Made by a program: the position numbers and the translations under genes. This document shows, one piece after another, positions 1 through 46,033 of a stretch of 46,033 bases of DNA. Below the pieces are notes generated by a model, which saw only the letters and a program-made list of their open reading frames with translations, did not search any database and had not been told where the DNA came from. Source of the DNA: Candidatus Poribacteria bacterium (lineage in GTDB: Bacteria; Poribacteria; WGA-4E; WGA-3G); assembly GCA_022822275.1 (NCBI GenBank), contig JAJEBZ010000091.1, positions 1-46,033 on the forward strand, in the 5' to 3' direction. How positions within the stretch are numbered: the first letter of the stretch is position 1; each line of letters begins with the position of its first letter.

Positions 1-155
1 CATCCTTTTGCTTCTTTTATATAAAGAATATGCTATAAAGAAAAGCATAAGGATGGATTAAAGTAAAGATAAAAATACAAAATCACAAATATGTAAAATA
101 GAATATAACATAAAAATAATTAACTGGCACAAGTCGTTATAAACCGAGGTGGCAA

Positions 156-551
156 ATGCGACGCGTTTTATGTGTTTTGATATTAATCGTTATGTGTTTG
201 ATACCTATATCAGGTAGATGTGAATTAACGCCTATAGAGGCAGGACAGCAAGATGCACAACGAGATGTCCCTCGTCCAAAATGGTTTATTGAAGGATGTG
301 TTACTGGCGTGCTTTTTGTGGGGATTGTTGGTGGTAATCAGGTAACAAAAGCAGCACAAATACCACCAGAAGTCGTTGTCAATAATGTCCCGAATTTACT
401 TGGTAAACCGCCTGAATATGTTGAAAAATATGTATCTGCATACAGGTCAGAATCGGTACACTTACAATCTCGGTGGACAGGTATCGGCATGAAGACTGGA
501 ACTGGATTGACAACAGCAGCCATCATCATATTTCTGATTAGTAGACTTTAA
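156..551 (+). CDS. Small exported/membrane protein of unknown function (131 aa)
   Basis: I do not recognise this family. The protein starts with a typical signal peptide (MRR followed by a hydrophobic run to about residue 20). It has a Gly/Val-rich hydrophobic stretch around residues 48-60 and a hydrophobic C-terminal helix (about 116-129) ending in Arg-Leu, so it is probably an inner-membrane protein with a periplasmic middle. The ATG is preceded by a GAGGTGG-type ribosome-binding site at good spacing. It stands alone ahead of the pterin cluster and ends 51 bp before it; a functional link cannot be shown. Confidence 0.65.
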   Translation: MRRVLCVLILIVMCLIPISGRCELTPIEAGQQDAQRDVPRPKWFIEGCVTGVLFVGIVGGNQVTKAAQIPPEVVVNNVPNLLGKPPEYVEKYVSAYRSESVHLQSRWTGIGMKTGTGLTTAAIIIFLISRL

Positions 552-602
552 GGGGTCAGTTGCTGGAAAAATAACTGATATTCTACAAACTCAACCGAAC
601 TG

Positions 603-1436
603 ATGTACTACTTAACACGGCAGATTGCATTTGAAGCGTCTCATTACAATCGGATACCCGAATTGAGCGATGCCGAGAACGTTGCGTTGTTCGGTGCTTC
701 GGCAAATCCGAATAGCCACGGTCATAACTACGTACTTGAGGTGATGGTTAAGGGGGATATAGATACCGATGATGGAATGGTCATCAACTTAACGACATTA
801 GATGCGTTATTAAAGTCTGAAGTTATTGCGAATTACGACCATAAACACCTAAACAGTCAACACCCGATTTTTGCTAAAAACCCGCATTTGCAGCCGACCT
901 GTGAAAATATCACGATTGAAATTTGGCAGCGGATTATTCCGTTTCTGACCGATGGATTACTTCATCGGGTTCGGTTGTCCGAGAGTTCAACAGTATCTGC
1001 TGACTACTATGGGGAAGGACAGATGGTTTATCTCACTAAGGTCTACGAGTTTAGCGCAGCGCACCGCTTACATAGTCATCTGCTCAGTGATGCGGAGAAT
1101 CGTGACATCTTTGGGAAGTGTAATAATCCCGCTGGTCATGGACACAATTATGTGCTTGAAGTCACTGTCAAAGGTGATGTAGATGTAAAAACTGGATTGG
1201 TAGCAGGATTGAACCAAATTGACGAGGTTGTTGAAAAGCAGGTTTTTGAACGTTTTGATTATAAACACCTAAATCTTGATACACCAGAATTTAAGACGCT
1301 TAATCCGACATCTGAAAACTTTGTGAAAGTGCTTTGGGACATATTAGAACCGAATTTGCGACCTGTTGTACTACACCGTTTGCGTTTACGAGAAACACCC
1401 AAAAACCATTTTGATTACTATGGAGAACCCTCATAA
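603..1436 (+). CDS. Tandem-duplicated 6-pyruvoyltetrahydropterin synthase (two PTPS/QueD-family domains)
   Basis: The 277-residue protein is two head-to-tail PTPS domains (about 1-137 and 141-277), each with the family zinc site: H14/H39/H41 in the first half and H154/H179/H181 in the second, both inside an HGHNY motif. PTPS converts dihydroneopterin triphosphate to 6-pyruvoyltetrahydropterin; QueD relatives make 6-carboxytetrahydropterin. The second half keeps the animal-type catalytic Cys (C173 in FGKCNNP) but has D219-Y220 where Asp-His is expected. The first half keeps D79-H80 but has S33 (FGASANP) in place of Cys. The pterin-anchoring Glu (E101, E238) is kept in both. folE starts 3 bp downstream, which supports a pterin role; tetrahydropterin versus queuosine precursor is not settled by sequence alone. 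Confidence 0.88.
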   Translation: MYYLTRQIAFEASHYNRIPELSDAENVALFGASANPNSHGHNYVLEVMVKGDIDTDDGMVINLTTLDALLKSEVIANYDHKHLNSQHPIFAKNPHLQPTCENITIEIWQRIIPFLTDGLLHRVRLSESSTVSADYYGEGQMVYLTKVYEFSAAHRLHSHLLSDAENRDIFGKCNNPAGHGHNYVLEVTVKGDVDVKTGLVAGLNQIDEVVEKQVFERFDYKHLNLDTPEFKTLNPTSENFVKVLWDILEPNLRPVVLHRLRLRETPKNHFDYYGEPS

Positions 1437-1439
1437 TAT

Positions 1440-2048
1440 ATGAAAATTGAACAGAAAACTGAAGCTGATCATAAGCAGAAATTGTCTGATCAGACAGCAG
1501 CTTTGGAAGATCTCTATTCACAGATACTTGATAATTTGGGCGAAGACCCAAACCGTCAAGGTTTAGTGAGAACGCCACTACGTGCTGCTAAGGCGTTATC
1601 TTTTTTGACGAGTGGTTATCATCAGGACATTGATAAGGTATTAAATAGAGCCATCTTTGACGAAGATTTTGATGAGATGGTTATTGTCAAAGATATAGAG
1701 TTTTATAGTCTCTGTGAGCACCACATTTTACCTTTTTGGGGTAAGTGTCATGTCGGTTATCTTCCAGAAAAACGGATTATTGGACTAAGTAAGATCCCTC
1801 GCATTGTTGACATGTTCGCGCGGCGGTTGCAAGTTCAGGAACGTTTAACGCGCGAAATTGCTGAGGCATTGCAAACAGCATTGGACCCGACAGGTGTTGG
1901 GGTTGTAATAGAAGCACAACACATGTGTATGATGGCGCGTGGAGTAGAAAAGCAAGCTTCAAAGATGACAACAAATGCTATGCTTGGCACATTTCGGGAG
2001 GATAGTTCGACGCGTGCTGAGTTTCTGAGATGTATCCAAGTTTCATAA
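1440..2048 (+). CDS. folE: GTP cyclohydrolase I (type IA)
   Basis: Converts GTP to 7,8-dihydroneopterin triphosphate, the first step of folate and tetrahydropterin synthesis; cytosolic, normally a homodecamer. At 202 aa the length is normal. Zinc ligands are visible: C92 in CEHH (92-95) and C163 in the QHMCMMARG segment. Also present are the KCHVGYLP and [12 protein letters not shown] substrate motifs and the C-terminal TRAEFL. It begins 3 bp after the PTPS stop, so the two are almost certainly co-transcribed and translationally coupled. Its product is exactly the PTPS substrate. Confidence 0.95.
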
Positions 2049-2089
2049 TAGGATTGTAGGAATGTCCTACGTCCCGTCCACCTAATTCA

Positions 2090-2845
2090 TTGTATACTAT
2101 GCAAAACATTACCAACAACACACTGCCATATAGTCTTAAAGGGAAAGTCGCCATTATTACTGGAGCATCAAAGGGTATTGGCAAAGCGATTGCGTTTACC
2201 TTAGCTGAGGCAGGAGCGAGAGTCGTTTTAGCTGCACGTACTCGCGATGTTGTTGAAAAGGTCGCAGCGGATATTAGAGAATCAGGTGCAGATGCAACCG
2301 CCATCCCAACTGATGTAACTGATATTGACGCGGTGAAAAACCTAATCAAAAGCACATTGGACTCCTATCAAAATTTGGATATTTTGATAAACAACGCAGG
2401 AAACGGGATATTTGGGAACGTTACCGATTTTGATCCGTCAGATTGGGACAGTGTCATCAATTCTAATTTAAAGGGGGTTTTTCTTTGCACTAAATACGCA
2501 CTGCCACATCTATTGAAACGGGATAGTGGACAAATTATAAATGTGTTGTCTATCGCTGCGAAAGTTGCTTTTCCAGCATCAGGCGCATATTGTGCAGCAA
2601 AAGCAGGTGCGCTTGCTTTAACGAAGGTATTGGCAGCTGAAGTACGAGAGCAGAACGTACGGGTTACTGCGGTCTTACCCGGTTCTGTTGAAACACCTTT
2701 TTGGGATGATATTTCACAACATCCCGACTTTGAAAAAATGCTGAAACCTGAACATGTGGCGAATGTCGTTCTGTCTGTGTGCCAACAACCGTTGGGTATG
2801 GTGACTGAGGAAGTTGTTGTGATGCCGCCTCTTGGAATTTTGTAG
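2090..2845 (+). CDS. Short-chain dehydrogenase/reductase (possible sepiapterin-reductase role)
   Basis: Classical SDR of 251 aa with the Rossmann motif TGASKGIG near residues 24-31, NNAG, and the catalytic triad S154-Y167-K171 (YCAAK) at canonical spacing. The family is NAD(P)H-dependent. The sequence most resembles generic 3-oxoacyl-ACP-reductase-like SDRs, so the substrate cannot be read directly. The gene lies 41 bp after folE in the same orientation; GTP cyclohydrolase I, PTPS and an SDR are the three activities of tetrahydrobiopterin synthesis, so reduction of 6-pyruvoyltetrahydropterin is a reasonable inference. A second in-frame ATG lies three codons in; neither start has a clear Shine-Dalgarno. 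Confidence 0.85.
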   Translation: MYTMQNITNNTLPYSLKGKVAIITGASKGIGKAIAFTLAEAGARVVLAARTRDVVEKVAADIRESGADATAIPTDVTDIDAVKNLIKSTLDSYQNLDILINNAGNGIFGNVTDFDPSDWDSVINSNLKGVFLCTKYALPHLLKRDSGQIINVLSIAAKVAFPASGAYCAAKAGALALTKVLAAEVREQNVRVTAVLPGSVETPFWDDISQHPDFEKMLKPEHVANVVLSVCQQPLGMVTEEVVVMPPLGIL

Positions 2846-2872
2846 AAAAAGGCGTATTCATTCGCAATACAG

Positions 2873-4198
2873 TTAGGTATTAAATCTACCGAGTCGTCGT
2901 CGGATGCGAATTTTCTGTATTGCTCGCTTATCAGCAACTAAAATCGTGATAACAGAATCACCAAGTTCCAATTCCGTGCCGGTTTCTGGGATTGTACCAG
3001 TCCTTTCAAGAATATAACCAGCAATGGTACCATAATCTCCTTGCGGAATAGACAAACCGTAATGTTCCTCTAACACGTTAATCTCAGTCCTACCGTCACA
3101 TTCAAGAATGTCTGGTGCGATTAATTGAATGAAATCTGGGTGATCGCGTTCATCCGCAAATTCGCCAACGATCTCTTCAATCAGGTCTTCCACGGTAACA
3201 AGTCCTACGACACCACGGTATTCGTCAACAGCAAATACCATCGTATGATGGGTATTCTGAATTTCTTTCAGAAGTGTATTGATGTTTTTTGATTCAGGGA
3301 CAACGTGTAGATTTGTGCGGATAAAAGGTCCAACTGTTTCAGGTAGGTTTTCTGCATAGATGACATCTAACAGGTTAACAATCCCAACGATGTTATAGAT
3401 TCGTTCTTCGTATACTGGAAATCTTGAGTAACCGGAATCGGCGGCAATTTGTAAGAAATCTTCACATGTTGTTGTTTTTTCAATGGCAACAATGTCAACA
3501 AGGGGCACCATGACTTGCCGAACAGTACGGTCTTGAAAATTAAGCAACCGGTGAATCATTCGTCGCTGCTCTGTGAGAAGACTCCCCGATCTTTCACCCA
3601 TTGTTGCAAGTAATCTTAACTCTTCCCGTTGGGCATCCGGATTAGGTTGACTTGTACCTCTGTCAAAAATCCAGATGAGAAACCTCGTCACTGTTTGAAC
3701 AAACACAATAAGAGGGGCTAAGACATATTCAGATAATCGTAACACATAAGCGAAACGGTGTGCCAGTATGTCTGCTTTGACCCGAAATATGGTTTTCGGT
3801 AGGATTTCTCCAAAGATAAGTAGCAAAACAGTGATATATATGATTGAAATTGAACTTTGTAGGTTTTCTGAAAGGTTGGGTAGTATGCTTGCAGTCAAAC
3901 GATCTCCAAATAATGAAATTAGAACATTAGCAAGATTTGTTCCCACTAAAGCCAATGCAAGCATCTTATCTGGAGACTCAACAATACGGTGGATTATCTT
4001 TGCCTTTGTGTCCTCTGTTTCAACGAGTTGGTTGAGGCGGCTTTTATTGATAGATACGAGTGCTGTTTCTGAACCTGAGTAGAATGCAGACAACACAAGA
4101 CAGACAAGCACTGCAAATACCAATGAACCGATCAATACTATGAGATTGACTGGACTACCAGCACCGATTAGAATGAGGGAAAAAACAAAAAGTTTCAA
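2873..4198 (-). CDS. CNNM/CorC-type membrane protein with CBS pair (paralogue 2)
   Basis: A 441-aa hemolysin-C/CorC family protein. Residues about 10-190 are the DUF21/CNNM membrane domain with the hallmark SGSETAL motif. A tandem CBS pair follows at about 210-335, then a C-terminal CorC_HlyC domain (about 350-435). Family members are implicated in Mg2+/Co2+ transport or in sensing adenine nucleotides. It starts 14 bp after the stop of its paralogue at 4213-5556, so the two form a minus-strand operon. Substrate specificity is not readable. Confidence 0.9.
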   Translation of the reverse strand: MKLFVFSLILIGAGSPVNLIVLIGSLVFAVLVCLVLSAFYSGSETALVSINKSRLNQLVETEDTKAKIIHRIVESPDKMLALALVGTNLANVLISLFGDRLTASILPNLSENLQSSISIIYITVLLLIFGEILPKTIFRVKADILAHRFAYVLRLSEYVLAPLIVFVQTVTRFLIWIFDRGTSQPNPDAQREELRLLATMGERSGSLLTEQRRMIHRLLNFQDRTVRQVMVPLVDIVAIEKTTTCEDFLQIAADSGYSRFPVYEERIYNIVGIVNLLDVIYAENLPETVGPFIRTNLHVVPESKNINTLLKEIQNTHHTMVFAVDEYRGVVGLVTVEDLIEEIVGEFADERDHPDFIQLIAPDILECDGRTEINVLEEHYGLSIPQGDYGTIAGYILERTGTIPETGTELELGDSVITILVADKRAIQKIRIRRRLGRFNT

Positions 4199-4212
4199 TG
4201 CGGTCGCCTTTA

Positions 4213-5556
4213 TTATATCTCCATTTCAGGTGTTTCGGGTGTTGGGATTCGTAGGAACAACTTTGTGATGATGTTACCTTCTGTGGCGGTAATTTCAAAT
4301 TCTATGCCGTTGTCGTCAACTTGTGATTCACCGACAGAGGGGATTCGCCCAAAAAGCCCGAAGGCATAACCACCGATAGTATCTACATCATCTTCTTGGA
4401 GTTTGAGATTAAATTGTTGGTTCAGTTCTCGAATACTCATACGGCCTGTTGTTTCAAGTACTAACGGGTCTTCAGAGTGTGTGATATACTCGGGTTGGGT
4501 ATCGTTCCTGTCATGTTCGTCTGCGATATCACCTACGACTTGTTCGATAATGTCTTCAGTCGTGACTATGCCAGAAGTACCTCCGTATTCATCAAGAAGG
4601 ATTGCGATTTTTGTTTTTTCGCGTTTGAGTTGCAGCAACAAGACCCCGATTTTACGAGTTTCAAGAACCGAAATAGGTTCTCGGATCAACGGAGCGTTGG
4701 CAGAAACTTGTTTGATTTGTTCCCGCTTTTTGAGAAATTCGTCTATCGTCAACGTAATGATCTCTGTATGACGCCACTGGGCAAAATCCTTGACATAGAA
4801 GATACCGCAGATTTCATCAATCTGGTCACGAAATACAGGTATACGGGAAAATCCGGCTTCTTTTGCTTGCTTCACAGTGTCTTGAATAGTATTTGATGTA
4901 GGGACAGCGACAACTTCGGTTCTCGGCACCATAATCTCTTTTGCTTCGATGTCTCGTAATTGAAGGATATTACTTACAATTTCCCGTTCATCTGCGGGCA
5001 GTGCTTCATCGGGGAAGGTTTTGAAGAATTCTTGTAATTCTGTTGTCGTGATTTGTTCCGTAGGCGTTGACTGTCCGCCAAATAATGGCAGAAGTTTGTC
5101 AATGATTCTGCGTAGAAGTACACGTAGCGGGGTAATGAAGATGGAAAATGCCCATAACGGTGGGGCAGTGAACTTGGCAAATGCCTCTGCATGCTTAATA
5201 GCATAAGTTTTCGGTGTCATTTCGCCGAAGATTAGCATGGAGATTACACTCAGTGCTGTAGCAATCACAAACTGGATAGGTTCAGCAAATTGCTCAAACT
5301 TTTGCGATACAAGTTGTAGCATTAGTATCGCAAAAGTAACATTAACCAAGTTATTTCCAAGCAGGACGGTAATAAACAATCGGCGAGGATTGTCTACAAA
5401 ATTAACAATTGCCGACGTGTTTCCCCGTTTGAGACGTATCTTTTCTATCTGCACTCGATTTAGTGCACACAATGCCGTCTCAGAACCGGAGAAAAAACCG
5501 GAGAGGAAAAGTAGACCTACCAATCCAATCAGATAAGGTAGTAGTGGAACATCCAT
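4213..5556 (-). CDS. CNNM/CorC-type membrane protein with CBS pair (paralogue 1)
   Basis: First gene of a tandem pair with 2873-4198. At 447 aa it has a DUF21 domain at about 1-185 with SGSETALCALNR, CBS repeats at about 205-335 and a CorC_HlyC domain at about 350-440. The two copies align over the full length but are well diverged, so the duplication is old or they are specialised subunits. It is divergent from the aldolase gene at 5797, with 240 bp between them that must hold both promoters; I could not pick confident boxes there. Confidence 0.9.
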   Translation of the reverse strand: MDVPLLPYLIGLVGLLFLSGFFSGSETALCALNRVQIEKIRLKRGNTSAIVNFVDNPRRLFITVLLGNNLVNVTFAILMLQLVSQKFEQFAEPIQFVIATALSVISMLIFGEMTPKTYAIKHAEAFAKFTAPPLWAFSIFITPLRVLLRRIIDKLLPLFGGQSTPTEQITTTELQEFFKTFPDEALPADEREIVSNILQLRDIEAKEIMVPRTEVVAVPTSNTIQDTVKQAKEAGFSRIPVFRDQIDEICGIFYVKDFAQWRHTEIITLTIDEFLKKREQIKQVSANAPLIREPISVLETRKIGVLLLQLKREKTKIAILLDEYGGTSGIVTTEDIIEQVVGDIADEHDRNDTQPEYITHSEDPLVLETTGRMSIRELNQQFNLKLQEDDVDTIGGYAFGLFGRIPSVGESQVDDNGIEFEITATEGNIITKLFLRIPTPETPEMEI

Positions 5557-5796
5557 TCTTGTATATATATATAATAAGGACGATGAATTAAGAGATGTTC
5601 GTCCGGGGTGAAAACCTCAGTTTCGTGTATTTTAGAGATCGCGTGTTCATTTGCAATATGAACGATTTAGTTTAATTATAACTTGTTACAGTATTTAACG
5701 CAACAAAAAAAAGTACCAACACCAGAAGTACCTCAACGAACTATGTAGTGATCGTGTTATCATCAGCTAAAAAATAATCAGAATAAGGGGTAGCCT

Positions 5797-6456
5797 ATGA
5801 CCAAATTAGATCAGATGCAACGTATTGAGAAATGTGGGATAGTCGCAATCATTCGGGCAAACAGTTCAAAAGAACTTATTGATGCTGTAGGCGCTATACA
5901 AAGAGGTGGCGTTGATGTTATTGAAATAACGATGACAACACCTGATGCGTTACAAGTCATTGGTGATGTTTCAAAACGTTTAGGCAGTTCAGTCTTAATT
6001 GGCGTTGGGTCGGTTCTGGACGCAGAGACAGCCCGCGCTGCGATGCTCGTGGGTGCGGAATTTGTTGTCTGTCCAGTTACCAAACCGGATATCATAGAAA
6101 TCTGTAATCGGTATGGTAAGGTTGTTATACCAGGGGCGTTCACCCCTACAGAGATATTACATGCTTGGGAAACTGGGGCAGATTATGTCAAGGTCTTTCC
6201 TGCCAGTGGAGTCGGTTCCTCTTACATCAAAGATATTAAAGCACCGCTACCACAAATCCCGCTCATTCCTACCGGTGGTATCAATGCTGAAAATGCAGCG
6301 GAATTCCTCATTGCTGGTGCAGCTGCACTCGGAGTCGGCAGTGCGCTTGTTAGTAACGATCTCATCGAATCTGGAGATTTTGATATACTGACAGAAAGGG
6401 CAAAAAGTTTGGTTGATGCTGTCAAATCTGTTAGAGAGCGACAATTTTTAGGATAA
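5797..6456 (+). CDS. eda: KDPG/KHG aldolase family protein (2-dehydro-3-deoxy-6-phosphogluconate aldolase)
   Basis: Class I aldolase of 219 aa, the usual size. The Schiff-base lysine is K132 in DYVKVFPA and the catalytic Glu is E43 in VIEITMTT. The IVAII start and PTGGI phosphate-binding loop are also present. It would cleave KDPG to pyruvate and glyceraldehyde 3-phosphate, or act on 4-hydroxy-2-oxoglutarate. An AAGGGG ribosome-binding site precedes the ATG. Downstream are inositol-catabolism genes (iolC-like, iolD), so cleavage of a related 2-keto or phosphorylated intermediate is possible but unproven. Confidence 0.9.
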   Translation: MTKLDQMQRIEKCGIVAIIRANSSKELIDAVGAIQRGGVDVIEITMTTPDALQVIGDVSKRLGSSVLIGVGSVLDAETARAAMLVGAEFVVCPVTKPDIIEICNRYGKVVIPGAFTPTEILHAWETGADYVKVFPASGVGSSYIKDIKAPLPQIPLIPTGGINAENAAEFLIAGAAALGVGSALVSNDLIESGDFDILTERAKSLVDAVKSVRERQFLG

Positions 6457-6498
6457 AGAGTAAACAATATTACCCTAATATCGTCTGAAATTAATTCT

Positions 6499-6799
6499 AT
6501 CAAATAACGTGAGTTTGATAAAACAATTTAATTTCGAATGTGATGTTTCGTCAACGTTCATCTTGAGTAGACAGCAGAACAGATCCCTTGCTCCGTAGGA
6601 GCGGTATGTGGCTTCAGCACACATAGCACTCCGCTGGAGTGCAAGAACTTGAAAATCCGATTTCTATAAACATAGCACTCCGCTGGAGCGCTGCGATTTA
6701 TTCGGCTTCAAATTTGGATAGGTGTGATATATCGTTTGGCTTCCCCTAAACCTTGTGTCAAACCACTTTAATATTATTATCAAACTTACGTTATCAAAT
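6499..6799. mobile_element. MITE-like element, family A copy 1 (16-bp terminal inverted repeats, 7-8 bp target duplication)
   Basis: Element body 6506-6792 (287 bp). The left end AACGTGAGTTTGATAA (6506-6521) is the inverted complement of the right end (6777-6792) with one mismatch. Immediately outside lies the direct repeat ATCAAAT (6499-6505 and 6793-6799; TATCAAAT if one T is counted in), as expected for a target-site duplication. The interior holds two small hairpins, GCTCC-GTA-GGAGC and GCACTCC-GCT-GGAGTGC. No coding capacity, so it would be non-autonomous. A second copy lies at 45361-45699. Confidence 0.8.
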
Positions 6800-6950
6800 A
6801 CGTAATTTCCCATAGTTAATTTTGAAGTAAATACGCGCATCTCAGCCGAAGATTAAGTATGAATCCCGATATTGTACTTTATGTAATCCCATTTCTGCAT
6901 AATAATTTGCCAATTCTAACAAAAAATGTGGATAAGCCCCCTTTTAATTG

Positions 6951-6979
6951 TTGACAGTTTAAGTCTTTTTTGCTAATTT
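6951..6979 (+). promoter_or_regulatory. Probable sigma70-type promoter for the protein kinase gene
   Basis: TTGACA (6951-6956), 17-bp spacer, TAATTT (6974-6979). The -35 box is consensus and the -10 box is moderate. It lies about 70 bp upstream of the kinase ATG at 7048. Confidence 0.45.
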
Positions 6980-7047
6980 TATTAAAGACACAACAGAGAA
7001 CATTGGAATATTTATAAACTGAAGGTGCTATTTGGCGCAGGACTGCT

Positions 7048-9039
7048 ATGAAAATTAACGAATTGATATTAGGTAAATATAGGCTGCTTGAATACCTGAA
7101 TTCAGGCAGTTTTTCGTCTGTTTTTCGCGCCCGCGAAGAAATGACGAATCGTATTGTCGCGATCAAAGCACTCTCTAAAGATGCTTATCCGGCGGAAAGA
7201 ATGCGCTATCTACGGTCCGAGTTGAAAGCGATGTCGAATATATGGGGACATCCGAACATCGTTTCTATACATACCGTTGAACCCGGTCAAGATAACTATC
7301 TCGCTTGGATTGTCATGGAATATATTGAAGGAGATAACCTACACCAACTTGTACAACAAGATGACTTAACCCTAAATGATGTTCTCAATATTGGTATAGA
7401 TATATGCAACGGATTGAAAGCTGCACATGCACATCATATCTTGCACCGTGATATCAAACCCCAAAACATATTGCTCAATTCAAAAAAAGAGGCGAAAATT
7501 GCGGATTTCAGCATTGCACGCATCTTTAGCGAGTCTACAGAATTCGCTGTTACTATGACAGGAACTCGTAAGTATATGGCACCTGAACAGAACTATGGAG
7601 CTTACGATTATAGAGCAGATTTGTATGCTACCGGTTTAGTTCTTTATGAAGCAATCACAAAATATTTCCCCTTTTCCGGCGAAGCTGATGAAATAGATAG
7701 AAAAAAGGCTGCTGGTGAAATTGAAAACCTTGATAGATGTCCAGAAGAATTCCGCAATTTTTCTATGAAAGCCCTCCATCGTGATGTGGAAAAACGTTAC
7801 CAAACAGCAGCAGAAATGTATGACGAACTAGATCGTATCCGACGATGGCAGTATGAACAGCAGGCTTCTGCTTTAATAGCAGAAAGTGCAAATTCACCCG
7901 CAACCGAGTTAGCAAGCGCACTTGAACGCTGCAGGAAAACATTTCGGTTACAATTTGATATTGCCGAACAGATCAACCAATCTCTTTTCTTTGAAATGCG
8001 AAGCAAAGCTGAAAAAGAGAACCGTGAAAGACTTAAGATCAGACTCATACAACATTACACAGAAGCTATAGAACACACACGGAACGGTGATTTGGATGAA
8101 ACACTTCGTGAACTCCATAAGGCACATAACTACTATTTTCAAGATGCAGAACTTGTACAACAAGCGGATATGCTTTTCAAGGAGATGTGTTTAGTAGTAC
8201 CACATTCAAAACTACCAACAGTTCAAGAAATCGTTGATTTGATTGAAAGGCTGTCAGGAACGGATAAAACTTTGCTTTTGGAGGAATTAACAACAGCTAC
8301 AGAACAGTTTGAACCAGAAGAACATTTCATACCAGAAGAGCATTATGACCAAAAAGTTTCACCTGAAAACCTTGAAATAACACCTATACTCCAAAGCCAA
8401 GTACAACAGGCAAACAATTATCGTATCTTATTAGAAGAAGCCTCGCCTGAATTTCTGTTGGATAAAGTTCATGAAGATATTCAATATCCGCATGAAGAGG
8501 AAGCAGCGTATATCTATCAACAAGCGCAGATATTCACACAACAAGAAGATATGCGGCGATGTCGCAGCCAATATAAGAGACTCGGAGCATTTTACCGTAG
8601 ACACGCTAAGAAGTTTGTTAGAACGAAAGATGTAGAACTTGTGGCAAATTGTTATACACGTGCACGATTTGCTTACGCTGCAGCCAATAACTCACGTACT
8701 GCAAGAAAAAACGCAAGAAATGGTGCCTTGTATTATATGCATCTTGCACGGCAATTAGAATTGCAGCGTGCCTGGGAGGACGCAGGTAAATCATACATCC
8801 TTGCGGCAGACAATTATAGATTTGCCCAATTGATCATGGAAGTTGACAAATGTGAATCTTCTGCTACAGTCTGCTATTTCAATGCAGCTGAAAGTGCACA
8901 TCTGAAAGGTGACCTTCAAACAGCGTATGATTATTATATGCGGATTTTGTCAATCGGTAGTGAATTGCAAAATCCACCAAGAGTTGTCATAGAGACACAA
9001 AAATTGGTTAATGAAATTCAGAGAGGGGATGTTGGATGA
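7048..9039 (+). CDS. Cytosolic Ser/Thr protein kinase with C-terminal helical-repeat region
   Basis: A 663-aa Hanks-type kinase. The kinase domain spans about 11-270: nucleotide-binding Lys K40 (VAIK), catalytic loop HRDIKPQN at 133-140, and APE at 178-180. Two key spots deviate: the metal-binding DFG is DFS (D153-F154-S155), and the glycine loop is SGSFSS rather than GxGxxG. The remaining roughly 390 residues are charged, helical and TPR-like, with no transmembrane segment, so the protein is probably cytosolic and the tail a protein-binding scaffold. It is followed by an iolC-like gene 22 bp downstream, which suggests co-transcription. Substrates are unknown. Confidence 0.9.
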   Translation: MKINELILGKYRLLEYLNSGSFSSVFRAREEMTNRIVAIKALSKDAYPAERMRYLRSELKAMSNIWGHPNIVSIHTVEPGQDNYLAWIVMEYIEGDNLHQLVQQDDLTLNDVLNIGIDICNGLKAAHAHHILHRDIKPQNILLNSKKEAKIADFSIARIFSESTEFAVTMTGTRKYMAPEQNYGAYDYRADLYATGLVLYEAITKYFPFSGEADEIDRKKAAGEIENLDRCPEEFRNFSMKALHRDVEKRYQTAAEMYDELDRIRRWQYEQQASALIAESANSPATELASALERCRKTFRLQFDIAEQINQSLFFEMRSKAEKENRERLKIRLIQHYTEAIEHTRNGDLDETLRELHKAHNYYFQDAELVQQADMLFKEMCLVVPHSKLPTVQEIVDLIERLSGTDKTLLLEELTTATEQFEPEEHFIPEEHYDQKVSPENLEITPILQSQVQQANNYRILLEEASPEFLLDKVHEDIQYPHEEEAAYIYQQAQIFTQQEDMRRCRSQYKRLGAFYRRHAKKFVRTKDVELVANCYTRARFAYAAANNSRTARKNARNGALYYMHLARQLELQRAWEDAGKSYILAADNYRFAQLIMEVDKCESSATVCYFNAAESAHLKGDLQTAYDYYMRILSIGSELQNPPRVVIETQKLVNEIQRGDVG

Positions 9040-9060
9040 GTAATTGTGTGAAAAAGTTAA

Positions 9061-10080
9061 GTGAAGGATATGGCTAAAAAGTATGATATTCTTGCAATAG
9101 GTCGGAGTTCCATAGACCTATACTCCAACGATATTGGAAGTCCTTTCCCTGAGATTACGAGTTTTGGTGCATTTGTTGGAGGCTGTCCTACGAACATAAG
9201 TGTAGGTACACGGAGGCTCGGACTTCGGTCAGTCCTCCTTACAGCGATAGGAGAAGACCCAGTTGGGGAATTTCTGCTCAAATTCCTGAATGATGAAGGT
9301 GTTGAAACCCAATTTATTGTACATAAACCAGGACATCGTACAAGTGCTGTCGTTCTTGGGATTGAACCTCCTGATAAATTTCCACTCATCTATTATCGTG
9401 ACAACTGTGCAGACATTGAACTCACTATTGACGATGTCACTGCTTCACCGATTGCGGAAACCCACGCTGTGCTGATATCCGGCACGGGGCTCAGCAAAGA
9501 ACCGAGTCGGAGTGCCACGCTCTATGGTGCGGAACAAGCACAAGCGATGGAATGTCTTGTTTTCATTGATTTGGATTTTCGCGCTGACCAGTGGCATGAC
9601 CCGCGTGCTTATGGAGTGAGTATCCGTTCCGCCTTGCGCAACGTGAACATTGCTATCGGAACAGAAGAGGAGATCAAGGCTGCATCCCTCACAGATATTT
9701 CACAGATGTCAATAGAACATTCGCAAATCTCAAACCCGAACATTGAAGGTGATATGAAAGCTGCTATTACAACGATACTCAATTTAGGACCGGAGGCGTT
9801 GGTCGTTAAGCGCGGCAGTGATGGTGCGGACATATACTTAAACAGTGGGGAGGTCATTCATGCACCCCCCTTTCCTGTTGAAATCTATAATACGTTGGGG
9901 GCAGGCGATGCGTTTGCAAGTGGCTTTATCTACGGGGTGTTAAATCGGTGGGGTTGGGAAAAATCTGCGCGACTTGGTAATGCTACTGGGGCAATTGTCG
10001 TCACACGGCACGGTTGTGCTAACTTTATGCCTACGATGGAGGAAGTTAATGCTTTTGTTGCAGAACGGGGCGAGTTATAG
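9061..10080 (+). CDS. iolC: PfkB-family sugar kinase, 5-dehydro-2-deoxygluconokinase (IolC-like)
   Basis: PfkB/ribokinase fold. The N-terminal IGRSSIDL and GGCPTNIS, the central YYRDNCADI and SGTGLSKEPSR, and the C-terminal anion-hole motif GAGD (280-283, D283 catalytic base) match IolC better than generic fructokinases. IolC phosphorylates 5-dehydro-2-deoxygluconate in myo-inositol degradation. The reading frame opens with GTG at 9061; an ATG at 9070 (MAKKYD) is an alternative. The presence of iolD downstream supports the assignment; the two are separated by an unrelated-looking gene pair. Confidence 0.85.
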   Translation: MKDMAKKYDILAIGRSSIDLYSNDIGSPFPEITSFGAFVGGCPTNISVGTRRLGLRSVLLTAIGEDPVGEFLLKFLNDEGVETQFIVHKPGHRTSAVVLGIEPPDKFPLIYYRDNCADIELTIDDVTASPIAETHAVLISGTGLSKEPSRSATLYGAEQAQAMECLVFIDLDFRADQWHDPRAYGVSIRSALRNVNIAIGTEEEIKAASLTDISQMSIEHSQISNPNIEGDMKAAITTILNLGPEALVVKRGSDGADIYLNSGEVIHAPPFPVEIYNTLGAGDAFASGFIYGVLNRWGWEKSARLGNATGAIVVTRHGCANFMPTMEEVNAFVAERGEL

Positions 10081-10108
10081 TAGACTATGGCTGAACAGGT
10101 AGTAAAAT

Positions 10109-10711
10109 ATGATATTTGAACATAGACCTATACCTGAAATTGCTGACCAAGATTTGATAATTCTACTCGGTGATCAAGAAGAAAATTTATGGATCGATTT
10201 CAAGCAGATGCAATACCACAGAGACAACACAAACCCCGAAGAGCGTAGGCATGAGATATGTAAGGACGTTACTGCAATGGCTAATGCTGAGGGAGGATAT
10301 ATCGTTATTGGCATGCAGGAAGAAGACAAAATCGCACAAAGTTTTTTTAACATTCCTCATGCAGAAAGAGAAGGAGAAAGTATTTATGATATTTGTCATC
10401 AATATATAGTTCCACGTATTGCAAAATTAGAGGTGATTCCGCGTAACTTGAGATGGCAGGATCAAGAGTACAACCTTATAATCATTCATATTCCCTTTAG
10501 TGAAATTCGCCCCCATGGTTTTGTTTCAAATGGTACACTAAACTTTGTGAAAAGGTATGCAGATGTTACAAAAGAATTCCAGATGGAGGAGTTCATTCCT
10601 GAACTTATAGCACGACACCATTTGTCCTCCATGGATGACTTTAGGGAACAGTTGGACAGAATTGAAAGTCAAATAACAACTATTTTAAGGGAAACTGGAG
10701 GGAGCAAATGA
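10109..10711 (+). CDS. AlbA_2 / Schlafen-like putative DNA-binding protein
   Basis: A 200-aa protein with the AlbA_2 (Schlafen AAA-like) signature: ENLWIDFKQM near the N-terminus, then DVTAMANAEGGYIVIGM, the conserved Ala-Asn-x-x-Gly-Gly turn. This domain occurs in transcription regulators, helicase-associated proteins and defence proteins. Residues about 175-195 look like a coiled coil (DDFREQLDRIESQITTIL). It overlaps the next gene by ATGA, a translationally coupled pair, and the pair sits between iolC and iolD. Function unknown. Confidence 0.75.
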   Translation: MIFEHRPIPEIADQDLIILLGDQEENLWIDFKQMQYHRDNTNPEERRHEICKDVTAMANAEGGYIVIGMQEEDKIAQSFFNIPHAEREGESIYDICHQYIVPRIAKLEVIPRNLRWQDQEYNLIIIHIPFSEIRPHGFVSNGTLNFVKRYADVTKEFQMEEFIPELIARHHLSSMDDFREQLDRIESQITTILRETGGSK

Positions 10712-11415
10712 GTTTTACATCAAAATATAATTCACTTGTTGAGGCGATACCAGACCGACCCTATTATCGCATCTTTGCGTTCCCGGAAGAATCTTATTGG
10801 AACGCAGTATCTACCGAAGATACTCGTATACTCAATATTTTGCATAAGCCCCCCAACAAACGTCGAGCAGGTTTCGGTGTTACAGGGCTATGGGAACAGA
10901 ACGTAGATCAATTTGAAAAGGGGATAAAAGGGCGCAATATAACTGGTGGCAAAATTACTTTATTAAAGGATGGATATTTTGAAGTCCAATGTCCTATTAA
11001 TATCCAATTTCAAAGAGGATGGGGTTCTCCACAATTTGCAATTCCGAAATCTGTAAAATGGTTGTATCCGTATGTAGTGATTGAATTCCCCGTCTCATTT
11101 ATGCGATTAGTGAAGGCAATATACGATGAATCTGGTATTAACTCTGACGTTTTCATACAACAAAACTATTATAATATCACAGGATATGCGTTGCCAGAGG
11201 GACCACCTACATATCCTACGTTTGGTGCATTCTTGGATGAGAGAGGAGTGTACGAAAAGAAGTCTCCTATTCATTCCATACAATGGGCTGGATATAATTT
11301 TAACCCCGACCATGTAGCTTACGGTTTAGTTAGAGATGTGTATGCCAAATTTGGTTTAGTAGATGCGCGAGCCATTCCTGCGTTTGATGAAAAAGGAAAT
11401 TTTATTTTAATATAA
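10708..11415 (+). CDS. Unknown protein coupled to the AlbA_2-like gene (235 aa)
   Basis: I do not recognise the family. It is a soluble-looking protein rich in aromatic residues and prolines (DRPYYRIFAFPEESYW, PEGPPTYPTFG), with no signal peptide or membrane segment. The start ATG overlaps the stop of the AlbA_2-like gene by four bases, so the two are probably made in a fixed ratio and may form one complex. Toxin-antitoxin or defence functions are possible but nothing in the sequence shows a catalytic motif. Confidence 0.65.
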   Translation: MSFTSKYNSLVEAIPDRPYYRIFAFPEESYWNAVSTEDTRILNILHKPPNKRRAGFGVTGLWEQNVDQFEKGIKGRNITGGKITLLKDGYFEVQCPINIQFQRGWGSPQFAIPKSVKWLYPYVVIEFPVSFMRLVKAIYDESGINSDVFIQQNYYNITGYALPEGPPTYPTFGAFLDERGVYEKKSPIHSIQWAGYNFNPDHVAYGLVRDVYAKFGLVDARAIPAFDEKGNFILI

Positions 11416-11473
11416 CCCTATGGATAGAATATAAGGTGGAGTTTAAATAGATACAACGATAGGAGCTATTACA

Positions 11474-13342
11474 ATGCAAAACCGAAAACTAACAATGGGA
11501 CAAGCCATAATCCAATTTCTTAAAAACCAGTATGTTGAACGAGATGGAATTGAAAGAGCATTCTTTGCAGGTATGTTTGGTATCTTTGGGCATGGAAATG
11601 TAGCGGGAATTGGTCAAGCACTGCACCAATACTCCGCCGAATTCAGATTTTACCAGACGCGTAATGAACAATCCATGGTACACACTGCCGCTGCTTATGC
11701 AAAGATGTGTAACCGTCTCAGCACCTTTGCTTGTACTTCATCTATTGGCCCCGGCGCGACCAACATGCTAACAGGAGCTGCAGGAGCTACAATCAACAGA
11801 CTGCCCGTACTGCTATTGCCAGGGGATATTTTCTCTACACGTTTAGTTGCACCTGTTTTGCAACAGTTAGAATCTCCCGAATCACAAGATTTCTCTGTCA
11901 ATGACTGTTTCAAACCTGTTTCCAAATACTGGGACCGGATCAATCGTCCTGAACAGATCATCACTGCACTGCCCGAAGCGATGCGCGTGCTTACTTCACA
12001 AGCGGAAACTGGCACCGTGACACTGGCTTTACCCCAAGATGTACAAGCAGAAGCTTATGAATATCCAGCACGATTATTTGAAAAACGTGTCTATACTATT
12101 CCAAGACCACGCGCTGATGAGGGACTTCTCAAAACAGCAGTAAAATGGATTTCAAAAAGTGAACGTCCCTTAATCATTGCAGGTGGTGGTGTAATCTATA
12201 GTGAGGCTACAGCACAGTTGGCGAGATTTGTAGAGCAAACTGGTATCCCTGTCGGTGAAACCTTCGCAGGTAAAGGTTCATTAAGGCATGACCATCCGCA
12301 GAACCTTGGTGCCATTGGGGCAACAGGTACTCCTGGTGCAAATATCGTTGCGCGTGAAGCAGACTTAGTCATCGCCATCGGCACACGTTTGAGCGACTTC
12401 ACTACTGCTTCCAAAACCGCCTTTCAAAATCCAAATGTTCGGTTTGTCAATATCAATATCGCTGAATTTGATGCTGCGAAACATGCTGCGCTTCCGTTAG
12501 TTGCTGATGCTCGCGTCACACTCTCTGAACTATCGGATGCAATTGGGACATATCGAATTGATAAAGAATACGCAGCCCAGATTGAAAAATATAGAGATGC
12601 TTGGGAAGAGGAAGTAGAAAGACTATTTCACCTTAATAATAAACCACTGCCGAGTCAAAGTGAAGTTATCGGCGTAGTTAACGAGTTTTCTCGTCCTGAA
12701 GATGTCGTTGTCTGTGCAGCAGGAAGCCTCCCCGGTGATCTACACAAATTGTGGAGATCACGCAATCCTAAACAGTTCCATCTGGAATATGGGTATTCCT
12801 GTATGGGATATGAAATTGCCGGTGGATTAGGCATAAAAATGGCTGATCCCACACGCGATGTTTATGTCCTTGTTGGCGACGGTTCATATCTAATGTTAGC
12901 ACAAGAAATCATTACCTCAATTCAGGAAGGTTATAAGTTGATTATTGTGCTTATCAATAATGATGGACATAGCAGTATTGGCGGATTGTCGGAGGCAACA
13001 GGCGCGCAGGGATTTGCGACGCGTTTCAAATATCGGAGTGACGACACTGGACAACTACAAGGCGAAATATTACCTGTTGACCTTGCTGCAAACGCCAAAA
13101 GTCTCGGAGCAAATGTAATTGAAGCACCAACACCGCATGCACTCAAACTTGCATTACAAGATGCTCGAGAAGCTGATAAAACGACTGTCGTCAAAATTGA
13201 CGTTGATTTTGACGCGAGAGTCCCCCAATACGAATCATGGTGGGACGTGCCTGTCGCAGAAGTTTCAGAGGTAGACACCGCAAGACAAGCATACCAAGAA
13301 TATAAAAAAGTGAAACAGAAAGAACGGTATTTTCTTGGGTAG
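11474..13342 (+). CDS. iolD: 3D-(3,5/4)-trihydroxycyclohexane-1,2-dione acylhydrolase (IolD), ThDP enzyme
   Basis: Thiamine-diphosphate enzyme of 622 aa that hydrolytically opens the inositol-derived ring to 5-deoxyglucuronate. The N-terminal pyrimidine-binding domain carries the catalytic Glu region (RNEQSMVHTAAAYA). A central ThDP domain follows, then the C-terminal cofactor motif GDG (468-470) leading to NNDGHSSIGGLS, a segment close to the NDGFASIGGLS of known IolD proteins. The upstream ribosome-binding site is TAGGAG. With the IolC-like kinase it indicates inositol catabolism; iolB, iolE, iolG and iolJ are not in this window. Confidence 0.92.
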   Translation: MQNRKLTMGQAIIQFLKNQYVERDGIERAFFAGMFGIFGHGNVAGIGQALHQYSAEFRFYQTRNEQSMVHTAAAYAKMCNRLSTFACTSSIGPGATNMLTGAAGATINRLPVLLLPGDIFSTRLVAPVLQQLESPESQDFSVNDCFKPVSKYWDRINRPEQIITALPEAMRVLTSQAETGTVTLALPQDVQAEAYEYPARLFEKRVYTIPRPRADEGLLKTAVKWISKSERPLIIAGGGVIYSEATAQLARFVEQTGIPVGETFAGKGSLRHDHPQNLGAIGATGTPGANIVAREADLVIAIGTRLSDFTTASKTAFQNPNVRFVNINIAEFDAAKHAALPLVADARVTLSELSDAIGTYRIDKEYAAQIEKYRDAWEEEVERLFHLNNKPLPSQSEVIGVVNEFSRPEDVVVCAAGSLPGDLHKLWRSRNPKQFHLEYGYSCMGYEIAGGLGIKMADPTRDVYVLVGDGSYLMLAQEIITSIQEGYKLIIVLINNDGHSSIGGLSEATGAQGFATRFKYRSDDTGQLQGEILPVDLAANAKSLGANVIEAPTPHALKLALQDAREADKTTVVKIDVDFDARVPQYESWWDVPVAEVSEVDTARQAYQEYKKVKQKERYFLG

Positions 13343-13429
13343 ATTCAAACGAATCCGTGATTTGGAAAAACCGACACCTTACTATTATGCCATAGTTAAA
13401 ATTGATTTCTGAAAGGAGAATCTAACAAT

Positions 13430-13669
13430 ATGAAAGCATCAGAACTATTAGATAAACTCAAAGCAGGTGAAGCAATACCTTGTGACAACTGTAATGGTCC
13501 AATTCCTGCGGATGAGATGGTGAAATTTGCATTCAAATTAGGAAAACTTGCGCCCCGCATGGAAAACGCAAATGTCGGGACTATCACTTGTGTTCAATGT
13601 CAAGAGAACGATCCTGATATCAAGATTACACCGCGCGGGCCAGATGTCAAATTTGTTCGTGGGGATTAA
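13430..13669 (+). CDS. Small two-CxxC protein, probable zinc ribbon (79 aa)
   Basis: Two CxxC pairs (CDNC near residue 18-21 and CVQC near 55-58), spaced as a treble-clef or zinc-ribbon pair. The N-terminal ASELLDKLKAG is helical. A good AAAGGAGAA ribosome-binding site lies upstream. It sits between iolD and rlmB on the same strand. Not recognised as a named family; a nucleic-acid- or protein-binding role is plausible from the fold only. Confidence 0.65.
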   Translation: MKASELLDKLKAGEAIPCDNCNGPIPADEMVKFAFKLGKLAPRMENANVGTITCVQCQENDPDIKITPRGPDVKFVRGD

Positions 13670-13720
13670 TTGCGTTGAAGAAAGATGTGCCTTAGCCCAT
13701 GCTTCTAAAGAGGAATCAGT

Positions 13721-14464
13721 ATGTCAGAACTAATTGTTGGCAAGAATCCGGTAATAGAAGCAATCTGGAGTGGGACGCACCAGATTGAAAAAATCTTAAT
13801 CGTGCAAGAAAACAAACATCCACGTCTTCGTGAGATAATGCATGCAGCGAAACGAAATAAGATTCCCTATCAACGATGTCCTAAACATCATTTAGACGGA
13901 CTCCATGCAAACCATCAAGGTGTCATCGCCTACGTTAGTCCGTTCCGATATACAGACTTATCTATTCTGCTGGAAAAGATTCAACACAAAAAGGATGTTC
14001 CTGCTGTATTGATCATGTTAGATCAGGTTCAGGATCCGAGAAATTTAGGTGCAATCCTCCGCACTGCAAATGCAACGAATGCAGACGGTGTGATAATTCC
14101 GAAAAACAATTCTGTTGAAATTACCGCTGCAGTTCACAAAGCGTCTGCAGGAAGCACAGCATGGACACCGATTACTAAGGTGACTAACCTGGCACAAACC
14201 ATTGAAAAACTAAAGTCTGTTGGAATATGGGTTGTTGGGACAGCTGAGGATGCAGAACTTCCCTATACCGCTGTGGATTTTACAGTGCCGTTGTGCATCG
14301 TTTTGGGGAATGAGGGTGAGGGTATTCGTAGACTTGTCAAGCAAAAATGCGATTTTCTCGTCCATCTTCCAATGTTAGGACAAATTCGTTCACTGAACGT
14401 GTCTGTTACGGCAGGTGTGTTGTTATACGAAGTTATCAGACAGCGTATATATAATGCTAAATAA
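13721..14464 (+). CDS. rlmB: SpoU/TrmH-family 2'-O-ribose methyltransferase (RlmB-like)
   Basis: A 247-aa SPOUT enzyme that should methylate a 2'-hydroxyl in rRNA (G2251 of 23S for RlmB) using SAM. The N-terminal substrate-binding domain begins VGKNPVIEAI and includes HQGVIAYVSP. Motif 1 is DPRNLGAILRTANA, motif 2 is LGNEGEGIRRL, and motif 3 is RSLNVSVTAGVLLYE, forming the SAM-binding knot. Its 3' end overlaps the convergent radC by 8 bp. Confidence 0.9.
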   Translation: MSELIVGKNPVIEAIWSGTHQIEKILIVQENKHPRLREIMHAAKRNKIPYQRCPKHHLDGLHANHQGVIAYVSPFRYTDLSILLEKIQHKKDVPAVLIMLDQVQDPRNLGAILRTANATNADGVIIPKNNSVEITAAVHKASAGSTAWTPITKVTNLAQTIEKLKSVGIWVVGTAEDAELPYTAVDFTVPLCIVLGNEGEGIRRLVKQKCDFLVHLPMLGQIRSLNVSVTAGVLLYEVIRQRIYNAK

Positions 14465-15206
14465 CGCCTTCCTCTTTTAGACTATAAAAGATACCGTCCC
14501 CAATGATAATATGGTCTAACACCTTAATACCGACATAGTTGCCCGCCTCAATCAACTGCTTGGTAGCGCGTATGTCCTCCTGGCTCGGCTGTGGGTCACC
14601 CGAAGGATGGTTGTGCGCAAGAACAATAGAGTTAGCAGATTCCTCAATGGCGAACCGAAAAATCTCTCTTGGATGAAAGACGCTTGCATTTAGAGTGCCT
14701 TCAAACACCGTCTCCTCAGAAAGCAGTTTTTTGCCCCACTGAATCTCGTTATCAACATCTCCCGCAATACCTCGTGTTGTTATGCCGCCTTTTGTGTCAA
14801 GACACATGACACAAACCACCTCTTTTCGGAGATCGCGCATCAACGGCATCAAAAGGTCGGCAACATCGCTTGGTGCGGAAATCTTAACTCTATCCGCATG
14901 TGAGCGTGCCAAACGTCGTCCTAATTCAAATGCCGCCACCAGTTGTGCTGCTTTGGCAGAACCAACGCCTTTAATGGATTCAAATTGTTTCGGACGGTTT
15001 TCTGCCATCCGCTTTAGGTCGTTGTTGTATTCAGTCAATATCTGTTCACCGAGCTGCAGAGCAGTAGTGCCTTTGTAACCACTTTTAAGAATAAGCGCGA
15101 TCAGTTCTGAAGTTTTGAGGTGTGAGGGACCGTGTTTGTAAAGTCGTTCTCTGGGACGTTCATCTTCTGGCAGGTCTTTTAATCGTAATGTGTCAACGGA
15201 GTACAT
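14457..15206 (-). CDS. radC: RadC/JAB-domain protein
   Basis: RadC family, 249 aa. An N-terminal UPF0758/helix-hairpin-helix region (about 15-105, including IKGVGSAKAAQLVAAFELGRR) is followed by a JAMM metalloprotease-like domain with HNHPSGD at about 197-203 and the downstream Asp of PSQED. A role in recombination or repair has long been proposed but is poorly supported; the actual activity is unknown. Convergent with rlmB. Confidence 0.9.
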   Translation of the reverse strand: MYSVDTLRLKDLPEDERPRERLYKHGPSHLKTSELIALILKSGYKGTTALQLGEQILTEYNNDLKRMAENRPKQFESIKGVGSAKAAQLVAAFELGRRLARSHADRVKISAPSDVADLLMPLMRDLRKEVVCVMCLDTKGGITTRGIAGDVDNEIQWGKKLLSEETVFEGTLNASVFHPREIFRFAIEESANSIVLAHNHPSGDPQPSQEDIRATKQLIEAGNYVGIKVLDHIIIGDGIFYSLKEEGVI

Positions 15207-15291
15207 TGATTTCCTTCAATCTGTTTTTGTATTTTATTTGGGTTAAAGTATAATCAATTCTGGAAAAAATGACAAGCGAATTTGTCACTAT

Positions 15292-15710
15292 GTCACTATG
15301 GGTGTGTAAAGTTTTTGCACAAACTACTTATTCTCCATTGTAGCGCGAAATCAAGAAATCAACGGTATGAATGCACTTATGGCATTCGCCGGGGACCTAT
15401 GTCCCGCACCCTCTCAATTAATCCAGTTACGACGGGGCCCAGAGACCCCATAAGTGTCAATATAAGGAAATATTTTTAATATTAAGCATACCCTTCAGTC
15501 CCGTAGGGACGCAATGTTTATAGAAAACGAGTATCCCTCCAATTCTTTAGTCCCGTAGGGACGATATGTTTATTTTCTATGTCGTTCCTACGGAACTCAA
15601 GAGAGGGCAACATTGTTTCTATAAACATAGCGTCCCTACGGAACTAAAGACACCACTCTACAAAACGAACTGTCTCTTTTGTACAAAAACTTTACACACC
15701 CAGTCACTAT
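15292..15710. mobile_element. MITE-like element, family B copy 1 (about 21-bp inverted ends, GTCACTAT duplication)
   Basis: The left end GGGTGTGTAAAGTTTTTG (from 15300) is repeated inverted at the right end (15681-15701), 20 of 21 positions matching. The direct repeat GTCACTAT lies outside both ends (15292-15299; 15703-15710) and is present twice in tandem on the left. The interior carries the composite repeat described at 15348-15650. Non-coding. A second, shorter copy is at 20199-20413. Confidence 0.75.
15348..15650. repeat. Composite hairpin repeat (families E+F), copy 1
   Basis: Begins with a segment (15348-15394) found inverted at 37763-37808. After a spacer comes TGTCAATATAAGG (about 15457), then hairpin units GTCCC-GTA-GGGAC at 15498 and 15550 in one orientation and degenerate CGTTCCTACGGAACT / CGTCCCTACGGAACT at 15583 and 15631 in the other. 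Units are flanked by ATGTTTAT(AG). Similar clusters occur at 37447-37808 and 43866-44010. Confidence 0.75.
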
Positions 15711-15859
15711 CCACATTACATTAAGACAATGCAATTGTTTGTAACTTATGTTATGATGTCTACGTTCCTTTACATTCAAACATGGGAAATAGGAGCGTGT
15801 AACATAAATTTCAGACAGAATAGTTATTCACTAACCATGTTTTCATAAGGGGAAAAACA

Positions 15860-16006
15860 ATGCAAAACCGACATTTCAAAACCACAGTCCAAAATGTGAA
15901 TACGACAGATACCTTTACTTCCAGCAGTATCTGTTCACGTAGGTTTTTCGGTTTCATAGTTATCCTTAACTATAAGTTATTGTCCCCCCCCCCTCAAATT
16001 TGTTAA
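15860..16006 (+). CDS. Possible small ORF (48 aa) containing a 10-C homopolymer
   Basis: ATG with an AAGGGG ribosome-binding site 8 nt upstream; 48 codons. The frame runs through a run of ten C (15984-15993) just before the stop, and changes of one C would extend the frame past the current stop. The sequence has no recognisable domain. It may be a leader peptide, a decayed gene or chance. Confidence 0.25.
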   Translation: MQNRHFKTTVQNVNTTDTFTSSSICSRRFFGFIVILNYKLLSPPPQIC

Positions 16007-16139
16007 TTTTCTTATTTCAAAAAATAGTCCCTATTCTTTTATCGTACCTGCACATGCATTTTGATATCTGCGGAGTGTTTCGTCGCAGGTTTTTGTTGTT
16101 TAATTTGACTTGAAAAATATTGACGAAGGAGATACAATT

Positions 16140-16343
16140 GTGGAAACGAACATCTTACGCCCTATTCTTGAATTAGTTCTTATTTTGATGTGCATAACGT
16201 TTCTGATCGGTTTTTTCATTATGATTGATTCAATACCGACAGGACAATCCCAATCTGACGACTCTATATCGGAAAAACAGGAACCCCCTTACTGTCCAAA
16301 ATCAGATCTACCACCCCGTTGCCCGCACGAGGCAGGAAATTGA
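16140..16343 (+). CDS. Small single-pass membrane protein (67 aa)
   Basis: One strong transmembrane helix (LELVLILMCITFLIGFFIMI) near the N-terminus, then a polar tail with Pro-Cys motifs (PPYCPKSDLPPRCP). The frame is open further upstream from a TTG at 16110, but GTG at 16140 is preferred because an AAGGAG ribosome-binding site lies 8 nt upstream of it. It ends 15 bp before the TPR gene, so it is likely the first gene of the 16.1-20.2 kb envelope cluster. Family not recognised. Confidence 0.6.
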   Translation: METNILRPILELVLILMCITFLIGFFIMIDSIPTGQSQSDDSISEKQEPPYCPKSDLPPRCPHEAGN

Positions 16344-16357
16344 AGGAGGAGTTTGAG

Positions 16358-17839
16358 ATGTTATTCTTGAGAAAGCACACTTATTTGATACTCGGTTTAC
16401 TTGTTGGAATCGTAATCAGTGGTGGTGTCATTTTATTGCAACGCGGACAGCAGCAAACAAGTATACCAGATGATATTACACCTGATGTTGCAGATCAAAC
16501 ACCAAATGCAACCAAACCGCCTCCACCCGGAGAATCAAAAGACAGCGGGTTTTGGCATGGTGACCATTGGCACAAAACATCGCCTACGCAGTTACCGGCT
16601 ATAGCAACACCTAAACACAATCCGAGATCACAAACAGAGAAAAACATTACCCTGAAACGGTGGAGACACCATCCACACACAAGCGATCATCGGACATCAC
16701 CAACACTGGCAGAACTTGGACTACCACAAGAAAAATTAGATCGGATTGCACAAGAAACGGATACCTCAAAGATCCCCGATTGGGATATTTCTGGTTATGC
16801 CCCAGATACTTGGTTAGATGAAATGCTTCAAAAGAGGGTCAACATCTTGACTGAAGACATGGATACCATCAGTGCTTTTAAATTGCTCAAGGTTCTGCCA
16901 GATCGACGTTATAAAAAATATGCACGTGAATTCGCACAGCGCGCTATAGACGAAAATCCTGATTTTCTTGAAGGTAGACTTTACCTCGTTCACAAAGGAC
17001 CGGACCTTGCGCGGTCTGCAGCGGAATATCGGGACATCCTAAGAGATTTTCCCGAATCAAAAGGTGCATTAACGGGATTAGGCAACAGCCTCGCGATGGA
17101 CCACCCAGTAGAAGCAATTTACCATCTAAAACGGGCGAACCGCATAGACCCTTCGGCAGGTCTCGGCGGATTAGGTATGGCATATCAACGAATAGGAGAC
17201 TATAAAACTGCTTGGACATACTACAAAAAGGCACAGACCTATCCTCACGGTCCTATTACAGATAGTTATGTAAAAGCAATTGAAGCAGGTACACCTATTA
17301 TTCAACCTTTGCCTTTAAAGGGAGTGAAATTTCACGCAGTCAAAGATACAATTTCTGATGTGTCAAATGATTTTCCACAAGATACGGATACTGTTCCTAA
17401 TATTGTTCGTGATGATACCGGATGGTTTGAAGAATCTGAAGAAACTCCACCCCAGTTTTCCCACGAACGAGAAACTACAGACACTGAACGTGCTCGCGCT
17501 GCCGCAAAACAAACACATGAAGATTACCTGAAATACAAAGAACGCGCGCAAAAAGAGTTCAACGATTTCATGCAATGGGCAGAGACCATCATGAATGCTG
17601 ATGCCCCCATGAATACCAATAATTTTTTGATGAAGGAAATGGAAGCGTTTCTCAAAGGCGGGAAACCGCAGTTTGAACCGGAACGTATCATACGTGCTTT
17701 TGAAATCATTGAACGTTATGGTCCCAAAGAGGGAATAAAACGTTTGCACAAAAATGACCCAAAAGTTGCCGCACAAGTGCAAAGGTTGCTTGCAGAAAAA
17801 CGCCCCCATACCCCAAATAATAAGGGAGACAATAAATGA
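16358..17839 (+). CDS. Membrane-anchored TPR-type protein
   Basis: Start chosen at the ATG at 16358, which follows a GGAGGAG ribosome-binding site; the open frame extends 13 codons upstream without such a site. The 493-aa product has an N-terminal signal anchor (about 8-28), then a low-complexity Pro/His-rich linker. Helical TPR-like repeats lie at about 145-275 (FAQRAIDENPDFLEGRLYL, IYHLKRANRIDPSAGLGGLG, YKTAWTYYKKAQ), and a charged helical C-terminal part follows. Probably a periplasmic scaffold. It overlaps the next gene by ATGA. Confidence 0.75.
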   Translation: MLFLRKHTYLILGLLVGIVISGGVILLQRGQQQTSIPDDITPDVADQTPNATKPPPPGESKDSGFWHGDHWHKTSPTQLPAIATPKHNPRSQTEKNITLKRWRHHPHTSDHRTSPTLAELGLPQEKLDRIAQETDTSKIPDWDISGYAPDTWLDEMLQKRVNILTEDMDTISAFKLLKVLPDRRYKKYAREFAQRAIDENPDFLEGRLYLVHKGPDLARSAAEYRDILRDFPESKGALTGLGNSLAMDHPVEAIYHLKRANRIDPSAGLGGLGMAYQRIGDYKTAWTYYKKAQTYPHGPITDSYVKAIEAGTPIIQPLPLKGVKFHAVKDTISDVSNDFPQDTDTVPNIVRDDTGWFEESEETPPQFSHERETTDTERARAAAKQTHEDYLKYKERAQKEFNDFMQWAETIMNADAPMNTNNFLMKEMEAFLKGGKPQFEPERIIRAFEIIERYGPKEGIKRLHKNDPKVAAQVQRLLAEKRPHTPNNKGDNK

Positions 17840-18840
17840 AAACCACACAAAAACTGATTCAGAAAAGAATAAACTTGACATCTATATTTCTTTTCGTCAG
17901 TATCTTTTTCCTTGTAACGATCTTACTTAGTATACCCAATACTTCAGAAGGACAGTCCGTATCTGTTCTTAATGTGCAAAAGTTAGATACAAGCATCCTT
18001 CCTATACCAAATACAGATATACCATTAAGCATTAAATTTTCATTTCCAGATTCCGTTCGTTATGGTGATTTCAAAGTAGAACTGTTGCCATCCACTGTAA
18101 CGAATTATAGAGGCACTTGCATCAATCGCGGATCCGAAACAACTCCTGATCTTAGTTTACGATCTACTAATAACGATGGCTGGGATCTAAATACAACAGA
18201 TGGTTCTCTCACACGTAGTGTTACATCAGAAACCACATCACCTATTTCTGTCAATATTTACTGTGAAGATAGTGCTGCTTATGGTCAAGTAAAAGTAACA
18301 TTAACATTAGATTCTGGGAGGACCATGGAGATAACTCGGAAAATTCCACGCGATGACAATGGAAATAAAATCGCTGATGGATGGGAAAACGATGCCACCA
18401 AAAATTACGTTGGAAACGAGGACGCAGAGACCGGTCCTGCTGCAACTACCTTTAATAGCGAGTTGGGTGTTACTCACAATATCATAGCGAATACGAATAC
18501 TGGAGACGGACTCACCTTACTTGATGAATATCGAGGCGCAATGCTTAAAGATCACATAACACCAAAAAGATTTAGTCCTGACACCAAAGATATCTTTATA
18601 CAACATACAAGTACTGTTTTAGCCCCATTTGAATGTGGTAATGCCAGTGGTTTTCCCTTTTCCTGCTGGGTCATAGACACTGCAAGTGTGATTGTTAATC
18701 CAAATACAGCTAGTGGTAATAATGGGGTCATTGCCATTGAAATTTCTTCAGATCCGCAAATACTTGAAGTGGACGAACAAGGAAATAATGTAATTATTGA
18801 CAGTTATGGTTATGCAAGCGGGAGAGCGGACTGTACCTGA
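17836..18840 (+). CDS. N-terminal part of a secreted zinc metalloprotease gene interrupted by a frameshift
   Basis: The 334-aa frame has a signal peptide (hydrophobic residues about 15-35) and beta-rich extracellular sequence. A calcium-type motif DDNGNKIADGWE lies near residue 172, like the linker repeats before metalloprotease domains. It stops at 18840 without a catalytic site, while the +1 frame from 18797 carries HEIGHCVNLGH. Dropping one G from the GGG near 18820 would join YASG to ERTVPDPDFNG in one frame. I therefore read this and 18797-19564 as one gene broken by a single-base shift or a sequencing error. Coupled by ATGA overlap to the TPR gene. Confidence 0.7.
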   Translation: MKTTQKLIQKRINLTSIFLFVSIFFLVTILLSIPNTSEGQSVSVLNVQKLDTSILPIPNTDIPLSIKFSFPDSVRYGDFKVELLPSTVTNYRGTCINRGSETTPDLSLRSTNNDGWDLNTTDGSLTRSVTSETTSPISVNIYCEDSAAYGQVKVTLTLDSGRTMEITRKIPRDDNGNKIADGWENDATKNYVGNEDAETGPAATTFNSELGVTHNIIANTNTGDGLTLLDEYRGAMLKDHITPKRFSPDTKDIFIQHTSTVLAPFECGNASGFPFSCWVIDTASVIVNPNTASGNNGVIAIEISSDPQILEVDEQGNNVIIDSYGYASGRADCT

Positions 18841-19564
18841 TCCAGATTTTAATGGTTCAGGCCCGCCTACTGTGACCATCTATACTGCGCGCATTGCATC
18901 TGATAACAGGTCTCCTGGCACTATAGCACGTGTCATAAGCCATGAAATAGGACATTGTGTCAACTTAGGACATTGCGGCGTAGCAATTCCGATGGATAGT
19001 CTCTGTATTATGCATCCTTACTACGATAAAGATAGAGCTCAATTTGGTGTGCATCATAATCCGGATTATGATTTAATACACCCTCACAATGCCCCACTGA
19101 TAGACCAAGACATAAGACCCGAAGAGACATCTACTACTATCATCAGTACAAACACTGGCCCCAGTTCCTACGGATGCGACCACAATTCTCAGTATGACTA
19201 TTGCACAGACACTGGCAACTGTGGACAGCCCACAGATTCGCACACCAACGGTTTGTGCGGGCACCGTTGGTGTATCTGCGCAGCTGCAGCTCCCAGTGAA
19301 AGCACAAACCCTACAGACACCACTTCCCCGACGTATCATGTGTGTGGTGTACATCAGTCGTGGCAATCTGGTGATCATGCAGCAGCGGGTTGTGGTCAAT
19401 CGGGGCACTTTGTATGTGATAGTCTAAGTCATGTTCAAGAACAGTGTACACAGACGAACACGAACGGTGACAGATGCACGTATATGTTCTGGCGGTGTGT
19501 GCATCCGACTGTGCCGTCTTACGGACCATCACATACGCACCAATATCCTGCGCCATCGCCATGA
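18797..19564 (+). CDS. C-terminal part of the frameshifted metalloprotease: metzincin-like site and Cys-rich tail
   Basis: Carries the zinc site HEIGHCVNLGHC (HExxH at residues 49-53, third His at 59), followed by CIMHPYY as a probable Met-turn: a metzincin-type layout with Asn where Gly is usual. After about residue 125 the protein becomes rich in Cys, His, Thr and Ser (YGCDHNSQYDYC, CGHRWCIC, CGVHQSWQSGDH, CTYMFWRCVH), which looks like a disulfide-bonded or metal-binding extracellular domain. The first codons before the overlap are probably not a true start; translation would normally arrive from 17836. Confidence 0.7.
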   Translation: MTVMVMQAGERTVPDPDFNGSGPPTVTIYTARIASDNRSPGTIARVISHEIGHCVNLGHCGVAIPMDSLCIMHPYYDKDRAQFGVHHNPDYDLIHPHNAPLIDQDIRPEETSTTIISTNTGPSSYGCDHNSQYDYCTDTGNCGQPTDSHTNGLCGHRWCICAAAAPSESTNPTDTTSPTYHVCGVHQSWQSGDHAAAGCGQSGHFVCDSLSHVQEQCTQTNTNGDRCTYMFWRCVHPTVPSYGPSHTHQYPAPSP

Positions 19565-19577
19565 CCTGTAGGAACTT

Positions 19578-19607
19578 AAACAGCAGCTGCGCCGCTAGCT
19601 GCTGTTT
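19578..19607 (+). terminator. Perfect 11-bp hairpin after the metalloprotease gene
   Basis: AAACAGCAGCT (19578-19588) pairs with AGCTGCTGTTT (19597-19607) around an 8-nt loop, 13 bp after the stop codon. The 3' T run is only the three T of the stem, so intrinsic termination is uncertain. A second weaker hairpin AGGCAGG/CCTGCCT (19648-19654/19670-19676) followed by ATTCTCTTTT lies just before the next gene. Confidence 0.45.
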
Positions 19608-19699
19608 CCAAACAGTGTCCAAACATTTCAAAGACTTGAAAACGGACAGGCAGGTATCTGTAAGCAGTCCCTGCCTATTCTCTTTTATGGGAGAACGTT

Positions 19700-20179
19700 A
19701 TGAAAGTAAAAACCTTCCTAATGGGTTTGCTGATTCCGTTACTTCTCACTGCACTGGTGCTGATATACATGCAAATTACACAGAAACCCGCACCTGCCAC
19801 CGTTGTTCAGCACCAATCTGATGTATTAGAAAACATGAAGCCCTCAGAAGTAGACATTACCAATACAGGTGCAGAAAGTCTTGAGGCATATTATCAGTTC
19901 GTCATTGATAATAACATCTTCCGTCCGCTCGGATGGAAACCTACCAAAAAACCACCGAATTATTCCCTTATCGGTACTGCTGTTTCTGAAAATAGAGAAG
20001 AATCAAAAGCGTTTATAGTGGATCGGCATACAAATCAGATGCATACTGTCAAAGTAGATGACACCATCGGAGAAGCGTTAGTAAAAGTCATTGAAGCAAA
20101 ACGTGTCATATTGAACGCAGCAGGAAAGGAGATTGTCCTACACGGTGGTAATATGCAGTTTTTTACACGTTTTCGGTAA
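19700..20179 (+). CDS. GspC/PilP-like type II secretion-related protein
   Basis: A 159-aa protein with an N-terminal membrane anchor (about 5-24) and a periplasmic domain. The pattern is NNIFRPLGW, then YSLIGTAVSENREESKAFIVD, VKVDDTIGEALVKVIEAKRVIL and EIVLHGG. This matches the homology region of GspC (the T2SS inner-membrane component that contacts the outer-membrane secretin) and related PilP proteins. No PDZ domain and no other gsp genes are seen. A GGGAG ribosome-binding site precedes ATG 19700. Location after a secreted protease suggests an export link. Confidence 0.6.
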   Translation: MKVKTFLMGLLIPLLLTALVLIYMQITQKPAPATVVQHQSDVLENMKPSEVDITNTGAESLEAYYQFVIDNNIFRPLGWKPTKKPPNYSLIGTAVSENREESKAFIVDRHTNQMHTVKVDDTIGEALVKVIEAKRVILNAAGKEIVLHGGNMQFFTRFR

Positions 20180-20198
20180 TGTCAATACCTAATCTTAG

Positions 20199-20413
20199 CA
20201 TGTGTAAAGTTTTGGCAAGTGTTTGGATTAAGGGGTGTTGTCTGAGACATTTTTCCGGTCAGAATCGCAGATTACGCGGATTATTGAGACTACACATGTC
20301 AATTCCGTTTCAACATTGAATGCAAACTTTTGATGGGATACTTGGAAAACCAAACTCGCAAATCCGTGTCATCCGCGATTCCGGCAATATCATGCCAAAA
20401 ACTTTACACACCC
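20199..20413. mobile_element. MITE-like element, family B copy 2
   Basis: Ends match family B: left TGTGTAAAGTTTTGGCA (20201-20217) and right TGCCAAAAACTTTACACACCC (reverse complement; 20393-20413), differing in one T. The interior has a shorter imperfect inverted repeat (ATTACGCGGATT against AATCCGTGTCATCCGCG). Non-coding. The right end lies 16 bp before a consensus promoter. Confidence 0.6.
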
Positions 20414-20428
20414 AAATCTATTATTTTC

Positions 20429-20457
20429 TTGACAAAAGATTTATAATAATATATAAT
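20429..20457 (+). promoter_or_regulatory. Consensus sigma70-type promoter for the STAS-histidine kinase operon
   Basis: TTGACA (20429-20434), exactly 17 bp, TATAAT (20452-20457): a perfect match to the housekeeping consensus, about 57 bp upstream of the first STAS gene. It implies strong basal transcription of 20514-24334. Confidence 0.7.
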
Positions 20458-20513
20458 TCAACTGAAAGAGTGAAGAACCCAAACAATAAATAAAGACAAA
20501 AGGGAGAAAAATA

Positions 20514-20861
20514 ATGGCAACAACGGTTCGCTATAGAGATGGCGTAACAATCTTGGAACCATCAGGTAAGATTATGGGAACTGGTGTAACCGAGCTGAGA
20601 GAGGTAATTACAGCGGAAATAGATGCCTCTGATAAACCGAGAATGTTGATTGACTTTGAAAAGGTCAATATGATGGATAGTTCCGGACTTGGCACACTCA
20701 TGGGGGCACATGTTACAATCACCCGGCAAGGTGGCAGAGTGGGTGTAATCAATGTCGGCAAAAATATCAAGAACTTGATTGTACGCAGTCGACTTGCAAG
20801 TATCTTTGAACACTTCACCTCTGAAGATGAAGCTGTTTCAACATTAGGCAGCGAAGCCTAA
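20514..20861 (+). CDS. STAS-domain anti-sigma-factor antagonist (SpoIIAA/RsbV-like), 1
   Basis: A single STAS domain of 115 aa with the phosphorylatable motif MMDSSGLGTLM at about 54-64. In partner switching, an unphosphorylated STAS protein binds the RsbW/SpoIIAB kinase and frees its target; the kinase inactivates it by phosphorylating this Ser. A GGGAGA ribosome-binding site precedes the ATG. First gene of a four-gene operon with a second STAS protein, a USP-like protein and a histidine kinase. Confidence 0.9.
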   Translation: MATTVRYRDGVTILEPSGKIMGTGVTELREVITAEIDASDKPRMLIDFEKVNMMDSSGLGTLMGAHVTITRQGGRVGVINVGKNIKNLIVRSRLASIFEHFTSEDEAVSTLGSEA

Positions 20862-20903
20862 CATACATATTTTAGTTTTTGCAGCAACCTGGAGGCTGCA
20901 CAA

Positions 20904-21269
20904 ATGGCAATCACGGTATCAGAACGAGACGGTGTACACATTTTTAAACTTGAAGGTAGAATCATAGCACCTGATATACAAGAGTTCAATGACACCGTAC
21001 AAAACACATTAGAACAGATAGAAGGGACACCCAAACTCGTTTTTGACTTCAAAGATGTCACCAGTATGGACAGTTCAGGGTTAGGCGTGCTCATGAAGAT
21101 CTATACTGATATACATCCTCGCGGCGGAACAATTGCTGTGATAAATGTCAACAAACATGTCAAAAACCTAATTGTCATGGCAAGACTCATTACGGTTTTT
21201 CGGAACTTTGAGAGTGAAGAAGAAGCAGTTTGGTCCCTGCTAAATCCCCCAGCCGAACCACCTCAATAG
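20904..21269 (+). CDS. STAS-domain anti-sigma-factor antagonist, 2
   Basis: A 121-aa STAS protein, clearly paralogous to the one just upstream, with SMDSSGLGVLM at about 52-62 and the same IAVINVNKHVKNLIVMARL segment. The two share the layout but differ in many positions, so they may answer to different kinases or phosphatases. A CTGGAGG ribosome-binding site precedes the ATG. Confidence 0.9.
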   Translation: MAITVSERDGVHIFKLEGRIIAPDIQEFNDTVQNTLEQIEGTPKLVFDFKDVTSMDSSGLGVLMKIYTDIHPRGGTIAVINVNKHVKNLIVMARLITVFRNFESEEEAVWSLLNPPAEPPQ

Positions 21270-21288
21270 TTCTATAAAGGAACGTCCT

Positions 21289-22050
21289 ATGATCAAGAAT
21301 ATTCTCGTTTCTATAGGTGATACAGATTACGAGAGAAATGCCTTTGATTACGCAGGACAACTCGCTGTCCTTTTGGGAACGCATCTTTCCTGTGTGTTTT
21401 TTCAGGACAGTTCCCATGGTGGCAGTGCAGAAGTCGCCGAAGCGGTAATGCACCGCACCGAAAAGGAATGTGCACTTTACGATTTTTTAGATTATAGTAT
21501 TGAAGCTGTTGCAGGTAACCCTCGACAAATGATCTGCCAAAAAGCACACTCCGCTGACTTAGTTGTAGTCGGACTTCCCGAAGAAATAAAAACACGCGGA
21601 TTAAAACTTATACAAACACAGATTGACGATGTCCTTGCACATATCACAAAACCTATCATTATCGTGCATGAACAGTGTACCTTATTACGTAAAATATTAG
21701 CTGTGCACCATGGGGATATCTATTCTGACAATGTACTCTCCCTTGCTGCAGAAATCGGAGAATTGACAAAAGCAAGTATCTTCGGACTTGCACTTGCAGA
21801 CACCACCCAAGAAGCAACCGAGATTAAGCAGCAGATGGAATCTTATCTACAATTTTACGATGTCTCCACCGATTTTCTCACAGCCCTCGGCTTTACAGTA
21901 ACAAACATTTTGGAAAACGCAGAGGCAAATGATTGTGATCTGATAGCCCTCAGCGCAAGTCATCACGGCAGATTATATGAGATGGTTTTCCAAAGCACCA
22001 CCCAAACTGTCGTCAAACTTGCTAACCGTGCTGTACTGGTAACCAAATAA
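21289..22050 (+). CDS. Universal-stress-protein-like protein with two Usp-type halves
   Basis: 253 aa. The first half opens like UspA (IKNILVSIGDTDYERNAFDYAGQLA) and has DLVVVGLPEE. The second half restarts at LRKILAVHHGDIYSDNVLSLAAEI and ends ALSASHHGRLYEMVFQSTTQTVVKLANRAVLV. The GxxG-(S/T) ATP-binding loop is absent or degraded in both halves, so it may not bind ATP. It lies in the signalling operon, 19 bp after STAS 2 and 13 bp before the histidine kinase. Confidence 0.8.
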   Translation: MIKNILVSIGDTDYERNAFDYAGQLAVLLGTHLSCVFFQDSSHGGSAEVAEAVMHRTEKECALYDFLDYSIEAVAGNPRQMICQKAHSADLVVVGLPEEIKTRGLKLIQTQIDDVLAHITKPIIIVHEQCTLLRKILAVHHGDIYSDNVLSLAAEIGELTKASIFGLALADTTQEATEIKQQMESYLQFYDVSTDFLTALGFTVTNILENAEANDCDLIALSASHHGRLYEMVFQSTTQTVVKLANRAVLVTK

Positions 22051-22063
22051 TGAGGAAACACCT

Positions 22064-24334
22064 ATGGCAGCTGCCGCTGAGAATCCAAAAGACCTACAAT
22101 TCCTGCAGATGTCATCGGATATGTTCGGATATATCCGATCCGACGGGACATTGTTGCCACTCAATCCCGCCTGGAAAAAAACACTCGGTTACTCATGTAC
22201 AGAACTCCAAACACGACAGTGGTTAGAACTCGTCCATCCTGATGACCAACAAGTTACTTCTGAAAATATTGCAAAACTTAGTACAGAAAAAAACGATACA
22301 GTCTCTTTTGAAAATAGGCTTTTGTGTAATAATGGTGAATACGTAAACCTTCTGTGGTCAGTAAAGACAGCCCCCAAAGACGCTCATTATTGTGTTGTAG
22401 TGCAAAATATTACAAGACAAAAGCGGCTTGAAGCAAAACTTCGTCAAAGCGAGGCGCGGTTCCAGCAATTAGCACAAACACATTTACAGGAAGGCGACTT
22501 TCTGCACACCCTCATGGACAATGCCCCCGATCATATATATTTTAAAGATAAAGAAAGCAAATTCATACGTATCAATCGTTCCCTTGCCAATCGCTTCGGA
22601 CTCAAAAATCCCGCTGAAGCTATCGGAAAGAGTGATTTTGATTTTTTCACACGCGAGCATGCACAACAAGCATACCAAGACGAAAGAACTGTCATTGAAT
22701 CAGGAAAACCAATAGAGGCAAAACAGGAAAAAGAGACCTGGCCCGGCGGGCAAGATACATGGGTTTCTACAACTAAAGTGCCAATCCGAGATAGGAGTGG
22801 ACGCATAAAAGGCACATGCGGTATCTCACGAGATATAACTGAATACCATCACGCAGAACAAGCACTGCGAGATTCCGAAGCAAAATGGCGTTCATTGGTA
22901 GAAAGTGCTCCCGATATCATTTCAACGATTGACCTCAATTATACACTGGATTTTATCAATAGAATACCAGCTGGTGTTGACATCACACAGGCTGAGGTGC
23001 TCGGGAATAGTATCTTTGATTTTCTAACACAGGAACATCATGAAGGGTTTCGTAAGGCATGTCGACAGGTTATTGAAACAGGTGAAGTCGCGGGTTATGA
23101 AATCCAAGGGAGACTCAGTAGAAACTGGTATTCATCTTGGATAGGTCCCATTACACGTGATGGTGAAATAGTTGGATTCGTTGTAACTTCAACAAATATT
23201 ACAGATAGGAAACAGGCTGAAATAGAACTACAGGAAAGTGAAGAACGTTTCCGTCGAGCTGTCCTTAATGCCCCCCTTCCCATCATGATTCACGTCGAAA
23301 ACGGAGATGTAATCCTTATTAGTCGAACATGGACAGAACTCACCGGATATACTTCTGAAGACATGACGACAGTATCTAAATGGTTGACGCAAGCGAATAG
23401 CGATAAGAGCGATGAGATACAAGCATACCTCGGACAGGTTAATCAAGCTAAGGAACGAATCGCACCAACGCAATATGAAATTATAACGAAAACCGGAAAA
23501 AAGCAGATATGGGAATTTAGTTCATCACTGCTTGGCGTGCAACCGGATGGACAACGTATTATCATTAGCATGGCACTTGACATTACCGAAAGAATAAAAG
23601 CTGAACACGCTATGCAAAGTGCGAAAGAAACCGCAGAATATGCAAGCAGAGCGAAAAGTGATTTCCTTGCTAATATGAGCCATGAATTAAGGACACCTTT
23701 GAATGCTATCATCGGATTCGCAGAGATACTAAGAGATGAACTCGTAGGTCCAATTAACGATGAACAGAAGGAATGTGTCAATGATATACGTTTTAGTGGA
23801 CAGCATCTATTGGAGATGATTAACGATATACTGGATCTGTCAAAGATTGAAGCTGGCAAAATGTTCTTGCAACTGGAGGAGTTTGCTATCGTTGATGCGG
23901 TTGAAGAAGTCAATGCAATAATCAATGCACTCGCAATGAAAAAGAACATTGAATTGACGCTAACAGGTCCAGAAAACATAACAATTCAAGCAGACCGCGT
24001 CAAAATAAAACAGATATTTTACAATTTGCTTTCAAATGCTGTCAAGTTTACGCCTGAAGGAGGTAAAGTTACTACCCAGTTAAGTCTTACCAAGACTGAT
24101 CTATACATCAAAGTTATTGATACAGGAATTGGAATCGCAGAAGAAGATAAGATGAAACTTTTCGCACCATTTACACAGATTGACACATCTAAGTCAAGAC
24201 AGTATGGTGGGACAGGACTCGGTCTCGCGTTGACACAACGTTTGATTGAGTTACATGGGGGAGAAATTAGTGTCACAAGCGAAGAGGGGAAAGGCAGCAC
24301 TTTCATTTTTAATATTCCAACAACTCAACCGTAA
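22064..24334 (+). CDS. Multi-PAS soluble sensor histidine kinase
   Basis: 756 aa with no transmembrane helix, so a cytosolic sensor. About four PAS domains lie at 15-125, 145-265, 270-385 and 390-515 (typical GKSDFDFFT and DITERIKAEHA ends). HisKA has SHELRTPLNAIIGF with the phospho-acceptor His near 540. The HATPase has an N box (NAVKFTPEGG), G1 (DTGIGIAEED) and G2 (YGGTGLGLAL). It has no receiver domain of its own. The likely partners, a receiver protein and a receiver-PP2C phosphatase, are encoded at 28.9-30.5 kb beyond the accessory island. Confidence 0.93.
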   Translation: MAAAAENPKDLQFLQMSSDMFGYIRSDGTLLPLNPAWKKTLGYSCTELQTRQWLELVHPDDQQVTSENIAKLSTEKNDTVSFENRLLCNNGEYVNLLWSVKTAPKDAHYCVVVQNITRQKRLEAKLRQSEARFQQLAQTHLQEGDFLHTLMDNAPDHIYFKDKESKFIRINRSLANRFGLKNPAEAIGKSDFDFFTREHAQQAYQDERTVIESGKPIEAKQEKETWPGGQDTWVSTTKVPIRDRSGRIKGTCGISRDITEYHHAEQALRDSEAKWRSLVESAPDIISTIDLNYTLDFINRIPAGVDITQAEVLGNSIFDFLTQEHHEGFRKACRQVIETGEVAGYEIQGRLSRNWYSSWIGPITRDGEIVGFVVTSTNITDRKQAEIELQESEERFRRAVLNAPLPIMIHVENGDVILISRTWTELTGYTSEDMTTVSKWLTQANSDKSDEIQAYLGQVNQAKERIAPTQYEIITKTGKKQIWEFSSSLLGVQPDGQRIIISMALDITERIKAEHAMQSAKETAEYASRAKSDFLANMSHELRTPLNAIIGFAEILRDELVGPINDEQKECVNDIRFSGQHLLEMINDILDLSKIEAGKMFLQLEEFAIVDAVEEVNAIINALAMKKNIELTLTGPENITIQADRVKIKQIFYNLLSNAVKFTPEGGKVTTQLSLTKTDLYIKVIDTGIGIAEEDKMKLFAPFTQIDTSKSRQYGGTGLGLALTQRLIELHGGEISVTSEEGKGSTFIFNIPTTQP

Positions 24335-24600
24335 AAAGCATAGTGCTTTGCATCAAACGTTCCTAAGGGTGTCCCCAATTCCAAATCTTCAAACCATCTA
24401 TGGAGGTTTGCTATCTATTGCAAAGTTGATGCTGATAAATTACTTCTGTGGTGAATTTTGAATATCTGGTAAATTATTTCATTAATTATACAGTCTGCGC
24501 CAGTGCGGTTTCCTAACTGCCCCAGTGTTGAATATAAAACGCAATCAGTAATTTTGAGATTTTAAATTATGCAAAAAGTAGTTTTGGACAGATAAAAATG

Positions 24601-26043
24601 TCAATTTTTGTGTTGAATTATTTTTCTTTCGGTTAGTTTTTGTATCAATTCTGTTTGTGTTCCAGTTCCTTTTATAGAGTTGCATGATGCACAAAGCAGT
24701 TGCAGATTTTCAATGCTGTTTGTGCCGTTTTTGCTGCGGGGTATGATGTGATCAACAGTCAAATTTCTGTAGTGAAATGGATATCCACATCCTTCACATC
24801 TGCCTTGTTGTATGCCAAAGAGTTCGGGTTTATGTGTCTGGTATGTCGGCAGTCGTTTTTGTGTCGCGATTTCTTCTGCGTTATCTGTGCGTTCTGGCGG
24901 TGTGTTGGTAACGGTGACATCTGACATCTGAATTGGCGAAAACAACGCACCTTGTTGACTCGCTTCCTCAAGGCGTATCTTTGTGATAACCTCTGCTGAT
25001 GGTGATATGTCAATGCCTATCCATTGACGCTGTAACTTCTCTGCTGCTACACAAGCCGTAGCACATCCACAAAACGGGTCTAATACTACATCACCTTGAC
25101 TGCTGGACGCTTTGATGATGCGTTCAAGTAGTTTCAAAGGTTTTTGAGTGGGATAGCCTGTTCGTTCCTTTGCCTGTGAATTTATGGCAGGAATGTCTGT
25201 CCAAACATTATTCAGCGTTTTTCCTTTTTGTTCATCTAAGTAACGAATTTGTCTTGGCACATTTCCATGTTTTGTTTGGACAACCCGACCACTTTCAATT
25301 TCCTTTTTCATCCTGTCTTTTTTCCATCGCCATGTGCGTTTTATGCCCATAACCTCATAAGTTAAGTTAGAATCGGGGTTTTGAACTGGTGCTGTAATTG
25401 CGGTAAGTTGATACAATCTGCCTTCTTCGTTTTTGTTACAATACTTCTTTTTTGTTTTCTCATCTAAATTCGCTAAATCATAAGGTTGAGTTACTGCCGC
25501 AGTATCCCAAGTAAATGAATCACTTTTACTATATCTGAAAATAATATCTGTATCATGAGCAAGTCCGCGTGTCAAGTTTCCTTTTCGGGTAATTGTTCGC
25601 TGCCAAGTAATTTCATTCCTGAAATTCTTGACACCAAATAAATCATCCATAACAAGTTTTAAGTAGTGACTTGCTGTTGGATCACAATGCAGGTAAATAG
25701 AACCTGTGGACTTTAATATACGCTGCATTTCAAAAAGTCGGACAGCCATTGCTGTGAGATATATTCTCATCGCTTTACCATGCACAACTTCAGAGGCTCG
25801 TATTATCTGATAGAGTTCGTCATGTTGTGATGCGATTTGTCCATGCCATTCGTTTTTGATATCCTCATCTTTCCATATATCCTTGAATTCTGCTCCTTCT
25901 GCGGGTGATCCGATGGGGGCTTTGTAATTCCGATTAGTATTAAAAGGAGGATCAAGATATATCAAGTCAACAGTTTCGGAATCCATACCTCGCATAATGT
26001 CAAGATTGTCGGCTATGAAAAGTGTGCGATTTGCTACGTTCAT
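24601..26043 (-). CDS. DNA methyltransferase fused to a C-terminal HNH nuclease domain
   Basis: 480 aa. The N-terminal part is an amino-methyltransferase of beta-type order: catalytic motif DPPF at 31-34 (YLDPPFNTNRNY) comes first, a variable target-recognition region follows, and the SAM motif DPFCGCA comes at about 325. DPPF favours N6-adenine methylation. The last roughly 75 residues form a zinc-type HNH domain: CEGCGYPF, TVDHIIPRSKNG, NLQLLCASCN. One polypeptide would then combine modification and possible cleavage, as in single-chain restriction-modification enzymes. It is divergent from the second methyltransferase. Target sequence unknown. Confidence 0.88.
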   Translation of the reverse strand: MNVANRTLFIADNLDIMRGMDSETVDLIYLDPPFNTNRNYKAPIGSPAEGAEFKDIWKDEDIKNEWHGQIASQHDELYQIIRASEVVHGKAMRIYLTAMAVRLFEMQRILKSTGSIYLHCDPTASHYLKLVMDDLFGVKNFRNEITWQRTITRKGNLTRGLAHDTDIIFRYSKSDSFTWDTAAVTQPYDLANLDEKTKKKYCNKNEEGRLYQLTAITAPVQNPDSNLTYEVMGIKRTWRWKKDRMKKEIESGRVVQTKHGNVPRQIRYLDEQKGKTLNNVWTDIPAINSQAKERTGYPTQKPLKLLERIIKASSSQGDVVLDPFCGCATACVAAEKLQRQWIGIDISPSAEVITKIRLEEASQQGALFSPIQMSDVTVTNTPPERTDNAEEIATQKRLPTYQTHKPELFGIQQGRCEGCGYPFHYRNLTVDHIIPRSKNGTNSIENLQLLCASCNSIKGTGTQTELIQKLTERKIIQHKN

Positions 26044-26176
26044 AATGTGATTTTTGGGTTGGAAACATGATGAGATTCATAAGATATGAGTATGAAACTA
26101 AAATTCCATAGTTGCGTATTCAATATTACTATAGTAAAAGTAGTACAACACAAATACCATTTTAATTCAACTTTTT

Positions 26177-26205
26177 TTGATATTTATTTTGTTTTATGGT
26201 ATACT
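26177..26205 (+). promoter_or_regulatory. Probable promoter for the second methyltransferase operon
   Basis: TTGATA (26177-26182), 17-bp spacer, TATACT (26200-26205), about 97 bp before the ATG at 26303, in the AT-rich gap between the divergent methyltransferase genes. Confidence 0.5.
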
Positions 26206-26302
26206 GATTTATATAACAGTGCAACTTAATTAAAACGTGTAAATATTAGTTTCGTTACACTTTTTTTGTATATTTAGTTTGGAAATTCCTAAAGGAGTGT
26301 GT

Positions 26303-27166
26303 ATGACTTTTCTGAAGATAGAACAAGGTGATTGTTTGGTAAAGCTCTCCGAACTTGAACTAGAGTCTGTTCATCTTGTCATTTCAGACCCCCCGTATTT
26401 CCTTGATGGATTAGATGCAGATTGGAAGAAAGGTCTGGAAGATGCCCCAAGAGGGACAGGTGTTATTGGGGGTTTACCGGTAGGTATGAAGTTTGATCCT
26501 AAACAAGGGATCGCTTTACAGGCTTTTATTTCGGAAGTTGCTAATGTTCTAAAACCCTGTATGAAGCCTGGCAGTTTTGCAGTGTTCTTTTCACAACCGC
26601 GTCTTTCGCATAGAATGGCAATCGGACTTGAAGACGCAGGGTTTGAAATACGCGATATATGTGCATGGCATTACACACGACGCGCACAATTCAAAGCGTT
26701 CACAATGGATCATTTTGTGCGTCGTATGGATATATCGGACCAGGAGAAACAGAAACTTATTGAGAAGCTTGGAGGGCGTAGAACGCCACAATTGCGTCCC
26801 CAGTTTGAATCATTGGTTGTGGCACAGAAACCGCGAATAGGAACTTTTATTCACAATTGGACTGTTCATGAAACTGGGTTGATTGATGCTTCAGCAGTGT
26901 TAGATGGGAGTGTCCCGACAACAGTTATGACAGTCGAGAAACCTGTTCGTAGTAAATTCAACGGACATTTGACTGTCAAACCTATAGAACTTATTGAACA
27001 TCTGATTCGATTGTTTTCTATATCAGGTCAGGTGGTCTTAGATCCATTTCTTGGAAGCGGAACAACCGCTGTAGCAGCCAAAAGACTTCACCGGTCTTGT
27101 ATTGGCATTGAAATCAACGCTGATTATATTCAGATTGCTAAACAACGGATAAAGGAGGATGTATGA
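26303..27166 (+). CDS. Site-specific DNA methyltransferase (beta class)
   Basis: The start is set at ATG 26303 behind an AAAGGAG ribosome-binding site; the open frame extends 8 codons upstream from a TTG. The 287-aa product has catalytic SDPPYF near 26-31, a variable middle, LTVKPIELIEHLIRL, and the SAM-binding DPFLGSGTTAVAAK near the C-terminus, i.e. beta-class order. N6-adenine or N4-cytosine is possible. It is not similar to the neighbouring MTase-HNH beyond the shared fold. It overlaps the next gene by ATGA. Confidence 0.88.
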   Translation: MTFLKIEQGDCLVKLSELELESVHLVISDPPYFLDGLDADWKKGLEDAPRGTGVIGGLPVGMKFDPKQGIALQAFISEVANVLKPCMKPGSFAVFFSQPRLSHRMAIGLEDAGFEIRDICAWHYTRRAQFKAFTMDHFVRRMDISDQEKQKLIEKLGGRRTPQLRPQFESLVVAQKPRIGTFIHNWTVHETGLIDASAVLDGSVPTTVMTVEKPVRSKFNGHLTVKPIELIEHLIRLFSISGQVVLDPFLGSGTTAVAAKRLHRSCIGIEINADYIQIAKQRIKEDV

Positions 27167-27477
27167 GTAATGGCATAAGGCCTAGACAACATGCACGATT
27201 GGGTATGTTTTACCTTGAAGAATCTGTATTGGATGTTTTGTTAGAGTCAAAATATGAGGGAGAATGTATCGGAGCAGCTGAAATTAGTAGGCGATCTGGT
27301 ATATTTCGCTCACGTGGAGATGTTGATGCTATGAATGATGCGATCGTGCATGGGATTCTGGTGAAACTTCACGAGGAAAATCGTGTTCAGCGATGCAAGC
27401 AAACCAATAATCGTGGTGGATGGAAACTTACCGATAAGGAATTCACTGAACGACGCGATGATGTAGGGTTTGATTAA
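27163..27477 (+). CDS. Small winged-helix-like partner of the methyltransferase (104 aa)
   Basis: Translationally coupled to the methyltransferase by an ATGA overlap. Residues about 15-92 read as a helix-turn-helix with a wing: ESVLDVLLES, IGAAEISRRSGI, VHGILVKLHEENRVQRC, GGWKLTDKEF. It could be a specificity or regulatory subunit, or a small DNA-binding protein controlling the pair. No nuclease motif is seen, so it is not an obvious cognate restriction enzyme. Family not recognised. Confidence 0.65.
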   Translation: MSNGIRPRQHARLGMFYLEESVLDVLLESKYEGECIGAAEISRRSGIFRSRGDVDAMNDAIVHGILVKLHEENRVQRCKQTNNRGGWKLTDKEFTERRDDVGFD

Positions 27478-27536
27478 GTTCTATTTTACACTACACTTAA
27501 TTTTAAAATTCAAATATTTTTCACAAGGGAGTTTTT

Positions 27537-28163
27537 ATGGGAAATAACGATGTTAGTAATTCTAACAACAATCTAAAAATAGGACAATATTTAGAGATTT
27601 ACAAATTGCATTTCAACCACATGAATGAAATGAGTAATAGAAGGGTTAATGTTAACAGATATTATATACTTGCTTTATCTATAATAGTTTTGGCATTGAC
27701 AGCATTGTTTCGTAGTGGTGATTTTTTAAGCGCAATATTTACAGGATCAAATGGTCATGATAATTTAAGTAGTAACCTAATTGCACTTTCAATATGTATT
27801 GTGGGCATTTTAGGTGGTATGTTATCAGATTCATGGACAAAAAATGTGTTAGGCTATTTAGAAACTAATTCTCATAGATATGAAGTTATTAAGCACATGG
27901 AATGTAATCTGGAATATTCTTTCATTAATAAGGCTTACGCAAGAATATCTGATAGAGATGAAGGAGCAGAATATTTTTCATTAGCATTACATGAGTTGTA
28001 TGCACCTTTGATATTCCAATTAGGATTTACGGTGTTGTTATTTTTAGGTGTTTTTCAGATGATAACGCTTGAAAGTAAGTATACGATACCTATTTCATTT
28101 ATGGTATTTCTAATTTTTGTATATTTTATTGTCGTATTTTTAGAACTAAGATCGAGGAGGTAA
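27537..28163 (+). CDS. Four-helix membrane protein, RipA/SLATT-like
   Basis: 208 aa. A cytosolic helical start (YLEIYKLHFNHMNEMSNRRVNVNRYY) leads directly into a transmembrane helix (about 43-60), with further helices near 82-100, 160-178 and 184-203. The pattern of a charged amphipathic helix running into a membrane pair resembles RipA-family octameric and SLATT-type membrane proteins, some of which are effectors in nucleotide-signal defence systems. The match is by eye. Base composition is visibly more AT-rich than the flanking signalling genes, and the next gene follows by 2 bp. Confidence 0.6.
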   Translation: MGNNDVSNSNNNLKIGQYLEIYKLHFNHMNEMSNRRVNVNRYYILALSIIVLALTALFRSGDFLSAIFTGSNGHDNLSSNLIALSICIVGILGGMLSDSWTKNVLGYLETNSHRYEVIKHMECNLEYSFINKAYARISDRDEGAEYFSLALHELYAPLIFQLGFTVLLFLGVFQMITLESKYTIPISFMVFLIFVYFIVVFLELRSRR

Positions 28164-28165
28164 TC

Positions 28166-28471
28166 ATGCTTTTTACAAAAAGCAATTTACTTTACGTTTT
28201 TTATATAGTTATTGGTATTATCGTGCTATGGATTTTTATATTTGGGCAGTCTGGGGATAATAATACCCCCAATTCTCATATAGAAATTATGAGACCTATA
28301 AATAGTCCTGCTGGGGAATATGACTATTATATCAAAAATCCCAAATTTCAATTTTTAGATAATGAAGGCAATGTTAAGGTTATGAAAATATCAGGTTTCT
28401 ATGTCAAGATAGGCAGCCCTGTAGAAATTACATGCAAAGTAGAATCTATCAATGAAACCAAGTCTCCTTAA
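28166..28471 (+). CDS. Small membrane-anchored protein, partner of the RipA/SLATT-like gene (101 aa)
   Basis: One N-terminal transmembrane helix (about 7-27), then a soluble beta-rich domain. A GAGGAGG ribosome-binding site overlaps the end of the preceding gene, so the two are coupled. Family not recognised. It may be the extracytoplasmic or sensor half of a two-protein membrane system. Confidence 0.6.
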   Translation: MLFTKSNLLYVFYIVIGIIVLWIFIFGQSGDNNTPNSHIEIMRPINSPAGEYDYYIKNPKFQFLDNEGNVKVMKISGFYVKIGSPVEITCKVESINETKSP

Positions 28472-28941
28472 CTAATCCGTAGGGTTGGGTAATATACTCA
28501 ACACCTTTTTACTGTTTTGTAGGCATGCTTTCATTGACAAACTTATCAAATATGTTGTCTATATCACGATAGTTGTATATGTAGCAACTTCTGCTACATA
28601 TAAAGGCGTGTATGCAATCTTATAGTGATGGTGACTGCCATACCATGCCCTTTTCAGTGGACTCTAGAATCCCCCGATTATGTTAGTATGCTTTTCACTA
28701 TCTACGTATTGCTCTTGGTGGTTGATAATCTGATGCTTCATGTCCCTACCGATAGCAGCGTAAGCGTGAAATTCATCGGTTATCAATTTCAAGTCTTTGG
28801 TATTTACAAAACGTTCCCACGTCCACGCTTGGAAGGCCAAGCGTGAAAACGACGCAGTTTTTAACTAATCCCAAAACTACTAATTGCGTATAAAAATAAT
28901 TCTATAATCTACCATATAATGCCTTTGGGTAAAGGAGACGT
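28472..28941. other. Gene-free stretch with a decayed transposase
   Basis: Contains the IS1595/ISXO2-type remnant on the minus strand (28509-28835) and then an AT-rich leader to the receiver gene at 28942. The plus-strand frame at 28625-28846 is the antisense of that remnant. Confidence 0.7.
28509..28835 (-). pseudogene. Decayed IS1595/ISXO2-family transposase, C-terminal fragment
   Basis: Reading the minus strand from about 28835 gives TWERFVNTKDLKLITDEF, HAYAAIGRDMKHQIINHQ, EQYVDSEKHTNIIGGF, an in-frame TAG, then SPLKRAWYGSHHHY. This is the ISXO2 DDE end, where the stop sits at the expected Trp (TGG to TAG). After a frameshift near 28580 it continues YNYRDIDNIFDKFVNESM to TAA at 28509. The N-terminal half is missing and no terminal inverted repeats were found, so it is a dead remnant at the edge of the accessory island. 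Confidence 0.8.
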
Positions 28942-29334
28942 GTGTTGAGTACGGAGAGGCCGCAACCGATCTTAGTCATAGAAGACCAAGCGTTGAACCG
29001 TAAAGTTGTACGCATCCTCTTGCAATCCAGCGGGTATCAAGTGATTGAAGCGATCAACGCGACGGAAGCACTTGCGGCTTTAGAAGAAACTGTTCCTGTC
29101 CTCATCCTAATGGACATTGCACTCCCAGGAACAAGTGGAGAAGAATTAACCCGACAGATTAAAACAAACCCAGATTGGGACAGTATCCCCATTATCGCCT
29201 TAACAGCCGCAGTCATGTCTGGTGATCGTGAAAGATTTATCAAAGCTGGATGTGACGATTATATCAGCAAACCAATTGATACCCAAGCCCTCTTAGAACG
29301 CGTGGCACACCATCTCAAAGGAAATGTTACATAA
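28942..29334 (+). CDS. Single-domain response regulator (CheY-like receiver)
   Basis: 130 aa, receiver only. Phospho-acceptor Asp in LILMDIALPG (about residue 58), switch Thr in ALTAAV and Lys in SKPI. No output domain, so it probably relays phosphate or acts by binding. GTG start with an AAAGGAG ribosome-binding site. Stop and next start overlap (TAATG) with the receiver-PP2C gene, so both are coupled. The multi-PAS kinase at 22064 is the nearest possible donor. Confidence 0.9.
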   Translation: MLSTERPQPILVIEDQALNRKVVRILLQSSGYQVIEAINATEALAALEETVPVLILMDIALPGTSGEELTRQIKTNPDWDSIPIIALTAAVMSGDRERFIKAGCDDYISKPIDTQALLERVAHHLKGNVT

Positions 29335-30491
29335 TGCCTGAAGCCGCAGCGAAAATCCTTGTCGTTGACGATGAACCAAGAAACGTCAAAATACTTCAGA
29401 TACAATTGCAAGCACGTGGGTATGACATCCTTACAGCAGGTGACGGTGCTGAAGCTCTGCAAATTATAGCAAACGATCTACCAGATCTAATTCTATTAGA
29501 TATCAACATGCCAAAAGTTGACGGTTTTGAAGTTGTTGAGAGAGTACGAGCAAATAAAAAAACAGAATTTATACCCATCGTTATGATAACTGCGTTGCGT
29601 GATACACAAGAGAACCGAATTAAAGCTGTTGAAGCTGGCGCAGATGACTTTATTGAGAAACCATTTAGCAGCTTTGAAGTATTGGCACGAATCAAATCCC
29701 TCCTACGTATAAAGCATTATCACGACACACTCGAAAAACACAATGCACGATTAGAGACAGAACTGCAAATGGCTCGCAGTGTTCAAGAAATAATTATCCC
29801 TGAAAACGGCACACAAGATTTAGCAGGATTTCATATCGCATCCTACTGCTATCCTGCACTGGCAGTCGGTGGCGATTTCTTTGATATTTGGGAAATTGAT
29901 GAAAATCGGATAGGGGTAATTATTTCTGATGTGATGGGACACGGGGCTTCCGCTGCGCTGGTTACCGTATTTATTAAGACAGTCCTAACAGAACATCAAG
30001 AACACATAAAAGACGATCCCGCACAGCTTTTGCAAATTCTCAACACGCGTTTCAGCGACATCATTAGCTCACGGATTTATATGTTCGCTACAGCGTTTTG
30101 TGGTATCTTTGATAAAACAAAAAAACAATTCATCTGTGCAAATGCAGGACATCCATCACCGTTTTTACAACACGGCACACAATCTGAGTGTGAACTGGTG
30201 ACTGATAAACAGACAGGAAATGGATTGGGTATTCGAAAAGAATCTGAATACGAAAACTGCTACTACCCATTTGATGACTCAAGTAGGATATTTCTCTATA
30301 CCGATGGTGTTTATGAGGTAAAAAATGTAAAAGGAGAGGAATTTACTGTAGAACAACTTCAAAAGGTGGTATCTACGACACAGCATGAAACACCAGAAAA
30401 ACTTATCCAGCGTGTTTCTAACGCTATCACAGAATTCAACAGTGCAGCCCCTAACGAGGATGACTTAACACTGATTGCTATCCAACGTTAA
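29334..30491 (+). CDS. Response regulator with PP2C-type (SpoIIE/RsbU) phosphatase output
   Basis: 385 aa. Receiver at 1-125 (VDDEPRN, LLDINMPKVDGF, VMITALRD, EKPF), a short coiled-coil linker (about 130-150), and a SpoIIE-type PP2C phosphatase to the end (GGDFFDIWEI, SDVMGHGASAALVT, LYTDGVYEV, EDDLTLIAI). Such proteins dephosphorylate STAS antagonists when the receiver is phosphorylated. Three STAS targets occur in the window. Convergent with the RsbW-like gene, overlapping it by 4 bp. Confidence 0.93.
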   Translation: MPEAAAKILVVDDEPRNVKILQIQLQARGYDILTAGDGAEALQIIANDLPDLILLDINMPKVDGFEVVERVRANKKTEFIPIVMITALRDTQENRIKAVEAGADDFIEKPFSSFEVLARIKSLLRIKHYHDTLEKHNARLETELQMARSVQEIIIPENGTQDLAGFHIASYCYPALAVGGDFFDIWEIDENRIGVIISDVMGHGASAALVTVFIKTVLTEHQEHIKDDPAQLLQILNTRFSDIISSRIYMFATAFCGIFDKTKKQFICANAGHPSPFLQHGTQSECELVTDKQTGNGLGIRKESEYENCYYPFDDSSRIFLYTDGVYEVKNVKGEEFTVEQLQKVVSTTQHETPEKLIQRVSNAITEFNSAAPNEDDLTLIAIQR

Positions 30492-30955
30492 CCTCTTTCT
30501 GTTTGCCCATCTCTATAAAATATAGCGGTTACATCTGTACCGCCAACCGCATTCGCTTGTAACGTATGAACATCCGCAAGACATTCTATGAGGTATAAAC
30601 CGTGTCCCCTCTCGCCTGTCGGGGAACGTTGTGCCTGAATCTCGGCAAGTTTGTCAGGTGTTAACCAATCGCGGGGCCCCTTTCCTCCTTTATCTCTAAC
30701 GACTATCTCAAGTGCATGTGGGTCCACTGAAATTCGTAATTGAATGCCGCATGTTACACATTTAGAACCGTGATAAACAGCGTTGCTACATATTTCATCA
30801 AGAGCAAGTTGAATATCTGCTATACGTTTTTTCGGAAATTTGAGTGTTTCAGATAACTTCCCAATAAACGCACGTACCGATTCAAGATAATACACATCAC
30901 TCGGTACTTTCAACTCAATGTAGGTTTTCTCCATAGGATAACACCAGTTTTTCAA
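30488..30955 (-). CDS. RsbW/SpoIIAB-like anti-sigma-factor serine kinase (HATPase_c)
   Basis: 155 aa GHKL ATPase: N box DEICSNAVYHG, G1 region RDKGGKGP, G2 RGHGLYLIECL. It would phosphorylate a STAS antagonist and hold a target, classically a sigma factor, though none is encoded here. The frame opens with TTG at 30955; an ATG at 30934 (MEKTYIEL) may be the true start, and neither has a good ribosome-binding site. It lies just downstream of STAS 3 on the same strand, so they form an antagonist-kinase pair. Confidence 0.88.
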   Translation of the reverse strand: MKNWCYPMEKTYIELKVPSDVYYLESVRAFIGKLSETLKFPKKRIADIQLALDEICSNAVYHGSKCVTCGIQLRISVDPHALEIVVRDKGGKGPRDWLTPDKLAEIQAQRSPTGERGHGLYLIECLADVHTLQANAVGGTDVTAIFYRDGQTERG

Positions 30956-30963
30956 GACAATAA

Positions 30964-31308
30964 CTAAAATGCTGCAATTGCACTTTTCTCAGTTTCATAA
31001 ATCTCAACGACGCTGGATGCCCCTATGAGATTGAATGTGCGTGTGAGTGTTGACGCTAAATTGCAAAGTTTGAGATCACCATCGTTTTGACGAAGCCGCT
31101 TTGCAATGCCTACTAACGTCCCTACTGCCGTACTGTTGATGTGGTTTACTTCGCTAAAATTCACCACAACTTTATTCACCTTTTCCGATAGAAGTCCTTC
31201 CAGAACCTTGCGCAAGTCAGAGGCAGCATAGCTGCTCAAATCTGTCTTTACATCTATGATTTTGATATCCGCATTCTCTCGAATCGTCATAAATTCGGTA
31301 CCATTCAT
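30964..31308 (-). CDS. STAS-domain anti-sigma-factor antagonist, 3
   Basis: Single STAS domain of 114 aa from the ATG at 31308, chosen for its AAGGTGG ribosome-binding site; three more in-frame codons lie upstream. The phospho-site motif is HINSTAVGTLV, so the usual Asp-Ser-Ser-Gly is Asn-Ser-Thr-Ala. Phosphorylation would fall on Ser or Thr. It is the partner of the RsbW-like kinase immediately downstream. Confidence 0.88.
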   Translation of the reverse strand: MNGTEFMTIRENADIKIIDVKTDLSSYAASDLRKVLEGLLSEKVNKVVVNFSEVNHINSTAVGTLVGIAKRLRQNDGDLKLCNLASTLTRTFNLIGASSVVEIYETEKSAIAAF

Positions 31309-31825
31309 AAAAACCACCTTCCCTAATAAGAATCCGTACCTATATTTTAGTTTAAATACAAGAAAAAATCAAGCATTTTTTGAATCAATCAGGGTTATTT
31401 AGTTTTAGGGTTTTCGGGTAGATTTTATCATAAACATTAGTGCTACTATTTGCTTATTTTGAGATATTTATTTTCTTTTATCTGAACCAGGATTTTCAGG
31501 ATAAGATATGCCTCATCAACATCGTATTTAGAGAATATCAGTTTTTCCCGATGTTCCAGAAAACGCCTATCCTAAGCATAGCACCTTGATGTCCAAAGAT
31601 ACTATCCTGAAAATCCTGGTTCAGACAAAAACAAGGATACCATATAACACCGAATATATACATTTCCCTAATCTTACTCCAAAGTTAACCGGTATAACAA
31701 TAGATTCTTAAAACTAAATACCCCGCAATACATTTAATTTTCTGGATTAAAAAAAATAGATATGCTACAATACTTTAAAAGCGGATAAAAGTTAGAACAA
31801 GTGTATCTCAACAAGAGGAAAAGAC
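31309..31825. other. Gene-free stretch with inverted-repeat element C
   Basis: Separates the divergent STAS 3 and SBP-OmpA genes. About two thirds of it is the element at 31391-31724. The remaining AT-rich 100 bp holds a TACAAT-like -10 box (31766-31771) but no convincing -35. Confidence 0.6.
31391..31724. repeat. Inverted-repeat element, family C, with a nested 23-bp perfect inverted repeat
   Basis: The ends GGGTTATTTAGTTTTA (31392-31407) and its inverted counterpart (31709-31724) match at 15 of 16 positions. Inside, a 23-bp arm starting TCTGAACCAGGATTTTCAG (31481-31503) is repeated inverted without mismatch at 31603-31625. No clear target duplication is seen. Solo ends of the same family lie at 44081-44104 and 45852-45875. 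Confidence 0.65.
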
Positions 31826-33739
31826 ATGAAAACAAATCTCACTTTACACAGTAGTCATGGAGGTGGAGAAAACGCCCATAAGGTATTCCGCCAAATATTC
31901 AAATATAGTCTATTTTGCATAATGTTGCTTTGTGTTGTAGTTTCCGCGAATGCACAAGAACGTTTCGCAGATTCAGTCGGTGCAGTCACAATACGCGATG
32001 TCACATCCATATCCCCGTTGGTCGTACCCTATATTACATGGGGCGGTGAATCCGCACTATTCCATGCAAACGGTGGATTGACAACGCAACCCGGTACAAT
32101 CATGGAAAAACAGGGGTTGAACCTTAAGTTAGTTCCGGGGGACAATTTTCAACAGCAAGTTCGTGACTATTTGTCGGGAAAAACGCCAATCCTACGCGGC
32201 ACTTTTAGAATGATTGCACAGGCAAGCGAAGTCATCGGAAAAGACCCACGCACCAAACCTGTTATATTCGGACAACTTACATGGTCGGCAGGCGACCATT
32301 TCGTTGGACGGGAAAACATCCGTAAAATATCTGATCTTAGCGGTAAGAAGATCGCAATACAAAAGGGTGGTCCTCACGTCGGTATGCTCTACGATATGCT
32401 AAAAACTGCCCGACTCTCAAAAGCCAACGTTCAAATCGTGTGGGTGGACGAACTAACAGGCACAAACGGGCCAGCAGAACGTTTTCGCAAAGACCCGTCT
32501 ATTGCCGGGTGTTTTGTCATCACACCAGACATGATCGGATTGACAGGCGGTCCTGATAATACCGGGACAGGCGCGGAAGGCACCGTGAAAGGCGCACATG
32601 TCGTCGTCAGCACCGCAACGTTATCACGCTCAATCGCTGATGTCTACGCATGCCGAAAAGATTTCTACGACAAATATAAACCTTTTATTGAACAATTCTT
32701 TGCTGGCTACCTTAAGGGGGCTGAAGAGGTGGTCGCCTTAAAGAAAGTTTATGAAAAGAGCGGTTCGACAAAATATAATCAACTGCTGACTATGATGCAG
32801 AATATATACGGAAAAGATGTACTGCCAACACTTGAGGAAGACGCACACGGATTAATTGCAGATTGCACCTTTGTTGGACAACCCGGAAATGTCGCTTTTT
32901 TCAATGACCCGCGTAATACTATCACCGGCTTTGAAGGATTCAACAAGGCAGGATTGGATATGGCGGTCAATTGGGGATTTGCAAATCAGAGATATGCAAT
33001 GCTACCCTCTGATTTCAACTTCAATTCTAAGACCTTTAAAGACCTGCTTGCAACGACCGTCGCAGCTCCAACCCAACTAAAACAGACACGTTTTAAAAAG
33101 GAAGCTGTACGAGCAGAAATTGAATCTTTCAATGAGGACGCAGTACTTGACGAAAAAACGCTTATCTCATTTACAATTCAATTTGCTGCGAATCAGGACA
33201 CTTTTAGTGCTACACAATATAGTGACGAATTTGACAGAGTTGTAGAACTCGCTTCTAAATATGGAAACGCTGCTATCGCTATAAAAGGACATAGTGACCC
33301 ATCGCGAACACTTAGTGTTTTAGTCAAGACAGGTCTCTCAAAAGGATTTTTGAAGCGAACTGGTACGCGCGGAAATTACAGATACTTTTTGAACGGTAAA
33401 CCCTTTACTCTTGAAAATACCGCTGATTTGATCAAACTTATTGAGCAAAGAAAACAAGAGGATGGTAGCGATGTGGAAAGCCCTTATCAAGTGATGCGCG
33501 CAGCACTCAAGTTGTCGGAACAACGTGGCGAAGCAGTGAAACAATCTATTATTGACTATGCCCGCAGAAAAAACGCGCGGATTGACGCTGACCAAATCGT
33601 TCCTGTCGGTGTCGGTATCAAAGAACCGATTATTTCGAAACCGACCAGTCCTGCTGAAGCAGCTGAAAATCGACGCGTTGAATTCGCACTCATCAAGGTC
33701 TCGGCGGAAGCTGTCGCTGCATCCGATTTTGACTTTTAG
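31826..33739 (+). CDS. Secreted substrate-binding-like protein with C-terminal OmpA-like domain (1)
   Basis: 637 aa. A signal peptide (long positively charged start, hydrophobic about 31-43, cleavage near ANAQ) is followed by a periplasmic-binding-protein/NMT1-like domain (about 50-400: YITWGGESALFHANGG, LSGKKIAIQKGGPHVGMLYDML). The C-terminal OmpA-like domain (about 445-630) starts at IQFAANQDTFSATQYSDEF, has IKGHSDPSR, and ends AAENRRVEFALI. About 60 residues (RTGTRGNYRYFLNGKPFTLE and around) are inserted between the GHSDP strand and the following helix. OmpA domains bind peptidoglycan, so the protein would be wall-anchored. No permease or ATPase gene is nearby. First of a three-gene set. 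Confidence 0.8.
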   Translation: MKTNLTLHSSHGGGENAHKVFRQIFKYSLFCIMLLCVVVSANAQERFADSVGAVTIRDVTSISPLVVPYITWGGESALFHANGGLTTQPGTIMEKQGLNLKLVPGDNFQQQVRDYLSGKTPILRGTFRMIAQASEVIGKDPRTKPVIFGQLTWSAGDHFVGRENIRKISDLSGKKIAIQKGGPHVGMLYDMLKTARLSKANVQIVWVDELTGTNGPAERFRKDPSIAGCFVITPDMIGLTGGPDNTGTGAEGTVKGAHVVVSTATLSRSIADVYACRKDFYDKYKPFIEQFFAGYLKGAEEVVALKKVYEKSGSTKYNQLLTMMQNIYGKDVLPTLEEDAHGLIADCTFVGQPGNVAFFNDPRNTITGFEGFNKAGLDMAVNWGFANQRYAMLPSDFNFNSKTFKDLLATTVAAPTQLKQTRFKKEAVRAEIESFNEDAVLDEKTLISFTIQFAANQDTFSATQYSDEFDRVVELASKYGNAAIAIKGHSDPSRTLSVLVKTGLSKGFLKRTGTRGNYRYFLNGKPFTLENTADLIKLIEQRKQEDGSDVESPYQVMRAALKLSEQRGEAVKQSIIDYARRKNARIDADQIVPVGVGIKEPIISKPTSPAEAAENRRVEFALIKVSAEAVAASDFDF

Positions 33740-33761
33740 CTTTTAGAAAAGGAGTCTTCTT

Positions 33762-34679
33762 GTGAAACTGGTAAAAGCATCGTGTCTCCTATTTCTCTTT
33801 ATACTCGCTTCAGGGCAATTTAGTATTGCAGATACTGATCTTCATTCGGACAATATCATTGTGATTCTTGATGCTTCAGGTTCAATGAGAGATCCGTTTC
33901 GTGCCGATGAATCAAAGTCAAAAATGGATGCTGCGAAAACTGCCCTCAAAGAGGTCTTAGCCAAAGTTCCAGACGGAACAAATATCGGGTTGCTTGTATT
34001 CGGCAATAATGTTCAAAATGAGTGGGTGTATCCATTGGGACCAAAGGATACAGATAGATTGATGGCAGCGATTGATAGACCACAACCCGGCGGCGGTACA
34101 CCGCTCGGGAAGTATATGCGTGTCGGTGCAAATCGCCTGCTTGAGCAACGCGAAAAACAGTATAACTATGGAAACTATCGATTGTTGATCGTAACTGATG
34201 GTGAAGCACAAGACCAAGAAAAGGTGGCACAGTATACACCAGAGATATTGAACCGACAGATCCGCGTGGATGTCATCGGTGTTGATATGGAAACCAATCA
34301 TAATTTAGCAAAGGATGCAGATAGCTACCGTAAAGCAGACAATCCAGGTGAACTTGTCGCTGCAGTCTCACAAATTCTTGCAGAAACTGGTGGAACCGGG
34401 ACAGACATAGATGGTGAAGATGCGTTTGATGACATAAAACCTCTTACAGATGCTATTGCTAAAGACCTTATTAAACGGATTACCACACCGCCGAGTAATA
34501 ATGCTATTGAAATAACAACGACTGTAAGACCTACCCCTACACAACAACAAACACAAACGCCACAACAGCAGCCCCAACAACCTACCAACCAACGAAGTGG
34601 TGGCAATAGTGGATGGATCATTATCGGTCTGATAGTCATTATTGTAGGCTTTATTCTTTTTAGACGAATTGGAAAATAG
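33762..34679 (+). CDS. VWA-domain protein with signal peptide and C-terminal membrane anchor
   Basis: 305 aa. GTG start with an AAGGAG ribosome-binding site. Signal peptide to about residue 23, then a VWA domain (about 30-210) with an intact MIDAS: DASGSM (D37, S39, S41), GGGTPLG and TDGEAQ. A Thr/Pro/Gln-rich linker (PTPTQQQTQTPQQQPQQP) leads to a C-terminal transmembrane helix (SGWIIIGLIVIIVGFILF) and a short basic tail. The VWA domain therefore faces the periplasm and probably binds a protein ligand through a metal ion. It lies between two SBP-OmpA genes, 22 and 27 bp away. Confidence 0.88.
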   Translation: MKLVKASCLLFLFILASGQFSIADTDLHSDNIIVILDASGSMRDPFRADESKSKMDAAKTALKEVLAKVPDGTNIGLLVFGNNVQNEWVYPLGPKDTDRLMAAIDRPQPGGGTPLGKYMRVGANRLLEQREKQYNYGNYRLLIVTDGEAQDQEKVAQYTPEILNRQIRVDVIGVDMETNHNLAKDADSYRKADNPGELVAAVSQILAETGGTGTDIDGEDAFDDIKPLTDAIAKDLIKRITTPPSNNAIEITTTVRPTPTQQQTQTPQQQPQQPTNQRSGGNSGWIIIGLIVIIVGFILFRRIGK

Positions 34680-34706
34680 TAGTAGCCAAAAGGATAAGGA
34701 ACAACT

Positions 34707-36314
34707 ATGGAAGCCAAAACAAAAAGTAGAATCGTCATGGTCGCAAGTTGGTTAATTATCATCGGTATACTTGGACTCGTGTATAAATTCGTGGTTGAAC
34801 CTCGACTTGGCGGTAGACGCGATAAACTCGTTGAAAATACCAGTACAATACGTTACGACCATGAGATTAAAATTGCACACGACTCTTTCCCAGGATACGC
34901 CATACTCCGATCCGATGCAATGAAAAACCTAATGGATCGGCAAGCGATTAAACTTACATTTATTGATGATAAAGCTGATTATGTAAAGAGAACACGCGAC
35001 CTAAAAAATGGTAAGGTGCAAATGGCGGTTTTCACCATTGATGCATATTTAAAGGCTGGCAGTGTTATCGGTGATTTTCCCGGTTCAATTGTACTCGTAA
35101 TTGATGAATCCAAAGGCGCAGATGCCATTGTCGCACACAAGCAGGGAGTACAAACTATCCCAAATTTGAGTAATCCAAAAGCTCGTATTGTTCTAACACC
35201 AGATTCACCAAGCGAAACACTGGCCCGGATTATGATTAACACGATGAGTCTGCCGAGCCTTCCCGCCAACTGGGCATCCGATGCAAACGGTGCAGAAGAT
35301 GTATATAAGAAACTAAAATCTGCAGACTCAGGGCAACCCACCGCTTACGTCTTGTGGGAACCTTACGTGACGAAAGCTCTCGCTATGGATGGTGTCCATC
35401 TTCTATTGGACAGTTCAAAACTGAAAGGTTATATCGTTGATGTGTTAGTTGTTCAACGGGAGTTCTTAGATACAAAACGAGAACTTGTTACACATGTTGT
35501 GCAAGCATATCTACGTGCAAACTATGACTATACCAATCAAACTGAAGGATTGTTGACCCTAATAGAAACAGACGCGAAGAAGTACGGGGATGCACTTAAT
35601 CGTAATGAGGCGAATCAATTGGTTAAAGGCATTGAATGGAGGAATACCGTTGAGAATTACGCGCATTTCAATGTTATCTCTGGGAATGAAGCAAAAGATA
35701 CCGAAAAACTTGATGCGATGATCGGTAAAATTATGCAAGTCCTTGTCAAAACCAAGTCACTTGCATCAGACCCGTTGTCGGGTGATTATCGCACACTGTT
35801 CTACGATGGAATATTACGGTCACTTCATCACGATAAATTCCACCCCGGCGTGTTGAACGCAGGCGGTACAAATGGATTGGACGATATTTTGGTTGACACA
35901 GCACCTGTGGTTGAGGAGAAAGTCAGGGAAGAGGTAGCACTGAACCCACTATCAGAGGACAATTGGAACAATCTCGCCCCAGTCGCAGCGATGAAAATTG
36001 AACCGATCCAATTCGGTAGAGGCACTGCACGCATTTCTCAAGGTAGCGAGCGCGCACTCGCTGAAATTGCCTCAAAACTAAAATCGTTTCCGAAATACTA
36101 TCTTAGAGTTGTCGGTCATACACGGAAAGAAGGTGACCCGGCAGCGAACAAACTGCTCGCGACACAACGTGCCGAGGCAGCAGCGAAAGCACTGAAAGGA
36201 CATGGAATTGCTAATCATCGCATCCGTGCAATCGCAAGTCCACGCACCTCTACAAAAATGCAAGGGGGCGAAGCACAAAGTGTCACGTTTGAACTGTTAG
36301 GAAAACCTTATTAG
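34707..36314 (+). CDS. Membrane-anchored substrate-binding-like protein with C-terminal OmpA-like domain (2)
   Basis: 535 aa. It is anchored by an uncleaved N-terminal helix (about 12-28) rather than secreted. The solute-binding (NMT1/SsuA-like) domain spans about 50-350 (IKIAHDSFPGYAILRSDAM, VQMAVFTIDAYLKAG, AYVLWEPYVTKALAM). The OmpA-like C-terminus runs about 430-533 (IQFGRGTARISQGSERALAE, VVGHTRKEGD, LATQRAEAAAKAL), but the usual NRRVE end is replaced by AQSVTFELL. Same two-domain plan as 31826-33739, with little obvious sequence identity. The lack of any transporter subunit suggests sensing or capture. Confidence 0.82.
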   Translation: MEAKTKSRIVMVASWLIIIGILGLVYKFVVEPRLGGRRDKLVENTSTIRYDHEIKIAHDSFPGYAILRSDAMKNLMDRQAIKLTFIDDKADYVKRTRDLKNGKVQMAVFTIDAYLKAGSVIGDFPGSIVLVIDESKGADAIVAHKQGVQTIPNLSNPKARIVLTPDSPSETLARIMINTMSLPSLPANWASDANGAEDVYKKLKSADSGQPTAYVLWEPYVTKALAMDGVHLLLDSSKLKGYIVDVLVVQREFLDTKRELVTHVVQAYLRANYDYTNQTEGLLTLIETDAKKYGDALNRNEANQLVKGIEWRNTVENYAHFNVISGNEAKDTEKLDAMIGKIMQVLVKTKSLASDPLSGDYRTLFYDGILRSLHHDKFHPGVLNAGGTNGLDDILVDTAPVVEEKVREEVALNPLSEDNWNNLAPVAAMKIEPIQFGRGTARISQGSERALAEIASKLKSFPKYYLRVVGHTRKEGDPAANKLLATQRAEAAAKALKGHGIANHRIRAIASPRTSTKMQGGEAQSVTFELLGKPY

Positions 36315-36464
36315 AATAACATGAGTTCCATATTTGTAGCGTAAACTATTAGTTGGCACACTCAAAGACACAATCTAACAGATTGTGGTACTGTATATAT
36401 ATGTGAAAACTTAGGCTATTGATAGCAAAACTGAATACCAATTATTACCCGAGGAGGACAAAAC

Positions 36465-37346
36465 ATGTCAATCAAAAGGATACAGACAGTCAAAAACAAA
36501 AAACGCTTTTCACGACGTACATTCATCAAGAGTTCCGTTGGACTTGCAACCTCCGCGGTGGCTGGCGGCGGATTGATACGTTCCGTAAAAGCACAATCAC
36601 AGTTTGGAGAATATATCCCTTACGATTCCACAAACGATTTTCACTATACCATACGTTACGGGACCCGAGAGATCATTGAACATAATCACCCAGGCATGGA
36701 TCCGACAGGAGAAAAGTTCAGATTCGTCCGACTCAAATATCCGGGTGGTGACTGGTGGACAAACCTTGTAAACTATTTCCGTTGGCAGTCAGACTTAAAG
36801 TTCACACAAGAACTCGCAGAACACACTTCCATTGATGTTGATGTGCGAGATCACCCACAATATGTAGAAATTGATGACCCATGGTTGTTTGATTATCCGA
36901 TGCTCTATATGACAGGACACGGCAGACGCAACACAATGCGGTTCACTAACGATCAATTAAACAAGTTTAGAGAATACTTTGAACGGGGCGGATTCCTTCA
37001 CGTTGAGGATTGTGATATCAGGTATGAGCGATTCTGGCCGCAAGTTAAAGCATTGATGAGACGTATCTATCCGGATAAAGAGTTCGAACGACTGGATCTC
37101 AGCCACCCCATATACCACACACTCTACCCACATAACGAGTATCTCGGTGGTGACAAACTTGTTGCTCCGCGCTATGATTTTGATCAAGCTATCATGGATG
37201 ATGATGGCAAAGTCATGGTCTATTTCTGTCCCAGCGACCTCAATTGTGCCTGGGAAGGTAGACGCTGTAGTCCCGGCGGTGAAGAACAGCGAAGTTGGGC
37301 ATTTGAGCAAGGCATGAATGTCGTCGCCTACGCACTGACTCGCTAA
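36465..37346 (+). CDS. Tat-exported DUF4159 protein
   Basis: 293 aa. The N-terminus has a twin-arginine signal (SRRTFIKSS, then a weakly hydrophobic Ala/Gly stretch to about residue 44). DUF4159 follows (about 75-293): KYPGGDWWTNL, LFDYPMLYMTGHG, FERGGFLHVEDCD, SHPIYHTLY. The fold is thought to be glutamine-amidotransferase-like; function is unknown. DUF4159 genes are often next to VWA, DUF58 and MoxR genes, which agrees with the VWA gene 1.8 kb upstream. Strong GAGGAGG ribosome-binding site. The Tat route suggests a folded, perhaps cofactor-bearing protein. Confidence 0.9.
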   Translation: MSIKRIQTVKNKKRFSRRTFIKSSVGLATSAVAGGGLIRSVKAQSQFGEYIPYDSTNDFHYTIRYGTREIIEHNHPGMDPTGEKFRFVRLKYPGGDWWTNLVNYFRWQSDLKFTQELAEHTSIDVDVRDHPQYVEIDDPWLFDYPMLYMTGHGRRNTMRFTNDQLNKFREYFERGGFLHVEDCDIRYERFWPQVKALMRRIYPDKEFERLDLSHPIYHTLYPHNEYLGGDKLVAPRYDFDQAIMDDDGKVMVYFCPSDLNCAWEGRRCSPGGEEQRSWAFEQGMNVVAYALTR

Positions 37347-37446
37347 TTATCGTAAATTTTGAATATGAACAGACACACTCCTATCTCACGGTAGGTTGCG
37401 GTTTCCTACCAATATAGAATACCGGACGCTTATTCTGTCCTCTCAT

Positions 37447-37808
37447 AAACGTCAATTTAAGGGATAAATCTGTTGTGGTAGCGTCTTTAGTCCCGTAGGG
37501 ACGATATGTTTATAGCCAGCAGGTGCCCCGCTCACACCTTAGTCCCGTAGGGACGATATGTGTATTACAACGGGATATTATACACATATCGTCCCTAATG
37601 AAGTTAAAGTATTAAATTGGGTAATATTTTATTTTTCCCAGGCCCGGTAGGTGCGGTTTCCTAACCGCACCGGGTATCTCCACGAATTACCCAAAGTATT
37701 ATTTTAACTTCATACGGGACTAAAGAATGGTAATCAAATTCCAAAAGCCTTAAATTGACCCTCGGGGAATGCCATAAGGAAACCTTCATACCGTTGATTT
37801 CTTGATTT
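37447..37808. repeat. Composite hairpin repeat (families F+E), copy 2, with terminal inverted TCAATTTAAGG
   Basis: Bounded by TCAATTTAAGG (about 37452) and its inverse CCTTAAATTGA (about 37748), then the family E segment inverted (37763-37808). Inside are hairpin units GTCCCGTAGGGAC at 37490 and 37542 in one direction and a split unit in the other (CGTCCCTA at 37589-37597, ACGGGACTAAAG from 37714). The split is explained by element D. Confidence 0.75.
37598..37713. mobile_element. MITE-like element D inserted inside a hairpin repeat unit
   Basis: 116 bp with about 28-bp imperfect inverted ends beginning ATGAAGTTAAA and closing TTTAACTTCAT, about four mismatches. Removing it (with one duplicated A, or TA) restores the exact unit CGTCCCTACGGGACTAAAG seen elsewhere. 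The centre is a GC-rich hairpin CCCGGTAGGTGCGG/CCGCACCGGG. The small A/TA duplication would fit IS630/mariner-type mobilisation. Confidence 0.7.
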
Positions 37809-37934
37809 GGGTAGAGCTTGCAAAACTCAACATCCGTTTGTAGTCACGTAATTCACTGCACGACTTGCGGGAATGCTTTGTAAGCGCGACTTTTAATTAG
37901 AAAAGAAGAAAATAATTTTGGTAAGGTAAATAAG

Positions 37935-38390
37935 ATGGTTAATATACTCAACATTCCAGAGTTAGGGGAGCTTGAGATTGTAGCAATCTACGAATACTAC
38001 GATCAACCTGTACTATACTCTTGCAAGAATGCTTCAGACCATTATTACCTCGTCGTGGCTGCGGCTGAAGATGACCAGTTTTTAACTTGGCTATGCGTTG
38101 CTGTTTCCACTGAAAGACTAAACCTTATTCGATACGGCAAAATTGATCTTCATGATGCATTCGCTGACTCTGAAAATCGATATGCAATTCAAGTCCAGGT
38201 GCCATACAAGGAAGATACTCCTGTCCAAACAGATTTTGTCCAATCGGATCAGATACCTGAGGATATGCTTCCACTACCCGGTGAATGCCTTGATTTTGAA
38301 ATAGACATATTTCCAATATTAAAGGATGTGAAAGAATTAGCAAAATCCGATAACCAAGAAATTCTGATCGGAAATTCAAGTAGTCCCTGA
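37935..38390 (+). CDS. Small cytosolic protein, possibly DUF6575-like (151 aa)
   Basis: No signal peptide or membrane segment. The start IPELGELEIVAIYEYYDQPVL, the central YYLVVAAAEDDQFLTWLCV and YGKIDLHDAFADSE give an impression of the DUF6575 family, from memory only. Acidic overall. It stands alone between repeat-rich gaps. Such small proteins are sometimes immunity- or regulation-like; no function can be assigned. Confidence 0.6.
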   Translation: MVNILNIPELGELEIVAIYEYYDQPVLYSCKNASDHYYLVVAAAEDDQFLTWLCVAVSTERLNLIRYGKIDLHDAFADSENRYAIQVQVPYKEDTPVQTDFVQSDQIPEDMLPLPGECLDFEIDIFPILKDVKELAKSDNQEILIGNSSSP

Positions 38391-38577
38391 AAGAAACAAA
38401 ACTAACAGTAAACTCAGCGTTATAAGATTGTGTGGTGTTATACAACAACAAGCACGCCACATATACGACAAGCGATAAATCACCTATAATGGCTTGAACT
38501 GATGCGAAAAATGGAACGGCATTTTGCGGATAGGCAGATGACATTACTACGTTCATAAGTTTGAACTTGCAAAACCC

Positions 38578-39996
38578 TTATGTGTCAACATAAGCGCGTA
38601 TAGTATGTGGGAGGTGTTTCAATATTTTTTCTCGAAAACGTTCATAAGCAAGGTTCGCTCCAGCAATGTTACCCGCAGCAGGACCTATCTGAAGCTGTGC
38701 CACAGTCCCTGAGCCAAACAGATTCTCGATCGGGTAGAATTGCAAGTTCGCATCAAGTTTTGGAAGACCACAAACAAGTGGAATCGGGTACTGCTGAAAT
38801 AATTCCCTTAAAAAACTATAACGGCGCAGGTTAAATCTATAACCTGTTGCCAGAATAATACGAGACACATCTGAAATCAGCCCTTGTGTCGTCTCAACTT
38901 GTAAACCTTGCGTCCAAACTATATCGCGTATATAGGTTTCAGAATAGGTCTTGACATTATTAGAACGTTTCAGTGTTTCCATCACATCTGGCGTGATACT
39001 GCCTTCACCTCTATTCTCTTGGATTATTCGGTATCGCTTCTGGAAATTGGGCTCGTTTGCAAATTCCGCAAGTGCTTTGGGACCTAACCAGATTGGCGGA
39101 AAATCGAACTGTTCTGTCTTCAACTGCTTCCGTGCAATAAGCACCACGTGATGTCTTTGTTCACTGAGACTTTTGGCAAGTGTGCCTGCTGTTAAACCAC
39201 CCCCCACAATTACAATCCTTTCACCATCATTTATATTTTGTGTCCTGTTCACCGAAAATTGGGAGGCGTGGACAATCTTATCAGGGAAACGTCTTTGCCA
39301 GTCAGTAAACTCAGGGGGGACATAAGCACAATCATCAGAGCCGATAGCGAGGATAACACAACGACTGCGGAACCCTTTATTATTCGTTGAAATCAGTCGG
39401 AACGGATATTTGCCTGAGCCTTTATCCCATCGTAATTTAGCCACCTCAAACTGATAGTAAATACCATGACCCGTAGGAGGGATTTGTAATCCCGATACAG
39501 CAAGGGCATCGTTGCAATAGTCCCAAAAGAGTGCGGTAGAGGGTTGTGAATAGGGGGGAGCTAATTCGTCTGATCGGTTGTGTTCTTTCGCATAGTCAAC
39601 GACACCTAAAACGTCAGGGGTGATATGATGTACTGCGGGAGATCGGAGAAACGTCATACCTTGTTTTTCTGTCTTGTGTCTCCATTCGGTGAGGGGGTGG
39701 GCATAGCGGTCTACGATGGCGATATGTCGTGCTGCGTTAGGATTGTCGCGTAGCAGTCGCATGGCAATGGAGATACCGTGGATACCACCGCCAATGATAG
39801 TAATGGGGATGTTCCGATGTGCCAAATGGTTGTTAGTTGTCAGTTGTCGGCTGTCAGTTAAAGTAGGACTCTGTAGCAATTCATAGCTCCTTAAAGGACT
39901 TGAAATTGGGGTAGATTGTTGTAAAGCACTTCTTAATAACCAGCAGTTATCAGTAAGCGGCGCGTAATTAAACCTAAAATCTCTTGTAACTGACAA
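38578..39996 (-). CDS. FAD/NAD(P)-binding oxidoreductase (flavoprotein monooxygenase-like)
   Basis: Two dinucleotide-binding motifs: ITIIGGGIHGISIAMRL near the start of the real domain, and VIVGGGLTAGTLAKSL at mid-length, plus the ATGYRFNLRR segment common in FAD-dependent N-hydroxylase and lycopene-cyclase-like oxidoreductases. Substrate unknown. The frame opens at 39996 (472 aa), but the first 57 codons run through GTCAGTTGTC-type repeats and encode nothing conserved. A TTG at 39825, just before AHRNIPITIIGGG, is a more likely start (415 aa). Confidence 0.8.
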   Translation of the reverse strand: MSVTRDFRFNYAPLTDNCWLLRSALQQSTPISSPLRSYELLQSPTLTDSRQLTTNNHLAHRNIPITIIGGGIHGISIAMRLLRDNPNAARHIAIVDRYAHPLTEWRHKTEKQGMTFLRSPAVHHITPDVLGVVDYAKEHNRSDELAPPYSQPSTALFWDYCNDALAVSGLQIPPTGHGIYYQFEVAKLRWDKGSGKYPFRLISTNNKGFRSRCVILAIGSDDCAYVPPEFTDWQRRFPDKIVHASQFSVNRTQNINDGERIVIVGGGLTAGTLAKSLSEQRHHVVLIARKQLKTEQFDFPPIWLGPKALAEFANEPNFQKRYRIIQENRGEGSITPDVMETLKRSNNVKTYSETYIRDIVWTQGLQVETTQGLISDVSRIILATGYRFNLRRYSFLRELFQQYPIPLVCGLPKLDANLQFYPIENLFGSGTVAQLQIGPAAGNIAGANLAYERFREKILKHLPHTIRAYVDT

Positions 39997-40839
39997 CTAT
40001 TCCGGTAGATGAGCACTTTTGAGTGCAAAGGTCTGTGTCTGAAATGTATCTGTAGCACGGTATCGGCTGAACCTATACTGGACGACACCGACCGATGGGG
40101 CAATCCAGTAAACAGCCAGCGGACTAATCAAGCGAATTGATGAGTCCACACTGTCACCATAGATAACTTCTTCATAGACAACGTAAGTGCTGTAAGTGCC
40201 TGCTGGCACAGTAATTTGCACGTCTTTTTCTGCGACATAGCGGGTGGCAGTCACGGGTGTTCCTGCAGTCTTATCAAAAACGACCCACTCTTTGCCTACC
40301 TCCAATGGGAAGTCCCAGAGACGACGTGGTGGAAAATGTTTCTGATGAAAAACCGGATTTTGGACTGGTAGAAACACATCAAAAGCGGATTCTACTAATG
40401 CTTGTGGGGTTTTGTTAAAGTATGTCGCCAAAATCGGAAACGCAAACCCATCATAAAAGTCGGTGTCTAATCGGAAGTAATACGCATTCGCTGCCAAATG
40501 GTCAACTGTATCAAGGTTAAGCTCTTCTGGGTTTATGGGAGCAATTTCGCTAATGGTCATTTGACGGTGTGTTGTTCCACTGATGTCACGCGTGCCACCA
40601 ACACGCACCGTGAATTCCTGATCCGTGTCAATGTTGATGTATGTCCATGCTGATCCTGTATCTGTCGGGAAGTCAATTGCTTGTAACGTTCCTGTTGTAT
40701 CTGGAGATGGAATCGTAGTCTCACCGTGCGGATCAATCAATCCCTCATCCCCACAACTCACGAGAAACAGTAAAAGGAGTATAATGATTTTCGGTGTTCG
40801 GTTTTTGGTTTTCAGTAAAAGACATCTGATATACATCAG
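39997..40839 (-). CDS. Lipoprotein of unknown function
   Basis: Start chosen at ATG 40839 (MYIRCLLL), giving a lipoprotein signal with lipobox LVSC at the end of the hydrophobic run. The frame extends to 40887, but those codons translate a tandem repeat (SYQLSVISCQL). The mature protein is about 250 residues, beta-rich, with DTGSAWTYINIDTDQEFTVRVGG and VGVVQYRFSRYRATDTF near the C-terminus, as in secreted outer-membrane lipoproteins. Same strand and directly downstream of the large metalloprotease. Confidence 0.65.
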   Translation of the reverse strand: MMYIRCLLLKTKNRTPKIIILLLLFLVSCGDEGLIDPHGETTIPSPDTTGTLQAIDFPTDTGSAWTYINIDTDQEFTVRVGGTRDISGTTHRQMTISEIAPINPEELNLDTVDHLAANAYYFRLDTDFYDGFAFPILATYFNKTPQALVESAFDVFLPVQNPVFHQKHFPPRRLWDFPLEVGKEWVVFDKTAGTPVTATRYVAEKDVQITVPAGTYSTYVVYEEVIYGDSVDSSIRLISPLAVYWIAPSVGVVQYRFSRYRATDTFQTQTFALKSAHLPE

Positions 40840-40849
40840 ACTCCTCTTT

Positions 40850-40880
40850 AACTGACAACTGATAACTGACAACTGATAAC
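40850..40880. repeat. 14-bp tandem repeat (AACTGACAACTGAT) x2.2
   Basis: Two exact units (40850-40863, 40864-40877) plus AAC. Related segments lie at 39831-39860 and 39988-39998. They sit at the 5' ends of two minus-strand reading frames and lengthen them artificially. Confidence 0.8.
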
Positions 40881-40886
40881 TTTTCA

Positions 40887-43490
40887 TTATTTCACCACAG
40901 AGAATTTACCGGTACTTTGATAACCGTTTCCATCGGTAGCACGGAAGAAATACAAACCCGCGCAGACTTTTTCACCTTGTTGATTTGTACAATCCCATTC
41001 TGATGCGTTATCAAGGACCTTGATTTTGTTACCTGCTATGTCATATATTTCAACGGTTAAGCCGTTTGGGTAGAAGGTTAGGTGTTGGTTCGTTTTTGCT
41101 GCACGGACCGGATTGGGGGCGACCAATACTCTTCGATTCGTGCTATTTGCCACATAATTGAAGGTGCGTCCTTGCCAAATCTTATTACCTGCAATGCCAG
41201 AGGGGGTCATCCCACTAATCTTATAGAGATAGGTACCAGTTGGTGGGAATCCGTTTGTTCGGAGGGTCCCACGCCATTTCGTGGCTGTCTCTTGCGTTAA
41301 GACAACGGTATAATTGTCTCTTTTAGGACTTTCTACTGTGAGTTGCGGGGCACTCTGCAGTGAATGTGTGCTTTGAACTTCAACGTTCCACTCACCTATG
41401 CGATGCGGTTGGGTTGTGATAAAAAAGGACGGGGCACCGTTAGCTGTGGTCAAAGTTGGCGTAATACCATCTGGCACGATACTCGGTGTACCCATAATAC
41501 CTATGGCGTTAACGGGAACAACTGCATAGTAATAATGGACGTTATTTGGATCGTCAAAATCCAGATCAACATCTTGGAAAACGGTGGTATCTTCAAACTG
41601 AGTTTGCGTCACGTTAACACGTCCAACAATAGTTATATCGTCTTCAGGGATGCCATCTCCGTTACGATCAACTGCAGCGCGGACTTCATCAGCAGTTTGA
41701 AAAGGTTCAGGCATATCCGTTTCACTTTCTGCTATGTAACGTTTTCGCACGATTGCAACTTGTTGTATGTCGGTTGGGTCGTCCAAAGTCCATTTGATGA
41801 TTGGACCTCTACTGCCTTGTGAAACTTGCACATCTGCAAGCGTGCCTGATGGCGGAGCACCAGCCGTATAACTGACAGCACCACCAAAAGTACCGCCAGG
41901 TATGATAACTTGCTCTACATCGGGATGCATATTGATAAGGATTAGGGTTATCTCCTTTATGACTCCCCCAAAATCTGTGAAGGTCATCTGTGCTTCTTGC
42001 GAACGATGATAGGTGAATGCTTCCCTGATTTCTGTGAGACCGTTCCGTTTCTTGACGATGAATTTTGCAGCCCATCCCCGCAAACCGGTATTGGCGTGAC
42101 GTGTCAACTCTCTCTCAATATTTCCGAGATCTTCATTTGTCAACAGACTCATATCTATAGGACCGAGGTCTGCACCATCAATTTTGATAGCGAATTCTGG
42201 CATAATCCCAGTAGGACGGAAGACTATGTACCTACAAGCAAAGTGTTCTGGCATTGATTCGGAATTGAAATCTATACTGATAGGATATGTTGTGTGAACA
42301 TCGTTCGGATGAATAGCAACGGGTGGAAATCTCTCTGCATTGACGTACCCCTTGATTTCGGTCGTTGTATTAGCGCGCGTATGTGTAAAATAGTTCCATA
42401 CAGTGAAAGTTTTGAAGGCTTCAGCAAGTGTCGTTCCGTTGTCTGTAAATACATCGTAGAAGTTGCCAAACTCCCTGAAACTACCATCAGTTGTGTTTGC
42501 GTAGACCTGCCGAATAGTATCGTATCCGAACCGTTGTGCCATATAGAGTGCCCATATCACCGAACCGTATTCGTGGTCACCGATACGGCTTTCCAGTGAA
42601 ATATCTGGAATAAGAAACCAGCGACGAAGTTGATGTATGTAATAGTTGTAGGAATTAGTTTCGTTAGGTTCGTCAGGGTCAGGAATAGTGTCTCCATCGT
42701 CAATTACACCGCCATCATAAGTCATGACTTCTATCCAGGTTGCGGATGCCTCCATGAACCATGTTGGCATGTAGGCGTTATATGCGAACTGAATGCCGTG
42801 CAGGAATTCATGCGCGCAGGTTGTTTCAAGGTAACGTTTTCCTTCTGCTTTTCCAACGTAATCGTAAATGCGGGAATTAATCATGAAATAGGGGGCAATG
42901 GTCAGGGCAGTGGACAACACTCGTCCCTCAAACCAGTCTGCGGTAGTGATACCGAGTGCGGGAAAAGTGAAAAGGTAGACATCCATTTTATGGTCACCTC
43001 CGTTCTGTGCTGCCCAAAAATCGGTGTACGGTTTTTTGAATCCCATCAGGTCAATTTGGACGTGATAGGCGCGTTCCATCGCATCCGCACAGAGATCCAC
43101 ATAATCGGGCACCCCGTTGCGCGGGTGAAAATCCTCAAGTGGCGGTGCTTGTGGACCCACGCGTGTATAGTGTAACTTGAAGTGCGGGGTGTTGAAGTGT
43201 TCTGATAGTTGGATATCCCCAAAGAAACTTCCGGGTAGTCCCGGACGTAGAAAAATTGGCTTAAACTCTCTGCGATATATTGACGGAAGGTGCTGCCAAT
43301 TTTTTGCGAGTGTGACAAAACTATCGGTTGCACATTCGGTTATTTCGTTTGGTGTGTATCTCGGTTTGAGTTGGGTAAACCTCCGAGCCGTTTCAATCGC
43401 GTGTTGGAGTTCTTTGTCTGGTGGTATTGCATGTCCTATAGATAGAAATGTGGCAAATAATAGGATAATGGAGATGGCAGTTTTTTTCAT
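40887..43490 (-). CDS. Large secreted metalloprotease-like protein (MXAN_6640 type) with C-terminal sorting-like domain
   Basis: 867 aa with a clear signal peptide (to about residue 21, SIGHA). The catalytic region carries HEFLH at 227-231 (CAHEFLHGIQF) followed by the downstream Glu of WFMEASATW, a gluzincin-like arrangement typical of MXAN_6640-family putative metalloproteases. A fibronectin-like beta region follows (about 550-770). The last 90 residues (PNPVRAAKTNQHLTFYP, VEIYDIAGNKI, GLYFFRATDG) look like a FlgD/T9SS type A C-terminal domain, implying export across the outer membrane or surface display. Proteolytic activity and substrate are inferred only. Confidence 0.85.
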   Translation of the reverse strand: MKKTAISIILLFATFLSIGHAIPPDKELQHAIETARRFTQLKPRYTPNEITECATDSFVTLAKNWQHLPSIYRREFKPIFLRPGLPGSFFGDIQLSEHFNTPHFKLHYTRVGPQAPPLEDFHPRNGVPDYVDLCADAMERAYHVQIDLMGFKKPYTDFWAAQNGGDHKMDVYLFTFPALGITTADWFEGRVLSTALTIAPYFMINSRIYDYVGKAEGKRYLETTCAHEFLHGIQFAYNAYMPTWFMEASATWIEVMTYDGGVIDDGDTIPDPDEPNETNSYNYYIHQLRRWFLIPDISLESRIGDHEYGSVIWALYMAQRFGYDTIRQVYANTTDGSFREFGNFYDVFTDNGTTLAEAFKTFTVWNYFTHTRANTTTEIKGYVNAERFPPVAIHPNDVHTTYPISIDFNSESMPEHFACRYIVFRPTGIMPEFAIKIDGADLGPIDMSLLTNEDLGNIERELTRHANTGLRGWAAKFIVKKRNGLTEIREAFTYHRSQEAQMTFTDFGGVIKEITLILINMHPDVEQVIIPGGTFGGAVSYTAGAPPSGTLADVQVSQGSRGPIIKWTLDDPTDIQQVAIVRKRYIAESETDMPEPFQTADEVRAAVDRNGDGIPEDDITIVGRVNVTQTQFEDTTVFQDVDLDFDDPNNVHYYYAVVPVNAIGIMGTPSIVPDGITPTLTTANGAPSFFITTQPHRIGEWNVEVQSTHSLQSAPQLTVESPKRDNYTVVLTQETATKWRGTLRTNGFPPTGTYLYKISGMTPSGIAGNKIWQGRTFNYVANSTNRRVLVAPNPVRAAKTNQHLTFYPNGLTVEIYDIAGNKIKVLDNASEWDCTNQQGEKVCAGLYFFRATDGNGYQSTGKFSVVK

Positions 43491-43555
43491 TGTTGTGTTT
43501 GATGTATGTTCTGTTATTCCTTGCTATTTAGGCAGCAGGCGTTTCGGATTTCTCC

Positions 43556-43783
43556 TTACGAGATGTACAAAAATCTGCATATTCCACACCTTGCTTCAAA
43601 CCGTTTTTCCTGTCGCCGCATCACAAATTCTTTATAGGTCTCCAGGTCACCAAAGATGGCGACGAGACATGCCTTGGCCTGTCGAATGTCTTCCACTGGG
43701 TTTTTACACATTTCGGTATCGTTGCGTCGATGTAGACTTGAGTACGCTTTGCCTAACGGGTTGGTTTTCATGCTTAAAATCAT
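43556..43783 (-). CDS. Possible small protein (75 aa), unrecognised
   Basis: The sequence is polar and helical (NPVEDIRQAKACLVAIFGDLETYKEF, MRRQEKRFEARCGICRF) and looks more protein-like than neighbouring chance frames. There is no clear ribosome-binding site and no family match from memory. It could be a remnant or a short real gene. Confidence 0.3.
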   Translation of the reverse strand: MILSMKTNPLGKAYSSLHRRNDTEMCKNPVEDIRQAKACLVAIFGDLETYKEFVMRRQEKRFEARCGICRFLYIS

Positions 43784-43865
43784 AACACACAGAGGCGTTG
43801 AAATGCAACATTTTTTAAAGCTTTCTTTAATTCGATTGGAAATGTCTGCTAACTCAGTCCTATAA

Positions 43866-44010
43866 AGGTGCTATGTTTATAAAATACCAAAGCACTCCAC
43901 ATATCGTCCCTACGGGACTAAAGAGGGGTGGGACACGTTTTGCTATAAACATATCGTCCCTACGGGACTGAAGATCGATACCCATATTTTAAATATCCTT
44001 AAATTGACAC
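43866..44010. repeat. Composite hairpin repeat (family F), copy 3
   Basis: Two CGTCCCTACGGGACT units in the same orientation (43905-43919 and 43955-43969), each preceded by an ATA(AA)CATAT-type flank, ending with CCTTAAATTGAC (about 43999). Orientation is opposite to copy 1. Confidence 0.7.
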
Positions 44011-44080
44011 CTATAGTGCGGTTAGGAAACCGCACCTACCGTACTTGCATATCAACTTTCAGTAAATATCAATAACTGAA

Positions 44081-44104
44081 AATTCTTAAAACTAAATAAC
44101 CCTG
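44081..44104. repeat. Solo terminal repeat of family C
   Basis: 24 bp ending ...CTAAATAACCCTG, the inverse of the family C end; no matching left end found nearby. It faces away from the one at 45852-45875. Confidence 0.6.
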
Positions 44105-44130
44105 AAGTAATTAGGTTGAAGAAAACGACT

Positions 44131-44775
44131 CTACTTTTGACTTTTTAGTGATGCCCAAGTTGTTGTTAATTTGTCAGTGGAATGAACAGCATGTGGTTCT
44201 GTACCTTCAATATCGCTTACGTATTCTCCTTCATAAAGGCGGACATGGTCAATCCATACATCAATCGTTTGTGTCCCCATGATGATGCCTGCGCGCGAAT
44301 TCACATCATCCACAGGCATTTCAAAGGTATTATAAAACTCTTTCCATTCTTCAGTTAGATTAATTGATTTTGGAGCATATACGGTCCATGGCACTCCTTG
44401 ATGCATAATGCGGAATGTGATATTTCTCGGTTCTTCACTTTTTGCCCACAGACTATAGGTATAGGTAGTCCCTTTTTCCAATGTAAAGGGTTGTTGATAG
44501 AGTTGTATGTTTCCTAATGCGTTACCTGGTTTATTGATTTTTATATATGCAACGTTTTTCCCGAAGATTGGTTCTGCTTTCCGACCTTCTGTGGTGAAAA
44601 GAGCCTCTGCACTTTCGTGAGTCCAACGGCTCCATTCATTAAGTTGGTTGTCAAAATCACCGTTTTTGAGGATGTTTTCGGGTATTTCCTGTGAATATGC
44701 AAGCATTGTGAAGCTGAGTATCAATAATGGCACAAATGTGCATATTATTGAAGTATTGCATCTACTTATTTTCAT
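44131..44775 (-). CDS. Secreted carbohydrate-binding (CBM_4_9-like) protein
   Basis: Start set at ATG 44775, which has a GGGAGGAAGG ribosome-binding site and opens a signal peptide (TSIICTFVPLLILSFTMLAYS); the open frame continues upstream only through the repeat tail of the neighbouring gene. The 214-aa product has a CBM_4_9-like beta sandwich: NILKNGDFDNQLNEWSRW, LYQQPFTLEKGTTYTYSLWA, DVWIDHVRLYEGE. It binds a carbohydrate, or at least has the fold. Starts 1 bp after the FxLYD lipoprotein stop, so they are coupled. Confidence 0.78.
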   Translation of the reverse strand: MKISRCNTSIICTFVPLLILSFTMLAYSQEIPENILKNGDFDNQLNEWSRWTHESAEALFTTEGRKAEPIFGKNVAYIKINKPGNALGNIQLYQQPFTLEKGTTYTYSLWAKSEEPRNITFRIMHQGVPWTVYAPKSINLTEEWKEFYNTFEMPVDDVNSRAGIIMGTQTIDVWIDHVRLYEGEYVSDIEGTEPHAVHSTDKLTTTWASLKSQK

Positions 44776-44776
44776 C

Positions 44777-45277
44777 TTAGCCTTCCTCCCTTTCGTGTTC
44801 GTTGTCCCCCTCCCCTTTGTGTTCGTTGTCACCTTCCTGATCATGTTCACCGCCTTCTTTTTCGTGTTCGCTGTCACCATGTTCACCAGTGCCGACTTCA
44901 GGGTGTGCAGTCCATCCATCAAAGTCTGTACTTGTTGCCTTGAGCTGTATGGGTCTTTTTTCACCCGGTTTTAGGTCTGATGCGGGAGTCGGTCCCAGTT
45001 CTTTTCCGTTTGATAAGTGGAATTCAACTCTGACCTGCTTTAAGGTTTCTTCAGTCGTGTTTTCTACTGTTCCTGTAAAGGAATTGTCCTCTGCGTTGTA
45101 ATTCAAAATAAGACGCGCCCCATTTCTGACCTTATCGTAGGTTGCGTCTAAGGCAAGTTCAGTGCCTGATTCTTCGTCACCTTCGTCTTTTGATTTTTCT
45201 GTATTGCTTGAACAACCGATAATGACAACGAACAATACGAGGATAATGGATGTGAGAATTCTATGTACGTGATTCAT
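44777..45277 (-). CDS. FxLYD-domain lipoprotein with a His/Glu-rich repeat tail
   Basis: Start set at ATG 45277 (AAAGGAG ribosome-binding site), 7 codons inside the longest frame. Lipobox VVIIGC follows a hydrophobic signal. Residues about 45-115 are an FxLYD domain (ILNYNAEDNSFTGTVENTTEE, QVRVEFHLSNG, LKPGEKRPIQL). The last 35 residues are repeats of Gly, Glu, His and Asp (EHGDSEHEKEGGEHDQEG), likely to bind divalent metal. The DNA of the tail is an 18-nt-like tandem repeat. It precedes the CBM gene by 1 bp, suggesting a surface pair. Confidence 0.75.
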   Translation of the reverse strand: MNHVHRILTSIILVLFVVIIGCSSNTEKSKDEGDEESGTELALDATYDKVRNGARLILNYNAEDNSFTGTVENTTEETLKQVRVEFHLSNGKELGPTPASDLKPGEKRPIQLKATSTDFDGWTAHPEVGTGEHGDSEHEKEGGEHDQEGDNEHKGEGDNEHEREEG

Positions 45278-45352
45278 AAGTGTGCTCCTTTCTGACATAA
45301 TAATTGTGGTGATCTACTTACAGTGTGATAGGTGAATTGTGCTGTTGATTGT

Positions 45353-45705
45353 TTTAATATAACGTAAGTTTGATAAAACAATACAATTTTGAATGTGATG
45401 TTTCGTTAAAGTTCATCTTGGTCGAAAATCAGAACACAGTCCTTGCTCCGTAAGAGCAATATGTTTATAGCAACAATCCTACGCAGCACCCCCGCTCCGT
45501 AGGATCGGTATGTGGCTTCAGCACACATAGCACTCCGCTGGAGTGCAAGAACTTGAAAATCCGATTTTCTATAAACATAGCACTCCGCTGGAGTGCTGCG
45601 ATCTATTCAGCATCAAAATTGGGTAGACGTGATATAACATGTTGGTTTCCTCTAAATCATTGTGTCAACCCACTTTAATATTATTATCAAACTCACGTTT
45701 AATAT
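45353..45705. mobile_element. MITE-like element, family A copy 2
   Basis: Inverted ends AACGTAAGTTTGATAA (45361-45376) and its inverse with one mismatch (45684-45699). TTTAATAT flanks the element on both sides (45353-45360 and 45698-45705), a 6-8 bp duplication depending on where the T run is cut. The body is about 339 bp, longer than copy 1 because it has an extra hairpin unit (GCTCCGTAAGAGC followed by ATATGTTTATAG). The rest aligns closely with 6506-6792. Confidence 0.8.
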
Positions 45706-45851
45706 AATAAAGCATTTAACATATTTGAAGTTGCGGTTTTTCTTGACTTTATTCTATCCTTATCCTTTTTATGTATATCTTCAATGCAAAAGGATTACAA
45801 AGATGTACTTAAAAGATACATTAGAACAGTTTAGTATGCAACTAAAAAATG

Positions 45852-45875
45852 CAGGGTTATTTAGTTTTAAGAATT
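45852..45875. repeat. Solo terminal repeat of family C
   Basis: CAGGGTTATTTAGTTTTAAG and four more bases, the same end as at 31392 and the inverse of 44081-44104. The partner end, if any, lies beyond the window. Confidence 0.55.
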
Positions 45876-45908
45876 ATCAGTTGATGTGTGTTACTTAAAG
45901 TTTATATC

Positions 45909-45985
45909 GTAGGTCGGGTTGTGCATAAGCGAAACCCCACAAGGGTTCGACATGTCGGGTTTCGGGTATGCTCCACCCGACCTAC
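45909..45985. repeat. Inverted repeat GTAGGTCGGGT ... ACCCGACCTAC
   Basis: An 11-bp perfect arm at 45909-45919 and 45975-45985 enclosing GC-rich sequence with further self-complementarity (GGGTT/AACCC-type). Looks like a short dispersed palindromic repeat. Confidence 0.7.
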
Positions 45986-46033
45986 CACACCAAATAAATA
46001 TTAACGGTTGTTATAAAAAAAAAACAAAACACC

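Follow-up and report, generated by a model that had tools for sequence, protein, structure and literature searches.

The window, that is, the whole stretch of 46,033 nucleotides that was analyzed, belongs to a 4.5 Mb assembly of a Candidatus Poribacteria MAG (96% complete). A tandem PTPS gene lies near its start and is followed by folE and an SDR oxidoreductase gene; the features of this locus were as follows:

603-1436, + strand: tandem PTPS open reading frame, 277 aa, two PF01242 domains
603..1013, + strand: N-terminal PTPS domain, residues 1-137, with H14/H39/H41, S33, D79-H80, E101 and E127
699-701, + strand: codon of S33 (TCG, read from the DNA), at the rat Cys42 position
837..842, + strand: codons of D79-H80 (rat Asp88-His89), with H80 encoded by CAT at 840-842
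1014..1022, + strand: short linker joining the last N-half strand to the first C-half strand
1023..1433, + strand: C-terminal PTPS domain, residues 141-277, with H154/H179/H181, C173, E238 and E264
1119-1121, + strand: codon of C173 (TGT, read from the DNA)
1257..1262, + strand: codons of D219-Y220 (rat Asp88-His89 position), with Y220 encoded by TAT at 1260-1262
1440..2048, + strand: folE, GTP cyclohydrolase I, starting 3 nt after the stop of the tandem PTPS
2090..2845, + strand: SDR oxidoreductase, candidate sepiapterin reductase, matching PDB 2bd0

Elsewhere in the window, a pair of DNA methylase genes at 24601-27166, one of which encodes an HNH domain, adjoins a stretch of lower G+C content and shifted GC skew; a mobile, restriction-modification-like island is a possible reading of this region. 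At 10109-10711 the window encodes a Schlafen/AlbA_2-domain protein, and at 27537-28163 an 8xMP octameric membrane protein.

PF01242 matched two stretches of the 277-aa protein with a total of 193.6 bits, and the protein passed the TIGR00039 model (147.8 against a cut-off of 125.5). Both halves were aligned to rat PTPS and residue numbers mapped from this alignment. Rat Cys42 corresponded to S33 in the N half and C173 in the C half, rat Asp88 to D79 and D219, and rat His89 to H80 and Y220, so that neither half alone holds a complete Cys-Asp-His set (S-D-H in the N half, C-D-Y in the C half) and the triad is complete only when the two halves are combined. The zinc ligands (rat His23/48/50) were intact in both halves as H14/H39/H41 and H154/H179/H181, and the pterin glutamates were found as E101 and E238 (rat Glu107) and E127 and E264 (rat Glu133). 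An earlier note on this DNA had placed S33 and D79-H80 in the first half and C173 and Y220 in the second; the rat alignment and reading of the codons proved it right, and the same alignment bore out its statement that zinc ligands and pterin Glu are present in both halves.

The C half carries CxxxxxHGH (C173-NNPAG-H179-G-H181), the PTPS-II motif (PMC5041015), and the N half has the same spacing with Ser for Cys. This C-half spacing is not that of the QueD motif, CxxxHGH, and the PTPS-III (folate) motif ExxHGH was found in neither half. The protein shares with PTPS-II enzymes (rat 1b66/1gtq, human 3i2b) the fold, the zinc ligands, the pterin Glu and, in its C half, the motif. Known PTPS-II enzymes are homohexamers of two stacked trimers with six equal sites, and single-domain PTPS-II of Acidobacteriota, Chloroflexota and Planctomycetota have a complete Cys-Asp-His in one domain, whereas the 277-aa protein consists of two fused, diverged halves that each lack part of the triad. 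QueD (PTPS-I) belongs to the same Pfam family, and the 277-aa protein exceeds the NCBIfam QueD cut-off, but it has the CxxxxxHGH motif and adjoins folE and the SDR gene instead of que genes.

The product of GTP cyclohydrolase I, dihydroneopterin triphosphate, is the substrate of PTPS. The SDR protein aligned over nearly its full length with PDB 2bd0, named a sepiapterin reductase, although several ketoreductases scored equally well or better. The PTPS-folE-SDR cluster was kept across Poribacteria, and folE and SDR neighbours were also found in several Bacilli and Chloroflexota; together with the CxxxxxHGH motif, the folE and SDR neighbours point to a tetrahydrobiopterin-type pathway. The organism's own genome was searched for genes of the pathway family by family; this turned up FolB but no aromatic amino acid hydroxylase. 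The genome also encodes QueC (G000:C65, L287:7105-7818) and TGT (G000:C284) and has no stand-alone QueD, the tandem protein being its only PTPS-family member; queC lies on another contig and the tandem PTPS gene is not clustered with que genes. As the sole PTPS-family protein of a genome with QueC and TGT, the tandem PTPS may also feed queuosine synthesis.

A match to the 277-aa protein was found in 54 of 60 relatives and in 78 of the 85 genomes of the phylum, with identities of 77-96% within the genus. In all 52 Poribacteria tandems aligned (genus, family, order and class) D79-H80 was invariant, even in class-level relatives at about 43-50% identity, and the C-half Cys and zinc ligands were likewise invariant. 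The N-half Cys position was never Cys (n=52); it was mostly Ala, with Ser in the 277-aa protein and two others. Y220 was retained in genus g1 and in the greater part of family f1, the C-half His was kept in genus g3 and, with few exceptions (Phe once), in families f2-f4, and in the class-level family f5 the His position was occupied by Tyr or Phe, the Asp also being lost in two members. Of the pairing of S33 with Y220 in which the earlier note had been interested, the N-half loss of Cys is therefore general in these tandems, but the Ser itself is not and Y220 is not universal. Since full C-D-H sets occur in the C halves of sister families and of genus g3, the C-half His loss is secondary; in Poribacteria the N-half Cys loss is old and the C-half His loss later, lineage-specific and recurrent. 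Two irregular copies were also seen in the phylum, a degenerate second tandem copy in which the N-half zinc ligands are lost (L055 in genome G019; 3203, - strand, 250 aa), and a locus (L051 in G046) with the N and C halves in two overlapping frames, which represents a frameshift, an assembly error or a gene fission.

Tandem homologues were sought in 84,980 species genomes and turned up in Bacillota, Armatimonadota, Chloroflexota, Planctomycetota, Gemmatimonadota, Latescibacterota, Nitrospirota and one cyanobacterium; in Acidobacteriota and some other groups the halves were separate adjacent genes in the same N-then-C order. The linker in most fused relatives was 8-9 residues, counted between chosen reference positions. 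In a domain tree, fused and separate N halves grouped together beside single-domain PTPS-II including the rat enzyme, and the C halves fell outside this group, the alignment being short and many forks weak. Single-domain PTPS-II of Acidobacteriota, Chloroflexota and Planctomycetota branched beside the N-half lineage (SH-aLRT 96). As judged from these trees and gene arrangements, the N and C halves are two old paralogue lineages, carried as fused or adjacent genes in many phyla, and a split triad is not peculiar to this one protein. A chloroflexotal locus (L192) encodes a triple PTPS fusion in a 495-aa open reading frame (domains at 86-214, 220-344 and 359-485), in which the first domain has lost the zinc ligands and Cys and kept Asp-His, and the third has kept Cys and the zinc ligands and lost Asp-His; a single chain could here form an entire three-domain ring.

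The distribution of catalytic residues was tabulated for 168 distinct N/C pairs (133 fused, 35 as separate genes). Cys was lost from the N half in 106 pairs and from the C half in none, a strong asymmetry; one genome-scan motif includes the C-half Cys and so biases that subset, and in the pairs found without the motif-based scan this Cys was kept in 103/103. Asp-His was lost from the N half in 38 pairs, from the C half in 66 and from both halves in none, and in 66/66 of the C-half losses the N half keeps Asp-His and the C half keeps Cys. Every one of the 168 pairs has the C-half Cys together with Asp-His in one half or both. Among 116 tandems the C-half Cys was present in all and the zinc ligands there were also invariant, with N-half zinc ligands in 109-112 and the N-half Glu in 113; N-half zinc ligands were lost in some members (L029, L079, L096). 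At the positions of rat D88/H89, the N half had an entropy of 0.00 and the C half one of 1.86 among pairs that had lost the C-half Asp-His, against 1.74 and 0.00, respectively, among those that had lost the N-half Asp-His; the grouping does not by itself produce the zero in the half that keeps Asp-His. A set of 90 representatives had both Asp-His pairs kept in 40, the N-half pair lost in 34, the C-half pair lost in 16 and both lost in 0. Single-domain relatives had a full Cys-Asp-His in 49/54, so that loss is associated with the presence of a partner domain, and separate-gene pairs (L099, L100, L104) also showed one-sided losses. Replacements of the C-half Asp-His were diverse (DY, DF, HL, DG, GF, NL, QG, SG), and the N-half Cys position was taken by unrelated residues (A, S, T, W, Y, E, K and others).

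Parsimony on a tree made without the triad columns gave about 4 changes for N-half Asp-His, 9 for C-half Asp-His and 8 for N-half Cys. The C-half losses fall outside the 38% of tree length that lacks the N-half Asp-His (p about 0.03-0.04, a rough test); independent loss events are few and paired sign tests for mutual exclusion underpowered, and mutual exclusion of the Asp-His losses is suggestive. The earlier note had regarded homologues with a full triad in one half as a sign that the changes are sequence-specific decay: such C halves do exist, in the sister families and genus named above, but the His loss recurs (about 9 changes), and sequence-specific decay was rejected on homologue conservation.

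Two classes of fused pairs constrain where a triad could form. In 57 the sole Cys lies in the C half and the sole Asp-His in the N half, which rules out a homotypic-only geometry; in 23 the N half has neither Cys nor Asp-His, which rules out a heterotypic-only geometry for all tandem PTPS. In families f1 and f5, Chloroflexus and others, the sole triad that the sequences allow is heterotypic, joining the C-half Cys to the N-half Asp-His. Where the N half is degenerate, as in Armatimonadota, it must, by the same reading of residues, lie within C halves (C-C pairing), so both kinds of contact must be reachable among tandem PTPS. Heterotypic pairing, as the earlier note had it, fails as a family-wide rule on the Armatimonadota alone, their N half having lost both elements. 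In armatimonad tandems of this type (e.g. L117, L119, L128) the N-half Cys is replaced by Trp and Asp-His by Asp-Gln, with N-half zinc ligands and Glu still conserved, and this half is possibly a non-catalytic or regulatory pterin site; the genes upstream of L117 resemble an ABC transporter and not folE (one neighbourhood read).

In rat PTPS, Asp88-His89 is contributed by the facing trimer. Consistent with this, Glu81 of human PTPS, in the helix just before Asp-His, is located at the trimer-trimer interface (PMC9597361), and the title of Burgisser 1995 speaks of an "intersubunit catalytic triad". AlphaFold single-chain models were examined for the 277-aa protein and one armatimonad tandem. Both had a pTM of 0.90 with the halves side by side; one half matched rat 1gtq at TM 0.96, and the two-domain match of the models to urate oxidase was weak (TM 0.43-0.47). 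Urate oxidase and GTP cyclohydrolase IB likewise have two T-fold domains per chain, side by side in the model, but share about 6-11% identity by structural alignment and have different chemistry. With the halves side by side as modelled, N-C pairs would not fit evenly in a three-place ring, so the "fused hexamer" envisaged at first is probably not formed and we infer a four-domain ring as the simplest closure for neighbouring halves. Both loss classes would be explained if two N-C-N-C rings can stack in either of two ways, with C over N or with C over C.

We consider it probable that the gene encodes a PTPS-II-type synthase with a heterotypic triad of C-half Cys173 and N-half Asp79-His80 in a four-domain ring, a reading built on the observed residues, conservation, complementary losses, paralogue history and gene cluster. 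The protein would be a pterin synthase of two old, diverged paralogous domains, in which the C half gives a complete zinc site and the catalytic Cys173, and Asp79-His80 of the N half would reach that site across an intersubunit contact. A full Cys-Asp-His triad, and presumably enzyme activity, would then be found at C-half sites only, and the N-half sites (S33 with D219-Y220) would lack a triad and have a structural or a metal- or ligand-binding role. In the urate-oxidase-like ring the stacking register would set the partner of the C half, which would be an N half in the 277-aa protein and Chloroflexus and another C half in Armatimonadota. That one heterotypic site is full and the other dead, as the earlier note proposed, agrees with the C-half losses (66/66 keeping the N-half Asp-His and C-half Cys; entropy 0.00 against 1.86), but a purely dead N-half site does not account for the conserved N-half zinc ligands and Glu.

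Pairing between C halves without the His, with Tyr220 or nothing in the place of His89 and the N half as structural partner only, is an unlikely alternative for the 277-aa protein: such contacts must be possible in Armatimonadota, and Y220 is fairly constant inside family f1, but the varied C-half replacements offer no conserved substitute and make Tyr220 unlikely as a functional one, single-domain enzymes keep the full set in 49/54, and the N-half Asp-His is invariant exactly where that of the C half is lost, which a structural partner would not need. It is quite improbable that the protein is bifunctional, the N half catalyzing a different, Cys-independent pterin reaction and the C half acting as PTPS, perhaps with queuosine supply as well. 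The near-constant N-half zinc ligands and Glu would suit this, as would QueC and TGT in a genome with a single PTPS-family protein; yet the N-half Cys position is variable with no new conserved catalytic residue, the zinc ligands are lost in the three members noted above, and the C-half motif is that of PTPS-II and not of QueD (PMC5041015). Simple decay of a protein losing its function, suggested by the absence of catalytic residues from both halves and by the degenerate paralogue L055, is scarcely credible given 77-96% identity within the genus, a match in 54/60 relatives, the invariant C173, C-half zinc ligands and D79-H80, and the conserved gene cluster.

The heterotypic synthase remains the preferred reading, and the pattern across homologues shows a genuine split triad that evolution has maintained, as one outcome within an old and widespread paralogue pair. 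A literature search found, among the papers it covered, none describing tandem or heteromeric PTPS. We advance tentatively, at somewhat less than even confidence, the wider proposal that many phyla carry an undescribed heteromeric PTPS of old paralogous subunits, adjacent or fused, whose catalytic elements were repeatedly divided, and in which two stackings of four-domain rings give N-C or C-C sites. Domain-level PTPS annotation would then hide proteins in which only half of the sites work, and attention would be drawn to the ring geometry of tandem T-fold proteins. If true, the proposal would offer a natural, replicated record of a homomeric shared-site enzyme turning obligately heteromeric, by way of duplication, pairing and the loss of a different catalytic residue from each copy, occurring in separate lineages and with the genes either fused or not.
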